Shown one piece after another: positions 1 to 64,000 of a stretch of 64,000 nt of DNA. Below the pieces are notes generated by a model that made no database searches, had not been told where the DNA came from, and saw nothing but the letters and a program-made list of their open reading frames with translations. A program made the position numbers and the translations under genes. Numbering within the stretch: the first letter of the stretch is position 1; each line of letters starts with the position of its first letter. Origin of the DNA: Lachnospiraceae bacterium (GTDB taxonomy: Bacteria > Bacillota > Clostridia > Lachnospirales > Lachnospiraceae); assembly GCA_017623295.1 (NCBI GenBank), contig JAGAPK010000060.1, forward strand, positions 1-64,000, written 5' to 3'.

Positions 1-1413
1 CTTTATCAGGAATGAACTTACTGTATCCATTGAACAGATTTTTAAAGACATTAATGCATATATTTTTGAAACAGAGCAGGTTGACCTGCAGCACACTTAC
101 ATAGACGGAACAAAGCTGGAGGCAAATGCAAACCGTTATACATGGGTGTGGAAGAAATCCTGTGTCAAAAACAGAGCAAAAGTATTTGAAAAACTTTCTG
201 CCCTTATTGATGCAATGAATACGGAAGTACTGGGATATCTGGGTGTGAAATTCGAAAAGAGAGATGATTACGCCATTGAGTATGTTGAGGAACTGCTTAA
301 GAAGTACAGCCTTGTAACAAATTTAGATACGTGCAGTTTTGTGACCGGAAGAGGTCACAGGAAAACACTGCATCAAAGACAGTATCAGGAAATGGAAGGG
401 TATCTGGAAAGGCTTAAAACCTATGCAAAACACATTGAAATCTGCGGTGAATCCCGAAACAGTTACGCGAAAACAGATCATGATGCAACCTTTATGCGTC
501 TGAAAAGAGATTACATGGGAAATGACCAGCTTCTTCCGGCATATAATGTACAGGCTGCCATCTGCGACGAATACATCGCAGTGATTGATGTAAAACCATA
601 TGCTTCCGATCAGGACTGCTTTGTTCCGCTTATGGAAAAGTTTAAGGATACCTATGGGCACTACCCAAAATATCCGGTTGCTGATGCCGGTTATGGCTCT
701 TATAATAACTATCTTTACTGTGAAGAACATGGCATGGAAAAATATATGAAATTTACCATGTTTGAAAAGGAAACGAAAAGTGAAAAATACCATACAGACC
801 CCTATCGTGCGGTAAACTTCAAAAGAGATGCAGAAGGCAATCCGGTATGCCCAAATGGAAAGAAATTTATTTTTAAATACAACAGACATGTAAAAGGAAA
901 CCGTTACGGAAGAACCGAAGAACTATATGAATGCGAAAGCTGTGAAGGCTGTCCGCACAAAGCAGAATGCTGTAAATCTGCTAAAGGCAACCGCACCGTG
1001 AGAATAAACAGAGAGCTTACCTCTTTTCATGAGGAGGTCATTTCGAATCTGGAATCCATACATGGTGCATTGTTATGCATGAACAGAAGCATCCAATCCG
1101 AAGGAACTTTTGGCATCATTAAATGGAACCGTTCCTACAAAAGACTCTTTCGGAGAGGAAATAAAAACGTTATTTTAGAGTTAATCCTGATTTCCTGTGG
1201 TTATAATCTTTATAAATACCATAACAAAAAGAATCGGAAATTAATGGCAGCATAGCCATGTGATCAACAGATATCTCTTTGGAAGCTTGTTTTTGAGACA
1301 GGCTTTGATAGAGACCCCAAAAAACATTTAAAACGAACAAAAACATGAGAACAGCCATGATAGTCATCAATCGGTGCAATCATGGCTGTTCATTATGGGA
1401 CTTTTTTTACAGC
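1..1413 (+). mobile_element. 3' part of an IS1182-like insertion sequence
   Basis: The window opens inside an insertion sequence: the transposase frame is open from base 2. After its stop at 1255 come about 150 non-coding bases holding a 12-bp inverted repeat (1349-1360 with 1380-1391), then a T-run and the C-rich stretch ending near 1413. I place the right end there because tRNA-Arg starts 11 bases later, but no left end is visible, so neither the terminal repeat nor a target duplication can be checked. The right border is inference. Confidence 0.5.
2..1255 (+). CDS. IS1182-family DDE transposase, N-terminus outside the window
   Basis: DDE transposase that would cut and join the ends of its own insertion sequence. 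The reading frame is open from base 2, upstream of any ATG, and contains the IS1182-type block YIDGTKLEANANRYT with the first catalytic Asp, then PVADAGYGSYNN with the second, a Cys cluster (CESCEGCPHKAEC) and the C-terminal SEGTFGIIKWNRSYKRLF block. About 418 residues are visible; the family is usually longer, so the N-terminal helix-turn-helix part lies off the window. No frameshift is seen in the visible part. Family assignment is from recognised motifs, not a search. Confidence 0.85.
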   Translation, partial: FIRNELTVSIEQIFKDINAYIFETEQVDLQHTYIDGTKLEANANRYTWVWKKSCVKNRAKVFEKLSALIDAMNTEVLGYLGVKFEKRDDYAIEYVEELLKKYSLVTNLDTCSFVTGRGHRKTLHQRQYQEMEGYLERLKTYAKHIEICGESRNSYAKTDHDATFMRLKRDYMGNDQLLPAYNVQAAICDEYIAVIDVKPYASDQDCFVPLMEKFKDTYGHYPKYPVADAGYGSYNNYLYCEEHGMEKYMKFTMFEKETKSEKYHTDPYRAVNFKRDAEGNPVCPNGKKFIFKYNRHVKGNRYGRTEELYECESCEGCPHKAECCKSAKGNRTVRINRELTSFHEEVISNLESIHGALLCMNRSIQSEGTFGIIKWNRSYKRLFRRGNKNVILELILISCGYNLYKYHNKKNRKLMAA

Positions 1414-1423
1414 CCCTTTTTAG

Positions 1424-1497
1424 CGTGCGCTAGAGGATTCGAACCCCCGACCTTTTGGTCCGTAGCCAAACGCTCTATCCAGCTGAGCTAAGCGCAC
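1424..1497 (-). tRNA. tRNA-Arg (ACG)
   Basis: Minus-strand cloverleaf of 74 nt. The acceptor stem pairs GTGCGCT with AGCGCAC. The anticodon stem TTTGG/CCAAA encloses the loop CTACGGA, giving anticodon ACG, which reads CGN arginine codons. The T-arm carries GGTTCGAATCC. No CCA is encoded. It lies directly beside the presumed right end of the insertion sequence. Confidence 0.95.
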
Positions 1498-1580
1498 ATT
1501 TGTGATATATCGTTTTCACAACAAAAATCATTATAAATAGTTTTTGACAAAATGTCAAGGGAAATAAACAATTTTCTTGA

Positions 1581-1622
1581 AAGAAATTACAGACAGAAGA
1601 AATTACAGACAGAAGAAATTAC
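1581..1622. repeat. 16-bp tandem repeat, 2.6 copies
   Basis: The unit AAGAAATTACAGACAG occurs at 1581-1596 and 1597-1612, followed by a partial third copy at 1613-1622. It lies in the non-coding stretch between tRNA-Arg and the chemoreceptor terminator. I see no function beyond likely slippage. Confidence 0.9.
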
Positions 1623-1630
1623 AAACATTA

Positions 1631-1664
1631 AGAAAGCCGATATCCAATGGATACCGGCTTTTCT
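1631..1664 (-). terminator. Terminator of the chemoreceptor gene
   Basis: An inverted repeat (AAAGCCG-A-TATCC with GGATA-CCGGCTTT around AAT) lies about 40 bases beyond the chemoreceptor stop. It is flanked by A/T runs and could work on both strands. Confidence 0.75.
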
Positions 1665-1701
1665 AAGTTCTTGTTCATGATTTCCTGTCTGACAGGATAT
1701 C

Positions 1702-3405
1702 TTATAATTTGAAGAATGCAACGCTATCGTTCAACTGGTCGATAACTGCTCTTAATTCTGCAGCCTGGTGTGCAACTTCTTCGATGTTAGCTCTTACTTC
1801 TTCAGTAGAAGCATTTGTTTCCTGTGCGGAAGCAGCGTTTTCTTCGGAAATACCGGATAAGTCGCTGACAGAATCAAGAATACTTACTTTATTTCTATTC
1901 ACTGTTTCAACGTTATCAGCAATCTTGCCTACTGCATAGGAAGCATCATTGATATTATTTGCTACATCATCGAAGCTGTGGCTTACATCGTTCAAAGCTT
2001 CTGCTTCTTTACCAACAGCGTCATGGATTTCACCAGCAATCTTAGTACACTGTTCTGTCTTAGAAGTAATTTCTTCAATAATAGACTGAATCTGCTGTGC
2101 AGAAGAGTTGGACTGTTCTGCCAATGTCTGAATTTCACTTGCAACAACTGCGAAACCTCTACCAGCTTCACCTGCTCTTGCAGCTTCAATACTTGCATTT
2201 AAGGATAACAGGTTAGTCTGATCGGAAATATCCATAATCATCTTAGCAGCAGTAGTAATCTGCTGAACTGCTTCGCTTACGCTGGAGATACTTTCGATTA
2301 CATCATCAGCACTCTTGGTTGTGTATGTATTTGCATCAAGTAAATCCTGTAAATTCTGTTTAGCGGTATTGCTAACTTTTGTAACAGTTTCAGTAACATC
2401 TTTAGTTGCCTGTGCACTGTCTGCAATGTCTGTAATATTGTTGGAGATTTCATCCATATCTGTAGCAACTTTTTCTACGGAACCAGCCATACTCTGTGCA
2501 CCGTATGCCATTTCTTCCATTGTTGTGCTCAAATCTTTTACAGCACTTGCGCAGTTGTCAAGGGATGTATCAACTTGAGAAACGGAAGTATCAACTGTAT
2601 TTGCACAGCTTAAAATCATCTGTACAACATCTACTAACTGGGTACGTAATTTTTCAGCAGCATCTGCAAGCTCGAATAATTCAGTGATGCTGTTCTTGTT
2701 ACTAACTGTAAAGTTAAGATGGCCTTCAGAAAGTCTTACAGTATCATCACGAAGGTTGCTTACACGTTTCGCAATTACTCTACCAACTAAAATGGAAACA
2801 ACAGTAATGATAACGATAAGAACTACAGCAACGATTGCGATAAATGTTAAGAAACCATTTACTGCTTCTGTTAAGTCAGAACTTGGTTTTCCTGTAAAAA
2901 TCATACCTACGATAGAGCCGTTCTGCTCAACTGGGATGTAGTAACCATAGTAATTGTGGCCGGCAATATCAATATTCTTTGCAAAATATGCTTCGCCGTT
3001 TTCCAAAACGTGCTGTTTAACAGTATCGGAACACTGTGTATAAAGAACTCTTGCGCCGGTATCGTCTTTAATAGTAGTTACAAAACGTGTATCATTGTAG
3101 AAGAAAGTACATTCAATATCTGTTTCTGCTTTTAAGTTATCTACAATTTCAACATGGTCAGATACATTTGTTTCGCCTTTATAAAGGACGTTGCCGGATA
3201 AGCGGTAATCGCCTGCGTCAATTACATGATAAGTTTCCTGTACTGCATAAGCAGTTGACATTAAACATGCTTCGATTTCACTTTCTGTTGAATCGGTCAT
3301 ATGGGATGTAGCCATAATAACACAAACAACGGTGGCAATAATAGCCGGAATCAGCATGGATGAGATAAAGATGGTAATCATACCAAAGGTTTTCTTTTTC
3401 TTCAT
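1702..3405 (-). CDS. Methyl-accepting chemotaxis protein
   Basis: Membrane chemoreceptor that would pass an extracellular signal to CheA/CheW. The 567 residues show a first membrane helix at about 9-32, an extracellular ligand-binding region to about 180 that resembles a single Cache domain, a second helix at about 184-209, a HAMP domain to about 262, and a long coiled-coil signalling domain. The hairpin tip [21 protein letters not shown] sits near 394-414. There is no C-terminal pentapeptide tether for CheR. The start is set by GGAGAA seven bases upstream of ATG. It is monocistronic with its own terminator, and the ligand cannot be told from sequence. Confidence 0.93.
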
Positions 3406-3604
3406 ATAGTTTTCTCCTATTCCCGGTATTTGAGTAAAATAACTAAAATCTGTTACTCAAGGACTACTTTTATGATAATATATTTTGAAAAATAAACAAG
3501 GAAATAAGTGAAATTATTGCAAAAAATGAACCAATTTTTGCATCAATGACTCTTTTTAATAGATGTATTGGTCAAAAAGTCAGAATAAATAGAAAAACGC
3601 TGTT

Positions 3605-3672
3605 GAAAATTTCGGAAATTTTCGTACAATTTAAAAGCGGAATGGGAATTGCTGTTGCGGTTCCCCTTTTTT
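3605..3672 (+). terminator. Two hairpins ending in a T-run upstream of the pyridoxal kinase gene
   Basis: The first hairpin is GAAAATTT-CGG-AAATTTTC (3605-3623). The second pairs GGGAATTGC with GCGGTTCCC around TGTT (3644-3665) and runs straight into six T residues, the form of an intrinsic terminator. No plus-strand gene lies upstream for more than 2 kb, so this would end a leader or small RNA transcribed toward the kinase gene. The rest of the 331-base gap (3406-3736) holds a 7-bp inverted repeat (TGAGTAA at 3430, TTACTCA at 3452) near the chemoreceptor start and nothing else I can name. Confidence 0.6.
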
Positions 3673-3736
3673 CGTGCCATAATAAGTGGTAGTTCAAACA
3701 GCACGGAAAAGATTAACGATGAAAAGGAGCAGGAAA

Positions 3737-4561
3737 ATGCAGAAGAAACTGGCAGTCATCAGTGCTATGGCAGGATATGGAAGAGCATCCATTACCGTAA
3801 CATTACCAATTGTATCGTATTTAGGAGTACAGTGTTGTCCTGTGCCAACTTCTATTTTATCCAATAATACCGGCTTCCCGCATTTTTTCTTTGATGATTA
3901 TACAGACCGGATGCCACAATATATTGAAAACTGGAAAAAACTCGGGATTTCTTTTGATGGAATTGCAACCGGATTTCTGGGTTCTGCCAGACAGATTCAG
4001 ATTGTGAAAGAATTTATCAGGGATTTTTCCAAAGAAGGCATGCACATTATTATTGACCCGGTGATGGGAGATCATGGCAGGCTGTATTCTACTTATACAG
4101 AGGAAATGTGCCAGGAAATGAAACAACTGGTATCCCTTGCTTCCATTACTACACCGAATCTGACGGAGTGCTGTAAACTGACCGATACTCCTTTTAAGGA
4201 AACCGGATGGAAGAAAAAAGAACTTTTTCAGATGGCAGAGAAACTTTCGGAGCTTGGACCACAGAAAATCGTTATTACCGGAATTCCACAGGGAGAATTT
4301 ATTGCCAATTATATTTATGAAAAAGGCAAAGAGCCAAAGTGGATTAGAGCACAGAAGGTAGGAACGGAGCGTTGCGGCACAGGGGATGTTTTCTCAGCGA
4401 TAATCGCCGCAGACAGCATCAACGAAGTACCGTTTGACAAGTCGGTGAAAAAAGCCTCCGGCTTTGTAAAAAAATGTATTTTGAAATCAATGGAAATGGA
4501 GATTCCCAAAACGGACGGGGTATGTTTTGAGGAAATTTTATTCCAATTAAAAAGAAAATAG
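3737..4561 (+). CDS. Pyridoxal/pyridoxamine kinase, ribokinase fold
   Basis: Likely ATP-dependent kinase that phosphorylates pyridoxal or a related B6 vitamer to feed the PLP pool. The 274-residue protein begins KKLAVISAMAGYGRAS, as in clostridial pyridoxamine kinases, then has IIIDPVMGDHG near the middle, TTPNLTECCKL (the metal/ATP region) and RCGTGDVFSAIIAADS with the anion hole and catalytic Asp. The start is the ATG at 3737, seven bases after AAGGAG; an upstream in-frame codon has no ribosome site. It sits 21 bases before the radical SAM gene, so the two are probably cotranscribed. A hydroxymethylpyrimidine kinase role is the main alternative. Confidence 0.8.
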   Translation: MQKKLAVISAMAGYGRASITVTLPIVSYLGVQCCPVPTSILSNNTGFPHFFFDDYTDRMPQYIENWKKLGISFDGIATGFLGSARQIQIVKEFIRDFSKEGMHIIIDPVMGDHGRLYSTYTEEMCQEMKQLVSLASITTPNLTECCKLTDTPFKETGWKKKELFQMAEKLSELGPQKIVITGIPQGEFIANYIYEKGKEPKWIRAQKVGTERCGTGDVFSAIIAADSINEVPFDKSVKKASGFVKKCILKSMEMEIPKTDGVCFEEILFQLKRK

Positions 4562-4582
4562 AAAAACTGGAGTGAAAGCAGT

Positions 4583-5185
4583 ATGGTAATTTTATATGAG
4601 GTCTATGAAAATTTATATGTGAATATGACAAACAAATGTCCCTGTTCCTGCACCTTTTGTCTGCGTCAGACGAGGGATGAAATGAATCATTCCGGAAGTC
4701 TGTGGTTAGAGCGTGAACCGGACGTAGAAGAAGTGATTGCGGAGTTTGGAAAGTTTGATATGAGCAAATACAAGGAACTGGTATTCTGTGGATTCGGAGA
4801 ACCGACGGAACGGTTAGAGGATATGCTTCGGGTCGCAGCTTATGTGAAAAAGACATACCCGATTCCGATTCGTGTGAATACAAACGGACTTGCGGACTTA
4901 ATTCATGGAAAAGATACAGCACCGATGTTTGAAGGACTGGTGGATACCATTTCCATTAGCTTAAATACACCGGATAAGGAAGAGTACCTAAAGCTTACCC
5001 GGAGTAAATTCGGGATAGAATCACATGATGCGATGTTGCGTTTTGCCGGCAATGTCAGCAAGTATGTACCGAATGTTATTTTATCTACGGTAGAAACGAC
5101 AATCACCAAAGAAGAAGAGGCGAAGTGTCGTGAAATTTGTGAAAAACTGGGCGTAACCTATCGGATTCGACCTTATGAGGACTGA
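4583..5185 (+). CDS. TatD-linked radical SAM protein
   Basis: Small radical S-adenosylmethionine protein of 200 residues. The cluster motif C-x3-C-x2-C is in CPCSCTFC (residues 20-27), followed by SLWLEREPDVEEV and FCGFGEPTERL, a typical SAM-binding GGE-like segment. This matches the family usually encoded beside or fused to the nuclease TatD. No TatD gene is nearby; the neighbour is the pyridoxal kinase gene. The substrate is unknown for the family. The N-terminus VILYEVYENLYVNMTNKC supports the chosen ATG, preceded by CTGGAGTG. Confidence 0.85.
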   Translation: MVILYEVYENLYVNMTNKCPCSCTFCLRQTRDEMNHSGSLWLEREPDVEEVIAEFGKFDMSKYKELVFCGFGEPTERLEDMLRVAAYVKKTYPIPIRVNTNGLADLIHGKDTAPMFEGLVDTISISLNTPDKEEYLKLTRSKFGIESHDAMLRFAGNVSKYVPNVILSTVETTITKEEEAKCREICEKLGVTYRIRPYED

Positions 5186-5221
5186 ACCTTATGAGGACGA
5201 AGTAGTATGAGAGGAAGGCGC

Positions 5222-6040
5222 TTACGCAAAGTATTGTAATTCAAAAGGATAGCCGTCTTTTTTGTTCTGTGCAGAGGAAGTATCAGTTTCGATAATGCAG
5301 AAGGAATCTGCTTTCAGAACTTCCTTCATTTCTTCCTGTACAGAGCCTGTCATATGAGTGGCGATTTTGCGGCAGACATAGTCACCGGCCGGCAGGGTGC
5401 GGATAGCACTATCTGAGCCTGGCTGGCTGTTTGCATCCAATGTCAAAAACATGTAGCGTTTCATGACTCCATTCTGATATTCGTGGAGAATACCGGAAGG
5501 ATAGGAAACGGCAAGCCCGGATTGCTGCGCTGTTACAAATAGTTTCAAAATATACTGTCCATAATATTTCGGAGTGTCCATTTCTTCTAATGGAACAGTC
5601 AGAATTGTGCGGGCAGATAAGGTATTCTGATAGAAGCCGTCTGGCAGAAGAATACCGGATTTGCTTTCCGGGATTTTGGCAAGACCATTGCCACTGCCGG
5701 AGGTAGCAAGCTTCTGCAGAGTGTCCTGCAAAGCTCCCAGACATTTATGGATTTCCAGAATTTTTTCTTCGGCAAGAATTTTGCCGTTATAAAGCAGCTT
5801 CTGCAAATTGATAGAGTCATGCTCCACATAATTATTCAAATCTTTTAACGGAATTCCCAGTTTAATGCAAAGAGTAATCGCATCCAGAAGATAGAGTTGT
5901 TCTTCCGTATAATAACGATAGTTGGTTTCTTCATTGACAAATGCCGGTTTCAAAATACCGATTTTGTCATAGTAACGAAGGGATTTGATGCTGACATCCT
6001 TTAATTTGGAAACTTTACCGATGGACATATACTGACTCAT
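5222..6040 (-). CDS. MerR-family transcriptional regulator with effector-binding domain
   Basis: DNA-binding regulator of 272 residues. Residues 5-75 form the MerR winged helix (MSIGKVSKLKDVSIKSLRYY, then NYRYYTEEQLYLLDAI), followed by a dimerisation helix and a C-terminal half that resembles the GyrI-like/BltR multidrug-sensing domain (YPSGILHEY, GDYVCRKIA). The start is the ATG at 6040, behind AGGAGA; a TTG six codons upstream would overlap that site. It is convergent with the radical SAM gene and no drug pump sits beside it, so the target may be its own promoter or a distant gene. Confidence 0.85.
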   Translation of the reverse strand: MSQYMSIGKVSKLKDVSIKSLRYYDKIGILKPAFVNEETNYRYYTEEQLYLLDAITLCIKLGIPLKDLNNYVEHDSINLQKLLYNGKILAEEKILEIHKCLGALQDTLQKLATSGSGNGLAKIPESKSGILLPDGFYQNTLSARTILTVPLEEMDTPKYYGQYILKLFVTAQQSGLAVSYPSGILHEYQNGVMKRYMFLTLDANSQPGSDSAIRTLPAGDYVCRKIATHMTGSVQEEMKEVLKADSFCIIETDTSSAQNKKDGYPFELQYFA

Positions 6041-6067
6041 GCGTTTTCTCCTTTGCAAAAAAGTAAC

Positions 6068-6094
6068 GTCAGAGTATATTTTTAAAACTCTGAC
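6068..6094 (-). promoter_or_regulatory. Probable operator of the MerR gene
   Basis: A perfect 8-bp inverted repeat GTCAGAGT/ACTCTGAC is separated by 11 bases, 28 bases upstream of the MerR start codon. On the minus strand TATACT overlaps its downstream side as a possible -10. An outer pair AGTAAC/GTTACT (6062, 6106) surrounds it. Symmetry and position fit autoregulation by a MerR dimer; a clear -35 is not seen. Confidence 0.6.
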
Positions 6095-6185
6095 ATTGTG
6101 GGATAGTTACTGCCTCTTTTAATATGACATAATTTTCCTTTTTTTGCAACAGGAATCTGCTGAACCTGACTTTTTCACATAAAAA

Positions 6186-6223
6186 GCCCCGCTTCCTGAG
6201 AAATTTTCATAAGGAAACGGGGC
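6186..6223 (-). terminator. Terminator of cellobiose phosphorylase gene
   Basis: Strong GC-rich hairpin (GCCCCG-TTCC paired with GGAA-CGGGGC) eight bases past the stop. On the minus strand it is followed by a T-run, so it ends the phosphorylase transcript and insulates the MerR gene. Confidence 0.9.
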
Positions 6224-6230
6224 ATAAATA

Positions 6231-8666
6231 TTAACCCATTGTTACGATAACATCATAATTTTCTTTGCCTGCAACGTAAGGAATTACACATCCGTCAACG
6301 GACTGTCCGTCTACTGTGATGGATTTGATACCTTTTTCTACCTTGTCAGGGTTAACGACCTTAATGTTGTAAGCACCTTCACGGAATTTTCTGGTAATTT
6401 CGAAATCACCGAAGTCTTTTGGTACGCAAGGATTGATGCTAAGACCTGTATGAGTAGGATATACACCCAGAATGTACTGGGAAACATTTACGAAGGTCCA
6501 TGCAGCAGTACCTGTTAACCAGCTGTTCTTAGCTTCACCGTGATATTTTGCATCAGCACCTGCAACCATCTGAGAGTATACATATGGTTCAGTTCTATGA
6601 ATTTCACTGATTTCCTCAATGTAAGCAGGACAGGTCTTCTGGTAGATTTCAAATGCTCTGTCACCACGTCCGATTACTGTTTCTGCAATAGAAACCCAAG
6701 GATTGTTGTGGCAGAAGATACCTGCATTTTCTTTGTATCCCGGTGGATAAGAAGAAATTTCACCAAGTTCAAGGTGATATTTTGTATAAGCAGGCTGGAG
6801 AATCATAACACCATATTTGGTATCAAGTCTCTCTTTTACGGAATCAAGGGCTTTTTGAGCTAATCCTTCTTCTACACCGATTCCTGCCAAAGGACAGAAA
6901 CCGTTGGATTCAATATAAATCTGACCTTCTTCACATTCTTTGGAACCAATCTTATTTCCATAAGCATCGTAAGCACGAACAAACCATTCGCCATCCCAAC
7001 CATCTTTCAGAACAGCATCATACATAGTCTTAACTTCTGCTCTTGCACGGTCAGCTTCAGCCTGGTCGTTCATCAGTTCACAAAGCTGTGCATATTCTTC
7101 ACCATATTTTACAAACATACCTGCAATAAATACGGACTCAGCCACAGGTCCTTCGGATGGACCGAATGTCTGGAAGGATTCGCCCGGATGCTCAGAGAAG
7201 CAGTTTAAGTTCAGACAGTCATTCCAGTCAGCACGACCAATAAGCGGAAGACCGTGAGGTCCTTTGTGATTTACGATGTAATCAAAGGAACGTTTCAAGT
7301 GATTCATCAATGGTGTAGCAACTGACATATCATTATCGAAAGGAACCATCTCTGTTAAAATAGAAGTATCACCTGTTTCTCTTACATAAGCACTTGTTCC
7401 TGCAATAAGCCATAATGGATCGTCATTGAATCCGCTTCCGATATCGGAGTTACCTTTCTTGGTAAGTGGCTGATACTGATGATAAGCACTACCGTCCTGG
7501 AACTGTGTGGAAGCAATATCGATAATTCTTTCTCTTGCTCTGTCCGGAATCAAGTGTACGAAACCAAGTAAATCCTGACAGGAATCTCTAAAGCCCATAC
7601 CACGACCAATTCCGGATTCATAGTAAGAAGCGGAACGTGACATGTTAAAGGTTACCATACACTGATACTGATTCCAGATATTAACCATACGGTCAACTTT
7701 ATCATTGGAAGATTTAATGGTGTATTTGGACAGAAGATTCTGCCAGTATTCATTTAAAGTAGCAAATGCTTTCTCTACATCAGCATCTGTTTTGTATCTG
7801 TCAAGCATTGCATAAGCACGTTTCTTATTAATAATGCCGTAGGATTCCCATTTTTCATCTTCCGGATTCTCTATGTAACCAAGAACAAATACGAAAGATT
7901 TTGTTTCGCCCGGTTCTAAAGTAACATTGAGCTGATGGGAAGCGATAGGCTGCCATCCGCTTGCCATAGAATTAGTACACTTGCCGTTTTCTACAGCTTC
8001 CGGTTCGTGAGCACCTCTGTATGCACCTAAGAAAGCTTCACGGATTGTATCAAATCCATCGATTTTAGCATTTACAGAATAAATAGCGTAGTGATTACGA
8101 CGTTCTCTGTATTCTGTTCTATGGAAGATAGTAGAATCAACAACCTCTACTTCACCTGTGCTGTAATTTCTCTGGAAGTTTCTACTATCATCATCTGCAT
8201 TCCACAGACACCATTCTACATAAGAAAAGATAGAAAGTGTTTTTGTGGAAGAAGAATTGTTTGTAATCTTTAACTGGCTTACTTCACATGTGTCGCCCAT
8301 AGGAACAAATGTGAGAACAGAAGCCTGTACATCGTTTTTGGAAGAAGTAAAACGGCTGTATCCAATACCGTGACGACATTCATAAGAGTCGAGTTCTGTT
8401 TTTGTCGGTTGCCATCCTGGATTCCAGATGGTATCTCCATCCTTAATATAAATGTACTTACCATTGATATCTGCCGGTACATCATTGTAACGATAACGTG
8501 TAAGTCTTAATAATTTTGCATCCTTATAAAAGGAATAACCGCCGCATGTGTTGGAAATCAAGCTGAAAAAGTCGTTACAGCCGAGGTAATTAATCCAAGG
8601 GAGCGGTGTTTTTGGGGTGGTAATCACGTATTCGCGATTCGCGTCGTCGAAATAACCAAATTTCAT
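6231..8666 (-). CDS. cbpA: Cellobiose phosphorylase (GH94)
   Basis: Cytosolic enzyme that splits cellobiose with phosphate into glucose 1-phosphate and glucose, saving ATP. At 811 residues it matches the known Clostridium thermocellum enzyme in length and follows it closely by memory: [16 protein letters not shown] at the start, the N-terminal beta-sandwich, then the (alpha/alpha)6 barrel with [11 protein letters not shown] and [10 protein letters not shown]. The general-acid Asp is D483. The C-terminus ends in a small beta domain. The ATG is preceded by AGGAGA. It is divergent from a LacI gene and sugar importer, which points to imported cellobiose or cellodextrins as substrate. Cellodextrin phosphorylase is less likely given the length. 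Confidence 0.95.
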
Positions 8667-8714
8667 ATCTTCTTCTCCTTATTTAATATATTTTATTGTG
8701 CATCGTTTCTTTAA

Positions 8715-8773
8715 GAAAACGATTAAGTTACTATTACAATCCGAATTATACATAAAAGATTCATATATTGCAA
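8715..8773 (-). promoter_or_regulatory. Promoter and LacI-type operator of cellobiose phosphorylase
   Basis: On the minus strand, TTGCAA (8768-8773) and TATAAT (8745-8750) are separated by 17 bases, a near-consensus sigma-A promoter. Just downstream of the predicted start lies the 16-base motif GAAAACGATTAAGTTA (8715-8730), which recurs almost exactly at 9072-9087 before the LacI gene. A repressor bound here would block transcript initiation or elongation. Confidence 0.75.
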
Positions 8774-9034
8774 CTATAAAATTGTGCGATTTATATTAAA
8801 TAATAAGAAGAAAAGCTGTTTTTTGGGCAAAAAAACGGATAGAAAGTAAAAAGCAAATATTTATTAAGTTAATTTTAAGCTACGAAAACTAAAAATTAAG
8901 TAAAACGAAAATGCTTTAAGTAAAATTTAAGTGAAAACGAAAAGGGGATTGTTGAAATCTGCAAAAATGAACGAACAAAATATGTGAAAGTTTGACAAAA
9001 GTATAAAAACTGCATAAAAAAATCAAAAAAAGTA
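8774..9034. promoter_or_regulatory. AT-rich divergent spacer with phased half-site repeats
   Basis: This stretch between the two divergent promoters has no gene. It is very A-rich and contains AAGTAAAACGAAAA (8898-8911) and AAGTGAAAACGAAAA (8929-8943), 31 bases apart, i.e. about three helical turns. Both resemble half of the operator motif at its two ends. A TTGACA also occurs at 8992-8997 without a clear -10 at normal spacing. Confidence 0.4.
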
Positions 9035-9087
9035 TTGCAAAAGTATCGAAAGTGTTATACTATAAAGACACGAAAACGATTAAGTAA
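9035..9087 (+). promoter_or_regulatory. Promoter and operator of the LacI/importer operon
   Basis: TTGCAA (9035-9040) and TATACT (9056-9061) are 15 bases apart, slightly short for a promoter. The motif GAAAACGATTAAGTAA (9072-9087) covers about +4 to +19 and is the twin of the site near cbpA. The promoter spacing is the weak point; the duplicated operator is clear. Confidence 0.6.
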
Positions 9088-9174
9088 TGTTTTTGAAGGA
9101 ACTCCCATCCCAATGAGGTTTGGATGAAACAATTACATATACCGAACTTCTTAAATGGAGAGGAGCTACATAAC

Positions 9175-10185
9175 ATGGTATCGATGAAAGATATTTCAGC
9201 TGCCTGTGGCGTATCGATAGCAACAGTCAGCAAGGCACTTAATAATCACAATGATATAGGTGAAGAGACAAAGGAACATATACGTCAGGTTGCAAAGGAA
9301 ATGGGATATACACCCAATGCAGCAGCCAAGGTTTTGAAAACCAATCGCACCTATAATATAGGAGTGGTCTTATCCCATGAAGATCAGAGTGGTTTGACAC
9401 ATGACTTTTTCGCACATGTTCTTGAAAGTTTCAAGTTTGCAGCAGAACAGAAGGGATATGATATAACCTTTATAAATGGTAGCAGACAAGGAACAAAACA
9501 TATGTCTTATCTCGAACATGCGAGATATCGTGGATTTGATGGAGTGGCAGTGATTTGTGCCAACTTTTATGACATGGAACTGGAAGAACTGGTAAAGAGT
9601 AAAATTCCGGTAGTCACAGTTGACCATGTGTTTCATGGAAGAATGTCAGTTACTTCAGATAATGTAAAAGGAATGAAAGATTTAATCACTTATATATATG
9701 AACAGGGACATCGAAGAATTGCTTACATTCATGGAGCTCCTTCTTCTGTAACACAAAGCCGATTAACAAGTTTTTACCATACAGTAGAAGAACTTGGACT
9801 TAAGATTCCTGATGAATATATATTAGAGGCGGCATACAGAGATTCCAAAGAGGCTTACAAAATGACAGAGAAACTTCTTGATTTAAAAACACCGCCTACC
9901 TGTATCTGCTACCCGGATGATTTTTCAGCATTTGGAGGCATGAATGCAATCAAAGAACGTGGACTTTCCATTCCAGAGGATATTTCGATAGCCGGTTATG
10001 ATGGTATTAGAATAGGAAGACATTTGGAACCGCAGCTTACTACCATCAGACAGGATACCACTAAGATAGGTAAACTGGCGGCAGAGAAATTAATCAATCT
10101 GATAGAAAGACCAAAGAGCACAATTATTGAACAGATTGTAGTTGAGGGAACCGTTTTCCCGGGCAAATCAGTCAAGAAAATTTAG
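9175..10185 (+). CDS. LacI-family regulator of the cellobiose locus
   Basis: Repressor of 336 residues: N-terminal helix-turn-helix (SMKDISAACGVSIATVSKAL), hinge helix ending near AAKVLKTNRTYNIGVVL, and a periplasmic-binding-protein-like sugar sensor (SIAGYDGIRIGRHLEPQLTT). I use the ATG at 9175, behind GGAGAGGAG, rather than an ATG 17 codons upstream, because LacI proteins begin directly with the helix-turn-helix. It is the first gene of the importer operon and divergent from cbpA. Matching operator motifs at both promoters suggest it controls both. The inducer is probably cellobiose or a derivative, by context only. Confidence 0.9.
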   Translation: MVSMKDISAACGVSIATVSKALNNHNDIGEETKEHIRQVAKEMGYTPNAAAKVLKTNRTYNIGVVLSHEDQSGLTHDFFAHVLESFKFAAEQKGYDITFINGSRQGTKHMSYLEHARYRGFDGVAVICANFYDMELEELVKSKIPVVTVDHVFHGRMSVTSDNVKGMKDLITYIYEQGHRRIAYIHGAPSSVTQSRLTSFYHTVEELGLKIPDEYILEAAYRDSKEAYKMTEKLLDLKTPPTCICYPDDFSAFGGMNAIKERGLSIPEDISIAGYDGIRIGRHLEPQLTTIRQDTTKIGKLAAEKLINLIERPKSTIIEQIVVEGTVFPGKSVKKI

Positions 10186-10270
10186 GCATTTTCGGAAATA
10201 AATTTTCCGTAAATATAAATGCAAGTAACAAAAACACCAAAAATAATATTTTAAAGGGAGGAATTAAGTA

Positions 10271-11710
10271 ATGAAAAAGAAATTACTTAGCACACTGCTT
10301 TCCGTAGCAATGGTATCTAGTTTATTAGTTGGTTGTGGCGGAAGCACAGAAGAAGCAACAACAGAAGAAGCAGCAGCAACAGAAGAGGCTGCAGCAGAAG
10401 AAACAGCAGCAGAAGAAACAACTGAAGCAGCTGAAACAGAAGAAGCAGCAGCAACAGAAACAGCTGCAGCAGATGAAGGAAAAGTTCTTAACATTTACTG
10501 CTGGAATGAAGAATTCAAGAGCCGTATTACAGCTCACTATCCAGGATACACAGAAGTAGATGCTACTACTGGTACAATTGGAGATGTAACTGTTAACTGG
10601 AACATTACTCCTAATGATGACAATGCATACCAGAACAATCTGGATGAAACATTATTAAAACAGGCTGATGCAGCAGCTGATGACAAGATTGATATTTTCT
10701 TAGTAGAAGCTGACTATGCATTAAAATATGTAGATACAGACTATACAATGGCTGTAACAGATTTAGGCATCACAGATGCTGATCTTGCTAACCAGTATCA
10801 GTATACAAAAGATATCGTAACAGATTCTAACGGCGTATTAAAAGGTGTTTCATGGCAGGGATGTCCTGGTGCAATGTTCTACAGCCGTGAAGCTGCTAAA
10901 GAAATCTTCGGAACAGATGATCCGGCAGAAGTTCAGAAATATGTAGCTGACTGGGCAACATTTACAGAAACAGCAAAAACAGTTGCAGATGCTGGTTACA
11001 AAATGACATCTTCTGTAAACGATACATACCGTGTATACTCCAACAACGTATCCAGCAAATGGGTTGTTGATGGAAAAATCAACATTGATGATAACTTAAT
11101 GGCATGGGTAGAAAACTCTAAAGCAATGGTAGATGCTGGTCAGACTGGTACACATGAACTTTGGAGCGATGACTGGAGCAAAGGCTTCTATCCAGAAGGA
11201 AAAGTATTCTGCTACTTTGGACCTGCTTGGTTAATCAACTTCTCTATGGCAGCTGACGTAGAAGGCAGTATCGGTAACCAGGGCGGCTGGGCAGCAACAG
11301 AAGGTCCTCAGGGATTCTACTGGGGCGGTACATGGATTTGTGCAGCAAACGGTACAGACAATGCTAGCCTTGTAAAAGATATCATGCTTCAGATGACAAC
11401 AAATGAAACAGTTATGACAGAAATCGTTGTTGAAGATGATGATTTCGTAAACAACAAACCTGCTATGGAAGCTATGGCAGCAGATACAAGCTACTCCAGC
11501 ACAATTCTTGGTGGACAGAACCCATTAGCTATGTACTGTGCAGGCGCTGAGAAGATTGATTTAAGCAACCTTTCCAGCTATGATCAGGGATGTAACGAAG
11601 AATTCCAGAACGCTATGAAGAACTACTTCGAAGGCAATGCAACTCTGGATGAAGCACTTGACTTATTCTACAAAGCAGTTGTAGAAAAATATCCTGAATT
11701 AACATACTAA
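10271..11710 (+). CDS. Sugar ABC transporter substrate-binding lipoprotein
   Basis: Extracellular solute-binding protein of 479 residues anchored by lipid. The signal peptide ends in the lipobox LVGC with Cys22. Residues 24-68 form a Thr/Glu/Ala-rich low-complexity tether, followed by the binding domain starting KVLNIYCWNEEFKSRI. Aromatic and acidic residues (GFYWGGTWICAANG) fit a family 1 carbohydrate-binding protein. Two permeases follow and the phosphorylase gene is divergent, so cellobiose or cellodextrins are the likely cargo. AAGGGAGG precedes the ATG. Confidence 0.88.
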   Translation: MKKKLLSTLLSVAMVSSLLVGCGGSTEEATTEEAAATEEAAAEETAAEETTEAAETEEAAATETAAADEGKVLNIYCWNEEFKSRITAHYPGYTEVDATTGTIGDVTVNWNITPNDDNAYQNNLDETLLKQADAAADDKIDIFLVEADYALKYVDTDYTMAVTDLGITDADLANQYQYTKDIVTDSNGVLKGVSWQGCPGAMFYSREAAKEIFGTDDPAEVQKYVADWATFTETAKTVADAGYKMTSSVNDTYRVYSNNVSSKWVVDGKINIDDNLMAWVENSKAMVDAGQTGTHELWSDDWSKGFYPEGKVFCYFGPAWLINFSMAADVEGSIGNQGGWAATEGPQGFYWGGTWICAANGTDNASLVKDIMLQMTTNETVMTEIVVEDDDFVNNKPAMEAMAADTSYSSTILGGQNPLAMYCAGAEKIDLSNLSSYDQGCNEEFQNAMKNYFEGNATLDEALDLFYKAVVEKYPELTY

Positions 11711-11751
11711 TCAGAATAGTATAATTGAATAGGTAACTATTTGATTCATGG

Positions 11752-11779
11752 GGCCATGCCTGTCGTGACAGGCATGGCC
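11752..11779 (+). terminator. Intra-operon hairpin between binding protein and permeases
   Basis: A perfect 12-bp stem (GGCCATGCCTGT/ACAGGCATGGCC, loop CGTG) is followed by ATTTTAAT. The weak T-run suggests a partial terminator or an RNA-stabilising 3' end, a common way to make more binding protein than permease. Confidence 0.75.
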
Positions 11780-11897
11780 ATTTTAATAAAATGATGTGAT
11801 ACAAGACAGAGCTGGCAGCAGGGCTTTACTGCTGACTGGCAGTAGAGCAATACTGCGAGCTCTGTTGGAAAAAAGCAAAAAACGGAGGGTGTATTTT

Positions 11898-12809
11898 ATG
11901 AAAACTGCAAAGAAAGGAAAGGTTGTACGCTATAACAAGTGGGGATATATCTTTTTAATTCCTTTTGTGACAGTATATTTGATTTTCCAGTTTATTCCTT
12001 TGGTAAGCACTATTTACAACAGCTTTTTTGAAAATTACCGTTCAGGACTTACGCAGATTGGTCCTAACTTTATAGGACTTGAGAATTATCAGACATTGCT
12101 TACGAACGGAGATTTGTGGACATATACCCAGAACACATTGATTATGTGGGTGATGGGCTTTGTTCCACAGATTATTGTATCTTTGTTATTGGGTGCATGG
12201 TTTTCTAATCCGAGCCTCAGATTAAAATGTCAGAGATTTTTTAAGACAGTAATTTATCTTCCAAACTTAATCATGGCTTCTGCATTTGCAATGTTGTTCT
12301 TTACCTTGTTCTCTGATGGTGGACCGATTAACTCTATGTTAATCCAGATGGGAATTTTAGATGAACCATTCAAGTTTATGTCAAATGTCTGGAGTACACG
12401 TACTTTGGTTGCATTTATGAACTTTATTATGTGGTTTGGTAATACTACCATTCTTTTGATGGCTGGTATGATGGGTATTGACACATCCTTGTTTGAAGCA
12501 GCAGAAGTAGATGGCGCTACATCAACGCAGGTATTTTTCAAGATTACATTGCCATTGCTTCGCCCTATTTTGATTTATGTAATGATAACATCCTTAATTG
12601 GTGGTTTGCAGATGTTCGATGTTCCACAGATTTTGACAAATGCTACCGGCGATCCGATGCGTTCTACTATGACACTGATTATGTACTTGAATAAACATTT
12701 GTTTAGCAAGAACTATGGTCTTGGTGGTGCATTATCCGTTATGTTGTTTATCATAACAGGTATCTTGAGCATGATTGTATACAAATTTTCAGATAGTAAA
12801 GAGAAATAG
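11898..12809 (+). CDS. Sugar ABC transporter permease, MalF/UgpA type
   Basis: Inner membrane channel subunit of 303 residues with six predicted helices. The cytoplasmic EAA loop reads EAAEVDGATSTQVFFKITLPLLRP and contacts the ATPase. The start is the ATG at 11898 behind CGGAGGG; the 34 upstream in-frame codons are charged and lie in the intergenic region. Thirteen bases separate it from the second permease. Confidence 0.9.
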   Translation: MKTAKKGKVVRYNKWGYIFLIPFVTVYLIFQFIPLVSTIYNSFFENYRSGLTQIGPNFIGLENYQTLLTNGDLWTYTQNTLIMWVMGFVPQIIVSLLLGAWFSNPSLRLKCQRFFKTVIYLPNLIMASAFAMLFFTLFSDGGPINSMLIQMGILDEPFKFMSNVWSTRTLVAFMNFIMWFGNTTILLMAGMMGIDTSLFEAAEVDGATSTQVFFKITLPLLRPILIYVMITSLIGGLQMFDVPQILTNATGDPMRSTMTLIMYLNKHLFSKNYGLGGALSVMLFIITGILSMIVYKFSDSKEK

Positions 12810-12821
12810 GAGGAGACCGAG

Positions 12822-13685
12822 ATGCATGATGAAAATGCTAAAGTAAGCAAAGGTATTGGTATTAAGGGAAGAAGAGTGATTGCTTATACCTTTTTGATTA
12901 TTATTTCCTTTTTGTGTCTGTTCTGGTTCTATGTATTGTTTATTAATGCAACAAGATCACATTCTGAACTGACAAAAGGTTTTACAGCACTTCCAAGTTC
13001 TCATTTGTGGGAGAACTGGACTAATTTGGTAAATGGAACATTACCGGTATGGTCCGGATTGTTTAACAGTTTATTGATTTCAACACTGAGTGCAGTCCTT
13101 TGTACATATTTTTCGACCATGACGGCTTATGCCATCCATGCATATGAATTTAAACTGAAAAAATTTATGTTTACTTTTATCCTGATGATTATGATGATTC
13201 CTACACAGGTAACAGCACTCGGATTTTTACAGTTGGTTTCTAATATGAAATTGGAGGATTCCTTTATTCCTCTTATTGTTCCGGCAATTGCGGCTCCGGT
13301 TACTTTCTTCTATATGAAGCAGTACATGGAAAGCTCCTTGCCACTGTCATTGGTTGAAGCGGCACGTATCGACGGTTCCGGTGAATTTAGAACCTTTAAT
13401 ACAATTATTATTCCGCTGATGAAACCGGCAATTGCAGTACAGGCGATTTTCACTTTCGTAAGCAATTGGAACAATTACTTTACTCCGGCACTTATTTTGC
13501 ATGATGACAGCAAGAAAACATTGCCTATCTTGATTGCGCAGTTAAGAGCTGCTGACTGGTTGAAGTTTGATATGGGTCAGGTATATGTAATGATTGCCTT
13601 CTCTATCTTCCCGGTTATTATTGTATACTTATTCCTGTCTAAGTTCATTGTACAGGGTGTTGCAATGGGTAGTGTGAAGGGCTAA
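12822..13685 (+). CDS. Sugar ABC transporter permease, MalG/UgpE type
   Basis: Second channel subunit of 287 residues, six helices, with the EAA loop EAARIDGSGEFRTFNTIIIPLMKP. AGGAGGAGA precedes the ATG. It closes the importer operon before a strong terminator. No ATPase is encoded in this operon, so a shared MsmK/UgpC-type ATPase elsewhere must energise it; the one at 41159 is a candidate. Confidence 0.9.
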   Translation: MHDENAKVSKGIGIKGRRVIAYTFLIIISFLCLFWFYVLFINATRSHSELTKGFTALPSSHLWENWTNLVNGTLPVWSGLFNSLLISTLSAVLCTYFSTMTAYAIHAYEFKLKKFMFTFILMIMMIPTQVTALGFLQLVSNMKLEDSFIPLIVPAIAAPVTFFYMKQYMESSLPLSLVEAARIDGSGEFRTFNTIIIPLMKPAIAVQAIFTFVSNWNNYFTPALILHDDSKKTLPILIAQLRAADWLKFDMGQVYVMIAFSIFPVIIVYLFLSKFIVQGVAMGSVKG

Positions 13686-13723
13686 TACATTAGGGGAGTA
13701 TAGCAAAGCTAAAAAAATAAACG

Positions 13724-13758
13724 AAAATCCCTCTTACTTTCGGGTGAGGGGGATTTTT
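13724..13758 (+). terminator. Terminator of the sugar importer operon
   Basis: AAAATCCCTCT pairs with AGGGGGATTTT across a short loop and runs into T residues, about 40 bases after the last permease. Confidence 0.85.
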
Positions 13759-13845
13759 GCGTGGCTTTCTTAATAGAATTTTAAGAATGCTGTCATAGTA
13801 AAATGAAAGATAATATGCTAAACTGTTGGCAGAGGTGATTGAAAA

Positions 13846-14310
13846 ATGGATAAAAGAGAGTTTTTAGATAAATTACAACGTGCATTAGCCAGCGGTGTGA
13901 GTAGCAGTCAGGTGGCGGAGAATGTGCGTTACTATCAGGATTATATTGAATCAGAAATCAGAAAAGGCAGAAACGAGCAGGAAGTATTAGAACAGCTTGG
14001 CGATCCAAGACTGCTTGCGAAGAGTATTATTGAGGCCAATAAGCGTTCCGGTGCAAGTTATGGTTCTAACAGGGAATATGATGAGGAAGTGTCACAGGAG
14101 ACGTCAGGAGGGTCTGGCGACAATTTTGATGAAAGATTTAAGCAGCGTGACATTAAGATACCGGGATGGCTTATTATGGTTATTGCAACGGTAATCATTA
14201 TTTTATTCATTGGAATAGCGACTTCCCTTATTTCTGTTCTTTCACCGGTTATTATTGTCGTTTTGGTAATTCTTTTAATTGTGAAGCTTTTTCAGAATAA
14301 TACAAAATAG
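13846..14310 (+). CDS. DUF1700 (HAAS) membrane protein
   Basis: Membrane protein of 154 residues with unknown function. Residues 1-65 form the helical HAAS-type domain typical of DUF1700 (DKREFLDKLQRAL, then NEQEVLEQLGDPRLLAKSII). A polar linker follows, then two close membrane helices from about residue 104 to the end. DUF1700 genes often follow a PadR repressor; none is here. AGAGGTGA precedes the ATG. Confidence 0.8.
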   Translation: MDKREFLDKLQRALASGVSSSQVAENVRYYQDYIESEIRKGRNEQEVLEQLGDPRLLAKSIIEANKRSGASYGSNREYDEEVSQETSGGSGDNFDERFKQRDIKIPGWLIMVIATVIIILFIGIATSLISVLSPVIIVVLVILLIVKLFQNNTK

Positions 14311-14333
14311 CCCATTTTGGCAAACGGGCTATT
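14306..14333 (+). terminator. Hairpin overlapping the DUF1700 stop codon
   Basis: AATAGCCC pairs with GGGCTATT and includes the stop codon. No T-run follows, so Rho-independent termination is uncertain. Confidence 0.45.
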
Positions 14334-14441
14334 CAGGGGAGTATAAATAATTAATATATAAGGGTTGTAAATAGAAAATGAAGGGGTGTTTCTATCTACT
14401 AATTATATTATATACAATCTGGGGCGAAATGCAATTCGAAA

Positions 14442-14496
14442 TAGTACCAAAGTACCAACAAATATTTTGGTACTTTTATATAAAAAACTGGTACTA
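14442..14496. repeat. Nested GTAC-core inverted repeats
   Basis: An inner 10-bp inverted repeat AAAGTACCAA/TTGGTACTTT (14449-14458, 14467-14476) lies inside an outer pair TAGTACCA/TGGTACTA (14442-14449, 14489-14496). The gap 14311-14580 also holds a hairpin ATAGAAA/TTTCTAT (14371-14377, 14389-14395). Four copies of one core in mirrored order suggest two operator sites for a dimeric regulator ahead of the small gene at 14581; a hairpin in RNA is the alternative. Confidence 0.6.
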
Positions 14497-14580
14497 AAGA
14501 CCTAATTTTGAAATGAATAGTTTTTTGGGAATCTTGTAATACTAATCCTGTAACTAAAATCAATCAGGAGGTATGTTAAG

Positions 14581-14736
14581 ATGTCTAAGAATGATTATAG
14601 CCAGAATGCACAGAGCAATGATAAGCAGCAGGATAAATCCGGCGGTCAGAATGCGCAGAACAGCAACCAGAAGAATAATGCCAAAAATTCTTCTAACAGC
14701 AATGCACAGGACAGCAATAAGAAAAACAATTTCTAA
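14581..14736 (+). CDS. Small Asn/Gln/Ser/Lys-rich protein, 51 residues
   Basis: Short gene supported by a near-perfect ribosome site (CAGGAGGTATGTTAAG before ATG) and its own terminator 20 bases after the stop. The product has 14 Asn, 9 Ser, 8 Gln and 7 Lys in 51 residues and almost no hydrophobic side chains, so it should be soluble and disordered, with no signal peptide or membrane helix. I do not recognise the family. Its composition resembles small clostridial proteins expressed in late growth or sporulation, but that is only an analogy. Confidence 0.7.
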   Translation: MSKNDYSQNAQSNDKQQDKSGGQNAQNSNQKNNAKNSSNSNAQDSNKKNNF

Positions 14737-14754
14737 AAAGTTTCTAAGTATAAA

Positions 14755-14786
14755 AGCGGCATAACCTATGGGTTGTGCCGTTTTTG
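14755..14786 (+). terminator. Terminator of the 51-residue protein gene
   Basis: GCGGCATAACC pairs with GGGTTGTGCCGT around TAT and ends in five T residues. Confidence 0.88.
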
Positions 14787-14802
14787 CATATGAACCTTTT
14801 TG

Positions 14803-14831
14803 TTGACAGAGGAACAACGACAATTTACAAT
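14803..14831 (+). promoter_or_regulatory. Sigma-A promoter of the methyltransferase gene
   Basis: TTGACA (14803-14808), a 17-base spacer and TACAAT (14826-14831). The expected first transcribed base is about 14838, which is the proposed ATG itself. Confidence 0.65.
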
Positions 14832-14837
14832 GAGTTT

Positions 14838-16001
14838 ATGGAAAAAATGAATTTTATCGTACCATGCCATTTTGGGCTGGAAACAGTATTAAAAAGAGAA
14901 ATTACAGAGTTGGGATATCAGATATCTTCGGTAGAAGACGGGCGTGTAACCTTCGAGGGCGACATGGATGCCCTCTGTCGTGCGAATATTTTTCTCCGTA
15001 CGGCGGAAAGAGTATTGATTAAAGTTGGAAGTTTCCATGCAGAAACGTTTGAGGAGCTTTTTCAGGGCACGAAAACCCTGCCTTGGGAGAATTTTATACC
15101 GGAGGATGGAAAGTTCTGGGTAGCGAAAGCAGCAAGCATTAAGAGTAAGCTGTTTAGCCCTTCTGATATTCAGTCGATTATGAAAAAAGCGATGGTAGAG
15201 CGTCTGAAGTCTGTTTACCATAAAGAATGGTTTGCGGAAACAGGGGCTTCTTTTCCAGTGCGCGTTTTTCTGATGAAAGATGAGGTTGTTGTTGGACTGG
15301 ATACAACGGGAGAATCGTTGCATAAAAGGGGTTATCGTAAATTGACGGCGAAAGCGCCGATTGCAGAAAATCTGGCAGCAGCACTGATTATGCTGACACC
15401 CTGGAAAGGTGATAGAGTTTTGGTTGATCCATTCTGTGGTAGCGGAACGTTTCCAATTGAAGCGGCAATGATGGCTGCTCATATGGCACCGGGAATGAAC
15501 CGCAGCTTTTTGGCAGAGGAATGGACACACCTCGTACCACGCAAGAGCTGGTATCGTGCGATTGATGAAGCGGATTCTATGGTAAATCTGGATATTGAAA
15601 CGGATATTCAGGGCTATGATATTGATGATAAAATGGTTTCGATTGCCAGAGAAAATGCGAAGCTTGCCGGAGTAGAGAACTTAATTCACTTTCAGCGCAG
15701 AGGCGTGGAGCAACTCAGCCATCCGAAGAAATATGGTTTTATTATAACCAATCCGCCTTATGGGGAACGTATTGAGGAGAAAAAGAATCTTCCTGCATTA
15801 TATCGGACGATTGGCGAGCGATATATGGGCTTGGATAGCTGGTCAATGTATCTGATTTCTGCTTATGAACAGGCAGAGCAATATATTGGAAGAAAAGCAG
15901 ATAAAAACAGAAAAATTTATAATGGTATGATGAAGACATACTACTATCAGTTTATGGGACCGAAGCCGCCGTCGGGAGAAAACAGACGGCATGGAGGTTG
16001 A
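14838..16001 (+). CDS. THUMP-domain RNA methyltransferase, RlmL/YpsC type
   Basis: S-adenosylmethionine-dependent enzyme that probably makes N2-methylguanosine in 23S rRNA. The 387 residues contain an N-terminal ferredoxin-like/THUMP region (VPCHFGLETVLKREITELGY), then the Rossmann methyltransferase with DPFCGSGTFPIEAAMMA (SAM site) and the catalytic NPPY in FIITNPPYGERI. The start at 14838 is chosen because the protein family begins a few residues before FIVPC; there is no ribosome site. It abuts the next gene, whose ribosome site lies in its last codons. Confidence 0.88.
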   Translation: MEKMNFIVPCHFGLETVLKREITELGYQISSVEDGRVTFEGDMDALCRANIFLRTAERVLIKVGSFHAETFEELFQGTKTLPWENFIPEDGKFWVAKAASIKSKLFSPSDIQSIMKKAMVERLKSVYHKEWFAETGASFPVRVFLMKDEVVVGLDTTGESLHKRGYRKLTAKAPIAENLAAALIMLTPWKGDRVLVDPFCGSGTFPIEAAMMAAHMAPGMNRSFLAEEWTHLVPRKSWYRAIDEADSMVNLDIETDIQGYDIDDKMVSIARENAKLAGVENLIHFQRRGVEQLSHPKKYGFIITNPPYGERIEEKKNLPALYRTIGERYMGLDSWSMYLISAYEQAEQYIGRKADKNRKIYNGMMKTYYYQFMGPKPPSGENRRHGG

Positions 16002-16002
16002 T

Positions 16003-17085
16003 ATGCAACAGAATCAGTTGATGAAGAAAACTGCTATCTATACAGTGCTGTTTGCTGCTGTTGCAATGACATTGATGCTTTATTATTCGGCCAATAAAGT
16101 GGTGGTTGTAACAGGTGTTGCACAGGATGAAGTGGTACATAGCATGGGAACGGCAAATCATGAGAAAACGCCGGAAAGTATACAGAATAGGAACCAGATT
16201 ATAATTGACCGTGACAGTCAAGAAAAGGAACGCTTTTGTATACCGTTACATGCCAGCATTACAGCAGAAGATGTTACGATTGAAAATCATTACATGGACA
16301 AAGAATTATGGGTAAGTATTAAGCAAGAGAAAAAGGATGATACCTGCGAGGAATTTTATCGTTCTACCGGAGTTTACGGAAAATGCGATGAAGTAATGGA
16401 TGGCTATTTTGAAAGCGGAGATGAAACTTTTTGGTTGAAATTCCGGTTAAACAGTGTTTATGAATATAGCAGTATTTTTGAAAACAATAATTTGTACATT
16501 GAATTTATGACACCAAAGGAATCATATGACAAGATTGTCATAATTGATCCGGCTTATGGTGATGAGGTAACCGGTTCTGTTTTGACGGATATTGAAGGTA
16601 AGGAAATTACGCTGGAAGTTGCCCGTGCTTTGAAACAGAAACTGGATGGAACAGACATCAAGGTTTATTATACGCGAATGAGTGATATGAATCCGACAGA
16701 GGAAAGTCGGGTGGAATTGGCGAATGCAGCGAAAGCAGATATGCTGATCAGGATTGAAGTGAACGAAAATGTAGACGGTAAAATTTTTGGGACGGAAACG
16801 GTGTATAACGGACTATACTTTATTCCGGAATTTGGAAATGTTGAACTGGCAGATTTGTTGGAACGGGAAGTCGTGACGGCAATCAGTGGCAAAGCGAATG
16901 GGCTGGTTGAGTCGACGGAGAATGATGTGGTACTGAATCAGACTGAAATACCGGCAGCAACGATTCGTGTGGGTTATATTACAAATAAACAAGAAGGAAT
17001 TTTACTTGCAAGGGAAGATTATGCGCAGAAAATTGCAGAAGGCATTTATCAGGCAATTATGAGAGCATATGAGGAATATTTATAG
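16003..17085 (+). CDS. Membrane-anchored degenerate N-acetylmuramoyl-L-alanine amidase
   Basis: Protein of 360 residues with one N-terminal membrane helix (about residues 10-28) and the rest outside. Residues from about 178 follow the Amidase_3 fold, starting VIIDPAYG where active enzymes have the zinc-binding His of DPGHG. Where active enzymes have SIHAN, this protein has RIEVN (residues 250-254), so a second zinc His is also missing. I infer a non-catalytic peptidoglycan-binding or regulatory relative. GGAGG at 15993-15997 sets the ATG at 16003, two bases after the methyltransferase stop. Confidence 0.72.
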   Translation: MQQNQLMKKTAIYTVLFAAVAMTLMLYYSANKVVVVTGVAQDEVVHSMGTANHEKTPESIQNRNQIIIDRDSQEKERFCIPLHASITAEDVTIENHYMDKELWVSIKQEKKDDTCEEFYRSTGVYGKCDEVMDGYFESGDETFWLKFRLNSVYEYSSIFENNNLYIEFMTPKESYDKIVIIDPAYGDEVTGSVLTDIEGKEITLEVARALKQKLDGTDIKVYYTRMSDMNPTEESRVELANAAKADMLIRIEVNENVDGKIFGTETVYNGLYFIPEFGNVELADLLEREVVTAISGKANGLVESTENDVVLNQTEIPAATIRVGYITNKQEGILLAREDYAQKIAEGIYQAIMRAYEEYL

Positions 17086-17143
17086 AATTTTATAGCAAGT
17101 TTTTATTTTGTTGGAAAGAGTAATTAAGAAGGGAAAAAGAAGC

Positions 17144-17740
17144 ATGGGCAAGACGATTGTTTTTGCAACAGGAAATCAGGGTAAAATGAGAGAAATTCGA
17201 AAGATTCTCGGCGATATGGATGTTGAGATTCTTTCTATGAAAGAAGCCGGAATTTCTGCTGATATTATAGAAGACGGAACAACGTTTGAAGAAAATGCTA
17301 TTATTAAGGCAAAAGCAGTAGCGCGGGAAACGAAGTATATTGTACTGGCAGACGATTCCGGGCTGGAAATAGATTATCTGAACAAAGAACCAGGAATTTA
17401 TTCTGCGAGATATTTGGGAGAAGATACATCTTATGATATAAAAAACCGTAATTTGATTGAACGACTGGAAGGCGTTGAAGATGAAAAACGTACTGCCAGA
17501 TTTGTTTGCGCCATTGCGGCGGCAATGCCGGATGGCGAAATTATTACTACGCACGGTGTTATTGAAGGAAGAATTGGTTATGAACCAAAAGGAAGTAATG
17601 GATTTGGTTATGATCCTATTTTCTATGTGCCGGAATATGGGTGCAGCTCTGCCGAACTTAGTGAAGAAGAGAAAAATGCTATCAGCCACAGAGGAAAAGC
17701 ACTGGAGGCAATGAAAGAAGAACTGAAGAAAAGGATTTAA
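17144..17740 (+). CDS. rdgB: XTP/dITP diphosphatase (RdgB/HAM1)
   Basis: House-cleaning pyrophosphatase of 198 residues that hydrolyses dITP, XTP and ITP to keep damaged purines out of nucleic acids. Typical blocks are ATGNQGKMREI near the start, DGTTFEENAIIKA, LADDSGLEID (metal-binding acids), GFGYDPIF and ISHRGKAL near the end. The ATG at 17144 is used; an earlier TTG would add 12 charged residues. Fifty-eight bases follow the amidase-like gene, and 11 bases precede the phosphoesterase gene. Confidence 0.95.
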   Translation: MGKTIVFATGNQGKMREIRKILGDMDVEILSMKEAGISADIIEDGTTFEENAIIKAKAVARETKYIVLADDSGLEIDYLNKEPGIYSARYLGEDTSYDIKNRNLIERLEGVEDEKRTARFVCAIAAAMPDGEIITTHGVIEGRIGYEPKGSNGFGYDPIFYVPEYGCSSAELSEEEKNAISHRGKALEAMKEELKKRI

Positions 17741-17751
17741 CAGGTAGTAGT

Positions 17752-18234
17752 ATGAAAGTGCTTATTGTAAGTGATACACATCGTCATAATGAAAATTTTT
17801 TCACAGTTATGGAAAAAGTAGGACCGGTTGATTTGGTAGTGCATTGCGGAGATGTAGAAGGTGCAGAAGCTATTATTATGGAAAAGGCCGGATGCCCGGT
17901 AGAGATGGTACAGGGAAATAATGATTTCTGGTCTGCCATGCCCAGAGAAAAAGAATTTTCAATTGGAAAACATAAAGTATTCCTTACGCATGGACATAAT
18001 TATTATGTTTCCATGAATTATGAAATCATTAAACAGGAAGCCATAGCGCGGGAAGCTGGTATTGTAATGTGCGGTCATACGCATAAGCCGGTTATTGATA
18101 TCGGTGGAGAGGTTACGGTTATTAATCCGGGAAGCTTGAGTTATCCAAGACAGGAAGGAAGAAAACCTTCCTATATTATAATGGAAATAGATAGAAATGG
18201 CGAACCACATTACACATTAAATTATGTGGAATAA
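17752..18234 (+). CDS. YfcE-like metallophosphoesterase
   Basis: Calcineurin-fold phosphodiesterase of 160 residues. Metal ligands are visible in VSDTHRHNE, VVHCGDVEG, GNNDF, LTHGH and CGHTHKP. The length fits the YfcE/MJ0936 group, which acts on simple phosphodiesters in vitro; the cellular substrate is not known. RdgB and YfcE-like genes are commonly adjacent in Clostridia, so cotranscription is expected. Confidence 0.9.
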   Translation: MKVLIVSDTHRHNENFFTVMEKVGPVDLVVHCGDVEGAEAIIMEKAGCPVEMVQGNNDFWSAMPREKEFSIGKHKVFLTHGHNYYVSMNYEIIKQEAIAREAGIVMCGHTHKPVIDIGGEVTVINPGSLSYPRQEGRKPSYIIMEIDRNGEPHYTLNYVE

Positions 18235-18274
18235 CATTTTGTCAAAAAAATCTAAAAAAATGTGAAAAAATAGG

Positions 18275-18303
18275 TTGACATACCTAAATCCTTATTATAT
18301 AAT
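18275..18303 (+). promoter_or_regulatory. Consensus promoter of the tRNA cluster
   Basis: TTGACA (18275-18280) and TATAAT (18298-18303) with an exact 17-base spacer, 45 bases before tRNA-Pro. This is a perfect sigma-A consensus, as expected for stable RNA. Confidence 0.92.
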
Positions 18304-18347
18304 ATGACTTGCGTTGTGAACCGAAAGGTAGCAACAGAAAACAATAT

Positions 18348-18422
18348 CGGGGTGTGGCTCAGCTTGGCTAGAGCACCTGGTTTGGGACCAGGGGGTCGCA
18401 GGTTCGAATCCTGTCACCCCGA
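18348..18422 (+). tRNA. tRNA-Pro (TGG)
   Basis: Acceptor CGGGGTG/CACCCCG with discriminator A. Anticodon stem CCTGG/CCAGG encloses TTTGGGA, anticodon TGG. First of six tandem tRNAs. Confidence 0.96.
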
Positions 18423-18435
18423 TTCAAATTTTTTT

Positions 18436-18506
18436 GCGGGTGTAGTTCAATGGTAGAACACCAGCCTTCCAAGCTGGATACGTGGGTTCGATTCCCATCA
18501 CCCGCT
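18436..18506 (+). tRNA. tRNA-Gly (TCC)
   Basis: Acceptor GCGGGTG/CACCCGC, discriminator T. The anticodon loop CTTCCAA between CCAGC and GCTGG gives TCC. Confidence 0.96.
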
Positions 18507-18528
18507 TTCCTTAAGTCATTAAGGATAC

Positions 18529-18602
<74 letters not shown>

Positions 18603-18648
18603 CTATGGGATTTTGGTAAGGTGGACTCACTGAATCGCATCCTATTAT

Positions 18649-18723
18649 GGTGGGTATGGCGCAGTCGGCTAGCGCGCCAGATTGTGGCTCTGGAGGCCGA
18701 GGGTTCGAGTCCCTCTATCCACC
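18649..18723 (+). tRNA. tRNA-His (GTG)
   Basis: Acceptor GTGGGTA/TATCCAC plus the extra G-1/C73 pair typical of tRNA-His. The anticodon loop TTGTGGC gives GTG. Confidence 0.95.
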
Positions 18724-18769
18724 TTTACACGGGAACGTGCTGGGAGCACAGCCTGGTGTTATCCAATAA

Positions 18770-18841
18770 TGGGCTATCGCCAAGGGGTAAGGCACAGGAC
18801 TTTGACTCCTGCATTCGCTGGTTCAAATCCAGCTAGCCCAG
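18770..18841 (+). tRNA. tRNA-Gln (TTG)
   Basis: Acceptor TGGGCTA/TAGCCCA. The anticodon loop CTTTGAC between CAGGA and TCCTG gives TTG. Confidence 0.95.
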
Positions 18842-18849
18842 TTTATTAT

Positions 18850-18922
18850 GGGCCACTAGCTCAGTCGGTAGAGCACTTGACTTTTAATCAAGTTGTCTGG
18901 GGTTCGAATCCCCAGTGGCTCA
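18850..18922 (+). tRNA. tRNA-Lys (TTT)
   Basis: Acceptor begins GGGCCAC and ends GTGGCTC-A. The anticodon loop CTTTTAA between CTTGA and TCAAG gives TTT. Its 3' end is repeated just downstream. Confidence 0.96.
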
Positions 18923-18996
18923 TTTGAATTTTTAGAATGCTGTGGATATGGGGATTCGAACCCCTGTTGATATCCCCAGTGGCTCATTTGAATTTT
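18908..18996. repeat. 25-bp direct repeat of the tRNA-Lys 3' end, attachment-site-like
   Basis: The 25 bases from the T-arm/acceptor of tRNA-Lys and its flank (18908-18932, core CCCCAGTGGCTCATTTGAAT) recur perfectly at 18972-18996. The 39 bases between contain GGGGATTCGAACCCC, a T-arm-like hairpin that reads as a tRNA 3' end on the opposite strand. The pattern fits a scar left by excision of an element that used the tRNA gene as its attachment site, or by tRNA-array recombination. Confidence 0.8.
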
Positions 18997-19070
18997 GAAG
19001 CGAGTTCGGATGTTATCTGGACTCACTTTTTGTTTGTCAATCTTTTCCATTCAGAAAAGGAGGATATGGT

Positions 19071-20453
19071 ATGGAACAAGGTGCTATAAAAGAAGAAAAT
19101 AAAATGGGCGTTATGCCTGTGAATAAGCTGTTAATATCAATGTCATTTCCGATGATGGTTTCTATGCTTGTGCAGGCACTTTATAATATTGTAGATAGTG
19201 TTTTTGTATCGCGTATTAATGAAAATGCATTGACGGCAGTTTCACTGGCTTTCCCATTGCAGACGTTGATGATTGCATTAGGTGGTGGAACCGGTGTTGG
19301 TATCAATGCAATGTTATCAAAGTCTTTGGGAGAAAAGGATTTCGACAAGGCGAATAAAGCAGCGACAAATGGTGTTTTTCTTGCCGCAGTCAGTTATATT
19401 ATATTCTTGTTAGTAGGACTTTTTGTGGTAAAACCATTTTATGCAAGTCAGACGACAGATGCACAGATTATGGAATATGGTTACCAATATCTGTCGGTTG
19501 TATGCTGTTTTTCTTTTGGTATGTATGCCCAGTTTGTTTTTGAAAAATTATTGCAGTCTACCGGAAAAACTTTTTATACGATGTTAACACAGGGAACCGG
19601 AGCCATTATTAATATCATTCTTGATCCGATTTTTATTTTTGGTTATTTTGGCGTACCTAAAATGGGAGTGGCAGGTGCTGCGATTGCAACGGTTATCGGA
19701 CAGATTGTTGCAGGCATTATGGCTTTTATTATCAACCAGAAAGTAAATAAAGAAGTTCATGTGAATTTTAAAGGCTTTAAACCGGATAAAAGAATTATCG
19801 GACAGATTTATATAGTTGGTATTCCTTCTATTATTATGCAGTCTATCGGTTCGGTTATGACTTACGGTATGAACCGTATTTTGATGGTATTTACATCTAC
19901 GGCAGCAGCAGTATTTGGCGTTTACTTTAAATTGCAGAGCTTTATTTTCATGCCGGTGTTTGGACTGAACAATGGTATGGTTCCGATTGTTGCATATAAT
20001 TATGGTGCGGGCAAAAAGGACAGACTTTTGAAAACCGAAAAACTCAGTATTATGTATGCAGTTTGTATTATGTTTGTCGGTTTTTTGGTATTCCAGATCT
20101 TTCCGACACAGTTATTTGCGCTGTTTGATGCATCGGAAACGATGTTGTCAATCGGTATTCCGGCACTTAGGGCAATCAGTATCAGTTTCCTTCTGGCTGG
20201 ATTCTGTATTATTGAAGGTTCTGTTTTCCAGGCACTTGGAAATGGTGTTTACAGCATGCTTGTTTCCATTGCAAGACAGTTAGTGGTACTCTTGCCGGTT
20301 GCATATCTGTTAGCAAAACTGGGCAACGTAAATTATGTGTGGTGGGCGTTCCCGATTGCAGAATTGATGTCCCTTACGTTAACGATTATTTTCCGTATTA
20401 AAATAGGTAAAAAGATTATCAGACATATCGGAGAAACAACTATCGAAAGTTAG
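19071..20453 (+). CDS. MATE-family efflux transporter
   Basis: Multidrug and toxin extrusion-type antiporter, 460 residues, 12 predicted membrane helices. The N-terminus (LLISMSFPMMVSMLVQALYNIVDSVFVSRI) and the repeated half (GIPSIIMQSIGSVMTYGMNRIL) show the MATE internal duplication. AAGGAGGA lies before the ATG. Substrate unknown. It sits between two tRNA loci, not with the second MATE gene as one unit, since tRNA-Leu has its own promoter and terminator between them. Confidence 0.92.
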   Translation: MEQGAIKEENKMGVMPVNKLLISMSFPMMVSMLVQALYNIVDSVFVSRINENALTAVSLAFPLQTLMIALGGGTGVGINAMLSKSLGEKDFDKANKAATNGVFLAAVSYIIFLLVGLFVVKPFYASQTTDAQIMEYGYQYLSVVCCFSFGMYAQFVFEKLLQSTGKTFYTMLTQGTGAIINIILDPIFIFGYFGVPKMGVAGAAIATVIGQIVAGIMAFIINQKVNKEVHVNFKGFKPDKRIIGQIYIVGIPSIIMQSIGSVMTYGMNRILMVFTSTAAAVFGVYFKLQSFIFMPVFGLNNGMVPIVAYNYGAGKKDRLLKTEKLSIMYAVCIMFVGFLVFQIFPTQLFALFDASETMLSIGIPALRAISISFLLAGFCIIEGSVFQALGNGVYSMLVSIARQLVVLLPVAYLLAKLGNVNYVWWAFPIAELMSLTLTIIFRIKIGKKIIRHIGETTIES

Positions 20454-20486
20454 GGATTGTGTGTGGCAATAACGTAAAAGCAAGGA

Positions 20487-20515
20487 TTGACACAGAAGTG
20501 CCTAAATGATATGAT
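20487..20515 (+). promoter_or_regulatory. Promoter of tRNA-Leu
   Basis: TTGACA (20487-20492), 17 bases, TATGAT (20510-20515), 38 bases before the tRNA. Confidence 0.88.
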
Positions 20516-20553
20516 ACATAAGGTCTGAACCTCAAAAGTTCAAACCTATATAA

Positions 20554-20634
<81 letters not shown>

Positions 20635-20641
20635 TTGTGAG

Positions 20642-20669
20642 AAAGTTGGTTCGTAAGAACCAGCTTTTT
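20642..20669 (+). terminator. Terminator of tRNA-Leu
   Basis: GTTGGTTC pairs with GAACCAGC around GTAA (20645-20664) and is followed by five T residues. Confidence 0.9.
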
Positions 20670-20729
20670 CATTTATACGACTGACAGACAACGTAGAAAC
20701 TACGGCAAGCTGCATCGCGAACTGACATT

Positions 20730-20745
20730 GTTCAAGTCCTGTCAT
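20730..20745. repeat. 16-bp copy of the tRNA-Leu 3' arm
   Basis: GTTCAAGTCCTGTCAT is identical to 20614-20629 inside tRNA-Leu (T-arm and acceptor side). It stands alone, 95 bases past the tRNA end and just before the ribosome site of the next gene, and has no cloverleaf around it. Like the tRNA-Lys case, it looks like an attachment-site remnant. Confidence 0.8.
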
Positions 20746-20769
20746 GCAACACACAAAAAGGAGTCCCTT

Positions 20770-22110
20770 ATGCAACAGAAAAAAGACCTAACAGAAGGCA
20801 ATATTGGAAAGCAAATTCTATTCTTCAGTATTCCTTTGATGCTTTCCAATGTTTTGCAGGTTTTATTTAATATGGCAGATGTAGCAGTAGTGGGCCGGTT
20901 TGCCGGTTCAATAGCACTTGGTGCAGTTGGCTCTACTACGATATTGGTTGCGTTGTTTACCGGCTTGCTTATTGGTATGTCTGGTGGTGTCAATGTACTT
21001 GTGGCGTTGCATTATGGAGCAAAAAATAAAAAGGAAATTACGGAAACAATACATACAGCAGCAATTTTATGTCTGTTCATTGGTATTTTGTTGTCTGTTG
21101 TAGGAATTGTTTTTGCAAGAGAAATTTTATCCATTTTGAATACAAAGCCGGAACTGATTGACGGTGCGGTGCTGTATTTGCGGATTTATTTTCTGGGAAT
21201 GCCAGCACTCGCGATGTACAATTATGGTAATGCGGTATTCAGTGCTGTAGGAGATACTAAAAGACCGTTATTTTATCTCGTGATGGCAGGAATTATTAAT
21301 GTAGTATTAAACCTGTTTTTTGTCATTGTATGCGGTATGGATGTAGCGGGCGTGGCAACGGCGAGTGTAATATCTCAATACCTATCAGCTTTTCTGATTA
21401 TTGCGGTATTATTCCGGAGCAAAGAATTGTATGGATTGCATATATCCATGCTTCGAATTACCCCGGGTAAAGCAAAGACTATTTTGCAGCTTGGTGTGCC
21501 GTCCGGATTGCAGAATGGCATTTTTCAACTGGCGAATCTTTTTATCCAGTCAGGAGTCAATTCTTTTGATGCGACAATGGTAGCCGGAAATTCGGCGGCG
21601 GCAAATGCTGATGCAATCGTTTATGATGTGATGGCAGCATTTTATACTGCGTGCGGAAGCTTTATCGGGCAGAATTATGGTGCGAAGAAGAAAGAGAGAG
21701 TATTAAAAAGTTACTGGGTCAGTCTGGCATATTCATTTGGTGTTGGCTTGATACTGGGACTTGCCCTGGTTGCCTGCGGAACTCATTTTCTGTCCTTGTT
21801 TACCAAGGAGGAGGCGGTTATAGAAGCCGGTATGATGCGACTTACGATTATGGGCTTTTCGTACTGTATTTCAGCTTTTATGGATTGTACGATTGCTGCA
21901 TCCAGAGGACTGGGAAAAAGTATTGTGCCGACAATTATTGTAATTATGGGTTCCTGCGTATTCCGAATTATATGGGTGTATACAATTTTCGCTTATTTCA
22001 GAACGATTTCTTCATTGTATATGCTGTATGCCTTTTCGTGGAGTATTACTGCGATTGCAGAAATCATTTATTTCCGTCATATTTATAAAAAACAAGTAAC
22101 AATAATGTGA
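20770..22110 (+). CDS. MATE-family efflux transporter
   Basis: Second MATE-type transporter, 446 residues, 12 helices (IGKQILFFSIPLMLSNVLQVLFNMADVAVVGRF at the start). The start is the ATG at 20770 behind AAGGAG; upstream in-frame codons run through the tRNA-Leu fragment repeat and are not coding. It belongs to a different subgroup from the first MATE gene, judging by the distinct VVGRFAG and ASRGLGKS segments. Substrate unknown. Confidence 0.92.
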   Translation: MQQKKDLTEGNIGKQILFFSIPLMLSNVLQVLFNMADVAVVGRFAGSIALGAVGSTTILVALFTGLLIGMSGGVNVLVALHYGAKNKKEITETIHTAAILCLFIGILLSVVGIVFAREILSILNTKPELIDGAVLYLRIYFLGMPALAMYNYGNAVFSAVGDTKRPLFYLVMAGIINVVLNLFFVIVCGMDVAGVATASVISQYLSAFLIIAVLFRSKELYGLHISMLRITPGKAKTILQLGVPSGLQNGIFQLANLFIQSGVNSFDATMVAGNSAAANADAIVYDVMAAFYTACGSFIGQNYGAKKKERVLKSYWVSLAYSFGVGLILGLALVACGTHFLSLFTKEEAVIEAGMMRLTIMGFSYCISAFMDCTIAASRGLGKSIVPTIIVIMGSCVFRIIWVYTIFAYFRTISSLYMLYAFSWSITAIAEIIYFRHIYKKQVTIM

Positions 22111-22128
22111 TAAAACTATAAAATCAGC

Positions 22129-22285
22129 TTGACATTTGTCTGAAAGATATGATAGGGTATTATGAAGTTAAGAGGGAGTAGTTGTTATGCGTAAGCAACA
22201 TACCCTGGTGAAAACCATGTTTACGCATCTTTCAAATGATGAAAGTACGAGACTTTTAGCACGCAGGTGCTGAGAGTCTTTTTTA
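22129..22285 (+). ncRNA. yybP-ykoY manganese riboswitch with terminator
   Basis: The leader has the yybP-ykoY layout: P1 pairs GTTAAGAG (22167-22174) with CTTTTAGC (22253-22260); the first loop carries GGAGTAG and the 3' side carries ACGAGAC, the conserved elements that build the Mn-binding site. Between them are the stems ATGCGTAA/TTTACGCAT and CTTTCA/TGAAAG. The 3' strand of P1 is also the 5' arm of a 13-bp terminator (22250-22278) with a T-run, so the two exclude each other: ligand-stabilised P1 should allow read-through. A TTGACA (22129) marks the promoter; its -10 is unclear. Family recognised from motif memory. Confidence 0.8.
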
Positions 22286-22315
22286 TTATATATCATAAAA
22301 ACGGAGGAAAAGAAA

Positions 22316-23257
22316 ATGAGCATTTTGGTTCAGGTATTGTTGTTGGTTTTGGGATTTGTCATGCTGGTAAAAGGAGCGGACTGGTTCGTGGAAGGTGCCA
22401 GTAAGTTAGCAGAGAAATTCGGGATTCCACAGCTTGTCATTGGTTTGACAATTGTAGCAATGGGTACAAGCCTTCCGGAGACGGCAGTCAGCGTTTCTGC
22501 GGCTATCAAAGGTAGTGCAGAAATTACAATTGGTAACGTAGTGGGAAGTAATATTTTAAATATTCTGCTGATTCTGGGAATTAGTGCAGTGATTTCTCCG
22601 CTTATGGTACAGAAATCTACTATCAAATATGAAATACCGATGGTTGTTGCTGTATCTGTAGTATTGGCGGTACTTGGTTTGTCTGATGGCATTGTTGGAA
22701 GATTGGATGGTCTTATTTTGTTATTAGGTCTGGTATTATACTTGTTATACCTTTTACAGATGGCAAAAAAAGGACAGGCAGTGATTGAAGAAGAGGAAAA
22801 GAGTGGTGTAGATGAGAGCCTTTGGAAATTGCTTGTTATGATTGTTGGCGGTGGTGTATTGATTGTATGGGGAAGTAACATTACAGTTGATGCAGCGACA
22901 GAACTTGCCAGAATCTTCGGTATGAGTGAACGTCTGATTGGTTTGACAATTGTAGCATTCGGTACATCTTTGCCGGAACTTGTAACTTCTGTAACAGCAG
23001 CAATCAAAGGCAAAGCGGATATTGCTGTTGGTAACATTGTAGGAAGCAATATTTACAATATTTTATTTGTTGTCGGTGTTTCTGCAGTTATTACACCGGT
23101 AGTATATCAGGGAGATTTCCTGGTTGATAGCGTGGTTTGTGCGTTGACAGCGGTATTGTTGTGGTTATGTGTTTTCCGCAAGGCGAAACTGCAGAGAGTC
23201 GGTGGTGCACTTATGTTAGTTTGTTATGCGGCTTATTTTGTATATTTGATACAGTAG
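22316..23257 (+). CDS. CaCA-family cation exchanger, probable manganese exporter
   Basis: Membrane exchanger of 313 residues with about ten helices in two inverted repeats. Each repeat carries the signature: VAMGTSLPETAVSVSAAIKG with GNVVGSNILNILL, and VAFGTSLPELVTSVTAAIKG with GNIVGSNIYNILF. These proteins are usually labelled calcium/sodium antiporters (YrbG). Control by a manganese riboswitch argues that this copy exports Mn2+, which is inference from the leader. CGGAGGA precedes the ATG, and a strong terminator follows. Confidence 0.9.
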   Translation: MSILVQVLLLVLGFVMLVKGADWFVEGASKLAEKFGIPQLVIGLTIVAMGTSLPETAVSVSAAIKGSAEITIGNVVGSNILNILLILGISAVISPLMVQKSTIKYEIPMVVAVSVVLAVLGLSDGIVGRLDGLILLLGLVLYLLYLLQMAKKGQAVIEEEEKSGVDESLWKLLVMIVGGGVLIVWGSNITVDAATELARIFGMSERLIGLTIVAFGTSLPELVTSVTAAIKGKADIAVGNIVGSNIYNILFVVGVSAVITPVVYQGDFLVDSVVCALTAVLLWLCVFRKAKLQRVGGALMLVCYAAYFVYLIQ

Positions 23258-23290
23258 GCTGGTGGAGAGAAGGTCTGTATACGGTAGGAA

Positions 23291-23324
23291 AAAGCTGTCC
23301 TCTTGTTGGAGGACAGCTTTTTTT
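23291..23324 (+). terminator. Terminator of the cation exchanger gene
   Basis: Perfect 12-bp stem AAAGCTGTCCTC/GAGGACAGCTTT with loop TTGTTG, then a T-run. Confidence 0.95.
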
Positions 23325-23356
23325 ATGAAAAAAATTTAAAAATTTCAAATTCATAG

Positions 23357-23419
23357 TTTACAAATAAAAAGATTTGTTATATTATGGTTATGGAAAACGA
23401 TTTCCGGAAAACATTTTCC
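23357..23419 (+). promoter_or_regulatory. Promoter with two abutting LacI-type operators
   Basis: TTTACA (23357-23362), 17 bases, TATTAT (23380-23385). Immediately downstream are two 14-bp palindromes with no gap: GGAAAACGATTTCC (23392-23405) and GGAAAACATTTTCC (23406-23419), covering about +1 to +28. The first has a CG centre, the classic LacI-family form. Together they suggest tight autoregulation of the LacI gene and control of glycogen phosphorylase behind it. Confidence 0.82.
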
Positions 23420-23495
23420 ATCAGTAATGACAAGGCTTTGAACCATTATTTGAAACACTTTGAATAAATGGTTAAATAGTTCGGAATGGAAGAAT

Positions 23496-24485
23496 ATGGT
23501 ATCAATTAAAGATGTAGCAAAGCAGGCGGGTGTAGCAATATCTACCGTATCGAAGGTATTGAACAACTATCCGAATGTGAGCGAGAAAACAAAGCAAAAA
23601 GTAAATCGCGCAGTAGAAGAACTCAATTTTGTTCCGAATTCTGTAGCGGCAGCACTCTCCTCAAAGCAATCCGGCAGAGTAGCTATTTTGTTGAAGCTGA
23701 GTGATGCTTCCCAGGCAGTAGATGAAATTAACATGCAGTATTTATCAGGAGCTATCAATCAGGCTGTGGAACTTAATCTGGATGTAATTACGGTTTTCTA
23801 TTCAATGCTTAAGAACAAATCGTTGGATGAAATTATACGATATTTACAGTCACAAAGTATTACCGGACTCATTATTTTCGGAATGTCAAAAGATGATAAG
23901 GTTTTACATGAATTAATTTCTTCAGAAATGTTCAAAATTGTAACAGTAGATGTGCCGATGGTAAATGAAAGTACATCATGTGTCTGGGTTGATCAGGCGA
24001 AAGCACAGTATGAAGTTGCAAAGAAGACAATTGCAGGAAACGGATGCAAGAGTATTTTGTATCTGGCCGGCAAGAAAAACGGTTATGTAACCGAGGAACG
24101 TTTAAAAGGTATTAAGCAACTGGCGGAAGAAATGAAACTTACCTTGATGGTTCAGAACGGAGAGTTCTCGGAACTGGAAGCCAGAAAGCTGACCTTTAAA
24201 TATGCCAAGAAAAAAGATGTGGTAGTGTGTGCATCGGATTTAATGGCAATCGGAGCGATGAAGGCTCTGACGGAAATGGATATTTTCCGACCTGTTTGTG
24301 GTTTTGATGGTATTACCCTGATGGGCTATGCCGGAAAGCAGATGAACACGGTGCGACAGAACTTTTCCAGAATTGCAGCGCAGGCAGTTACTGAACTGAA
24401 AAGACTGTTAGAAGGCGGTCAGGGAACTGAAATCGTTCTGGATTATGAATTGGTTCGTATGAAATATATGGATATTATCTGCTAA
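23496..24485 (+). CDS. LacI-family regulator upstream of glycogen phosphorylase
   Basis: Repressor of 329 residues: helix-turn-helix SIKDVAKQAGVAISTVSKVL, hinge helix (SVAAALSSKQSGRVAILL) and a sugar-sensing domain. The start is the ATG at 23496; the ribosome site GGAATGGAAG is weak. The gene lies 73 bases before glgP in the same direction and no terminator separates them, so both are probably on one transcript starting at the operator pair. The effector is unknown, perhaps a maltodextrin or a sugar phosphate. Confidence 0.9.
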   Translation: MVSIKDVAKQAGVAISTVSKVLNNYPNVSEKTKQKVNRAVEELNFVPNSVAAALSSKQSGRVAILLKLSDASQAVDEINMQYLSGAINQAVELNLDVITVFYSMLKNKSLDEIIRYLQSQSITGLIIFGMSKDDKVLHELISSEMFKIVTVDVPMVNESTSCVWVDQAKAQYEVAKKTIAGNGCKSILYLAGKKNGYVTEERLKGIKQLAEEMKLTLMVQNGEFSELEARKLTFKYAKKKDVVVCASDLMAIGAMKALTEMDIFRPVCGFDGITLMGYAGKQMNTVRQNFSRIAAQAVTELKRLLEGGQGTEIVLDYELVRMKYMDIIC

Positions 24486-24558
24486 TAATATCCAATAATA
24501 ATATAAAACAAAATCAAAAACTATAAAAACAAAAAAGCGTAAAGCAGGAGGTATTTTT

Positions 24559-26868
24559 ATGGCACAGGCAAGCAACCTGAAAAGAGATGTACTGATGATG
24601 AACTTGGAGAAAGAACTGGCAGACCAGGCAATGAATGCTTATGGTAAAAGCATTGCAGATTGTAGTAATGAAGAATTATATTACAGTCTGTTAGAGCTGT
24701 CCAAAAGACTTATGGCAGTTTCTGAGCCAATCGAAGGCGAGAAAAAGATTTACTATATTTCTGCAGAATTCTTGATTGGTAAACTTTTATCCAATAACTT
24801 AATTAACCTTGGTATTTATGATAAGTTAGATGAAATTTTAACAAAGAATGGCAAAAAGTTAAGCGCAATCGAAGAAGTTGAACCAGAACCATCTTTAGGT
24901 AATGGTGGTCTTGGACGTTTAGCAGCTTGTTTCCTTGATTCCATCGCAACTTTAGGATTACCGGGCGAAGGTATTGGTTTGAACTATCACTTCGGTCTTT
25001 TCAAACAGGTATTTGAAGATAAATTGCAGAAAGCAGAGAAAAATGACTGGATTGAGAAACAGTCCTGGTTAAACAAAACAGATGTTACTTTTGATGTAAA
25101 CTTCGGTGATAGAAAAGTAACTTCCAGACTGTATGACATCGATGTTGTTGGTTATGACAACGGCGTAAATAAATTAAGACTTTTTGATATTGAAACAGTA
25201 GATGAAAGCCTTGTAAAAGATGGCATCAACTTTGATAAAGAAAACATTGAAAAGAACCTGACATTATTCTTATATCCGGATGATTCCGATGAAGCTGGTA
25301 ACTTACTTCGTATTTATCAGCAGTATTTCATGGTAAGCAACGCAGCACAGCTTATCTTGAAAGAAATGAAAGAGAAGAAATACGACCTTCGTAAAATGTA
25401 TGAACATGCAGTAATCCAGATTAACGATACACATCCTACTATGGTAATTCCTGAATTGATCAGAATCTTAGTAGATGAAAAGGCATTCACAATGGATGAA
25501 GCAATCGATGTTGTAAGCAAGACATGTGCTTATACAAACCATACAATCCTTGCAGAAGCTTTGGAAAAATGGCCTTTAGCATACTTAGAGAAGGTTGTTC
25601 CTCAGTTAGTTCCGATTATCAAAGAACTTGATAAGAGAGTTGCAGCTAAATATACAGATCCTAAGGTACAGATTATCGATAAAGAAAACAGAGTGCATAT
25701 GGCACACATCGATATTCACTATGGATTCTCTGTAAACGGTGTTGCTGCTATTCATACAGAAATTTTGAAGGAAACAGAGTTAAATGCATTCTACAAACTG
25801 TATCCTGAAAAATTCAACAACAAGACAAATGGTATCACATTCAGAAGATGGTTATTATCCTGTAACCGTGAATTAGCAGGATTCCTTTCTGAAACAATCG
25901 GTGATGGCTATAAGAAAGATGCAGATAAATTAGAGAAATTATTAGAGTTCAAGGATGATGAAGCTGTTCTTAACAGAATCGCTGAAATCAAGATGAACCG
26001 TAAGAAAGACCTTGCTGCATATGTAAAAGAAGTAGAAGGTGTTACTTTAAATCCGGATTCTATTTTTGATCTTCAGTCCAAGAGATTACATGAGTACAAA
26101 CGTCAGCAGATGAACGCTCTGTACATCATTCATAAGTATCTGGAAATCAAAGCTGGTAAGAAACCGGCTAGACCGATGACATTTATTTTCGGTGCAAAAG
26201 CAGCTCCGGCATATGTAATTGCACAGGATATTATTCACTTATTATTAGTATTACAGGAAATCATCAACAATGATCCAGAAGTAAGCCCATACATGACAGT
26301 TCTTATGGTAGAAAACTATAATGTAGCTTATGCTGAGAAGATGATTCCGGCTTGTGATATTTCTGAGCAGATTTCCTTAGCTTCCAAAGAAGCTTCCGGA
26401 ACAGGTAACATGAAATACATGTTAAACGGTGCGGTTACATTAGGTACTTCTGACGGTGCAAACGTAGAAATTAATGAATTAGTTGGTGATGATAACATTT
26501 ATATCTTCGGTGAAAAATCAGATGCTGTTATCGAACACTATGCAAAAGCTGATTATGTTTCTAAAGATTACTATGCTAAGAGTCCTGTTATCAAAGAAGC
26601 AGTTGACTTTATCGTAAGCGAAGAAGCACTTAAAGTTGGACACAAAGAAAACCTTGAAAGACTTTACAATGAATTACTCAATAAAGACTGGTTCATGACA
26701 CTTCTTGACTTAGAAGATTATATCGCTGTAAAAGACAAGATGATGGCTGATTACGAAGACCAGAATAAGTGGAGAAAGATGATGCTTGTTAATATTGCAA
26801 AAGCAGGATTCTTCTCTTCTGACAGAACTATCGCAGAATACAACCGCGATATCTGGAAATTGAAATAA
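24559..26868 (+). CDS. glgP: Glycogen/alpha-glucan phosphorylase (GT35)
   Basis: PLP-dependent enzyme that releases glucose 1-phosphate from alpha-1,4-glucans. The 769 residues show [19 protein letters not shown], the active-site [24 protein letters not shown], and the cofactor lysine K619 in [13 protein letters not shown]. The length is slightly shorter than the roughly 800-840 of animal and enteric enzymes and typical of Clostridia. CAGGAGG precedes the ATG. It follows a LacI gene, so supply of glucose 1-phosphate from stored glycogen or imported maltodextrin seems to be sugar-regulated. Confidence 0.95.
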
Positions 26869-26908
26869 TTATTTTGATAAATTTTCTTCCTTTAATAATA
26901 TTATGAAG

Positions 26909-26954
26909 AGATATCTGGAATGGCGTGAAATGCGCTGTTTCAGGTATCTTTTTA
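26909..26954 (+). terminator. Terminator of glgP
   Basis: A 17-bp stem with G-T pairs joins AGATATCTGGAATGGCG and CGCTGTTTCAGGTATCT, then a T-run. Confidence 0.88.
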
Positions 26955-26983
26955 ATTTTTTTAAAAAAAAATTCAATTTATAG

Positions 26984-27012
26984 TTGACAAGTAGGAAAAG
27001 TAGGAGTATTAT
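26984..27012 (+). promoter_or_regulatory. Promoter of the cysK transcript with GTAGG repeats
   Basis: TTGACA (26984-26989), 17 bases, TATTAT (27007-27012). The spacer contains the direct repeat GTAGG-AAAA-GTAGG, and an inverted CCTAC follows at about 27028. Binding of a sulfur regulator of the CymR/Rrf2 type here is plausible but unproven. Confidence 0.75.
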
Positions 27013-27065
27013 CAATTCATACAAAACCTACAAGAACAATATGAAATAAGAAAGGAGCAACACAA

Positions 27066-27149
27066 ATGAAAAAGAAAAATGGAATTTTATGTAAAGTGGC
27101 AAAGGATGGAAAGAATGTCATGTGTTGCTGCTGTATGATGATAAAATGA
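27066..27149 (+). CDS. Cys-codon leader peptide upstream of cysK, 27 residues
   Basis: Short frame with a strong ribosome site (AAGAAAGGAG, 7 bases before ATG). The peptide is Lys-rich at first, then ends [10 protein letters not shown]: four consecutive cysteine codons followed by two methionine codons, three codons before the stop. A fifth Cys is residue 9. Thirty-eight bases separate its stop from cysK. The frame overlaps no other gene. The arrangement is that of an amino-acid-sensing leader peptide where ribosome stalling at Cys codons alters expression of the downstream cysteine synthase. No terminator hairpin lies between, so coupling or mRNA stability is more likely than classic attenuation. 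Confidence 0.75.
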
Positions 27150-27187
27150 AACAGAAAATAATAGCAAATTTAAAGGAGATTAAAATC

Positions 27188-28129
27188 ATGGCAAATATTA
27201 AAAAAAGCGCAACAGAGTTAATTGGAAAAACACCTTTATTAGAGGTTACAAATTATGAGAAAGCAAATCAGATTACAGATGCAACTATTTTAGTAAAACT
27301 GGAATACTTAAATCCGGCAGGTTCCGTTAAGGATCGTATTGCACTGAATATGATTGAGGATGCAGAGAAAAAAGGTGTTTTGAAACCAGGAGCAACTATT
27401 ATTGAGCCGACTTCCGGAAATACCGGAATTGGTCTTGCAGCCGTAGCAGCAGCAAAAGGCTATCGTGCAATCTTGACACTTCCGGAGACAATGAGTGTGG
27501 AGAGAAGAAAACTTTTGCAGGCATATGGAGCAGAGCTGGTGCTGACTGAAGGCGCAAAAGGAATGAAAGGAGCTATTGCTAAGGCAGAAGAAATTAAGGA
27601 AGCAACACCTGGCTCAGTCATCTTAGGACAGTTCGTAAATCCAGCCAATCCGGAAATTCATAAAGCAACAACAGGACCTGAAATCTGGCAGGATACAGAT
27701 GGTAAAGTAGATATTTTTGTGGCAGGTGTTGGTACTGGCGGAACCGTTACTGGTGTCGGTGAGTATCTGAAAGAACAAAATCCAAATGTTAAGATTGTAG
27801 CAGTAGAACCGGAAAGCAGCCCTGTTTTATCAGGCGGACAGCCGGGAGCTCATAAAATCCAGGGTATCGGAGCTGGTTTTGTACCGGATGTATTAAATAC
27901 AGGTATTTATGATGAAATTATCAAAGTATCCAATGAAGATGCTTTTGCGGCAGGCAGAGAGATTGCGGTAAGAGAAGGTGTATTAGTCGGAATTTCTTCC
28001 GGTGCAGCACTTCATGCAGCAACGCAGCTTGCAAAGCGTCCTGAAAATAAAGGAAAAACGATTGTAGCGCTTTTGCCGGATTCCGGTGACCGTTATTTAT
28101 CTACCCCATTATTTTCCATTGAGTCTTAA
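27188..28129 (+). CDS. cysK: Cysteine synthase (O-acetylserine sulfhydrylase)
   Basis: PLP enzyme that makes cysteine from O-acetylserine and sulfide. The 313 residues carry the cofactor lysine K48 in [12 protein letters not shown], the substrate loop [12 protein letters not shown], the phosphate-binding [13 protein letters not shown] and the C-terminal [12 protein letters not shown]. The ATG at 27188 follows AAAGGAGAT; an upstream GTG frame would cut across the leader peptide. It stands between the Cys-rich leader and the methionine importer genes, forming a sulfur amino acid region. Confidence 0.96.
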
Positions 28130-28163
28130 TGGTATTCCTACGGGAACGATAGGAGATTAGTGC

Positions 28164-28268
28164 TTGACAAGAATGGCAATTTGTAATAAAGTGGACACGA
28201 TTAAGATGTAAGGAAAGAGCCTAATTTGCGCAGGTGCATGATGCTCATGTGCCTGCATTTTGTTTTAG
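28164..28268 (+). promoter_or_regulatory. Promoter and terminator leader of metNIQ
   Basis: TTGACA (28164-28169), 17 bases, TAAAGT (28187-28192). About 30 bases after the predicted start comes a 12-bp terminator-like hairpin, GCAGGTGCATGA/TCATGTGCCTGC (28230-28256), with a T-rich tail. The leader is too short for a SAM-I riboswitch and lacks T-box sequences. A TTG at 28226 opens a frame with Cys and Met codons that stays in frame with metN. Upstream, TCCTA/TAGGA (around 28136-28155) forms an inverted repeat. Confidence 0.6.
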
Positions 28269-28294
28269 TCTTTCCGAAAGAAAGGATGAACAAA

Positions 28295-29338
28295 ATGGCG
28301 GGAATTATTGAAGTTCGGAATCTTAAAAAGGTCTATACAACCAAAGATGCCGAAGTAGAAGCACTGCAGGATATCAACCTATCCATACAGGCTGGTGACA
28401 TTTATGGTATCATCGGAATGTCAGGAGCCGGAAAAAGTACATTAGTTCGCTGTTTGAACTTTTTAGAGCGGCCAACGGAAGGAACGGTTGAGATTGAAGG
28501 AAAAGATTTAAGCACCTTGACAGATAAAGAGTTGCGGAAGCAAAGAAGCCAGATTGCAATGATTTTTCAGCATTTCAATTTATTGATGCAGAAAAATGTA
28601 ATTGATAATATATGTTTCCCACTGGTAATCTCAGGTATGACGAAGAAGGAAGCCAGAAAGAAAGCGGAAGAACTTCTTGAGATAGTCGGTATGACAGAAA
28701 AGGCGAAGGCATATCCTTCCCAATTATCCGGTGGACAGAAACAGCGTGTGGCGATAGCAAGAGCATTGGCTGTAAATCCGAAAATATTATTATGTGATGA
28801 AGCAACCAGTGCGTTAGATCCACAGACTACCCAGTCGATTCTGGCCTTGTTAAAGGATATTAACAAACGGTACGGGATTACTATTGTAATCATAACTCAT
28901 GAAATGGCGGTTGTCAGAGAAATCTGTTCTCATGTGGCTATTATTGGAAACGGACATCTGGTAGAACAAGGAAGAGTATTTGACATCTTTAGTCATCCAA
29001 AGACGAAAGAAGCCAAAGAACTGATTGTGAAAGGAAAAGGTGAGGGAGAAGTAGAACCTAATCTGGAGAGCAATCAAAGAGAGTTAATGAAAGGCAAGAG
29101 TTGTATCCGAATTGTATTTTCTGAAAATTCATCTTTTGAACCGGTCATTGCCAACATGGTACTTAAATTCGGACAGCCGGTAAATATTCTGAAGGCAGAT
29201 ACGAAAAACGTAGAGGGAATTGCCCGAGGAGAAATGATATTGGGATTACCGGAAGAAAAAGAAGTACAGGAAAATATGAAGGCATATCTTAAAGAAAGAG
29301 GGCTTGCAGTAGAGGAGGTAGACGGTTATGTGGACTGA
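28295..29338 (+). CDS. metN: Methionine ABC transporter ATPase
   Basis: ATPase of the MetNIQ D/L-methionine importer, 347 residues. Walker A is GMSGAGKST, the signature LSGGQKQRVAIARAL, and Walker B LLCDEATSALDP, followed by an ACT-like NIL domain from about residue 265 that binds methionine and inhibits transport. The ATG at 28295 lies 8 bases after AAGAAAGGA; in-frame upstream codons run through the terminator hairpin. It overlaps metI by 11 bases. Confidence 0.95.
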   Translation: MAGIIEVRNLKKVYTTKDAEVEALQDINLSIQAGDIYGIIGMSGAGKSTLVRCLNFLERPTEGTVEIEGKDLSTLTDKELRKQRSQIAMIFQHFNLLMQKNVIDNICFPLVISGMTKKEARKKAEELLEIVGMTEKAKAYPSQLSGGQKQRVAIARALAVNPKILLCDEATSALDPQTTQSILALLKDINKRYGITIVIITHEMAVVREICSHVAIIGNGHLVEQGRVFDIFSHPKTKEAKELIVKGKGEGEVEPNLESNQRELMKGKSCIRIVFSENSSFEPVIANMVLKFGQPVNILKADTKNVEGIARGEMILGLPEEKEVQENMKAYLKERGLAVEEVDGYVD

Positions 29339-29990
29339 GGAAGTTATCTGGATGATTATAGAAGGAATCAGGGACACTTTATACATGACATTAGCCTCTA
29401 CACTGTTTGGATATGTTTTGGGGCTTCCTATGGGCATCACTTTAGCAGTAACGGATAAAAATGGAATTAAACCAAATCCGATTGTCTATAAGATACTGGA
29501 TGTGATTGCCAATATTGTCCGTAGTATTCCATTTTTGATTTTATTAATTTTGCTTATTCCTTTTACCAGATTTCTGGTAGGAAAAAGTTATGGCTCTACA
29601 GCAACCATTGTTCCGCTGACGATTGCAGCAGCACCTTTTATTGCGCGTATGATAGAATCTTCGTTAAATGAAGTAGATAAGGGTGTGATTGAGGCTGCAC
29701 AGAGTATGGGAGCCGGTACTTTTACGATTATCTGGAAGGTATTGCTGGTAGAAGCCAGAACTTCTATTTTAGTAGGAGCAACCATAGCAACCGGAACAAT
29801 TCTTGGTTATTCCGCTATGGCAGGTACCGTTGGTGGCGGCGGACTTGGAGATATTGCAATCCGCTACGGATATTACAGATATCAGACAGATATTATGATT
29901 GTTACCGTTATTCTGTTAGTTGTATTGGTGCAGATATTCCAGACGATTGGTATGAGATTGTCGAACCGCTTAGATAAGCGAAAGATTTAA
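29328..29990 (+). CDS. metI: Methionine ABC transporter permease
   Basis: Five-helix membrane subunit of 220 residues (TLYMTLASTLFGYVLGLPMG at the start, EAAQSMGAGTFTIIWKVLL as the ATPase-contacting EAA loop, VGGGGLGDIAIRYGYYRYQTDI near the end). GAGGAGG inside the end of metN precedes its ATG, so translation is coupled. Confidence 0.95.
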   Translation: MWTEEVIWMIIEGIRDTLYMTLASTLFGYVLGLPMGITLAVTDKNGIKPNPIVYKILDVIANIVRSIPFLILLILLIPFTRFLVGKSYGSTATIVPLTIAAAPFIARMIESSLNEVDKGVIEAAQSMGAGTFTIIWKVLLVEARTSILVGATIATGTILGYSAMAGTVGGGGLGDIAIRYGYYRYQTDIMIVTVILLVVLVQIFQTIGMRLSNRLDKRKI

Positions 29991-30069
29991 TGTGCTATAT
30001 AAGGAATTTATATTCCTTTTATATAGAAAAAAGACCTGTATAAATACAGGCGTTAGGAGGAGAAAGATT

Positions 30070-30996
30070 ATGAAGAAAAAATTGATTGCAGGATTATTAA
30101 CAACTGTATTGGCATTGGGAACACTTGCCGGATGCGGTAGTGAAGCAGCAACAGAGGAAGCGACAACAGAGGAAACTGTTGCAGAAGAAACAAGTGAGAC
30201 AGAAGCTGAAACAGAAGAAGTTGCTGCAGAAGAAACAGCAACAGAAGAAACAGCAACAGAAGAAAAAGGCACTATTACAATTGCAGCATCTGCTACACCA
30301 CATGCAGAAATCTTGGAAGAAGCTAAGAAGATTTTAGCTGAGCAGGGATGGACTTTGGAAGTAACTGTATTTGATGATTATGTACAGCCAAACCTGGTTG
30401 TAGAAAGTGGCGAATTTGATGCTAACTATTTCCAGCACATTCCTTATCTTGATTCCTTTAATGCAGAACAGGGAACACACCTTGTAAATGCAGGTGGCAT
30501 TCACTATGAACCATTTGGTATTTACCCAGGTACAAAAACGGATTTAACAACTTTGGAAGCTGGCGATGTAATCGCAGTACCAAATGATACAACAAACGAA
30601 GCAAGAGCATTGTTACTGTTACAGGATAATGGTATCATTACTTTGAAAGAAGGCGCAGGCCTTGAAGCAACTGTAAATGATATCGAAGAAAACCCTTACG
30701 ATATTGAGATTCAGGAATTAGAAGCAGCACAGGTATCCAGAGTAAAAGACGAAGTTGCTTTTGTAGTATTAAATGGTAACTATGCACTGGAAGCAGGTTT
30801 CTCCGTTGCAAAAGATGCAGTTGCTTACGAAAAATCCGATTCTGAAGCAGCTCAGACATATGTGAATGTTATTGCTGTTAAAGAAGGCAATGAATCTAAT
30901 GAAGGAATCACTGCATTAGTTGATGTTTTAAAATCCGATGAAATCAAAGAATATATCAATAACACTTATGACGGAGCAGTTATCCCTTTTGAATAA
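30070..30996 (+). CDS. metQ: Methionine-binding lipoprotein, NlpA family
   Basis: Surface lipoprotein of 308 residues that delivers methionine to MetNI. The signal peptide ends LAGC with the lipidated Cys near residue 20, followed by a Thr/Glu/Ala tether to about residue 73, then the NlpA domain (TITIAASATPHAEILEEA, DYVQPNLVVESGEFDANYFQHIPYL). TAGGAGGAG sets the ATG at 30070. It ends the operon before a strong terminator. Confidence 0.95.
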   Translation: MKKKLIAGLLTTVLALGTLAGCGSEAATEEATTEETVAEETSETEAETEEVAAEETATEETATEEKGTITIAASATPHAEILEEAKKILAEQGWTLEVTVFDDYVQPNLVVESGEFDANYFQHIPYLDSFNAEQGTHLVNAGGIHYEPFGIYPGTKTDLTTLEAGDVIAVPNDTTNEARALLLLQDNGIITLKEGAGLEATVNDIEENPYDIEIQELEAAQVSRVKDEVAFVVLNGNYALEAGFSVAKDAVAYEKSDSEAAQTYVNVIAVKEGNESNEGITALVDVLKSDEIKEYINNTYDGAVIPFE

Positions 30997-31032
30997 GTAG
31001 TATGAAATGCTTTTCATAGTAAATAGGTACAG

Positions 31033-31076
31033 AAAAGATATCTGTTGGAAGCAAGTCTTCCGCAGATATCTTTTTG
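31033..31076 (+). terminator. Terminator of the methionine importer operon
   Basis: AAAAGATATCTG and GGAAG pair with CTTCC and CAGATATCTTTTT in one long stem with a T-tail. Confidence 0.95.
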
Positions 31077-31172
31077 TTTTTCTTTTATTCCAAGATGTGG
31101 TATAATTTACCCTGTTGAGCAGAATATTAAAATATGTTTTGGTTATGAAACATTTTTATGGAGGAAACACTT

Positions 31173-31697
31173 ATGCGGAAGATGGAAGAATATGTGCGTA
31201 GTATTCCTGATTTTCCTGAGAAAGGCATTATTTTCCGGGATGTGACTAGTGTATTACAAGATGCAGATGGTCTGGCTCTTGCCATTGATTCAATGAAAGA
31301 TTTACTCAAAGGTATTGATTTTGATGTTGTGGTAGGAACAGAATCCAGAGGTTTTATTTTCGGGGTGCCGATTGCCTATGCAATGCACAAACCTTTTGTA
31401 CCGGTTCGTAAGAAAGGCAAATTACCTTTGGATACGATATCCAGAGAGTATGATTTAGAGTATGGAAGTGCGACCATTGAGATGCACAGAGATTCTATTA
31501 AGCCTGGACAAAAAGTTGTTATTGTTGATGATTTGATTGCTACCGGAGGTACGATTGAAGCCTGTATTCAGATGATTGAAGAGTTGGGTGGCGAAGTCGT
31601 GAAGGTGATTTTCTTAATGGAACTGGCCGGGCTGAAAGGTCGTGAACGTTTGAAAAATTATAATGTTGATAGTGTTATTGTTTATGAGGGTAAGTGA
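31173..31697 (+). CDS. apt: Adenine phosphoribosyltransferase
   Basis: Purine salvage enzyme of 174 residues that joins adenine to PRPP to give AMP. Recognisable blocks are IPDFPEKGIIFRDVT, GTESRGFIFG, PVRKKGKLPLDT and the PRPP loop VVIVDDLIATGGT. The ATG at 31173 follows GGAGG; the ATG five codons earlier contains that site. A TATAAT at 31101 may be its -10. No purine riboswitch precedes it. The purine permease follows 27 bases later. Confidence 0.95.
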   Translation: MRKMEEYVRSIPDFPEKGIIFRDVTSVLQDADGLALAIDSMKDLLKGIDFDVVVGTESRGFIFGVPIAYAMHKPFVPVRKKGKLPLDTISREYDLEYGSATIEMHRDSIKPGQKVVIVDDLIATGGTIEACIQMIEELGGEVVKVIFLMELAGLKGRERLKNYNVDSVIVYEGK

Positions 31698-31724
31698 TTT
31701 TCATAAGAAAAGGAGATAAAAGAG

Positions 31725-33083
31725 ATGTTAGAAAAAATGTTTAAGTTGAAAGAGAACAACACAGATGTCAGAACGGAAGTGGTTGCAGGTATTACAACAT
31801 TTATGACTATGGCGTATATTCTTGCAGTAAATCCTTCCATTCTATCAGCTTCCGGAATGGACAGCCAGGCCATTTTGATGGCAACAGCTTTGGCAGCCTT
31901 TGTCGGAACGCTTGCAATGGCTTTGTTAGCGAACTATCCATTTGCATTAGCACCGGGACTTGGATTGAATGCATATTTTGCCTATACGGTATGTGGTACT
32001 ATGGGATATTCCTGGCAGATTGCGTTGCTTGCCGTATTTATAGAAGGATTGATTTTTGTTGTTCTTTCTGTGACAAATGTGCGTGAAGCAATTTTCAATG
32101 CAATTCCGATGCAGCTAAAAAGGGGTGTGTCCGTAGGTATCGGACTTTTTATTGCATTCATTGGATTTCAGAATGCAGGTATTGTTGTTAATTCGGATTC
32201 TACCTTAGTAACAGTTCTGGATTTTACAGAGAATTTCAACACAGCAGGAATTAGTGCAGTATTGGCACTGATTGGTACATTTATTATTACCATTTTATAT
32301 ATAAAGGGAATCAAAGGTTCCATTTTGATTGGTATTCTGGCAACATGGGTGTTAGGTATTATTTGTCAGTTAATCGGTTTGTACACTGTTGTACCGGAAG
32401 CCGGATATTATTCATTGATTCCTTCATGGAGCAATTTCAGCCTGGATGCGATTGGATTGACCTTTGGACAGTGCTTTAAAGCCGATTTGGGAGCAGTTAA
32501 AATTGTAGATTTTATTGTTATTATTTTTGCATTTTTGTTTGTAGATATTTTTGATACTTTAGGTACTTTGATTGGTTGTGCAACAGAAGCTAATATGTTG
32601 GACAAGGATGGTAAACTGCCAAGAATTAAACAAGCACTTCTTGCAGATGCAATAGCTACCAGTGCAGGTGCTGTACTTGGTACATCTACGACAACAACCT
32701 TTGTAGAAAGCTCTGCAGGTGTATCAGAGGGTGGTAGAACAGGACTTGCTTCTATTGTGACAGGACTTCTTTTCTTGCTTTCCGTTTTCTTTGCACCGAT
32801 TTTTATTACGATACCAGGTTTTGCCACAGCACCGGCACTGTTATTCGTCGGCTTTCTGATGATAAAATCTGTGGTTTTGATTGATTTTGGTGATTTGACA
32901 GAGGCAGTTCCTGCATATTTGTGTTTATTGGCAATGCCGCTTATGTATAGTATCTCAGAAGGTATTGCAGTTGGAGTTATCTCTTATGTGGTAATAAATT
33001 TATTGTGTGGTAAGGCGAAAAAGATTACTCCATTAATGTACATATTGGCTGTGCTGTTTGTTTGTAAATATATTTTCTTGTAA
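31725..33083 (+). CDS. NCS2-family purine permease (AzgA/PbuG type)
   Basis: Proton-coupled nucleobase transporter of 452 residues with about 12-14 helices. The AzgA-type features are RTEVVAGITTFMTMAYILAVNP at the start, GLGLNAYFAYTVCG, and FVDIFDTLGTLIGCATEANM with GTSTTTTFVESSAGV. These subfamilies carry adenine, guanine or hypoxanthine. Pairing with apt suggests adenine or hypoxanthine uptake linked to salvage. AAAGGAGA precedes the ATG. Confidence 0.92.
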   Translation: MLEKMFKLKENNTDVRTEVVAGITTFMTMAYILAVNPSILSASGMDSQAILMATALAAFVGTLAMALLANYPFALAPGLGLNAYFAYTVCGTMGYSWQIALLAVFIEGLIFVVLSVTNVREAIFNAIPMQLKRGVSVGIGLFIAFIGFQNAGIVVNSDSTLVTVLDFTENFNTAGISAVLALIGTFIITILYIKGIKGSILIGILATWVLGIICQLIGLYTVVPEAGYYSLIPSWSNFSLDAIGLTFGQCFKADLGAVKIVDFIVIIFAFLFVDIFDTLGTLIGCATEANMLDKDGKLPRIKQALLADAIATSAGAVLGTSTTTTFVESSAGVSEGGRTGLASIVTGLLFLLSVFFAPIFITIPGFATAPALLFVGFLMIKSVVLIDFGDLTEAVPAYLCLLAMPLMYSISEGIAVGVISYVVINLLCGKAKKITPLMYILAVLFVCKYIFL

Positions 33084-33104
33084 AATTGCAGATAAAGAAA
33101 TGAA

Positions 33105-33138
33105 TGTGGCATGCTCCGCTGGGGTGTGCCACTTTTTT
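33105..33138 (+). terminator. Terminator of the apt/permease transcript
   Basis: GTGGCA pairs with TGCCAC, extended by inner G-T pairs, followed by six T residues. Confidence 0.88.
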
Positions 33139-33322
33139 GCTATAACTGAAAAATGCTCTGAGAGAATCCATATTGCACTGAAAAGGTGTTGAAATATGGA
33201 TAAAATAGTGATACAATATCGGTAAAGCAAAAGATTTCTATTTTATCTACGAGCATATCGTTATCCTATCTTGAAATCCTGCTTTGAAACCCAAATGAAA
33301 AGAAAATAGGCAGGAAGATAAA

Positions 33323-33427
33323 ATTGTTAACAAATTACAGCAATACTTCTCTTTAAGCGAGGATGAAGCAGAAGAATATGTGAAAAGAATACAGCAAGAT
33401 ATGCAGAAAGAAATGAAAGTTGTTTAA
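33323..33427 (+). pseudogene. Possible short gene or C-terminal gene fragment
   Basis: A frame of 34 codons reads as a charged helical peptide (QQYFSLSEDEAEEYVKRIQQ) and ends just before addB's presumed promoter. No ATG, GTG or TTG opens it; the only in-frame candidate is ATT behind AGGAAG. It may be a remnant or an unusual start. The rest of 33139-33419 shows no gene or structure I can support. Confidence 0.25.
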
Positions 33428-33448
33428 ACATAGCAAGCGCGGTATGAT
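33420..33448 (+). promoter_or_regulatory. Probable promoter of the addB operon
   Basis: TTGTTT (33420-33425), 17 bases, TATGAT (33443-33448), 37 bases before the 87-residue gene. Confidence 0.6.
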
Positions 33449-33485
33449 AAAATAAAAGTTAGTAACATTTTAGGAGGCAATCGGT

Positions 33486-33749
33486 GTGGAAAAAGAAATC
33501 TCTTTTCTTAGAAGTTATGATTTTATGAAATTGGGACAGGCAATTAATCATCAGAACTGGCAAGTGGCAGCGATGACAGTACAGCGCATGCAAAAGACAG
33601 CACAGGAATTGGAAATGGATACCTTTGTCAGACAGTTTACAAATATCAGACAATGTGTGCTTCATAAGCAGGCAAGACAGGCGAAAGATATTATGGCTGT
33701 TATGATGGCGAAAAGAGCACAGATGTTGAACCAGATAACGGAGCAGTAA
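33486..33749 (+). CDS. Hypothetical protein upstream of addB, 87 residues
   Basis: I do not recognise a domain. The protein is helical and rich in Gln, Met and Ala (LGQAINHQNWQVAAMTVQRM), with no signal or membrane segment. GGAGG lies eight bases before the GTG start. It is 14 bases before addB and shares its promoter, so it is probably part of the operon. The helix-rich, charged character would fit a small adaptor, but no function is claimed. Confidence 0.7.
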   Translation: MEKEISFLRSYDFMKLGQAINHQNWQVAAMTVQRMQKTAQELEMDTFVRQFTNIRQCVLHKQARQAKDIMAVMMAKRAQMLNQITEQ

Positions 33750-33763
33750 AGAAGGAGAAAAAA

Positions 33764-36700
33764 GTGGCACTTCAATTTTACTTCGGCACTTCGGGAGCCG
33801 GCAAAAGCAGAAAATTACATGAAGATATTATACAAGCATCCCTAAAAGAGCCGGAACGCAACTTTTTGTTGATTGTGCCGGATCAGTTTACGATGCAGAC
33901 ACAGATGGATTTGGTTGTGGAGCATCCGAATAAAGGGATTATGAACATTGATGTACTTAGTTTTGGCAGACTGACACATCGAATTCTGGAAGAAGTCGGA
34001 TATGAAGATATTCCGATTCTGGATGACACAGGAAAAAGTCTGATTTTGAGAAAGATTGCAGAAGAAGAACAGTCCAAACTTACAGTTATCGGAAAGCATC
34101 TGCATAAAATTGGTTATATTCATGAAGTGAAGTCGGCTATTTCTGAATTTATGCAGTATGGCATTGGCGTAAATGAACTTTCGGAACTGGTTGGCTTTGC
34201 GCAGAAAAGAGGAGCCCTTTGCTATAAGTTAAAAGATTTGGAGGTACTATATCAGGGCTTTTTATCTTATATTGACAAGAAATTTATTACAACGGAAGAA
34301 ACGTTAGACAGACTGCGGGAAGCGTTACCGAAGTCAAATATTATTAAAAATAGTGTGATTACGTTTGATGGGTTTACCGGATTTACACCAATACAGAACC
34401 GTGTTATTCAGGAACTTATGCGATTGACTGAAAGAGTCATTATAACGATCACGATTGATACAAACGAGAATCCGTACCAACTGGATGGGGAACAGAAGCT
34501 TTTTCATTTGAGTAAAAAAACGATTGCAGATATGAAGAAGCTGGCAGAAAAAGCAGGAACCGAGGTTCTTCCGGAAGTACTTTGTGAGGAAAAGATACAG
34601 GGCAGAGCACCACGTTTTGCGGACAATCCGGAACTTTCTCATTTGGAACAGAGTCTATTCCGTTATCCGGTAAAACCTTACGAAGAACAGGTAGAGCGTG
34701 TCCATTTGTTTGAAGCTTCTACGCCAAAAGAGGAAGTGCGCCAGACCTGTATTGAAATCAGACGATTGCTGGAGGCACAGCCAACGTTACATTATCGGGA
34801 TGTTGCCGTTGTTACAGGCAATATGGAAACCTATGGAAATGATATTGAAGAGGAGTTTGCCAAGTTTGGAATTCCGATTTACATGGATAGAACGAGAGGG
34901 ATTTTAGCGAATCCTTTTACGGAATACATTCGAAGTGCATTACAGATTGTATTGCAGGACTTTAGTAAGGATGCGGTTTTCCATTATTTGAGAACCGGAT
35001 TGTGCGGATTTGAGCAGACAAATATTGATCGCTTGGAGAATTATATCCGGCGGTTTGGAATTCGTGGCAGGAAACAATGGAGCAATCAGTTTGTTTATAA
35101 GGAAGAAGAGGGGGAAAATGGTTTAATTCAGCTTGCACTTTATAATGAGATGCGAGAACAGCTGTTAACCCAGCTTGCACCATTGCTTGGCGAGCGTGAG
35201 ACAACCGGCGAATTAGTGCGGGCAGTATACGAGTTTTTGGTACAAAATGAATTGCAGCAGAAGCTGAGTCGCTTTGAACAGAAATTCAAGGCGGAGGGCG
35301 ATTTGGCAAGAGCAAAGGAATACGGACAGATTTATGGATTTGTCATTGATTTGTTAGACCAGATAGAAGGACTTTTACAGGAAGAAAAAATGGATTTGCA
35401 GGAGTTCTCCGATATTCTGGATGCTGGTTTTTCGGAAATATCAGTAGGAACGATTCCACAGAATGTTGACAGGGTGGTAATTGGTGATATAGAAAGAACC
35501 CGTTTGAAACAGGTAAAGGTGCTCTTTTTCATGGGAATCAATGATGGCAATATTCCAAAAGGCAGCGGTGGCGGTGGTATTATTTCTGACATTGACCGGG
35601 AATTTTTGCAGGAGTCCGGCTGGGAACTTGCACCGACACCAAGACAGCAGATGTATATTCAGCGTTTTTATCTGTATCTGAATATGACGAAGCCTTCCGA
35701 ACAGCTGTATTTATCTTATGCGAAGATTGGCAATGATGGCAAGAGTATGCGCCCGGCGTATTTGATTGACGTCATGCAGAAATTATTTCCTACTCTTGTG
35801 ATAAAAAGACCGGAGCTTTTACCAGTGGAAGAACAGCTTGCAAGTGGTAATGATGGTATAATGCTCTTTACGGATTTGCTGCGGGAGTATGCAGCAGAAC
35901 GATTAAATTCGGGTGAAGAGAAGAAGCTGTTTACCTTTTATCATAGTTATCACAGCAATCCGGTGTATCAGAGCCAGATAGACCGTTTGCTTGAAACAGC
36001 TTTTTATCACTATCAGAGCAATCCGTTGTCTAAGCAGATTACCAAAGCCTTATATGGAAGTCTATTGCAAAACAGTGTCAGTCGTCTGGAAAAATATGCG
36101 GCTTGTGCTTATGCGCATTTCCTACAATATGGACTTTCACTAAAGGAAAGGGAAGAATACAGCTTTGAAGATGTGGACATGGGAAACGTGTTTCACGGTG
36201 TATTAGAGTTATTTGCGGATAAGTTAAAAGAGAATCATTATACATGGTTTGATTTTCCGAAAGAAGTCGGCGAACAGATTTTAGACGAGGCAATAGAGGC
36301 ATACGCGGTAACTTATGGGGAAACCATTCTGTTTTCCAGTGCCAGAAATCAATATCTGTTGTACCGTATTAAGCGGATTCTGAACCGGACGATACAGACA
36401 CTGCAGACACAGCTTCGTAAGGGATCTTTTATGCCGGAACACTTTGAGATGTCTTTCTCTATGTTAGAGGATTTGGATGCTGTAAACATTGCGCTGACCG
36501 GAGAAGAGAAAATGAAGCTTCGTGGTCGCATCGACCGGATTGACACATGCGAGGAAGATGATACGGTTTATGTCAAAGTAATCGATTATAAGTCTGGTAC
36601 GCGCAAGTTTGATTTGGCGGCATTGTATTATGGCTTACAGTTACAATTGGTGGTCTATATGAATGCGGCAGTAGAGATAGAGAAAAAGAAACACCCGGAT

Positions 36701-37192
36701 AAAAAAGTCGTTCCGGCGGCAATGCTTTATTATCATATAGCGGACCCGATGATAGAAGATGGGCAGCGATTGACACCTGAGCAGTTAAACCAGAAATTGT
36801 TACAGGAATTGAAGATGACCGGTGTAGTCAATGAAAATGACAGAGCTATCAGTTTATTGGATGGAACATTTTCGGACAAGTCCGATATTCTCCCGATTGA
36901 GCGGAAAAAAGACGGTTCTTTTTCTGCTTACTCAAGTGTCATAAATGAAAAAGATATGGAAACTGTATCGAATTATGTAAACTATAAAATTAAGGAACTT
37001 GGAACCGGTATTTTGCAGGGGAACATTGCAGTCAATCCATGTGAACAGAACGGAAACAATGCCTGTACCTACTGTGCATACAAGAGTGTATGTGGCTATG
37101 ATAAGGGAATTGATGGTTATGAATTGCGAGAACTTGAGAAGCTTCCGCAGGAAGAGGCATTAAAAGCAATGCAGGAAGCAATGGATTCATAG
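33764..37192 (+). CDS. addB: AddB subunit of the AddAB helicase-nuclease
   Basis: Subunit of the RecBCD-like enzyme that resects DNA double-strand breaks and responds to Chi. At 1142 residues it has the Walker A loop GTSGAGKS at 7-14 and the C-terminal nuclease with VIDYKSG (D941). The iron-sulfur cysteines are C781, C1101, C1104 and C1110, with the same spacing as in Bacillus subtilis AddB (C801, C1121, C1124, C1130). GTG start after GAAGGAGA. The gene is followed 61 bases later by addA. Confidence 0.96.
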   Translation: MALQFYFGTSGAGKSRKLHEDIIQASLKEPERNFLLIVPDQFTMQTQMDLVVEHPNKGIMNIDVLSFGRLTHRILEEVGYEDIPILDDTGKSLILRKIAEEEQSKLTVIGKHLHKIGYIHEVKSAISEFMQYGIGVNELSELVGFAQKRGALCYKLKDLEVLYQGFLSYIDKKFITTEETLDRLREALPKSNIIKNSVITFDGFTGFTPIQNRVIQELMRLTERVIITITIDTNENPYQLDGEQKLFHLSKKTIADMKKLAEKAGTEVLPEVLCEEKIQGRAPRFADNPELSHLEQSLFRYPVKPYEEQVERVHLFEASTPKEEVRQTCIEIRRLLEAQPTLHYRDVAVVTGNMETYGNDIEEEFAKFGIPIYMDRTRGILANPFTEYIRSALQIVLQDFSKDAVFHYLRTGLCGFEQTNIDRLENYIRRFGIRGRKQWSNQFVYKEEEGENGLIQLALYNEMREQLLTQLAPLLGERETTGELVRAVYEFLVQNELQQKLSRFEQKFKAEGDLARAKEYGQIYGFVIDLLDQIEGLLQEEKMDLQEFSDILDAGFSEISVGTIPQNVDRVVIGDIERTRLKQVKVLFFMGINDGNIPKGSGGGGIISDIDREFLQESGWELAPTPRQQMYIQRFYLYLNMTKPSEQLYLSYAKIGNDGKSMRPAYLIDVMQKLFPTLVIKRPELLPVEEQLASGNDGIMLFTDLLREYAAERLNSGEEKKLFTFYHSYHSNPVYQSQIDRLLETAFYHYQSNPLSKQITKALYGSLLQNSVSRLEKYAACAYAHFLQYGLSLKEREEYSFEDVDMGNVFHGVLELFADKLKENHYTWFDFPKEVGEQILDEAIEAYAVTYGETILFSSARNQYLLYRIKRILNRTIQTLQTQLRKGSFMPEHFEMSFSMLEDLDAVNIALTGEEKMKLRGRIDRIDTCEEDDTVYVKVIDYKSGTRKFDLAALYYGLQLQLVVYMNAAVEIEKKKHPDKKVVPAAMLYYHIADPMIEDGQRLTPEQLNQKLLQELKMTGVVNENDRAISLLDGTFSDKSDILPIERKKDGSFSAYSSVINEKDMETVSNYVNYKIKELGTGILQGNIAVNPCEQNGNNACTYCAYKSVCGYDKGIDGYELRELEKLPQEEALKAMQEAMDS

Positions 37193-37253
37193 GGCATAAT
37201 GAATTCGCAGGAAACAGTGGATTCGCAGAAAACAGAGTTGAGGAAAGAGTAAT

Positions 37254-40200
37254 ATGAGTGTTTCATTTACAAGTGAACAACAGAAAGTAATCGACACACA
37301 TGGCTGTAATCTGTTGGTATCTGCGGCAGCAGGTTCCGGTAAGACTGCAGTTTTGGTGGAGCGAATTGTGAAGATGGTCAGTGACGGGGAACACCCGGTA
37401 GATATTGACCGTCTTCTTGTGGTAACTTTTACGAATGCGGCGGCAGCAGAAATGCGTGAGCGAATCAGTAATGCGATAGCCGCCAAACTGGTTAAAGAGC
37501 CGGAGAATGAGCATTTACAGCGACAATCTGCGCTTTTGCACAATGCGCAGATTACGACCATAGACAGTTTCTGTCTGTTTGTGATTCGAAATCATTTTCA
37601 TACGATTGGACTTGATCCGGGATTCCGAATTGCTGATGAAGGAGAATTGAAGCTGCTTAGGCAGGACGTATTGAGTGATGTTTTGGAGCAGTGCTATCAA
37701 CGCGGTGAGGAAGCCTTCTTGCACTGTATGGAATATTTCAGCACTGGAAGTCGTGACAAAGCGGTGGAAGAGGCGGTTTTGAAATTATATGATTTTGCCA
37801 TGAGTTATCCGTTTCCGAAGGAATGGCTGAAAGCACGGAAAAGAGATTATCAGATTCCGGAGCAGACAGAGGATGAGCCGGACAGCACACTTATGCAGCT
37901 TTCGTGGATGCAGGAATTGATGGGAAATACGGATTGGTTGTTACGTGGGATGATAGACCGGATTAGTCAATGTATTATCATCTGCGAGGAACCGGACGGA
38001 CCATACATGTATGGAGAACTATTAGAGCAGGAAAAAGAAAAACTGGAGAAGCTGATAGTTGCAAAAACTTATGAGGAACGTTACACGGCATTTGAGAAAA
38101 TAGAGTTTGGCAGACTGCCCTCGAAAAAAGATGATACGGTATCACCGGAGAAACGAGAACTGGTAAAAAATACACGAACAGAAATAAAAGAGCAGGTACA
38201 GAAGCTGCAAAAAGAATTTTTTGCCTGTTCGGAAGACGAAATAAAACGCCAGATGGAAGTCTGTGAGGAAGCGGTTTGCGCATTGGTGGATTTGACAGTG
38301 CTGTTTCAAGAGAATTTTGAGGCAGCAAAGCGGTCAAAGAATCTGATTGACTTTGATGATATGGAGCACTTTGCACTTTCTATTCTATTAGAGAAAAAGG
38401 AAAATGGCAGTTTCGCCCCGACCCCTACGGCATTGGAATATCGAAGCCATTTCACAGAGATTTTGATTGACGAATATCAGGACAGTAATCTGGTTCAGGA
38501 ATATTTATTGTCAGCCATTTCCGGAGAAGCAGAGGGAAACTTCAATCGATTTATGGTTGGTGATGTGAAGCAGAGTATTTATAAATTCCGTCTGGCAAGA
38601 CCGGAATTGTTTCTGGAGAAATATAATACTTATGACACCACAGAAGGAAAAGAAACGCTTCGAATCGATTTGCATAAAAATTTCCGAAGCAGAGAAGAGG
38701 TTCTGACCTCGGTTAATGCTGTTTTCTCACAGGTAATGAGACCGAGATTAGGTGGAATTGCATATGATGATGCGGCAGCGCTGTATCCCGGCGCGGTTTA
38801 TCCAGAAAGCAAGAATAACACCGAACTGCTTTTGTTTGAGGAAGTGGAAGAAGCCAGAGGGATTGCAGGGAAAATAAGAGAACTTATGGCTTCCTTTCAG
38901 GTAACGGACAAAGAAACCGGGGAACTTAGAAAAGTCAGCTATAAAGATATTGTGATTCTGCTTCGTACCACAAGCGGTTGGGATGAAGAGTTTAAGCAGA
39001 TTTTGGAGGAAGAAGGAATTCCGGTGCACGTAACTTCTAAGACCGGATATTTTGCGGCAATGGAAGTACAGGAATTGTTACATTTCCTGCGAGTTCTGGA
39101 TAATCCGTTACAGGATATTCCATTCTATGGAGTGTTACATTCTTATTTCGGTGGATTTACGGAAGAAGAAATTGCAGTAGTGAAAGCAGCCTTTCCCAAG
39201 AAAAGATATCTGTATGATGCAGCGGTGGAATATGCAGCAGAAAAGAGCGAATCATGTGAACAGGAACGTCATGCAATAGCAGAAGATAAATATGAACAAC
39301 TTTATAAGGAAGCTCTTGTGCAGAAGTTGCGCACCTTCCTATCAAAGATAGAGCATTATCGTGAACTGGCAGTTTATATGCCGGTGCATGAACTGTTGCA
39401 GACCATCATCAGAGATTACGCTTATCTTTCTTATGTGGCAGCCAGACCGAGTGGCAATAAACGGCGTGCCAATGTGGAGATGCTGCTTGTGAAGGCCTCG
39501 GATTATGAGAAGACAAGCTATTATGGTCTGTATCATTTCCTGCGTTATATCGAGCAGCTGGAGAAGTATGATGTAGACTATGGCGAAGCTAATTTGCAGG
39601 ATGAAAATGCAGATGTGGTGCGAATTATGAGTATTCATAAAAGCAAAGGTCTGGAATTCCCGGTCTGTATCGTAGCCGGACTGGCAAAGAACTTTAACAA
39701 CCGGGATACCAATGAACGGTTGGTGCTGGATGTGGATTTGGGAATTGGTGTGGACTATGTGAATTCGAAGCAGAGAGTTCATAGCCGTAACATTCGCCGG
39801 AATTTTATTGCATCCAAAATACGGCAGGACAATCTGGCAGAAGAACTTCGTATTCTGTATGTTGCCATGACGAGAGCCAAAGAGAAACTGATTATGACAG
39901 GCGTTCTGAAAAATCCAGAGAAAAAATTTGCTTCGTTGCAAATCGCACAGGGAATTAAAGAACGGGTTTTTCCTTATGATATGTTGTTGCAGATGGGAAG
40001 CTTTCTGGATGTGATGTTGCTTGCAACTGCCAGAACATTTGAACAGGAAGATAATAAAATAACCGTGTCTGTTATCGGTCCTGAAGACATGCTGGAGAAA
40101 CAGGTAAAAGAGTCGGTAGGAAAAGAAAATGCCAGACAGAAACTTCTTTTATCGAATGGCGAACAGGATATTGATAAAAAACTGATGAAGCAGATGGAAG

Positions 40201-40940
40201 AAAAATTTTCCTATCAGTATCCGTATGAAAATCTGCGAGAACTTTATACAAAGACAACAGTGTCGGAACTTAAGAAAGCAGGAATGCAGGAAGATGCGGA
40301 ATTTGCTTTTTCTTTATATGAAGAAGAACCGATTGTGCCTTATCTGCCCAAATTCATCAAGCAGGAGGAAAAAGTCAGTGGAACGGACAGAGGTAGTGCG
40401 TTCCATAAGGTAATGGAATTGTTTGATTTCAAATCCTTGTTGAGCCAAAATACAGAGGATAAAGTACAGATGACAGAAATGGTACAGAATGCGCTTTCAC
40501 AGATGTTACAGGAAGGAACGCTTTCTAAGACTTATTACGGAGCGGTTTCGGTTCCGAAGCTTGTACTTTTTCTACAAAGTGACGTGGCAAAAAGGATGGC
40601 AGAGGCTGACAGCAAAGGGAAACTTTATAAGGAGCAGCCTTTTGTACTGGGACTTCCGGCGAATCGTTTGCGGGAAAATTTCCCGGAACAGGAAACTGTT
40701 CTGATTCAGGGAATTATCGATGTTTTCTTTGAAGAAAATGGAAGTTATGTGGTATTGGACTACAAAACAGATGTGGTAAAAACACCGCAGGAATTGATAA
40801 AACGTTATCAGGTACAGTTGGATTATTATGCGGAAGCATTGGAACAACTGTCTGGGTACAAATTTTCCGGCAAGGGAATGAAGACGGCAGAAAAAATGAT
40901 ATATTCCTTCGGGTTGGGGAAAGAAATACGGTTAGACTAA
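37254..40940 (+). CDS. addA: AddA helicase-nuclease
   Basis: UvrD-type helicase fused to a RecB nuclease, 1228 residues, partner of AddB. The Walker A loop AAAGSGKTAVLVERIV lies near residue 23, Walker B/motif II is LIDEYQDSN, helicase motifs VRIMSIHKSKGLEFP and LRILYVAMTRAKEKL follow, and the nuclease motif VVLDYKTD has D1169. TGAGGAAAG precedes the ATG. In the 61-base gap two imperfect copies of a GATTCGCAG-AAACAG segment repeat. Confidence 0.97.
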   Translation: MSVSFTSEQQKVIDTHGCNLLVSAAAGSGKTAVLVERIVKMVSDGEHPVDIDRLLVVTFTNAAAAEMRERISNAIAAKLVKEPENEHLQRQSALLHNAQITTIDSFCLFVIRNHFHTIGLDPGFRIADEGELKLLRQDVLSDVLEQCYQRGEEAFLHCMEYFSTGSRDKAVEEAVLKLYDFAMSYPFPKEWLKARKRDYQIPEQTEDEPDSTLMQLSWMQELMGNTDWLLRGMIDRISQCIIICEEPDGPYMYGELLEQEKEKLEKLIVAKTYEERYTAFEKIEFGRLPSKKDDTVSPEKRELVKNTRTEIKEQVQKLQKEFFACSEDEIKRQMEVCEEAVCALVDLTVLFQENFEAAKRSKNLIDFDDMEHFALSILLEKKENGSFAPTPTALEYRSHFTEILIDEYQDSNLVQEYLLSAISGEAEGNFNRFMVGDVKQSIYKFRLARPELFLEKYNTYDTTEGKETLRIDLHKNFRSREEVLTSVNAVFSQVMRPRLGGIAYDDAAALYPGAVYPESKNNTELLLFEEVEEARGIAGKIRELMASFQVTDKETGELRKVSYKDIVILLRTTSGWDEEFKQILEEEGIPVHVTSKTGYFAAMEVQELLHFLRVLDNPLQDIPFYGVLHSYFGGFTEEEIAVVKAAFPKKRYLYDAAVEYAAEKSESCEQERHAIAEDKYEQLYKEALVQKLRTFLSKIEHYRELAVYMPVHELLQTIIRDYAYLSYVAARPSGNKRRANVEMLLVKASDYEKTSYYGLYHFLRYIEQLEKYDVDYGEANLQDENADVVRIMSIHKSKGLEFPVCIVAGLAKNFNNRDTNERLVLDVDLGIGVDYVNSKQRVHSRNIRRNFIASKIRQDNLAEELRILYVAMTRAKEKLIMTGVLKNPEKKFASLQIAQGIKERVFPYDMLLQMGSFLDVMLLATARTFEQEDNKITVSVIGPEDMLEKQVKESVGKENARQKLLLSNGEQDIDKKLMKQMEEKFSYQYPYENLRELYTKTTVSELKKAGMQEDAEFAFSLYEEEPIVPYLPKFIKQEEKVSGTDRGSAFHKVMELFDFKSLLSQNTEDKVQMTEMVQNALSQMLQEGTLSKTYYGAVSVPKLVLFLQSDVAKRMAEADSKGKLYKEQPFVLGLPANRLRENFPEQETVLIQGIIDVFFEENGSYVVLDYKTDVVKTPQELIKRYQVQLDYYAEALEQLSGYKFSGKGMKTAEKMIYSFGLGKEIRLD

Positions 40941-40967
40941 GCGTGTTCAAAGAAATAAAAATAGTGT

Positions 40968-41029
40968 AGAAGATAGTGCATTTGAAGTAATTATACTTCA
41001 TTGCAACTATCTTCTTTTTTTACGTTGTT
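40968..41029 (+). terminator. Terminator of addBA
   Basis: AGAAGATAGT pairs with ACTATCTTCT around an inner GAAGTA/TACTTC hairpin, then a T-run. Confidence 0.9.
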
Positions 41030-41050
41030 TTACTTTTACCTTAATTATAA

Positions 41051-41105
41051 TTTACAAAATTTTACAGGCACATGATAGTTGCTTTACATGGGGATTTGCT
41101 ATATT
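41051..41105 (+). promoter_or_regulatory. Pho-box-like repeats and -10 before ugpC
   Basis: TTTACA occurs at 41051-41056, 41061-41066 and 41083-41088, roughly multiples of 11 bases apart. This resembles the TT(A/T/C)ACA direct repeats bound by PhoP in Bacillus. TATATT (41100-41105) is a possible -10. The downstream genes take up glycerol phosphodiesters, so phosphate-starvation control is a reasonable inference. Confidence 0.5.
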
Positions 41106-41158
41106 CAGACGTAGAGAGATGTAAAGGTTGGGAAAATTAAGTCATTAGGAGGCGTATC

Positions 41159-42322
41159 GTGACAGAGACAGAAATTGTACTGAAAAATGTGTGTAAAGTT
41201 TATGACAATGGATTTGAGGCAGTGCGTGATGTAAATCTGCAAATTCGACCAAAAGAATTCATTATTTTTGTAGGACCGTCAGGATGTGGTAAATCAACTA
41301 CCTTGCGTATGATTGCCGGTCTGGAAGAAATTTCATCAGGAGAACTTTGGATTGGAGATGTTTTGGCAAACTTTCTGGAACCCAAGGAGCGAGAACTGTC
41401 AATGGTATTCCAGAATTATGCTTTATATCCCAATATGAGCGTATATAAGAACATTGCTTTTTCACTGGAAATAAGAGGTGTTAAAAAAGCAGAAGTGGAT
41501 AAAAGAGTAAAAGAAACGGCAAAGCTGTTAGGTTTAGAAGAGGTGCTTGACCGAAGACCGAAGGATTTGTCCGGTGGACAGAGACAGCGAGTGGCTATTG
41601 GCAATGCAATTATCCGTAATCCGGAAATTTTGTTGATGGATGAACCACTTTCCAATCTGGATGCGAAGCTGCGCGGACAGATGAGAGTAGAACTTGCGAA
41701 GCTTCATGAGACATTGGGAAATACCATTATTTATGTAACGCATGACCAGACCGAGGCGATGACACTTGGTACCAGAATTGTAGTTATGAATGAAGGTGTG
41801 ATTCAACAGGTTGATACGCCGGAACGTCTTTATGATAATCCGGTAAATCAGTTTGTGGCAGGATTTATTGGTTCTCCGGCAATGAATTTTATTGATTGCA
41901 CCATTCAGAGAAATGCAGCAGTTCTGCAGATGGGCATTGAGAGAATTGGTTGTAATGCTAAAATTGCAGGTTGGTTAGAAGATATCGAGAAGCGTAGTGA
42001 TTTGGTTGTTGGAATACGCCCGGAAGCGTTTCTGGATGAATACCGTAAGGAAAAGATGCAACGGGATGATTTGGGCGACGACCAGAAAATGATTGTTACA
42101 ATAACACATCGAGAACTTCTGGGTAATGAAGTTTTGTTATATTTTGACTTCTGTGGTAAAAACTGCTGCATGAAAGCATCGGTTGATAATTATGCCAAAG
42201 CAGGAAATATGATTCCGGTCTGGGTAGATGTGAACAAAATCCATCTTTTTGATAAAGAAACCGGTAAGAATCTATTCTATGAAAAAAACTTTTCCATAGG
42301 AAAAGAGAAAGCAAATAGATGA
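41159..42322 (+). CDS. ugpC: ABC transporter ATPase, UgpC/MsmK family
   Basis: Cytosolic ATPase of 387 residues for a sugar/glycerophosphate importer. Walker A is GPSGCGKSTTLRM, signature LSGGQRQRVAIGNAI and Walker B LLMDEPLSNLDA, followed by a TOBE regulatory domain from about residue 235. The signature region reads GNAI where the family normally has GRAI, a conservative oddity. GTG start after AGGAGG. It leads the ugp operon and, as an MsmK-like ATPase, could also serve the ATPase-less sugar importer at 10-13.7 kb. Confidence 0.93.
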   Translation: MTETEIVLKNVCKVYDNGFEAVRDVNLQIRPKEFIIFVGPSGCGKSTTLRMIAGLEEISSGELWIGDVLANFLEPKERELSMVFQNYALYPNMSVYKNIAFSLEIRGVKKAEVDKRVKETAKLLGLEEVLDRRPKDLSGGQRQRVAIGNAIIRNPEILLMDEPLSNLDAKLRGQMRVELAKLHETLGNTIIYVTHDQTEAMTLGTRIVVMNEGVIQQVDTPERLYDNPVNQFVAGFIGSPAMNFIDCTIQRNAAVLQMGIERIGCNAKIAGWLEDIEKRSDLVVGIRPEAFLDEYRKEKMQRDDLGDDQKMIVTITHRELLGNEVLLYFDFCGKNCCMKASVDNYAKAGNMIPVWVDVNKIHLFDKETGKNLFYEKNFSIGKEKANR

Positions 42323-42340
42323 AAGGAAAAATAAATTAAG

Positions 42341-43207
42341 ATGAAAAGCAAAGTAAAAAAATTCAGTGTGGAACCTTATACATATCTGATACCAAGTATT
42401 CTGATATTTAGTATCTTTCTGTTTTATCCTTTTTTTAAAACAATTTATCTGAGTTTATACAAAACAGATAAGATGGGTCTTCCTAAGAAATTTGTGGGAC
42501 TGGAAAATTATATTAACTTATTAACTTCCAAGTCTTTTTATAACAGTCTTGCAGTTACATTGATTTTCGTTGCCATTGTTGTAGTAGGCAGTATGGTGAT
42601 TGGTCTGGCAGGAGCTGTTTTGTGTAATAAGGCATTTCCGGGTATTCGTATTTTCAGTACCGCCTATGCATTGCCAATGGCGATTGCAAGTAGTTCGGCA
42701 GCTATGATTTTCAAAATAATGCTGCATCCTTCGGTTGGTATTCTGAACAAAATTCTTGGACTGAACATTAACTGGGTTGCCGACCCGAAATATGCACTTG
42801 TGTGTGTGGCATTGTTGACGGCATGGCTTAACTCAGGTATTAACTTCCTGTATTTCAGTGCCGGACTCAGTAATATTGATGAAACGATTTATGAAAGAGC
42901 CAGTGTAGATGGAGCTTCTGAATTTCAGAAGTTTACCCGTCTGACTTTGCCGGGACTTAGCCCGATTATCTTTTACACATTAGTGGTAGATATTATTCAG
43001 GCATTCCAGTCATTCGGACAGGTTAAAATCTTGACACAGGGTGGACCGGGCGAAAGCACGAATCTGATTGTTTACTCCATTTATAGGGATGCATTCTTTA
43101 ACTTCCGTTTCGGAAGTGCAGCTGCACAGTCAGTCGTTTTATTCATCATTATTATGGCACTCACTTTGATTATGTTTAAGGTGGAAAAGAAAGGAGTTAA
43201 ATATTAA
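42341..43207 (+). CDS. ugpA: Glycerol-3-phosphate ABC transporter permease UgpA
   Basis: Membrane subunit of 288 residues with six helices. The EAA loop is YERASVDGASEFQKFTRLTLPG, and the late segment GGPGESTNLIVYSIYRDAFFNFRFG matches UgpA/MalF proteins. The ugp label rests on context: the operon also encodes a glycerophosphodiesterase. It ends one base into the ugpE start codon. Confidence 0.88.
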   Translation: MKSKVKKFSVEPYTYLIPSILIFSIFLFYPFFKTIYLSLYKTDKMGLPKKFVGLENYINLLTSKSFYNSLAVTLIFVAIVVVGSMVIGLAGAVLCNKAFPGIRIFSTAYALPMAIASSSAAMIFKIMLHPSVGILNKILGLNINWVADPKYALVCVALLTAWLNSGINFLYFSAGLSNIDETIYERASVDGASEFQKFTRLTLPGLSPIIFYTLVVDIIQAFQSFGQVKILTQGGPGESTNLIVYSIYRDAFFNFRFGSAAAQSVVLFIIIMALTLIMFKVEKKGVKY

Positions 43208-44121
43208 TGGAACAGGTAATAACCAATAAGAAAGCAATTTATAAAAGCAGTAACGTTGACATTGAACAGATTCGTGAAACCATGTACCGCAGACAGAAGG
43301 CGGTTCGCTTCAGAAGAACAGCACTTCGTTTAAGCGCAAATATTGTGATGGCACTGATTATTTTATTGCCGCTTTTATATGCAATCAGTGTGGCTTTTAT
43401 GCCATCCAGCGAATTGTTTACAACAGAATTAAATATTTTACCGCAAAATCCTACGCTGGAAAATTTCAAGCAGGCATTAGCAAAAGTACCGCTGCTTCGT
43501 TTTGTAGGCAATTCCTTTCTGGTAGCAGGTCTGATTACGGTTGGACAGATTATTTCCTGCTCTCTGGCAGCATTCAGTTTTTCCTTCCTGGATTTTAAAG
43601 GAAAAAATATACTGTTTATGTTAGTTATGGCAACTATGATGATTCCGGGCGAAGCAACCATTATTTCCAATTACTTAACTGTCAGCAGCTGGGGATGGCT
43701 GGATTCCTATCAAGTGTTGATTGTACCTTATTTAACAAGCGCAATGGGTATCTTCCTGTTTAGACAGTTCTATTTATCTTTCCCGATTTCACTATATGAA
43801 TCGGCTAAGATTGATGGCTGCAAGAACCTCCGATTCATTGTGCAGATTCTGATTCCACTTACCAAATCAGCAATCGGTGCGATGGCAGTTTATACCTTTA
43901 TCAATGCTTGGAATATGTATATGTGGCCATTGTTGGTAACAGGTTCTGATACAATGCGTACAGTACAGATTGGTATTGGTATGTTAGACAGTGTGGATTC
44001 TCAGTCTATTACCCTGATGATTGCAGGTGTTGTTATGATTATCCTGCCATCCTTATCTATTTTCATCGTAGGACAGAAGCAGTTAATTAAAGGAATGTTC
44101 TCTGGCGCAGTCAAAGGCTAG
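43207..44121 (+). CDS. ugpE: Glycerol-3-phosphate ABC transporter permease UgpE
   Basis: Membrane subunit of 304 residues with the EAA loop YESAKIDGCKNLRFIVQILIPL. It starts at the overlapping TAATG, behind AAAGGAG. An unusually long, charged N-terminal tail of about 45 residues precedes the first helix; translation could instead begin at a Met near residue 26, but the overlap and ribosome site favour the longer form. Confidence 0.88.
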   Translation: MEQVITNKKAIYKSSNVDIEQIRETMYRRQKAVRFRRTALRLSANIVMALIILLPLLYAISVAFMPSSELFTTELNILPQNPTLENFKQALAKVPLLRFVGNSFLVAGLITVGQIISCSLAAFSFSFLDFKGKNILFMLVMATMMIPGEATIISNYLTVSSWGWLDSYQVLIVPYLTSAMGIFLFRQFYLSFPISLYESAKIDGCKNLRFIVQILIPLTKSAIGAMAVYTFINAWNMYMWPLLVTGSDTMRTVQIGIGMLDSVDSQSITLMIAGVVMIILPSLSIFIVGQKQLIKGMFSGAVKG

Positions 44122-44160
44122 AAGTACATAAAAAATATTATAATTTATGAGGAGAAAAGT

Positions 44161-45603
44161 ATGAAAAAAAGAGTAGTAGCATCATTATTGACAGTAGCTA
44201 TGGTAACAAGTGTTATGACGGGGTGTGGTTCTTCCACAGAAACAGCAGAAAGCACAGAAACAGCAGAAAGCACAGAAACAACAGAAAATACAGAAGCAAC
44301 AGCAGATACAGGAGCTAATGTAGAATCTGTGGAAAATGCAGATGAAATTACAGCAATGGATGAAAGTCAGCTGAATGGAACAACAATCACTTTCTGGCAT
44401 GCAATGGGCGGTGTCAATGGAGAAGCACTGGATTATCTGGTAAATAAATTTAATGAAGAAAACGAATATGGTATCACAGTTGTATCCGAATATCAGGGTT
44501 CTTATGATGATGCAATCAACAAATTAAAAAGTGCGCAGCTTGGTAATATGGGAGCTGATTTAGTGCAGGTATATGATATCGGAACGAGATTTATGATTGA
44601 CTCTGGCTGGATTGTACCAATGCAGGATTTAGTAGATGCAGATGGTTTTGACCTTTCCGTTATTGAGCCAAATATTGCAGCATATTATACGGTTGGCGAT
44701 ACCTTGTATTCTATGCCATTTAACTCATCTACACCAATTCTTTATTATAACAAGGATATGTTTGAGGCAGCAGGCGTGGAAGCAGCACCAACAAGCTTTG
44801 AAGAAATCAAAGAAGTGGGTGACAAATTACAGAGCACAGGCGTAGAAGAAGTTATTTCCCTTTCCATTTACGGATGGTTTTTTGAACAGTTTACCTGCAA
44901 ACAGGGTCTGGAATATGTGAACAACGGCAATGGACGTGATTCCTATGCAACAGCCGTTTCTTTTGATGAAAATGGAGCAGCATTAAATATTTTAACAGCA
45001 TGGAAAGATTTGTACGATAATGGGTATGCTCCTAATGTAGGACGTGGTGGCGACGCCGGTCTTGCTGATTTCTCAGCCGGAAAATCTGCTATGACACTTG
45101 GCTCTACAGCATCTTTGAAACAGATTTTACAGGATGTAAATGGTAAGTTTGAAGTAGGTACTGCTTACTTCCCAACAGTAGTAGAAGGCAGTGAAGGCGG
45201 TGTTTCTATCGGTGGTGGTTCTCTCTGGGCATTGGATAATGGTGATGATGTGCAGAAGGCAGCAACATGGAAATTCGTTAAATTCCTCGTTTCCGCAGAA
45301 TCTCAGGCATACTGGAATGCACAGACAGGTTACTTCCCGGTTACAACAGAAGCGCACACAGAGCAGGTGTTCTTAGATAACATTGAACAGTATCCTCAGT
45401 TCCAGACTGCGATCGATCAGCTTCATGATTCTGCACCACAGTATGCAGGTGCGCTGATTAGTGTATTCCCGGAAGCAAGAGCTATTGTAGAAACAGAGAT
45501 TGAAAATATGCTTAACAATGGTGTGTCACCGGAAGATACCGTAGCAACCTTAGCAGACCAGATTAACGCATCTATCACAGAATACAACGAATTAAATTAC
45601 TAA
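44161..45603 (+). CDS. ugpB: Glycerophosphate-binding lipoprotein UgpB
   Basis: Solute-binding lipoprotein of 480 residues. The lipobox is MTGC, followed by a Thr/Glu/Ala/Ser tether to about residue 65 and the binding domain (ITFWHAMGGVNGEALDYLVNKFN, a typical UgpB opening). It would bind sn-glycerol 3-phosphate or glycerophosphodiesters such as glycerophosphocholine. GAGGAG precedes the ATG. Confidence 0.88.
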   Translation: MKKRVVASLLTVAMVTSVMTGCGSSTETAESTETAESTETTENTEATADTGANVESVENADEITAMDESQLNGTTITFWHAMGGVNGEALDYLVNKFNEENEYGITVVSEYQGSYDDAINKLKSAQLGNMGADLVQVYDIGTRFMIDSGWIVPMQDLVDADGFDLSVIEPNIAAYYTVGDTLYSMPFNSSTPILYYNKDMFEAAGVEAAPTSFEEIKEVGDKLQSTGVEEVISLSIYGWFFEQFTCKQGLEYVNNGNGRDSYATAVSFDENGAALNILTAWKDLYDNGYAPNVGRGGDAGLADFSAGKSAMTLGSTASLKQILQDVNGKFEVGTAYFPTVVEGSEGGVSIGGGSLWALDNGDDVQKAATWKFVKFLVSAESQAYWNAQTGYFPVTTEAHTEQVFLDNIEQYPQFQTAIDQLHDSAPQYAGALISVFPEARAIVETEIENMLNNGVSPEDTVATLADQINASITEYNELNY

Positions 45604-45613
45604 TTATAATTGG

Positions 45614-46354
45614 ATGGACAAAGATATGAAAACAGAAGTTTGGGCGCATCGAGGCGCATCCGGCTATGCACCGGAAAATACAATAGAAGCTTTTCGTATG
45701 GCTGCACAATTGAATGCAGATGGTGTAGAACTGGATGTGCAGCTGACAAAAGATGGAGAACTTGTAGTCATTCATGATGAAACGGTAGACAGAGTCAGTG
45801 ACCGTGTCGGTTATGTGAAAGACTACACTTTGGAAGAACTGAAGAAAATGGATGTTGGAAATCCGATTCCGGGATTTGGAACTGCCAGAATTCCAACCTT
45901 GAAAGAAGTGTTGGAAGAACTGCGACCAACAGGAATGAAAATCAACATTGAATGTAAAACCGGTATTTTCTTCTATTCTGGTCTGGAAGAGAAGATGGTA
46001 AAATTGGTGGAAGACATGAAAATGACAGACAGAATCTGGTGTTCTTCCTTCAATCATGAATCCGTCCTGAAAGTAAAACAGCTTTGTCCGGCAATGAAAA
46101 CTGGATTTTTGATTGCTGATGTCATTGTAGATGTAGCAGCTTACAGCAAGCGGTGCGGGGTAGATGCCCTGCACCCTGCGCTTTACCATATGCAGGATGA
46201 AAATCTGATAACAAAGTGCAAGGAAAATGGTCTGGAGGTGCATGTCTGGACAGTCAACGAAAAAAACGACATGAAAAAATTATGTCAGGCAGGCGTAGAA
46301 GCCATTATAACCAATTTCCCGGATAATGCAAGAAATGTGGTGGACAGTTTATGA
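45614..46354 (+). CDS. ugpQ: Glycerophosphodiester phosphodiesterase
   Basis: Cytosolic enzyme of 246 residues that splits glycerophosphodiesters into glycerol 3-phosphate and an alcohol. The GDPD motifs are HRGASGYAPENTIEAF, ELDVQLTKDGELVVIHDETVDR and INIECK; there is no signal peptide, as in UgpQ. The ribosome site is weak and the ATG at 45626 is an alternative. It lies 10 bases after ugpB and overlaps the next gene by four bases (ATGA). Confidence 0.92.
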   Translation: MDKDMKTEVWAHRGASGYAPENTIEAFRMAAQLNADGVELDVQLTKDGELVVIHDETVDRVSDRVGYVKDYTLEELKKMDVGNPIPGFGTARIPTLKEVLEELRPTGMKINIECKTGIFFYSGLEEKMVKLVEDMKMTDRIWCSSFNHESVLKVKQLCPAMKTGFLIADVIVDVAAYSKRCGVDALHPALYHMQDENLITKCKENGLEVHVWTVNEKNDMKKLCQAGVEAIITNFPDNARNVVDSL

Positions 46355-47166
46355 TTTGCAGAAAGGATTTAGAACTGCTTTTACAAAAGAAACTGTTTCT
46401 GTTTGATATTGATGGTACACTGGCGCTTGGTGATGAATTACTGGATGGAACCATACAACTGATTGACTACCTGAGAAAGAGTGGACGAACCGTTTTCTTC
46501 ACAACCAATAATTCTACCAAAAGCCGGGAAGATTATGTAGAATATTTTGCAAAGCATGGTATGCAGGTAGAAAAGGAAGAAGTTCTGACAGCCGGCATAT
46601 TGACTTTGCTTTTTTGTAAGGAAAATTTAGAGCAGAAAAAGATTTTTCTAATGGGTACGCCTTCGTTGAAAAAGGAAATGGAAAAAGCCGGATTGCTTAT
46701 TACAGAACATTACGAAGAGGATGTGGACTGTGTGGTGGCGGCTTTTGATACCACACTTAGCTTTCAGAAGCTGGAAGATGCAAGCAGACTTCTAAGTACC
46801 AAAGAAGTGATGTTTCTGGCATCGAACCCGGATTTATGCTGTCCGACCGGTTTTGGGGCTGTGCCGGATTGCGGTTCCATCTGTGCTATGTTAAAAAATG
46901 CCACAGGACGGGAACCGAAATATTTGGGAAAACCATATCCTGATATCGTAAATCAGTGTCGGAAGATGTCCGGCATTTCCGCGCAGGAAACTGTGCTTGT
47001 CGGCGATAGAATTTATACCGATATGGCATGTGCGGAGAATGCAGGAGTAGACGGAATCCTTGTGTTAAGCGGCGAAGCGACCAAGAAAGATGCACACGCC
47101 TGTGGACTTCAGATTCCTTATGTATTTCAGGATGTGCGGGAATTATATCAATATTTATCTTCATAA
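46351..47166 (+). CDS. HAD-IIA (NagD-like) phosphatase
   Basis: Haloacid dehalogenase-type phosphatase of 271 residues. Motif I is FLFDIDGTLALGD, motif II FFTTNNSTKS, and the late GDRIYTDMACAENAGVDGILVLSGEA is typical of the HAD-IIA/NagD group. Its overlap with ugpQ suggests it removes phosphate from glycerol phosphate or a related product of that pathway, by context. The substrate range of this group is broad. Confidence 0.88.
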   Translation: MICRKDLELLLQKKLFLFDIDGTLALGDELLDGTIQLIDYLRKSGRTVFFTTNNSTKSREDYVEYFAKHGMQVEKEEVLTAGILTLLFCKENLEQKKIFLMGTPSLKKEMEKAGLLITEHYEEDVDCVVAAFDTTLSFQKLEDASRLLSTKEVMFLASNPDLCCPTGFGAVPDCGSICAMLKNATGREPKYLGKPYPDIVNQCRKMSGISAQETVLVGDRIYTDMACAENAGVDGILVLSGEATKKDAHACGLQIPYVFQDVRELYQYLSS

Positions 47167-47167
47167 A

Positions 47168-47293
47168 CGTTATACCTTCACGATTCCGGCGAACTACGGA
47201 GCAGAGAATCTGGAAGCATTACTGGATGAGAACGGCTACTGTGGCTTCATGTATCTGTTAAGTGTGTTTGGTGGAAGTGAGATTGCAGAATAA
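47168..47293 (+). pseudogene. Probable C-terminal gene fragment
   Basis: Immediately after the HAD stop, a frame without an initiation codon reads YTFTIPANYGAENLEALLDE and on to a stop at 47293. The composition is protein-like rather than random. No upstream part exists, since the frame runs back into the phosphatase in a different phase. I do not recognise the parent protein. Confidence 0.35.
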
Positions 47294-47340
47294 GTAATAC
47301 GATAAAAAACACAAAATAAAACGGCTAAGAGTAAAATGAA

Positions 47341-47377
47341 AAAAGGAGATAGCGGGAACTATCTTCTTTTTTTGTTG
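47341..47377 (+). terminator. Terminator of the ugp operon
   Basis: AAAAGGAGATAG pairs with CTATCTTCTTTT around CGGGAA and continues into T residues. Confidence 0.88.
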
Positions 47378-47441
47378 CGTTTGTTGTAAATGCATTGTTA
47401 TTATACAAAAGCAAGAAATAAAATATATATGTAAAATATAG

Positions 47442-47470
47442 TTGACAAATGCAAAAGACGGTAATATACT
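47442..47470 (+). promoter_or_regulatory. Promoter of the XRE gene
   Basis: TTGACA (47442-47447), 17 bases, TATACT (47465-47470). Confidence 0.85.
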
Positions 47471-47499
47471 AAGACTATAAGAACGAAAGGAGTCAGCAT

Positions 47500-47709
47500 A
47501 TGAAGAACTTGAAAATGAAATTTGCCAGAATTGAACAGGATATTTCGCAGATTGAACTGGCAAACAGAATTGGTGTAACTAGGCAGACTATCGGTATGAT
47601 AGAGGCTGGTGATTATAATCCGTCATTGAAATTATGCATTGCGATTTGCAAAGAACTTGGTAAAACATTGGATGATTTATTCTGGGAGGAAGATAGTAAT
47701 GAGAAATAG
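47500..47709 (+). CDS. XRE-family helix-turn-helix regulator
   Basis: DNA-binding protein of 69 residues, all of it a single Cro/CI-type domain (DISQIELANRIGVTRQTIGMIEAGDYNPSLKLC). AAAGGAG precedes the ATG. It overlaps the next gene by 11 bases, forming a regulator/membrane-protein pair often seen in Lachnospiraceae. Confidence 0.92.
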   Translation: MKNLKMKFARIEQDISQIELANRIGVTRQTIGMIEAGDYNPSLKLCIAICKELGKTLDDLFWEEDSNEK

Positions 47710-48169
47710 GAAAAGCAATTTGGATGAGATGCAGGAACAGAAATTATTACAGGTAGAGAAAAATGGCATGTGGCTGGCGTTCTGGGGCCTGCTAATTGCT
47801 ATGGTAGTGCAAATGATGATTTATGGTTTTGATGTAAAAGAACAGCTTATCGGTGAGTGGGTTGTATTTATGTGTCTGGCACTTTATATGATTATAGGTT
47901 GTATGCGAATTGGTGTCTGGGACAGAAGAATGAAAGCAGATGCTAAGACAAACTTTCTGGTCAGTTTACTTGCCGGTGTTGTAACAGGTGTGATACTGGC
48001 AATCATCAATTATCGTTCTTATCAGATGATAGAAGGTGCGATTGCAACATTTGTTATCAATGTGATTGTTGTATTTGTAATGTGCTTTGTTGGCTTGACT
48101 TTTGTGTCACACCTTTATAAGAAAAGACTGGCAAAGCTTGAACAGGAAGTTGAGGACGAAGAGGAATAA
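47699..48169 (+). CDS. Four-helix membrane protein paired with XRE
   Basis: Integral membrane protein of 156 residues with four predicted helices and charged ends (KKRLAKLEQEVEDEEE at the C-terminus). It resembles the DUF6773-type proteins encoded after small XRE regulators; I am not certain of the family. Translation starts at the ATG at 47699 behind GGGAGGA, inside the regulator gene. Function unknown. Confidence 0.75.
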   Translation: MRNRKSNLDEMQEQKLLQVEKNGMWLAFWGLLIAMVVQMMIYGFDVKEQLIGEWVVFMCLALYMIIGCMRIGVWDRRMKADAKTNFLVSLLAGVVTGVILAIINYRSYQMIEGAIATFVINVIVVFVMCFVGLTFVSHLYKKRLAKLEQEVEDEEE

Positions 48170-48183
48170 TTATGGTATCTTAA

Positions 48184-48222
48184 AGCAAACCGGAAAGTAA
48201 TAAACTTTTCGGTTTGTTTTTT
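48184..48222 (+). terminator. Terminator of the XRE/membrane-protein pair
   Basis: AAGCAAACCG and AAAGT pair with AACTTTT and CGGTTTG, followed by six T residues. Confidence 0.88.
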
Positions 48223-48246
48223 CGCTTTTTTTCGTACATACCTATG

Positions 48247-48275
48247 TTGATTATAACACCTTTTTTTGATATAAT
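48247..48275 (+). promoter_or_regulatory. Promoter of the phosphorelay operon
   Basis: TTGATT (48247-48252), 17 bases, TATAAT (48270-48275), 50 bases before the first kinase gene. Confidence 0.8.
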
Positions 48276-48324
48276 TTTTTAAATATGTTTTAAAAGCAGA
48301 CACGAAGGAAAAGAGGAAAATCAG

Positions 48325-51300
48325 ATGAAGCGAAATGCAATGAATTATATTAAGCAAATAATACAAGTGCTTTTTTTTGCAGTTATTTTATTTGTTATAT
48401 TAGGAGAACTTTTTTTACCTTCGGAAAATAAAACGACTTATGAAAGCAACCTTTTTGAAGCAGAGTGGTCACAGGTTCTGGAAGATGGAAGCCGCATACC
48501 GATTTCCGTTCCGGGACAGGCAGATGTTGAAAAAGGTGAATGGCTGGCAATTGAAACGGTATTGCCGACCGATTTGTCTGATCGTGATTGGTTATGTGTC
48601 CGTAGCTCACAGCAGGATATGAAAATCTATGTGGATGGGGAATTACGAGAGAATTATACAACGGAGAATTCAAGACCTTTTGGCAAAAATAGTGTAAGTG
48701 CTTATGTATTTATAGATTTGTTAGAAGAAGATGGCGGCAAAGTAATGACAGTGGAAACGAAATCTTTTTCTATTTATTCCGGTGTAATAAATGAATTTTA
48801 TTATGGGGATCGTATGTCTATATGGGTACATATTATTAAAGAAACCGGTCTGACGATTATTCTGGCATTTTCTCTAATGCTTTTTGCGATTGTCTGCATG
48901 ATTTGTAGTGTTCTTTTATCCGTGCAGTATAAAAAAGTGAATCAGTTAGGATTTCTGGGCGCAGGTATCTTTTTATCAGCGGCATGGCTTGTTATGGAAT
49001 CACGATTGCGCCAGTTATTGTTTCCGAATCTTTCGGTAGTAGGAAGTGTTGCATTTATGCTGTTGATGCTGCTGCCATTTCCTTTTGTTTTGTATATCAA
49101 TGAAATCCAGAAAAGAAGATATCAGAAGCTATATGTGGCATTAGATGTGGTAATGTTTATAAATATGGCGGTATGTGTTATTTTACAGATTACTAATTGC
49201 AAAGATTTTCTGGAAACCATGTTTGCGATACATGGCATGATTGTAATTGCTATTGTAGTTATGATGATTACACTTATATTAGATTATAGAAGAGGATATT
49301 GGAAGGAATATGAAGCCGTTGCAATTGGTTTTCTGGGATTGACCTTCAGCGGAATAGCAGAACTTGTATTAGCCTATATGAAAAAACAGTCTATGTCAGG
49401 AATTGCTTTAAGTATTGGACTGTTATTCTTAATGGCAATGGCATTTACCAAAACCGGTCAGGAAGTATTGGAGAACGAGAAAAAGAAAGAAAAGGCGCTT
49501 TCTGCAAGTGCTTCCAAAGCAAGCTTCCTTGCTAATATGTCTCACGAAATTCGTACGCCAATTAATAGCGTAATTGGTATGAATGAGATGATTTTAAGGG
49601 AATGTACAGAACCTGAAATTAAAGAATATGCTTATAACATTCAAAGTTCCAGTAGAATTTTGCTTGGACTGGTAAATGATATCTTAGATTTTTCCAAGAT
49701 TGAGGCAGGACAACTGCAGATTGTAGAGGGGCAGTATAATCCGACGGATTTGTTCCGCGATATTATTAAAGAACTGCGAAACCGTGCAGATAAGAAACAT
49801 CTGAGCATTCGTTTACAGATTGATAAAGAATTACCATCGGGATTGATTGGTGATGAAATCAGAATCCGTCAGATTCTTTTAAATCTGATTTCTAATGCTG
49901 TGAAATTTACTACCGAAGGTACAATAACATTCAGTGTACAGGGGATTAAAAATGATGACGGTACTTTTGTTCTGAAAATGTCAGTGGCAGATACCGGTAT
50001 CGGAATCCGCAAAGAGGATATTCCGAAGTTGTTCAGCAGCTTTACCAAGCTGGAGGACTATCGTTATATTTCTGTTGAAGGAAGTGGAATTGGTTTAAAT
50101 ATTGTAAAACATCTGGTAGACAGAATGCATGGTGATATGGTGGTACATAGTGCGCCGGAGAAGGGTTCTCTATTCACCATAAGTATTCCACAACAGGTAG
50201 TTGACGAAAAGCCTATTGGCGATTTGACTAAGGGAGTCAAAGAGGCAGAAGGAAGAAAAGCCTATAAAGAGTTATTTACAGCACCGGAGGCGAAGATTCT
50301 GGTGGTAGATGACAATACCATGAATTTGCAGGTAGTAAAAGGTTTGTTGAAAAAGACAAAGGTGCAGATTGATACAGTAGAGGGTGGCAGTGAATGTCTG
50401 GAGATATGTGCGGAAAAAGCATATGATTTAATTTTGATGGATCATATGATGCCGGAACCGGATGGAATTGAAACACTTCACTTGTTGCGCGAGAAAACGG
50501 ATAATCCGAATGCTAAGATACCGATTATTGCTTTAACTGCCAATGCCGTTTCAGGAGTGAAGGAACTGTACTTATCAGAAGGCTTCGAGGATTACCTGTC
50601 AAAACCGATTGTTCCGGAAGAACTGGAGGGTATGTTAATCAAGTATTTGCCGGATGAGCTGGTTATCAAAGAGCAGGTACTGATAGAGAAGAATGAACCG
50701 GAAAGCAAATCGGCTAAGCAGGAAGAAGTACAATCCGAGGTCAAAGAAGAACAGAAGCCGGAGGAACAAAAAGTAGAAGAACAAAGTACGGAAGCGGATA
50801 AGCCTGCAGTTGATGAAATTGATATGGTAAAAGGCATGACTTATTGTGCAAATGATAAGGATATGTATTATGAACTCCTGCAGATGTTCTGTGACCAGAA
50901 TGTTATCAATACAGGAAAACTGGAGAAATATTACGAAGAGAAGAATTGGAAAGATTTTTCTGTTCTGACACATGCCATTAAGAGTACCTCTCTTGGAATT
51001 GGTGCGGCTGTTTTCTCAGAGATGGCAAAACAGCAGGAATTTGCGGGCAAAGAAAATCGTGAGGATTTTATTCTGGAAACAAGAGATGAGTTTATGAATT
51101 CTTATCGTATTGTGAAAGAGAAAATACAGAGTATTTTGCGGGAAGCCGGTGCTTTGAAAGAGGAAGTGGCAGAAGCGCCAATGCCGGACAATGCGGAAAT
51201 AAGTTTTGCTGAATATGAGAGTTTGTTAGAGAAAGTGCAAGACTTTGAAATGAATGAAGTTATTAAGCAGATAGATGGAATGCTTGATAAAACGGATGAA

Positions 51301-51417
51301 AAGGAAAAAGAGGTTCTAAACAGTATCAAGCATGCGGTAGAAGAATTTGATTATGATACCGCAGAAAAGGTGCTGAGTGATTGGATGCAGGACATGCGCA
51401 CTAAGAAGGGCGAATGA
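48325..51417 (+). CDS. Hybrid sensor histidine kinase with receiver and Hpt domains
   Basis: Membrane kinase of 1030 residues. After one N-terminal helix (about 10-28) comes an extracellular beta-rich sensor to about 165, then about seven membrane helices, a HisKA domain with H407 in [12 protein letters not shown], an ATPase domain, a receiver domain with D706 in LILMDHMMPEPDG, a Glu/Lys-rich linker, and an Hpt domain with H883 in VLTHAIKST. A further helical segment follows. The layout suggests a complete phosphorelay in one chain. It is 1 base before the HD-GYP regulator gene. Confidence 0.9.
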   Translation: MKRNAMNYIKQIIQVLFFAVILFVILGELFLPSENKTTYESNLFEAEWSQVLEDGSRIPISVPGQADVEKGEWLAIETVLPTDLSDRDWLCVRSSQQDMKIYVDGELRENYTTENSRPFGKNSVSAYVFIDLLEEDGGKVMTVETKSFSIYSGVINEFYYGDRMSIWVHIIKETGLTIILAFSLMLFAIVCMICSVLLSVQYKKVNQLGFLGAGIFLSAAWLVMESRLRQLLFPNLSVVGSVAFMLLMLLPFPFVLYINEIQKRRYQKLYVALDVVMFINMAVCVILQITNCKDFLETMFAIHGMIVIAIVVMMITLILDYRRGYWKEYEAVAIGFLGLTFSGIAELVLAYMKKQSMSGIALSIGLLFLMAMAFTKTGQEVLENEKKKEKALSASASKASFLANMSHEIRTPINSVIGMNEMILRECTEPEIKEYAYNIQSSSRILLGLVNDILDFSKIEAGQLQIVEGQYNPTDLFRDIIKELRNRADKKHLSIRLQIDKELPSGLIGDEIRIRQILLNLISNAVKFTTEGTITFSVQGIKNDDGTFVLKMSVADTGIGIRKEDIPKLFSSFTKLEDYRYISVEGSGIGLNIVKHLVDRMHGDMVVHSAPEKGSLFTISIPQQVVDEKPIGDLTKGVKEAEGRKAYKELFTAPEAKILVVDDNTMNLQVVKGLLKKTKVQIDTVEGGSECLEICAEKAYDLILMDHMMPEPDGIETLHLLREKTDNPNAKIPIIALTANAVSGVKELYLSEGFEDYLSKPIVPEELEGMLIKYLPDELVIKEQVLIEKNEPESKSAKQEEVQSEVKEEQKPEEQKVEEQSTEADKPAVDEIDMVKGMTYCANDKDMYYELLQMFCDQNVINTGKLEKYYEEKNWKDFSVLTHAIKSTSLGIGAAVFSEMAKQQEFAGKENREDFILETRDEFMNSYRIVKEKIQSILREAGALKEEVAEAPMPDNAEISFAEYESLLEKVQDFEMNEVIKQIDGMLDKTDEKEKEVLNSIKHAVEEFDYDTAEKVLSDWMQDMRTKKGE

Positions 51418-51418
51418 T

Positions 51419-52465
51419 ATGAAAAAAATTATTTTGGTAGTAGATGATGACAAGACGAATTTAATGATAGCGCAGCGAGTTTTGTCTGATGAATATCGTG
51501 TTGCAGCGGTTAATTCGGGTGAATTATGTTTTCACTATTTGGAAAGAAATTGTCCTGAATTGATTCTTCTCGATATTCAGATGCCGGGAATGGATGGCTT
51601 TGAAGTAATGGAAAAGCTGAAACAGCATGAGGAATGGTGTCGTATTCCGGTTATTTTCTTAACGGCGGATAGAAGTGAAGAAACAGAGGAGAAGTGTTTC
51701 CGTGTTGGAGCCGTAGACTATATTGGTAAGCCTTTTGTTCCTGCAATTATGATACAAAGAGTTCGCAAAACATTAGAACTGGAAGATTACCGTAAGAGTC
51801 TGGAGCAGATGGTAGAGAAACAGCTGCAGAGAATTACACAGCTTCAGCAGGACATTATCTTCACAATGGCGAACCTCATCGAAAGTCGAGATGGTACAAC
51901 TGGTGAACATGTCAGAAGAACCAGTATTTATACCGATATGTTGATTCGCCGCATGAAACAGCAGAATATTTATACAGAGGAACTGACAGCAGAATTTGTT
52001 GATTATATGCATAAAGCAGCGCCTATGCACGATATCGGTAAGATTACCGTTTCTGATATCGTATTGCAGAAGCCGGGGAAATTAACAGACGAAGAGTATA
52101 CGATGATTAAAAATCATACGGTAGCCGGTGGCAAAATGATTCGGGAAAATATGAGCAGTCTTGTAGAACCGGAATTCATCGATATTGCCTATGATGTAGC
52201 AACTTATCATCATGAAAAATGGAATGGAAAAGGTTATCCGGAAGGAAAATCCGGGACCGATATTCCGCTTGCTGCAAGAATTCTTGCAGTTACAGACGTA
52301 TTTGATGCACTTGTATCCAAACGTCAGTATAAAGCGGGAATGACTTTGGAGCAGGCTTTTGAGATTATGGCAAAAGACCGAGGAGAGAGTTTTGAGCCGA
52401 TTATTTTAGATACCTTTTTCGAAATGGGAGAAGAACTTACCGAAGTCATGAAAGAGATGGAATAA
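51419..52465 (+). CDS. Response regulator with HD-GYP domain
   Basis: Protein of 348 residues: receiver domain ([10 protein letters not shown], phospho-acceptor D52 in [11 protein letters not shown]), coiled linker, then an HD-GYP domain with [19 protein letters not shown] and [18 protein letters not shown] enzymes degrade cyclic di-GMP, so the phosphorelay probably lowers this messenger. The ATG at 51419 is chosen over an ATG 14 codons upstream because receiver domains start at KKIILVVDD. It lies between the two hybrid kinase genes. Confidence 0.92.
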
Positions 52466-52475
52466 GGAGTGCGCG

Positions 52476-54599
52476 ATGGAGCAAAAGAAAAACGGATGGA
52501 TTCAGGCATTACAGGAAGATGTAATGCGTTTGGATAAAAAACTGGTACAGATGTTCAGCCTGTTGTTTGTCGTACTGGCGGTACTTATGAGTGTTGTCAA
52601 TCTGGTAGAAGGACACATTCAAATGACAAAAGTAACCGTATTAATGGCGATATGGATGTTAAGCAGTTTTGTTTTTTATAAAATCTGGAAAAACATATAT
52701 CAGCTTATTATTCAGGTAATGAGTTTTATATTTGCATTGCTGTTGTATTTTCTGGTAATGGGAGGAGATGAAGGTTCCAGTTTCACATGGATATTCCTGC
52801 TTCCACCCGCAGCATGTTACTTTGTTGGTATGTATGTTGGTGGTTTGCTGAGTGTAGCGATGGGAATTATCATGGCAGTTTACATGTGGTCTCCGTTGCA
52901 TGAATTGGGTTATACATATGAACAGGTGTACATTGTACGAATTCCGGTTGTATATCTGATTGAAGTTACGATGTGCCTGATTATTGAGTATCGGGCGTTG
53001 AATTATAGAAAGCAACAGGATATATTGTTGCAAAAGGCTGAGGCGGCGAATCATGCTAAGAGTGATTTCCTTGCTAATATGAGTCATGAAATCCGTACGC
53101 CGATGAATGCAATTCTTGGTATGTGTGAATTGGTATTAAATGAAGATTTAAGTGAGGAAGTACGTGAGAACTGCAATAACATTCATCTTTCCGGAAAGAA
53201 TCTATTGGGTATTATCAACGATTTGCTGGATTTTTCCAAAATTGAGGCCGGAAAAATGGAGATTGTTGAGGATACTTATCAGCTGTCATCTCTTTTAAAT
53301 GATGTTATTAATATGGCGATGGCACGAATGGGAAATAAAGGAATTGAATTTCTGGTAGACTGTGATCCTAATATTCCGGACAAGTTATACGGTGATGAAA
53401 TTCGTATTCGCCAGATTATGGTAAATCTTCTGACAAATGCGATTAAGTTTACACGCGAAGGCGGTGTATTGTTCCAAATTCATGCAAGAGAAGAGCGTTA
53501 TGGAATTAACCTGATTATTAAAGTGACGGATAGTGGTATTGGTATTAAGAAAGAAAATCAGGAGAAGGTTTTCAGTAGTTTTAGTCAGGTAGATACCAAG
53601 AAAAATCGTGCGATTGAAGGTACCGGACTTGGTCTGCCGATTTCCAAGAAATTAACCCAGATGATGGGTGGTTTCATTCATGTGGAAAGTGAGTATGGCG
53701 TAGGAACAGAGTTTACAGTTGTAATTCCACAGAAGATTATTGACCCAACACCGATTGTAGAAATCAAAGACAAAGAGAAGTTACACGTGCTTGTTTACAT
53801 TCGTTTTCCGAAATTTGAGTATTCCTTTGTCGGTGAGAATTATCGGAATGTTATTCATAATATGGGAACTGGCTTTGATCTTGATTATAAGCTGTGTGAT
53901 ACTTTTGAAGAGGCCAGAGAAGAACTGGAACAGAAAGAATATACGCATCTGTTTATAGCAAGAGAAGAATATGCTGAGAATCAGGCTTATTTCAACCAGT
54001 TTATAAACAAAATGGATATTGCAGTGGTACAGAACCGAGATAACCGTATTCCGGTTGCAGAGGGAATTCGAAATGTTTATAAGCCATTTTATGTTTTATC
54101 CGTTGGTAACGCCATTAACCGCGTAAATGTTATAAATGATTTGGCACAGAAAAATATTAACAGAGGTCGATTTACTGCACCGGATGCCAAGATTCTGGTA
54201 GTAGATGATAATGCTATGAATCTGAAGGTTGCACTTGGACTTATGAAACCGTATCGAATGATGGTAAGAACGGCTGACAGCGGACAGGAAGCAATTGATT
54301 TGATGAAGCAGCAGCAGTTTGACATTGTATTTATGGATCACATGATGCCGGGCATGGATGGTGTGGAAACGGTTCATAAGATAAGAAGTTCTTCGAATCC
54401 ATATTTCCAGAATGTTCCAATTGTGGCTCTGACAGCTAATGCGGTTAACGGAGCAAGAGAGATGTTTTTGGAAGAAGGATTCCAGGATTTTGTTGCTAAG
54501 CCAATTGAAATCAGTGCTTTGGAACGTTCCTTGAGAAAATTTTTGCCGCGTGATTTGATAAAACATGAGGAAAGGGAGATACAGGATAATGAAAAATAG
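52476..54599 (+). CDS. Hybrid sensor histidine kinase with receiver domain
   Basis: Membrane kinase of 707 residues with about six helices in the first 170 residues and no large extracellular domain. HisKA has H204 in [12 protein letters not shown]; the ATPase domain shows [12 protein letters not shown]; the C-terminal receiver has D621 in [13 protein letters not shown]. No Hpt domain is present, unlike the first kinase. AAGGAG precedes the ATG, 10 bases after the HD-GYP gene. Confidence 0.92.
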
Positions 54600-55440
54600 T
54601 ATGGTTATGGTATCAACAGACTGTGTATGCGATATTCCCAATTCCTATCAGAAAAAATACGGCATTAAAATGATGTATTATTATGTACAGACAGAAGAAG
54701 GGCGTTTTCAGGACATAAAAGAAGTCTCTTCTAATAATCTGTTAGAGTATTTGCGTGAAGGGAAAAAAGCATATAGCAGTTCGGCACCCAAAGAAGAGTA
54801 TGAAGAGTTTTTCCGCGCACTTAGAGCAAAGCATACTGGACCAGTTATACATATCTGTATGGCGCAGCATGTCAGTGTTGCTTATGAGGTGGCGAGTGAA
54901 GCAGCATTAAATTTTGAAGATGTTTATGTGGTTGATTCAGGGCATTTGTCCGGAGGAATGGCAATTTTAGTGCTGATGGCAGCAGATATGGCACAAAGAG
55001 GTGCATCCTACGAACTGATTATGGAAGAAATCAGAAGAATGCGGGAAAAGGTTTCTTCAAGCTTTAGTGTGGCATCCACTGAATCATTATATCGAAACGG
55101 AAGAATTAACAAAAAGATTTTTCAGATTTGTAATGCATTACTGTTACATCCTGTTTTAAATTTGCATGATAGCAAAATGGTTCCGTCATGGATTTGTATC
55201 GGAAAACAAAAGAGTTTTGCGAAAGCATATTTAAGATGGGCGTTACGAAAAAGGAAAAGTATTAATACGGAAATTGTTTTCCTCATTACGGCGGGATGTT
55301 CTTATGAGTTTCAGGAGTTTCTGAAAGAAGAAATGTTAAAAATTGTACCATTTAAAAAAGTGATTACCAATACAGCATCAGGCACTATTTGCTGTAACTG
55401 TGGAGATGGAGCATTTGGTGTATTATTTGTAAGAGAATAA
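54589..55440 (+). CDS. DegV-family fatty acid-binding protein
   Basis: Protein of 283 residues in the DegV fold, which binds long-chain fatty acids and, in the Fak system, presents them for phosphorylation. It shows [19 protein letters not shown] at the start, [32 protein letters not shown] and the C-terminal [12 protein letters not shown]. The start is the ATG at 54589 behind AAGGGAG; it overlaps the kinase gene by 11 bases. Translational coupling to a signalling operon is unusual for the family. Confidence 0.88.
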
Positions 55441-55512
55441 GTCACTTTTGGAAGAAAGCGTCATATGATAAAAGGAAAATGTATCTGCCATAAGTATGGC
55501 ATGGAGTTTTAG

Positions 55513-55995
55513 ATGGCGTATTCGAATTATGAACCGGTGACTGGCACTATTATGAATCTCTCCAGAGGGAACGACTGTTGTAGCCAAATGATGTCAGTTT
55601 ATACGGGAAATGGCATTGTTAATTTTATGATAGGTCCACAGACAAGAGTAATTGACAGCAGACAGTTGCGGCGAGGCATACAGGTGACAGCATTTTATGA
55701 TAATAGCCTCCCGGTTCCACTTATTTTTCCACCACAATATCAGGCTCAGATTGTAACCGTATTGGATGGCAACGAACAGGTTATGCTTTCAAGATTCGAT
55801 AGAAATCTTCTGGCAGAAGATGGTTCGCTGCAATTAAACATTGCAAGAAGCACTGTTGTAGAAACGATTAACGGGCAAAGCGTAAGCTGTCAGCTGGGTA
55901 ATCAGACATTGCTTGTTTATTATACGGTAACGACCAGAAGTATTCCACCACAGACTACACCGAGGAAGGTCGTTGTATTATGCGATAATGGGTAA
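55513..55995 (+). CDS. Unrecognised 160-residue protein
   Basis: I do not recognise this protein. It is beta-rich and soluble, with a di-Cys near residue 22 (GNDCCSQMMSVYTG), repeated Gln and Val, and the segment GPQTRVIDSRQLRRGIQVTAFYD, which reads like an OB-fold strand order. There is no signal peptide. A 7-bp hairpin TGCCATA/TATGGCA (55486-55501) sits directly before the ribosome site TGGAG and might mask it. Coding is supported by length, codon pattern and a plausible start. Confidence 0.7.
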   Translation: MAYSNYEPVTGTIMNLSRGNDCCSQMMSVYTGNGIVNFMIGPQTRVIDSRQLRRGIQVTAFYDNSLPVPLIFPPQYQAQIVTVLDGNEQVMLSRFDRNLLAEDGSLQLNIARSTVVETINGQSVSCQLGNQTLLVYYTVTTRSIPPQTTPRKVVVLCDNG

Positions 55996-56053
55996 GGGAA
56001 TACAGGATAAAATAGTACAAAAGTATAAATTTGAAATACAGGAAGGGATATAA

Positions 56054-56905
56054 GTGGCAAAAACAATTATAAAAGAAATAATTCATGCTAAAGGTGTGGA
56101 TATCGGAATATATACAATGGATTTTGAAAATGAGTTTATATCTTTAACAGATATCGCAAAATATAAAAGTGAAGATCCGACAGCAGTAATTCAGAATTGG
56201 ATGCGTAATAGAGATGTCATTGAATTCTTGGGACTATGGGAAAGTCTCCATAATTTAGATTTTAAACCCCTCGAATTCGAGGGGTTTAAAAATCAAGCAG
56301 GTGCAAATGCATTTACGATGTCTCCCAAAAAATGGATTGATGCCACAAACGCAATAGGAATCGTTTCAAAGTCAGGCCGTTATGGTGGAACTTTTGCTCA
56401 TTCGGATATTGCGTTTGAATTTGCTTCATGGATTTCGCCCGAATTCAAGCTATATATTATTAAAGATTATAAACGTTTAAAAACAGAAGAAAATAGTCGT
56501 TTATCTTTGAATTGGAATTTGAATCGGGAGATTTCTAAATTAAATTATCGAATTCATACAGATGCGATTAAATCCAATTTGATTCCACCAGAATTAACAC
56601 CGGAACAAATTGGATTGGCATATGCAAGTGAAGCCGATATGCTAAATGTAGCATTATTTGGTAAAACAGCAAAACAGTGGCATGCAGAAAATCAAGGAAA
56701 AAAGGGAAATATCAGAGATTATGCAACCCTCAATCAGCTATTGGTTCTTGCTAATATAGAAAGTTATAATGCGATATTGATTGAGCAGGGAAGAAGCCAG
56801 TCAGAAAGATTAGTGATTTTGCATGACTTGGCTGTGAAGCAGATGCAGACGATGGAATCGTTGAATAAGTCAAATTTACCCCAAATAGGAAAGAATAAAT
56901 GCTAA
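56054..56905 (+). CDS. KilA-N domain protein
   Basis: Protein of 283 residues with an N-terminal KilA-N DNA-binding domain (YTMDFENEFISLTDIAKYK, IQNWMRNRDVIEFLGLWESL, GGTFAHSDIAFEFASWISPEF). The C-terminal half is a helical region common in bacterial stand-alone KilA-N proteins. Such domains come from phages and large DNA viruses. The GTG follows AGGAAGGG. Its base composition looks more AT-rich than the flanking genes and no other phage gene is nearby, so it may be a single transferred gene. Confidence 0.9.
   Translation: MAKTIIKEIIHAKGVDIGIYTMDFENEFISLTDIAKYKSEDPTAVIQNWMRNRDVIEFLGLWESLHNLDFKPLEFEGFKNQAGANAFTMSPKKWIDATNAIGIVSKSGRYGGTFAHSDIAFEFASWISPEFKLYIIKDYKRLKTEENSRLSLNWNLNREISKLNYRIHTDAIKSNLIPPELTPEQIGLAYASEADMLNVALFGKTAKQWHAENQGKKGNIRDYATLNQLLVLANIESYNAILIEQGRSQSERLVILHDLAVKQMQTMESLNKSNLPQIGKNKC
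56260..56291. repeat. 32-bp perfect palindrome inside the KilA-N gene
   Basis: The sequence centred on CCCCTCGAATTCGAGGGG is a perfect inverted repeat with 16-base arms and no loop, running from 56260 to 56291. It encodes the residues around FKPLEFEGFK. It could extrude as a cruciform or fold as an RNA hairpin early in the message. Confidence 0.9.
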
Positions 56906-56920
56906 GAAGCGTTAAGATTG

Positions 56921-56967
56921 TAAAGCCCATAGCCAAAAATCAAAATGTTATGGGCTTTATAATTTTT
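56921..56967 (+). terminator. Terminator of the KilA-N gene
   Basis: TAAAGCCCATA pairs with TATGGGCTTTA and is followed by a T-rich tail. Confidence 0.85.
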
Positions 56968-56978
56968 TTAGAAATGAA

Positions 56979-57005
56979 TTAGCACTCACCTATTGACAGT
57001 GCTAA
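56979..57005 (+). promoter_or_regulatory. CIRCE element overlapping the clpB promoter
   Basis: TTAGCACTC (56979-56987), nine bases, CAGTGCTAA (56997-57005). This is the HrcA-binding CIRCE inverted repeat with one mismatch in the second arm (consensus GAGTGCTAA). The second arm overlaps TTGACA (56993-56998), the -35; TATTGT (57016-57021) is the likely -10. Confidence 0.93.
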
Positions 57006-57058
57006 CAAAACGAGTTATTGTTATAGCATAAATAGAACAAACAACAAAAACATGAGAA

Positions 57059-57102
57059 ACATATGTAAAAGAGGACAATACATATGTAAAAAGAGACAAT
57101 AC
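57059..57102. repeat. Imperfect 21-bp tandem duplication in the clpB leader
   Basis: ACATATGTAAAAGAGGACAATAC (57059-57081) is followed by ACATATGTAAAAAGAGACAATAC (57080-57102). It lies in the leader of clpB and has no assigned role. Confidence 0.8.
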
Positions 57103-57122
57103 TATAACAGGAGGTAGAGATT

Positions 57123-59705
57123 ATGAATTTGACGAAATTTACCCAGAAGTCCATGCAGGCAGTTGAACAATGCGAACGTCTTGCATACGAATATGGAAAT
57201 CAGGAAATTGAACAGGAACATCTTCTCTATAGTCTTCTTACCATAGAGGATAGCCTGATTCTGAAACTGATTGAGAAAATGGAAATCCAGAAAGAATATT
57301 TCTTAAATCGTGTGGAGCAGGGCTTGCAGAAAAGAGTGAAAGTACAAGGCGGGCAGATTTATGTCGGTCAGGACTTAAACAAAGCGTTGGTAACCGCTGA
57401 GGATGAAGCGAAACAGTTAGGGGACGAATATGTCTCCGTAGAGCATCTTTTCCTGGCAATGATAAAACACCCAAATAAGGAAATTAAAGAGATTTTCCGT
57501 GAATTTGGTATCACAAGAGAACGTTTTTTGCAGGCACTTTCTACTGTGCGTGGTAATCAGAGAGTGACTTCTGACAACCCGGAAGCAACTTATGATACTC
57601 TTGAAAAATACGGACAGGATTTAGTGGAAAAAGCTAGAAATCAGAAACTTGATCCGGTTATCGGCAGAGATAATGAGATTCGAAATGTGATTCGTATTTT
57701 GTCCCGTAAGACTAAGAACAATCCGGTGCTTATTGGCGAACCGGGCGTTGGTAAAACAGCGGTAGCAGAAGGTCTGGCACAGCGTATTGTACGTGGAGAT
57801 GTACCACAGGGGCTAAAGGATAAAAAGATTTTTTCACTGGACATGGGTGCACTGGTAGCAGGTGCCAAATATCGTGGTGAGTTTGAGGAACGTCTGAAAG
57901 CGGTGCTGGATGATGTGAAAAACAGTGATGGACAGATTATTCTTTTCATTGATGAGCTGCATACCATTGTGGGTGCTGGTAAAACAGATGGTGCGATGGA
58001 TGCCGGAAATATGTTGAAGCCTATGCTTGCGCGTGGAGAACTTCATTGTATTGGTGCTACAACTTTGGATGAATACCGCCAGTATATTGAGAAAGACCCG
58101 GCATTGGAACGCCGTTTCCAACCGGTTCTGGTAGACGAACCGACCGTAGAAGACACTATTTCCATTTTGCGTGGTTTGAAAGAACGCTATGAAGTATATC
58201 ATGGTGTGAAAATTATGGACAATGCGCTTGTCAGTGCGGCAGTGCTTTCAAATCGTTACATTTCAGATAGATTTTTGCCGGATAAAGCGATTGACCTGGT
58301 GGATGAAGCGTGCGCACTGATTAAAACAGAACTTGACTCTATGCCGACGGAACTGGATGAATTGCAGCGTAAAGTAATGCAGATGGAAATTGAAGAAACG
58401 GCATTGAAGAAAGAAGACGACCGTTTGAGTAAGGAACGTCTGGAACAGTTACAAAAAGAGTTGGCTGAGTTAAAAGAAGAATTAAAGAACCGTCTTGCAC
58501 AGTGGGAGAATGAGAAAGCTTCGGTTGAAAAGCTTTCTAAAATCCGTGAAGAAATCGATGACGTGAATAATCAGATTCAGATTGCCCAGCGTGAAGGTGA
58601 TTACGAGAAGGCAGCAGAACTTAGCTATGGAAAATTGCCAAGCTTAAAACAACAGTTAGAAATAGAAGAAGAAAATGTGAAAGCAAAAGACTTATCACTG
58701 GTACACGAAAGTGTTTCGGATGAAGAAATTGCCAAAATTATTTCCCGTTGGACCGGTATTCCGGTTGCAAAACTGACGGAAAGTGAGCGAAACAAAACTT
58801 TACATCTGGATGAAGAATTACACAAACGTGTCATCGGACAGAACGAAGGTGTTACGAAAGTAACAGAAGCCATCATTCGTTCCAAAGCGGGTATCAAAGA
58901 CCCGAAAAAGCCAATCGGTTCCTTTTTGTTCTTAGGACCTACCGGTGTTGGTAAAACAGAGCTTGCCAAAGCACTGGCAGCCTCTTTGTTTGATGATGAG
59001 AACAATATGGTTCGTATCGATATGAGTGAGTATATGGAGAAATACTCTGTATCCAGACTGATTGGAGCGCCTCCGGGATATGTTGGTTATGAAGAAGGTG
59101 GACAGTTGACCGAGGCAGTCAGAAGAAAGCCTTATTCGGTAGTGCTTTTTGATGAAGTAGAGAAAGCACACCCGGATGTATTCAACGTTTTGTTGCAAGT
59201 ATTGGATGATGGACGTGTTACGGATTCACAGGGAAGAACCGTAGACTTTAAGAATACGATTCTTATTATGACTTCCAACATTGGTGCCGGTTATTTGTTA
59301 GAGGGTATCGATGAAAACGGCAATATTAAAACGGAAGCAGAAGAAATGGTTATGAATGATTTGCGTAATCATTTCCGACCGGAGTTTTTGAACCGTCTGG
59401 ATGAAACCATTTTGTTCAAGCCATTAACCAAAGACAATATCGGTGGTATTATCCATCTGATTATTGCAGATTTGAACAAACGTCTGGCTGACAGGGAACT
59501 TCAGATTGAACTGACACCGGAAGCAGAGCAGTTTATTGTAGACAATGCTTATGATCCTGTCTATGGTGCACGACCGCTGAAACGTTATATTCAGAAGTAC
59601 GTGGAAACTTTATCCGCCAAACTGATTCTGGCAGACGAAGTAGCAGCTAATGATACAATCCAGATTCTTCTTGAGAACGGAGCACTCACAGCGAGAAGAA
59701 AATAG
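57123..59705 (+). CDS. clpB: ATP-dependent disaggregase ClpB
   Basis: Hexameric chaperone of 860 residues that pulls proteins out of aggregates together with DnaK. It has the N domain (two Clp_N repeats, to about 145), first AAA domain with [14 protein letters not shown], the long middle coiled coil (about 410-530) that marks ClpB rather than ClpA/C, second AAA domain with [14 protein letters not shown], and a C-terminal small domain. GGAGGTAG precedes the ATG. HrcA control is shown by the CIRCE element. Confidence 0.97.
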
Positions 59706-59737
59706 AATATGCCAATGAAATAGAACAGAATAAGCAA

Positions 59738-59775
59738 AAGATAGCAGACCTACTGGTGTGGGTTTGCTATTTTAT
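59738..59775 (+). terminator. Terminator of clpB
   Basis: ATAGCAGACC (59741-59750) pairs with GGTTTGCTAT (59761-59770) and a T-rich tail follows. Confidence 0.8.
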
Positions 59776-59778
59776 TGC

Positions 59779-59864
59779 TTTACGAGGCGAAAAAGTGTAT
59801 CCATATGTCGAAAGATGGGACGAAAAAGTGTAGCACAATAGCGTTTTACGGGGCGAAAAAGTGT
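59779..59864 (+). repeat. Three direct repeats at exact 33-bp spacing before the ATPase gene
   Basis: The core CGAAAAAGTGT ends at 59798, 59831 and 59864. Copies one and three share 20 bases (TTTACG-A/G-GGCGAAAAAGTGT); the middle copy is less conserved on its left (AAGATGGGACGAAAAAGTGT). The two 13-base spacers are unrelated. The period of 33 is three helical turns, so all copies face the same side of the DNA. They lie 49 bases before the ATPase start, in the promoter region. Confidence 0.9.
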
Positions 59865-59912
59865 TGAATAAAAATAATAAAGGGAATATAATGGAACTGT
59901 GGAGGTGAAAAT

Positions 59913-61202
59913 ATGCAACGCTTTTTGATGGAAGAACTGGTGAAGTGGAAAAACAAAGTGAATAGAAAGCCTTTAATATTGAAAGGGGCAAGGCAGGTTG
60001 GCAAGACCTGGCTTATGAAAGAGTTTGGAAAGCTTCATTTTGATAAAGTTGCCTATGTAACCTTTTATAATAACCAGAGAATGAAAAAGGTTTTTGAGGA
60101 AGATTATGATATTGATAGAATTTTAATCAATATAAATATTGAATGTCATACAGAGGTAACACCACAGGATACGCTCATTATATTTGATGAAATACAAGAA
60201 GCCCCCCGGGCACTGGAGGCATTAAAATATTTTTGTGAAAATGCGCCTGAATATGCGGTTGTAGCAGCTGGTTCGCTTTTGGGAGTAGCGATGCATTCGG
60301 GCGTGTCATTCCCGGTGGGAAAGGTTGATTTGTTAGAACTGCATCCGATGAATTATAGAGAGTTTCTACTGGCTATGGGTGAACAACAATTGACTGAATT
60401 ATTGTTGGCAGACGATTACCAATTGATTTCAGATTTTAGTGATAAATATATATTCTGGCTGAAAAACTACTATTATGTGGGAGGAATGCCGGAAGCAGTA
60501 AGCTATTTTAGTGAGCATAAGGATTACGATGAAGTAAGAAAAATACAGAATGCGATTCTTGAGCAATATGAAGGCGATTTTGGAAAGCATACAGGGGTAA
60601 ATGAATTGCCGCGTATCAGAATGGTATGGAATTCCATCCCTTTACAATTGGCGAAAGAAAATAGAAAATTCTTTTTCGGAAAAATAAAAGAAGGCGCAAG
60701 AGCAAAGGATTTTGAAGTAGCGATTGAATGGCTGCAGGATTGTGGTTTAGTAAAAAAAGTATATAAAGTGAGCAAACCGGCAATGCCATTAAAGGCGTAC
60801 ATGGAGTTTTCTTCTTTTAAGTTGTTTATGCTTGATGTAGGGTTACTGGGGGCGCTTAGTGAGTTGAACGCCGAATCCATTTTGGAGGGAAATGATATAT
60901 TTGTTGAATTTAAAGGTGCACTGACAGAACAATATGTGCTGCAGCAGATTGTGTCTGATACGGACTATAATCCGTATTATTATGCAGGAGAAAAATCAAC
61001 TTATGAAGTGGATTTTGTGATTCAGAAATCGAAAGCTATTGTGCCTGTTGAAGTAAAAGCAGAGGAAAATCTTAGAGCACAGAGCTTAAAAGCATATTGT
61101 GAAAAATTCAAACCTGAATATGCGGTCAGAACTTCTATGTCAAATTATCGAGAACAGGACTGGATGGTTAATATACCTTTATATTGCATATGCAGAATAT
61201 AG
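59913..61202 (+). CDS. AAA ATPase with DUF4143 domain
   Basis: Protein of 429 residues. Walker A is LKGARQVGKTWLM, Walker B TLIIFDEIQEAP, and the C-terminal half is the DUF4143 nuclease-like domain (YEVDFVIQKSKAIVPVEVKAEENLRAQSLKAY, which resembles the PD-(D/E)XK core). These ATPases are common in anaerobes, often as many copies, and their job is not known. GGAGGTG precedes the ATG. It stands alone, with no antitoxin-like partner. Confidence 0.9.
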   Translation: MQRFLMEELVKWKNKVNRKPLILKGARQVGKTWLMKEFGKLHFDKVAYVTFYNNQRMKKVFEEDYDIDRILININIECHTEVTPQDTLIIFDEIQEAPRALEALKYFCENAPEYAVVAAGSLLGVAMHSGVSFPVGKVDLLELHPMNYREFLLAMGEQQLTELLLADDYQLISDFSDKYIFWLKNYYYVGGMPEAVSYFSEHKDYDEVRKIQNAILEQYEGDFGKHTGVNELPRIRMVWNSIPLQLAKENRKFFFGKIKEGARAKDFEVAIEWLQDCGLVKKVYKVSKPAMPLKAYMEFSSFKLFMLDVGLLGALSELNAESILEGNDIFVEFKGALTEQYVLQQIVSDTDYNPYYYAGEKSTYEVDFVIQKSKAIVPVEVKAEENLRAQSLKAYCEKFKPEYAVRTSMSNYREQDWMVNIPLYCICRI

Positions 61203-61239
61203 GAACGAGCTATAAAATACAAGAAAGGAATAAAAACAG

Positions 61240-62262
61240 ATGAGATACCCGAAATTTTTACCAGAGAACGGAACAATTGGTTTTGTGGCACCTTCTTTTG
61301 GCTGTGCGACAGAGCCTTATAAAACAGCCTTTGTGAATGCACAGAAGAAATGGAAGGAAGCCGGCTATCAGTTACAGTTTGGACCAAACTGTTATGTGGA
61401 AAAAGGAATCGGCATCAGTAACACACCGCAATTATGTGGTGCAGAGTTGGAAGAATCCTATTGTGGCACAGAAAATGACAGCATTATTTCCTGTGGTGGC
61501 GGTGAATTGATGTGCGGCATTCTGGATTATGTGGATTTTGAGAAAATAAAAAAGGCAGATCCGAAGTGGTATATGGGATTTTCTGATAATACGAATATGA
61601 CCTTTTTGCTGACGACCTTGTGCGATACAGCTTCGATTTACGGACCATGTGCGGCTGCCTTTGGTATGGAACCCTGGCATCCGTCATTACAGGATTCTAT
61701 GGATGTCATAACCGGCAAGAAACTGACTTTGCAAGGATATGATAAATGGGAAAAAGAGTCTTTGAAGGACGAGGAACATCCATTAGAGCCATATCATGTA
61801 ACAGAGAAATCCGTAATCCGTAAGTTCCCGAATGAAACATTAGACTTTAGCGGAAGATTGCTCGGTGGCTGTATGGATTGTCTCGTAAATCTGCTTGGAA
61901 CGAAGTATGATAAAGTATGTGAATTTACAGAAAAATATAAGGAAGACGGAATTATCTGGTTTTTAGAAGCATGCGATTTGAATGTTATGAGCATCAGGCG
62001 TGCAATGTGGCAGATAGAACATGCCGGATGGTTTGAACATTGCAAAGGCTTTCTGATTGGCAGACCGCTCTGTCATGGACAGGAGATGATGGGATTAGAC
62101 CAATATGAGGCCGTTTATGAAGTGATTCGTAAATACAACGTGCCGGTAATTATGGATGTGGATTTAGGGCATATCCCACCAATGATGCCGCTTATCTGTG
62201 GCAGCATGGCACAGATTCATGCACAGGGTAATGACTATACCGTGAAGATGGAATTAAAATGA
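61240..62262 (+). CDS. LD-carboxypeptidase (S66 family)
   Basis: Serine peptidase of 340 residues related to LdcA and MccF. It trims D-alanine from muropeptides in recycling, or cleaves microcin-like aminoacyl adenylates. The nucleophile is S115 in YMGFSDNTNMTF, and the late HIPPMMPLICGS supplies the catalytic His. No signal peptide, so it is cytosolic. AAAGGAA precedes the ATG. It is 19 bases before the DUF4250 gene. Confidence 0.9.
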   Translation: MRYPKFLPENGTIGFVAPSFGCATEPYKTAFVNAQKKWKEAGYQLQFGPNCYVEKGIGISNTPQLCGAELEESYCGTENDSIISCGGGELMCGILDYVDFEKIKKADPKWYMGFSDNTNMTFLLTTLCDTASIYGPCAAAFGMEPWHPSLQDSMDVITGKKLTLQGYDKWEKESLKDEEHPLEPYHVTEKSVIRKFPNETLDFSGRLLGGCMDCLVNLLGTKYDKVCEFTEKYKEDGIIWFLEACDLNVMSIRRAMWQIEHAGWFEHCKGFLIGRPLCHGQEMMGLDQYEAVYEVIRKYNVPVIMDVDLGHIPPMMPLICGSMAQIHAQGNDYTVKMELK

Positions 62263-62281
62263 TATTAGAGGGAGAGAAAAC

Positions 62282-62455
62282 ATGATACCAAAAGACCCGG
62301 TTATGCTACTTAGTTTTGTGAATTTGAAATTAAGAGATTATTATGGAAGTCTGGAAAAATTATGTGACGACTTAGATATTAGTGAGTCTGAAATAGTCGA
62401 TAAATTGGCTTCTATTGATTATCATTATGATAAGGAGAAAAATCAGTTTGTCTGA
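62282..62455 (+). CDS. DUF4250 protein, 57 residues
   Basis: Small protein with the typical DUF4250 opening IPKDPVMLLSFVNLKLRDYY and ending YDKEKNQFV. AGGGAGAG lies before the ATG. The family is short, widespread in Clostridia and has no known function; the sequence looks like a small helical DNA- or protein-binding unit. It overlaps the next gene's TTG start by eight bases. Confidence 0.85.
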   Translation: MIPKDPVMLLSFVNLKLRDYYGSLEKLCDDLDISESEIVDKLASIDYHYDKEKNQFV

Positions 62456-64000
62456 GGGGGTAAAAATAACTATTGTTATAGAAACTGAAAATGGAATAGA
62501 ACAAAAAAGAGAAGTGACACATGAATCTGATGCGACACTCATGTCAACTTTGCAGAAAACGAATTTGATTTCGGAAAGTTTTTGTGGTGGAATCGGTAAA
62601 TGTGGTAGATGTCGGGTACAGTTTCTGAAAGGAGCACCGCTTCCGACAGCCATAGAAAGAAGTACGTTTTCACCGGAAGAATTAAGAGCAGGATATCGCC
62701 TTGCGTGTATGGTGAAGCCAAAGAACAGTTGTGTCATTCGCTTGGCGTTCATAAAGTCCGATAAAATAGACATTATTACGGATGTGATGAAAATGTCGGG
62801 AAATAATGACTTGTCCGGTCAACAAAAAACGTCATTTTCTGACAGCAAATCAACAGAAAAAAAGAAACGTTATATCGTTGCTGTTGATTTGGGAACGACC
62901 ACGATTGCAATGCAGTTACAGGAACTATATTCCGGTAAAATAATTTCTACATATTGTGAGGTTAATCCACAGAGGAAATTTGGTGCAGATGTACTTTCCA
63001 GAATTCAGGCAGCCGGAAAGGGACATGCTGAGGAAATGAAAGAGAGCGTATGGCAGGTGCTTCGAAATGGTATTAAGAAATTTGATGCGCCGATTGATTG
63101 CATCTGTATTGCCGGTAACACGACGATGGAGCATCTGCTTATGGGACTTCCGGTAGAGTCGCTTGGCAGAAGTCCTTTTACTCCGGTAGAAATTGGATTG
63201 CAGCAGACCGAGTTTCAAGGGATTCCTGTTTACGTGACACCGGGGATTAGCACGTTTGTAGGCGGTGATATCGTAGCCGGATTATATTATTGTGGGTTAC
63301 TGGAGCTTTCGAGTCAAACACCTGCTAAAGTGGACAAACCACACGAAGCAGACCAACCGCACGAAGCAGACCAACCGCACGAAACCGTTTTGTTTCTGGA
63401 TTTGGGAACTAATGGAGAAATGGCATTGACTGATGGAAAGCAGATGCTTGTGACAGCAACGGCTGCGGGACCGGCATTTGAAGGCGGCGCGGGAGCAGCA
63501 GTACCTGGCAGCGATATGGTTGCTTTGATTGCTTCTTTATTAAAGAAAGGAATCATGGATGAAACCGGACTTTTGCAAGAACCATATTTTTCAGAAGGAA
63601 TTACAGTAGCCCCTCGGATTCATCTAACCCAGAAGGATATCCGGGATATTCAGATGGCGAAGGCAGCAGTATGTGCCGGGGTGGAAATTCTTTGGGAGAG
63701 GCTGGGAAAACCTTCTATTAAGGAAATATATCTGGCAGGCGGTTTTGGATATTATCTGGATGTAGATGCGGCACTTGCTATTGGCTTGCTGCCGAAACAG
63801 ATTTTGAGTGGACAGAATAAAACAGATGCTAAGATAAAATCTGTCGGAAACACTTCTTTGGCCGGTGCTTTTCAGATAGGAAGAGATTTGTGTACAGGTA
63901 AGTTTCATCTGCCGGAATCATTCGCAATAGAAAGCATCAATCTGGCAAGACAGGAGAAATTTCAGGAAATCTATCTGAAAAACCTTAATTTCAAATTGTA
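62448..64000 (+). CDS. Ferredoxin/ASKHA-domain protein (DUF4445), stop codon cut by the window end
   Basis: Protein of 517 residues; only the last base of its stop lies outside. An N-terminal [2Fe-2S] domain has CGGIGKCGRC plus a later Cys (RLACMVKP). Two ATPase-like sugar-kinase/Hsp70 motifs follow, AVDLGTTTIAMQL and FLDLGTNGEMAL, with GGFGYYLDVDAALAIG near the end. Relatives reactivate corrinoid iron-sulfur proteins by ATP-driven electron transfer. The start is a TTG at 62448 behind AAGGAG, inside the DUF4250 gene. No corrinoid protein gene is visible. Confidence 0.85.
   Translation, partial: MSEGVKITIVIETENGIEQKREVTHESDATLMSTLQKTNLISESFCGGIGKCGRCRVQFLKGAPLPTAIERSTFSPEELRAGYRLACMVKPKNSCVIRLAFIKSDKIDIITDVMKMSGNNDLSGQQKTSFSDSKSTEKKKRYIVAVDLGTTTIAMQLQELYSGKIISTYCEVNPQRKFGADVLSRIQAAGKGHAEEMKESVWQVLRNGIKKFDAPIDCICIAGNTTMEHLLMGLPVESLGRSPFTPVEIGLQQTEFQGIPVYVTPGISTFVGGDIVAGLYYCGLLELSSQTPAKVDKPHEADQPHEADQPHETVLFLDLGTNGEMALTDGKQMLVTATAAGPAFEGGAGAAVPGSDMVALIASLLKKGIMDETGLLQEPYFSEGITVAPRIHLTQKDIRDIQMAKAAVCAGVEILWERLGKPSIKEIYLAGGFGYYLDVDAALAIGLLPKQILSGQNKTDAKIKSVGNTSLAGAFQIGRDLCTGKFHLPESFAIESINLARQEKFQEIYLKNLNFKL
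63333..63386. repeat. 18-bp tandem repeat inside the ASKHA gene, three copies
   Basis: The unit GACCAACCGCACGAAGCA occurs at 63351-63368 with variants at 63333-63350 and 63369-63386. It is in frame and encodes the repeated hexapeptide D-K/Q-P-H-E-A/T. It sits in a surface loop before the second ATPase motif, and its number may vary between strains. Confidence 0.92.

What the first reader, a model, noticed from the sequence alone, without database searches (positions are those of the whole stretch)
27066..27149. Leader peptide with four consecutive Cys codons upstream of cysK
A 27-residue frame with a strong ribosome site ends [10 protein letters not shown] and lies 38 bases before cysteine synthase. 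Consecutive codons for the pathway product are the mark of an amino-acid-sensing leader. Cys-codon leaders are described for actinobacteria; I know of no well-described case in Clostridia. The lack of a terminator or of an anti-ribosome-site sequence suggests a different mechanism, such as translational coupling or RNA decay.
Basis: partly seen in the sequence, partly recalled or inferred. Interest (0 to 1): 0.75.

Follow-up and report, generated by a model that had tools for sequence, protein, structure and literature searches.

The report
Cysteine-codon leader before cysteine synthase gene
A short reading frame with four cysteine codons in a row sits just before a cysteine-making gene; it resembles a cysteine-sensing switch that recurs across one family of gut bacteria, but this copy lacks the usual off-switch, so how it acts, or whether it still acts, is open.

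Summary
Confirmed: window 27066-27149 encodes [27 protein letters not shown] behind a strong ribosome site, 38 nt before cysK, under its own promoter-like site; none of 5000 shuffles gives such a frame.

It is not isolated. Ribosome-site-preceded Cys-cluster frames occur upstream of cysK in 15 of 187 loci against 0.55 expected. In other genera many are classical transcription attenuators: Cys codons, a hairpin just after them, a terminator. The window's own genome carries one (98 bits) before a sulfur-related operon.

The window copy has no terminator and does not match that model. In its genus the leader was seen in 4 of 77 genomes and not in the nearest relative. In those four the Cys run is predicted to pair with the leader's own ribosome site.

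Best reading: a Cys-tRNA-sensing leader, a terminator-less variant of a Cys-leader family found neither in Rfam nor in the papers searched. Sensing rests on comparison; how a stall reaches cysK is inferred, and a relic is a serious rival, since a Met-codon leader before metN has decayed in this very window.

The parts
26984..27012 (+). sigma-70-like promoter TTGACA-17-TATTAT
   Evidence: consensus scan, 11 of 12; similar arrangement by eye upstream of cysK in many genus loci
27019..27047 (+). degenerate palindromic operator-like site ATACAAAACCTAC...TATGAAAT near the expected transcription start
   Evidence: by eye: the same site, often with a GTAGGAAAT right half, in many genus loci; likeness to Rrf2-type (CymR/IscR) operators is recalled, not tested
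27051..27057 (+). leader ribosome-binding site AAAGGAG
   Evidence: sequence; GAAAGGAGCA in all four genus carriers
27066..27149 (+). 27-codon leader [30 protein letters not shown]
27123..27134 (+). four consecutive Cys codons (proposed stall site)
27056..27064 (+). 5' arm of the helix predicted to close the leader ribosome site (AGCAACACA); bases 27067-27069 also pair, with 27118-27120
   Evidence: folds and duplex tests
27121..27129 (+). 3' arm of that helix, in the Cys run (TGTGTTGCT)
   Evidence: duplex -18.1 kcal/mol, p=0.001 against shuffled ribosome sites
27172..27178 (+). cysK ribosome-binding site, predicted mostly open
   Evidence: mean pairing probability 0.27
27188..28129 (+). cysK, cysteine synthase A
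   Evidence: TIGR01139, 464.6 bits

Best explanation
The frame is a translated cysteine-sensing leader peptide of cysK, a terminator-less variant of a Cys-leader family spread through the Lachnospiraceae. Charged tRNA-Cys is read at the four Cys codons (inferred). When cysteine is scarce the ribosome stalls at 27123-27134; that holds open a helix in which the Cys run otherwise closes the leader's own ribosome site, so more ribosomes load and queue on the 5' end. I think it most likely that this raises cysK output by shielding the message from 5' decay. When cysteine is plentiful the ribosome runs off, the helix closes the leader ribosome site, and the bare 5' end is degraded sooner. Shown by sequence: the frame, its ribosome site, the Cys run, the gene context, related attenuators elsewhere, the predicted helix. 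Inferred: translation, stalling, the effect on message life.
For: Chance excluded (0 of 5000 shuffles). Cys-cluster leaders upstream of cysK: 15 of 187 loci against 0.55 +/- 0.6 (maximum 2) in 20 shuffles and 1 on the opposite strand. In other genera: terminator by a strict rule in 18 of 21, hairpin just after the Cys codons in 18 of 18 analysed, 94.7% of cells paired against at most 46.7% when slid. The same genome has a full attenuator (98 bits, not among the model's training rows; genes). The four genus leaders share ribosome site and VMCC; ATG-to-VMCC distances are 51, 63, 78, 99 nt, found with a pattern that does not look at frame. Ribosome-site:Cys-run pairing in 4 of 4 (duplex -18.1, -19.8, -16.5, -19.4 kcal/mol; p 0.001, 0.001, 0.004, 0.020; z 2.5, 2.3, 2.8, 1.3). 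RNase J, which the decay step would need, is encoded (644 bits).
Against: Seen in only 4 of 77 genus genomes; the nearest relative (96% CysK identity) has none, so it is dispensable. Carriers are two pairs that do not group on a cysK tree. No terminator and no closed cysK ribosome site, so the output step has no direct sequence support. In L006 pairing with the run is weaker (0.35); ten to thirteen of 192-312 windows pair as well or better with the ribosome site (windows overlapping the run were not separated out). The four are one family, not four independent cases, and the differences in the 5' arm are one-sided. A Met-codon leader before metN, kept in L003, has been lost in this window with its terminator left behind, so leaders do decay here. 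No expression data.
Confidence: 0.45

Rival explanations
1. Relic: the frame descends from a full Cys attenuator whose terminator was lost; it may still be translated but no longer controls cysK.
For: No terminator in the four genus carriers between leader and cysK (for the scan; folds); R1 does not match the window leader; a full attenuator exists elsewhere in the genome; leader not seen in most of the genus nor in the nearest relative; decayed leaders are seen elsewhere: L288 keeps a terminator without a Cys run, and the window's own metN has promoter-like site and terminator but no Met leader.
Against: Ribosome site, VMCC and their pairing are kept in four species whose middle parts have diverged strongly.
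Confidence: 0.3
2. Translational coupling: ribosomes that end at the leader stop reinitiate at cysK, so leader translation sets cysK translation.
For: Leader stop is 38 nt before cysK and overlaps an ATG (27146) in frame with cysK.
Against: cysK has its own mostly open ribosome site; distances in the carriers are 38, 100, 137, 53 nt, whereas the abstract of PMC4833913 places a weak Firmicutes peak at 15-16 nt; the ATG after the stop is followed one codon later by a stop in L003 and is missing in L006; a stall would lower cysK when cysteine is scarce, the wrong sign.
Confidence: 0.08
3. Rho-dependent attenuation: a stalled ribosome hides a Rho loading site.
For: Rho is encoded in this genome, on the same contig; PMC1262725 (passages) offers this as one possibility for terminator-less Cys leaders of Actinobacteria.
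Against: 27019-27187 holds 15 C and 33 G; no 78-nt window has more C than G, so no recognisable Rho site.
Confidence: 0.07
4. The product is a working Cys-rich micropeptide (for example metal or thiol binding), not a sensor.
For: Cys-rich C-terminus kept in four species.
Against: Length (27-41 aa) and sequence vary freely outside the ends; the frames sit upstream of cysK or, in other genera, other uptake and sulfur-related genes; related leaders carry attenuator RNA structure.
Confidence: 0.05

Closest known systems
Polycysteine leader ORFs of mycobacteria (Canestrari et al. 2020; seen only as cited in passages of PMC9031893 and PMC13236596; the original is not held) and the earlier prediction in Mycobacterium, P. 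acnes and B. longum (PMC1262725, passages)
   Same: Run of Cys codons near the end of a short frame before a cysteine-related gene, no obvious terminator.
   Different: Mycobacterial frames are leaderless and reported to act by translation attenuation; here there is a strong ribosome site, the cysK ribosome site is predicted mostly open, and it is the leader's own site that the Cys run closes.
Ribosome-mediated amino-acid transcription attenuators (trp/his/leu type)
   Same: Leader frame with a run of the pathway amino acid; in the related Lachnospiraceae leaders also hairpin, candidate antiterminator and terminator.
   Different: The window copy has no terminator. In Firmicutes such leaders are reported for His in bacilli (PMC2965389, passages) and Leu in S. 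aureus, with predictions for Lactococcus and Streptococcus cited there (PMC5794164, passages).
uORFC-8-2 motif before cysS of Rhodobacterales (PMC8632094, passages)
   Same: Tandem Cys codons in a short frame before a cysteine-related gene, with a terminator.
   Different: Two Cys codons, Alphaproteobacteria, a tRNA synthetase gene; homology was not tested.
Cys attenuators of Lachnospiraceae found here (alignment A2, model R1)
   Same: Cys-run leader before cysK in the same bacterial family, similar ribosome-site region by eye.
   Different: Many carry a tail like AVCMNTVYFSYALCT, a post-Cys hairpin and a terminator; the window leader has none of these.

Membership tests
Ribosome-mediated transcription attenuator (trp type) | short ORF with ribosome site before the gene | tested here: met
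Ribosome-mediated transcription attenuator (trp type) | run of codons for the pathway product | tested here: met
   four Cys codons before cysK
Ribosome-mediated transcription attenuator (trp type) | intrinsic terminator between leader and gene | tested here: not met
   none found between 27150 and 27187
Ribosome-mediated transcription attenuator (trp type) | alternative antiterminator | tested here: not met
   no terminator to compete with; R1 gives only chance-level matches in the window
Ribosome-mediated transcription attenuator (trp type) | stalling and readthrough when the amino acid is scarce | not testable with these tools
   needs expression data
Translation attenuator (mycobacterial polycysteine type) | downstream ribosome site closed by RNA pairing | tested here: not met
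   cysK site mean pairing probability 0.27 in the window, 0.16 in L003; partly paired in L004 (0.43) and L006 (0.51)
Translation attenuator (mycobacterial polycysteine type) | leaderless start of the short ORF | tested here: not met
   ribosome site AAAGGAG present; promoter-like -10 ends at 27012, 54 nt before the ATG
T-box riboswitch | match to RF00230 | tested here: not met
   no T-box in the window at gathering score; the genome has 11 T-box matches, 6 over cut-off
Lachnospiraceae Cys attenuator (this work) | match to covariance model R1 (post-Cys hairpin plus terminator) | tested here: not met
   best window match 15.7 bits on the opposite strand, E 0.65, chance level
Lachnospiraceae Cys attenuator (this work) | common descent of the leader | tested here: inconclusive
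   ribosome-site regions look alike by eye, but the strings are short and no tree of leaders was made

The most novel reading that the evidence does not exclude
A self-closing leader: the Cys codons are at once the sensor and the lid. A pioneer ribosome loads before the Cys run is transcribed; if it stalls on the run the leader's ribosome site stays open and the message is kept, if it passes the run folds back and shuts that site. This would be amino-acid control without a terminator, without closing the gene's own ribosome site and without tight transcription-translation coupling, derived from a family-wide Cys attenuator.
Probability: 0.2. Interest if true: 0.78.

Novelty: new variant of a known kind. 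Interest (0 to 1): 0.6.

Why it matters
In Firmicutes most tRNA-synthetase genes are said to be under T-boxes and none under classical attenuation (PMC1262725, passages), and PMC2965389 (passages) treats its His leaders in bacilli as the first amino-acid leader peptides outside Proteobacteria and Actinobacteria. A Cys attenuator before cysK, uptake genes, a family 2A encapsulin operon and nitrogenase-like genes would be a cysteine regulon read by ribosomes in a major group of gut anaerobes, found also in named species (Lacrimispora, [Clostridium] aerotolerans), and so a direct test of whether transcription and translation are coupled there. The window copy shows what is left, or what replaces it, when the terminator is gone.

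Tried and rejected
Profile search with four leader peptides in 397 family genomes missed the window's own leader, so its negative result says nothing; nine of its matches were screened by translation and four looked at with their surroundings; none was a leader before a gene. Of 12 genus matches to a VMCC pattern, 8 were judged by eye as chance. A second TGYTGYTGYTGYATG in the genome is antisense to what looks like ATP-synthase genes (by eye). Rfam: no leader family in the window or in 8 loci (one tRNA and one chance match). R1 on the window: chance matches; a 29-bit match in L003 is on the minus strand of that locus at 1202-1332. L003 is stored in the opposite sense, and the match lies on the far side of cysK from the leader, about where the Met leader and terminator are, so it is probably that terminator. 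Four weak R1 matches looked at (L291-L294, E 0.0057-0.0116) are chance, while L290 (E 0.0022) has a real leader; the rest of the weak end of that list was not checked one by one.

Results against the attenuator reading or limits of it: the antiterminator duplex clearly beats its shuffles (5 or fewer of 200) in only 7 of 18, mean z -1.8; two of 20 rows (L239, L260) fell out of that test because an A separates hairpin and U run; the number of pairs with a change on both sides (58 of 500 shuffles reach it) and of further pair types (147 of 500) is not above shuffles. In 27 leaders the ribosome-site pairing has mean z 1.2, with 8 at or below zero. Six of the 16 strong R1 places are rows the model was built from. 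The genome-collection pattern fixed part of the sequence, so its hits are no independent sample; 10 of 29 stretches were not leaders, and one of the 19 (L242) has no clear ribosome site. L202 was left out of A2 as too different. Of 363 family genomes with cysK only the best-listed part was fetched; 5 of 192 fetched loci dropped out, and two of those five (L092 and L213, the cysK loci of G278 and G364) do carry leaders. The cysK tree used 36 chosen genus loci and lost three, the nearest relative L002 among them. I did not file the window leader as a member of the attenuator family, as it fails the model.

Full report
What is there. Window 27066-27149 holds a 27-codon frame ending [10 protein letters not shown] with the ribosome site AAAGGAG at 27051-27057; 38 nt later cysK starts. 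A promoter-like TTGACA-17-TATTAT lies at 26984-27012, and a strong terminator-like hairpin at 26906-26952 follows the previous gene, a glycogen phosphorylase by eye, so the leader probably heads its own transcript. metN-, metI- and metQ-like genes follow cysK (MetI over its cut-off, MetN and MetQ under theirs), but a promoter-like site and a terminator-like hairpin lie between cysK and metN, so they need not share the transcript. In 5000 dinucleotide shuffles of 27019-27187 no ribosome-site-preceded short frame had four consecutive Cys.

In the genus. cysK was found in 93 of 98 relatives. The VMCC pattern occurs in 12 of 77 genus genomes, but in only 4 is it a leader before cysK: the window genome and G030, G057, G046; the scan added none in the genus loci it covered. 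The peptides are [90 protein letters not shown] and MRARNGSRDLCREKRMHTYKDSKCGICMKERNEVMCCFMCF. The ribosome site and VMCC are kept, the middle differs, and the stretch from stop to cysK is free in length (38, 100, 137, 53 nt). The nearest relative, G024 (96% CysK identity), lacks the leader: there a GGAGGAGCAATAAAATT stretch leads straight into cysK. On a cysK DNA tree the carriers form two pairs that do not group (one gene, 33 of 36 chosen genus loci used, G024 not among them), which fits repeated loss, transfer or noise.

In the family. A scan of 187 of 192 fetched cysK loci for ribosome-site-preceded frames with Cys clusters gave 15 loci, against a mean of 0.55 (maximum 2) in 20 shuffles and 1 on the opposite strand. 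Four are the genus leaders; the other eleven are in other genera, some with a tail like QTVCMNTVYFSYALCT. A pattern from five of them found 29 stretches in the named genome collection; 19 are such leaders, in Lacrimispora celerecrescens, L. algidixylanolytica, [Clostridium] aerotolerans (two), Clostridium sp. 12(A), a Hungatella MAG and other MAGs; 16 of the 19 are upstream of cysK, named by its N-terminus. One has six Cys codons in a row (L261). Some of the 19 are the same genomes as.

They look like attenuators. In 18 of 21 leaders a strict rule finds a hairpin plus U run starting 18-63 nt after the leader stop; the three failures have an A before the U run (L239, L260) or an interrupted U run (L240). 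A hairpin CTGTAT...ATACGG follows the Cys codons within a few bases in 18 of 18 analysed, where a ribosome stalled on them would cover its 5' arm. On alignment A2 hairpin plus terminator give 94.7% paired cells and a covariation score of 0.316 against 0.225 in shuffles, at most 46.7% and 0.144 when slid; two of the five measures are not above shuffles. An antiterminator between the leader end and the terminator 5' arm has mean z -1.8 but is individually clear in only 7 of 18. The order of parts is that of the trp attenuator.

The same genome has one. Model R1 matches 33 of 397 family genomes at E<=0.1, 16 places in 15 genomes at E<=0.001; 6 of the 16 are rows of the model's own alignment. Of the 16, 14 have a recognisable Cys-cluster leader, one a weaker one (L284, MCMCF), one only the terminator half (L288). 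One is G000:C66:25355-25473, 98 bits, in the window's own genome and not a row of the model: leader MKNYKVSTICKSFVCCCKAVCMNTVYFSYALCT, then DUF2292, a JAB-domain protease, a MoaD-MoeB fusion, a family 2A encapsulin shell (488 bits, over cut-off), a cysteine desulfurase of the encapsulin cargo type (775 bits, just under its cut-off of 800) and a serine acetyltransferase of the EpsC/CysE kind, cut by the end of my stretch. So this organism very probably reads cysteine with a Cys-codon leader. Elsewhere such leaders precede MetQ- and MetN-like uptake genes (by eye), family 3 solute-binding proteins, an amino-acid permease, and operons with NifB-like and nitrogenase-like genes.

What differs in the window. 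R1 gives only chance-level matches there; no terminator was found, the cysK ribosome site is mostly open, and the 5' region is poor in C, so no Rho site is visible. Instead AGCAACACA in the leader's ribosome site (27056-27064) is the exact complement of TGTGTTGCT in the Cys run (27121-27129). The pairing is predicted in all four genus carriers (duplex -18.1, -19.8, -16.5, -19.4 kcal/mol; p 0.001, 0.001, 0.004, 0.020 against shuffled ribosome sites), with mean probability of pairing with the run 0.70, 0.73, 0.81, 0.35. Between 10 and 13 windows of 192-312 in each region pair as well or better; windows overlapping the run were not separated out. The differences AACAC, AATGC, AGCAC in the 5' arm keep pairing only through G-U, weak evidence. 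In many of the attenuator leaders the ribosome site pairs with the stretch after the Cys run instead; over 27 leaders the mean z is 1.2, with 8 at or below zero.

A decayed neighbour. In 5 of 42 genus loci with the cysK end in view, a ribosome-site-preceded Met-rich frame (for example MKNNIMMTMNMMMCSNTMQMCSVIDVFHVYHKA) follows cysK and is itself followed by a terminator; in L003 and L016 metN comes next. The window keeps a closely similar promoter-like site (28164-28192) and terminator (28230-28256, -17.4 kcal/mol) but not the Met frame. Leaders thus do decay in this lineage, which strengthens the relic rival.

Mechanism. Sensing of charged tRNA-Cys by stalling is the natural reading. For the output, RNase J is encoded, and a ribosome stalled near the 5' end is known to protect messages in Bacillus (recalled), so message protection is my first choice, with the ribosome-site lid as its gate. 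Rho is present too but has no visible site. Reinitiation has the wrong sign and no fixed distance. A relic is the strongest rival.

Literature. Searches of the held library showed no report of a Cys leader in Clostridia or Lachnospiraceae among the listed papers; the library holds only open-licence papers and long lists were capped. Closest reports: PMC1262725 (passages), PMC2965389 (passages), PMC5794164 (passages), PMC8632094 (passages), PMC9031893 and PMC13236596 (passages), PMC4833913 (abstract and outline). Rfam gave no matching family.

Noticed in passing
L003, L011, L016, L104, L117 (after cysK, before metN where seen); window 28164-28256: A Met-codon leader (for example MKNNIMMTMNMMMCSNTMQMCSVIDVFHVYHKA) with ribosome site and a terminator about 52-55 nt after its stop lies between cysK and metNIQ in 5 of 42 genus loci examined: a possible methionine-sensing attenuator. 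The window keeps the promoter-like site and terminator but has lost the Met frame.
   Followed up: partly
L305 (window genome, contig C66, 19500-26500), minus strand: A full Cys attenuator heads an operon of DUF2292, JAB-domain protease, MoaD-MoeB fusion, family 2A encapsulin shell, cargo-type cysteine desulfurase and CysE-like acetyltransferase: possible cysteine control of a sulfur-related nanocompartment; one paper search for it listed nothing relevant.
   Followed up: partly
L306, L252 (family-tested); L311, L312 (by eye): Cys leaders stand before operons with NifB-like radical SAM or nitrogenase-component-1-like genes, perhaps enzymes that free sulfur from organic compounds (recalled idea, untested).
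   Followed up: partly
window 27019-27047 and the same place in many genus loci: A recurring palindromic site (ATACNAAACCTAC...GTAGGAAAT) near the cysK transcription start; it looks like an Rrf2-type operator (recalled) and is degenerate on its right side in the window.
   Followed up: no
L288 (G435), upstream of cysK: A Cys attenuator with terminator and leader end but no Cys run, apparently a decayed copy.
   Followed up: no
window 27146-27149: The leader stop overlaps an ATG in frame with cysK that would add 14 residues to CysK; not kept in L003 or L006, so probably chance.
   Followed up: partly
L308 (G170), L307 (G183), L309 (G121): Cys leaders, or a Cys-poor form in L307, stand before metQ/metN-type transporter genes (by eye), whose window homologues follow cysK; a hint that this transporter may carry cysteine or cystine.
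   Followed up: no
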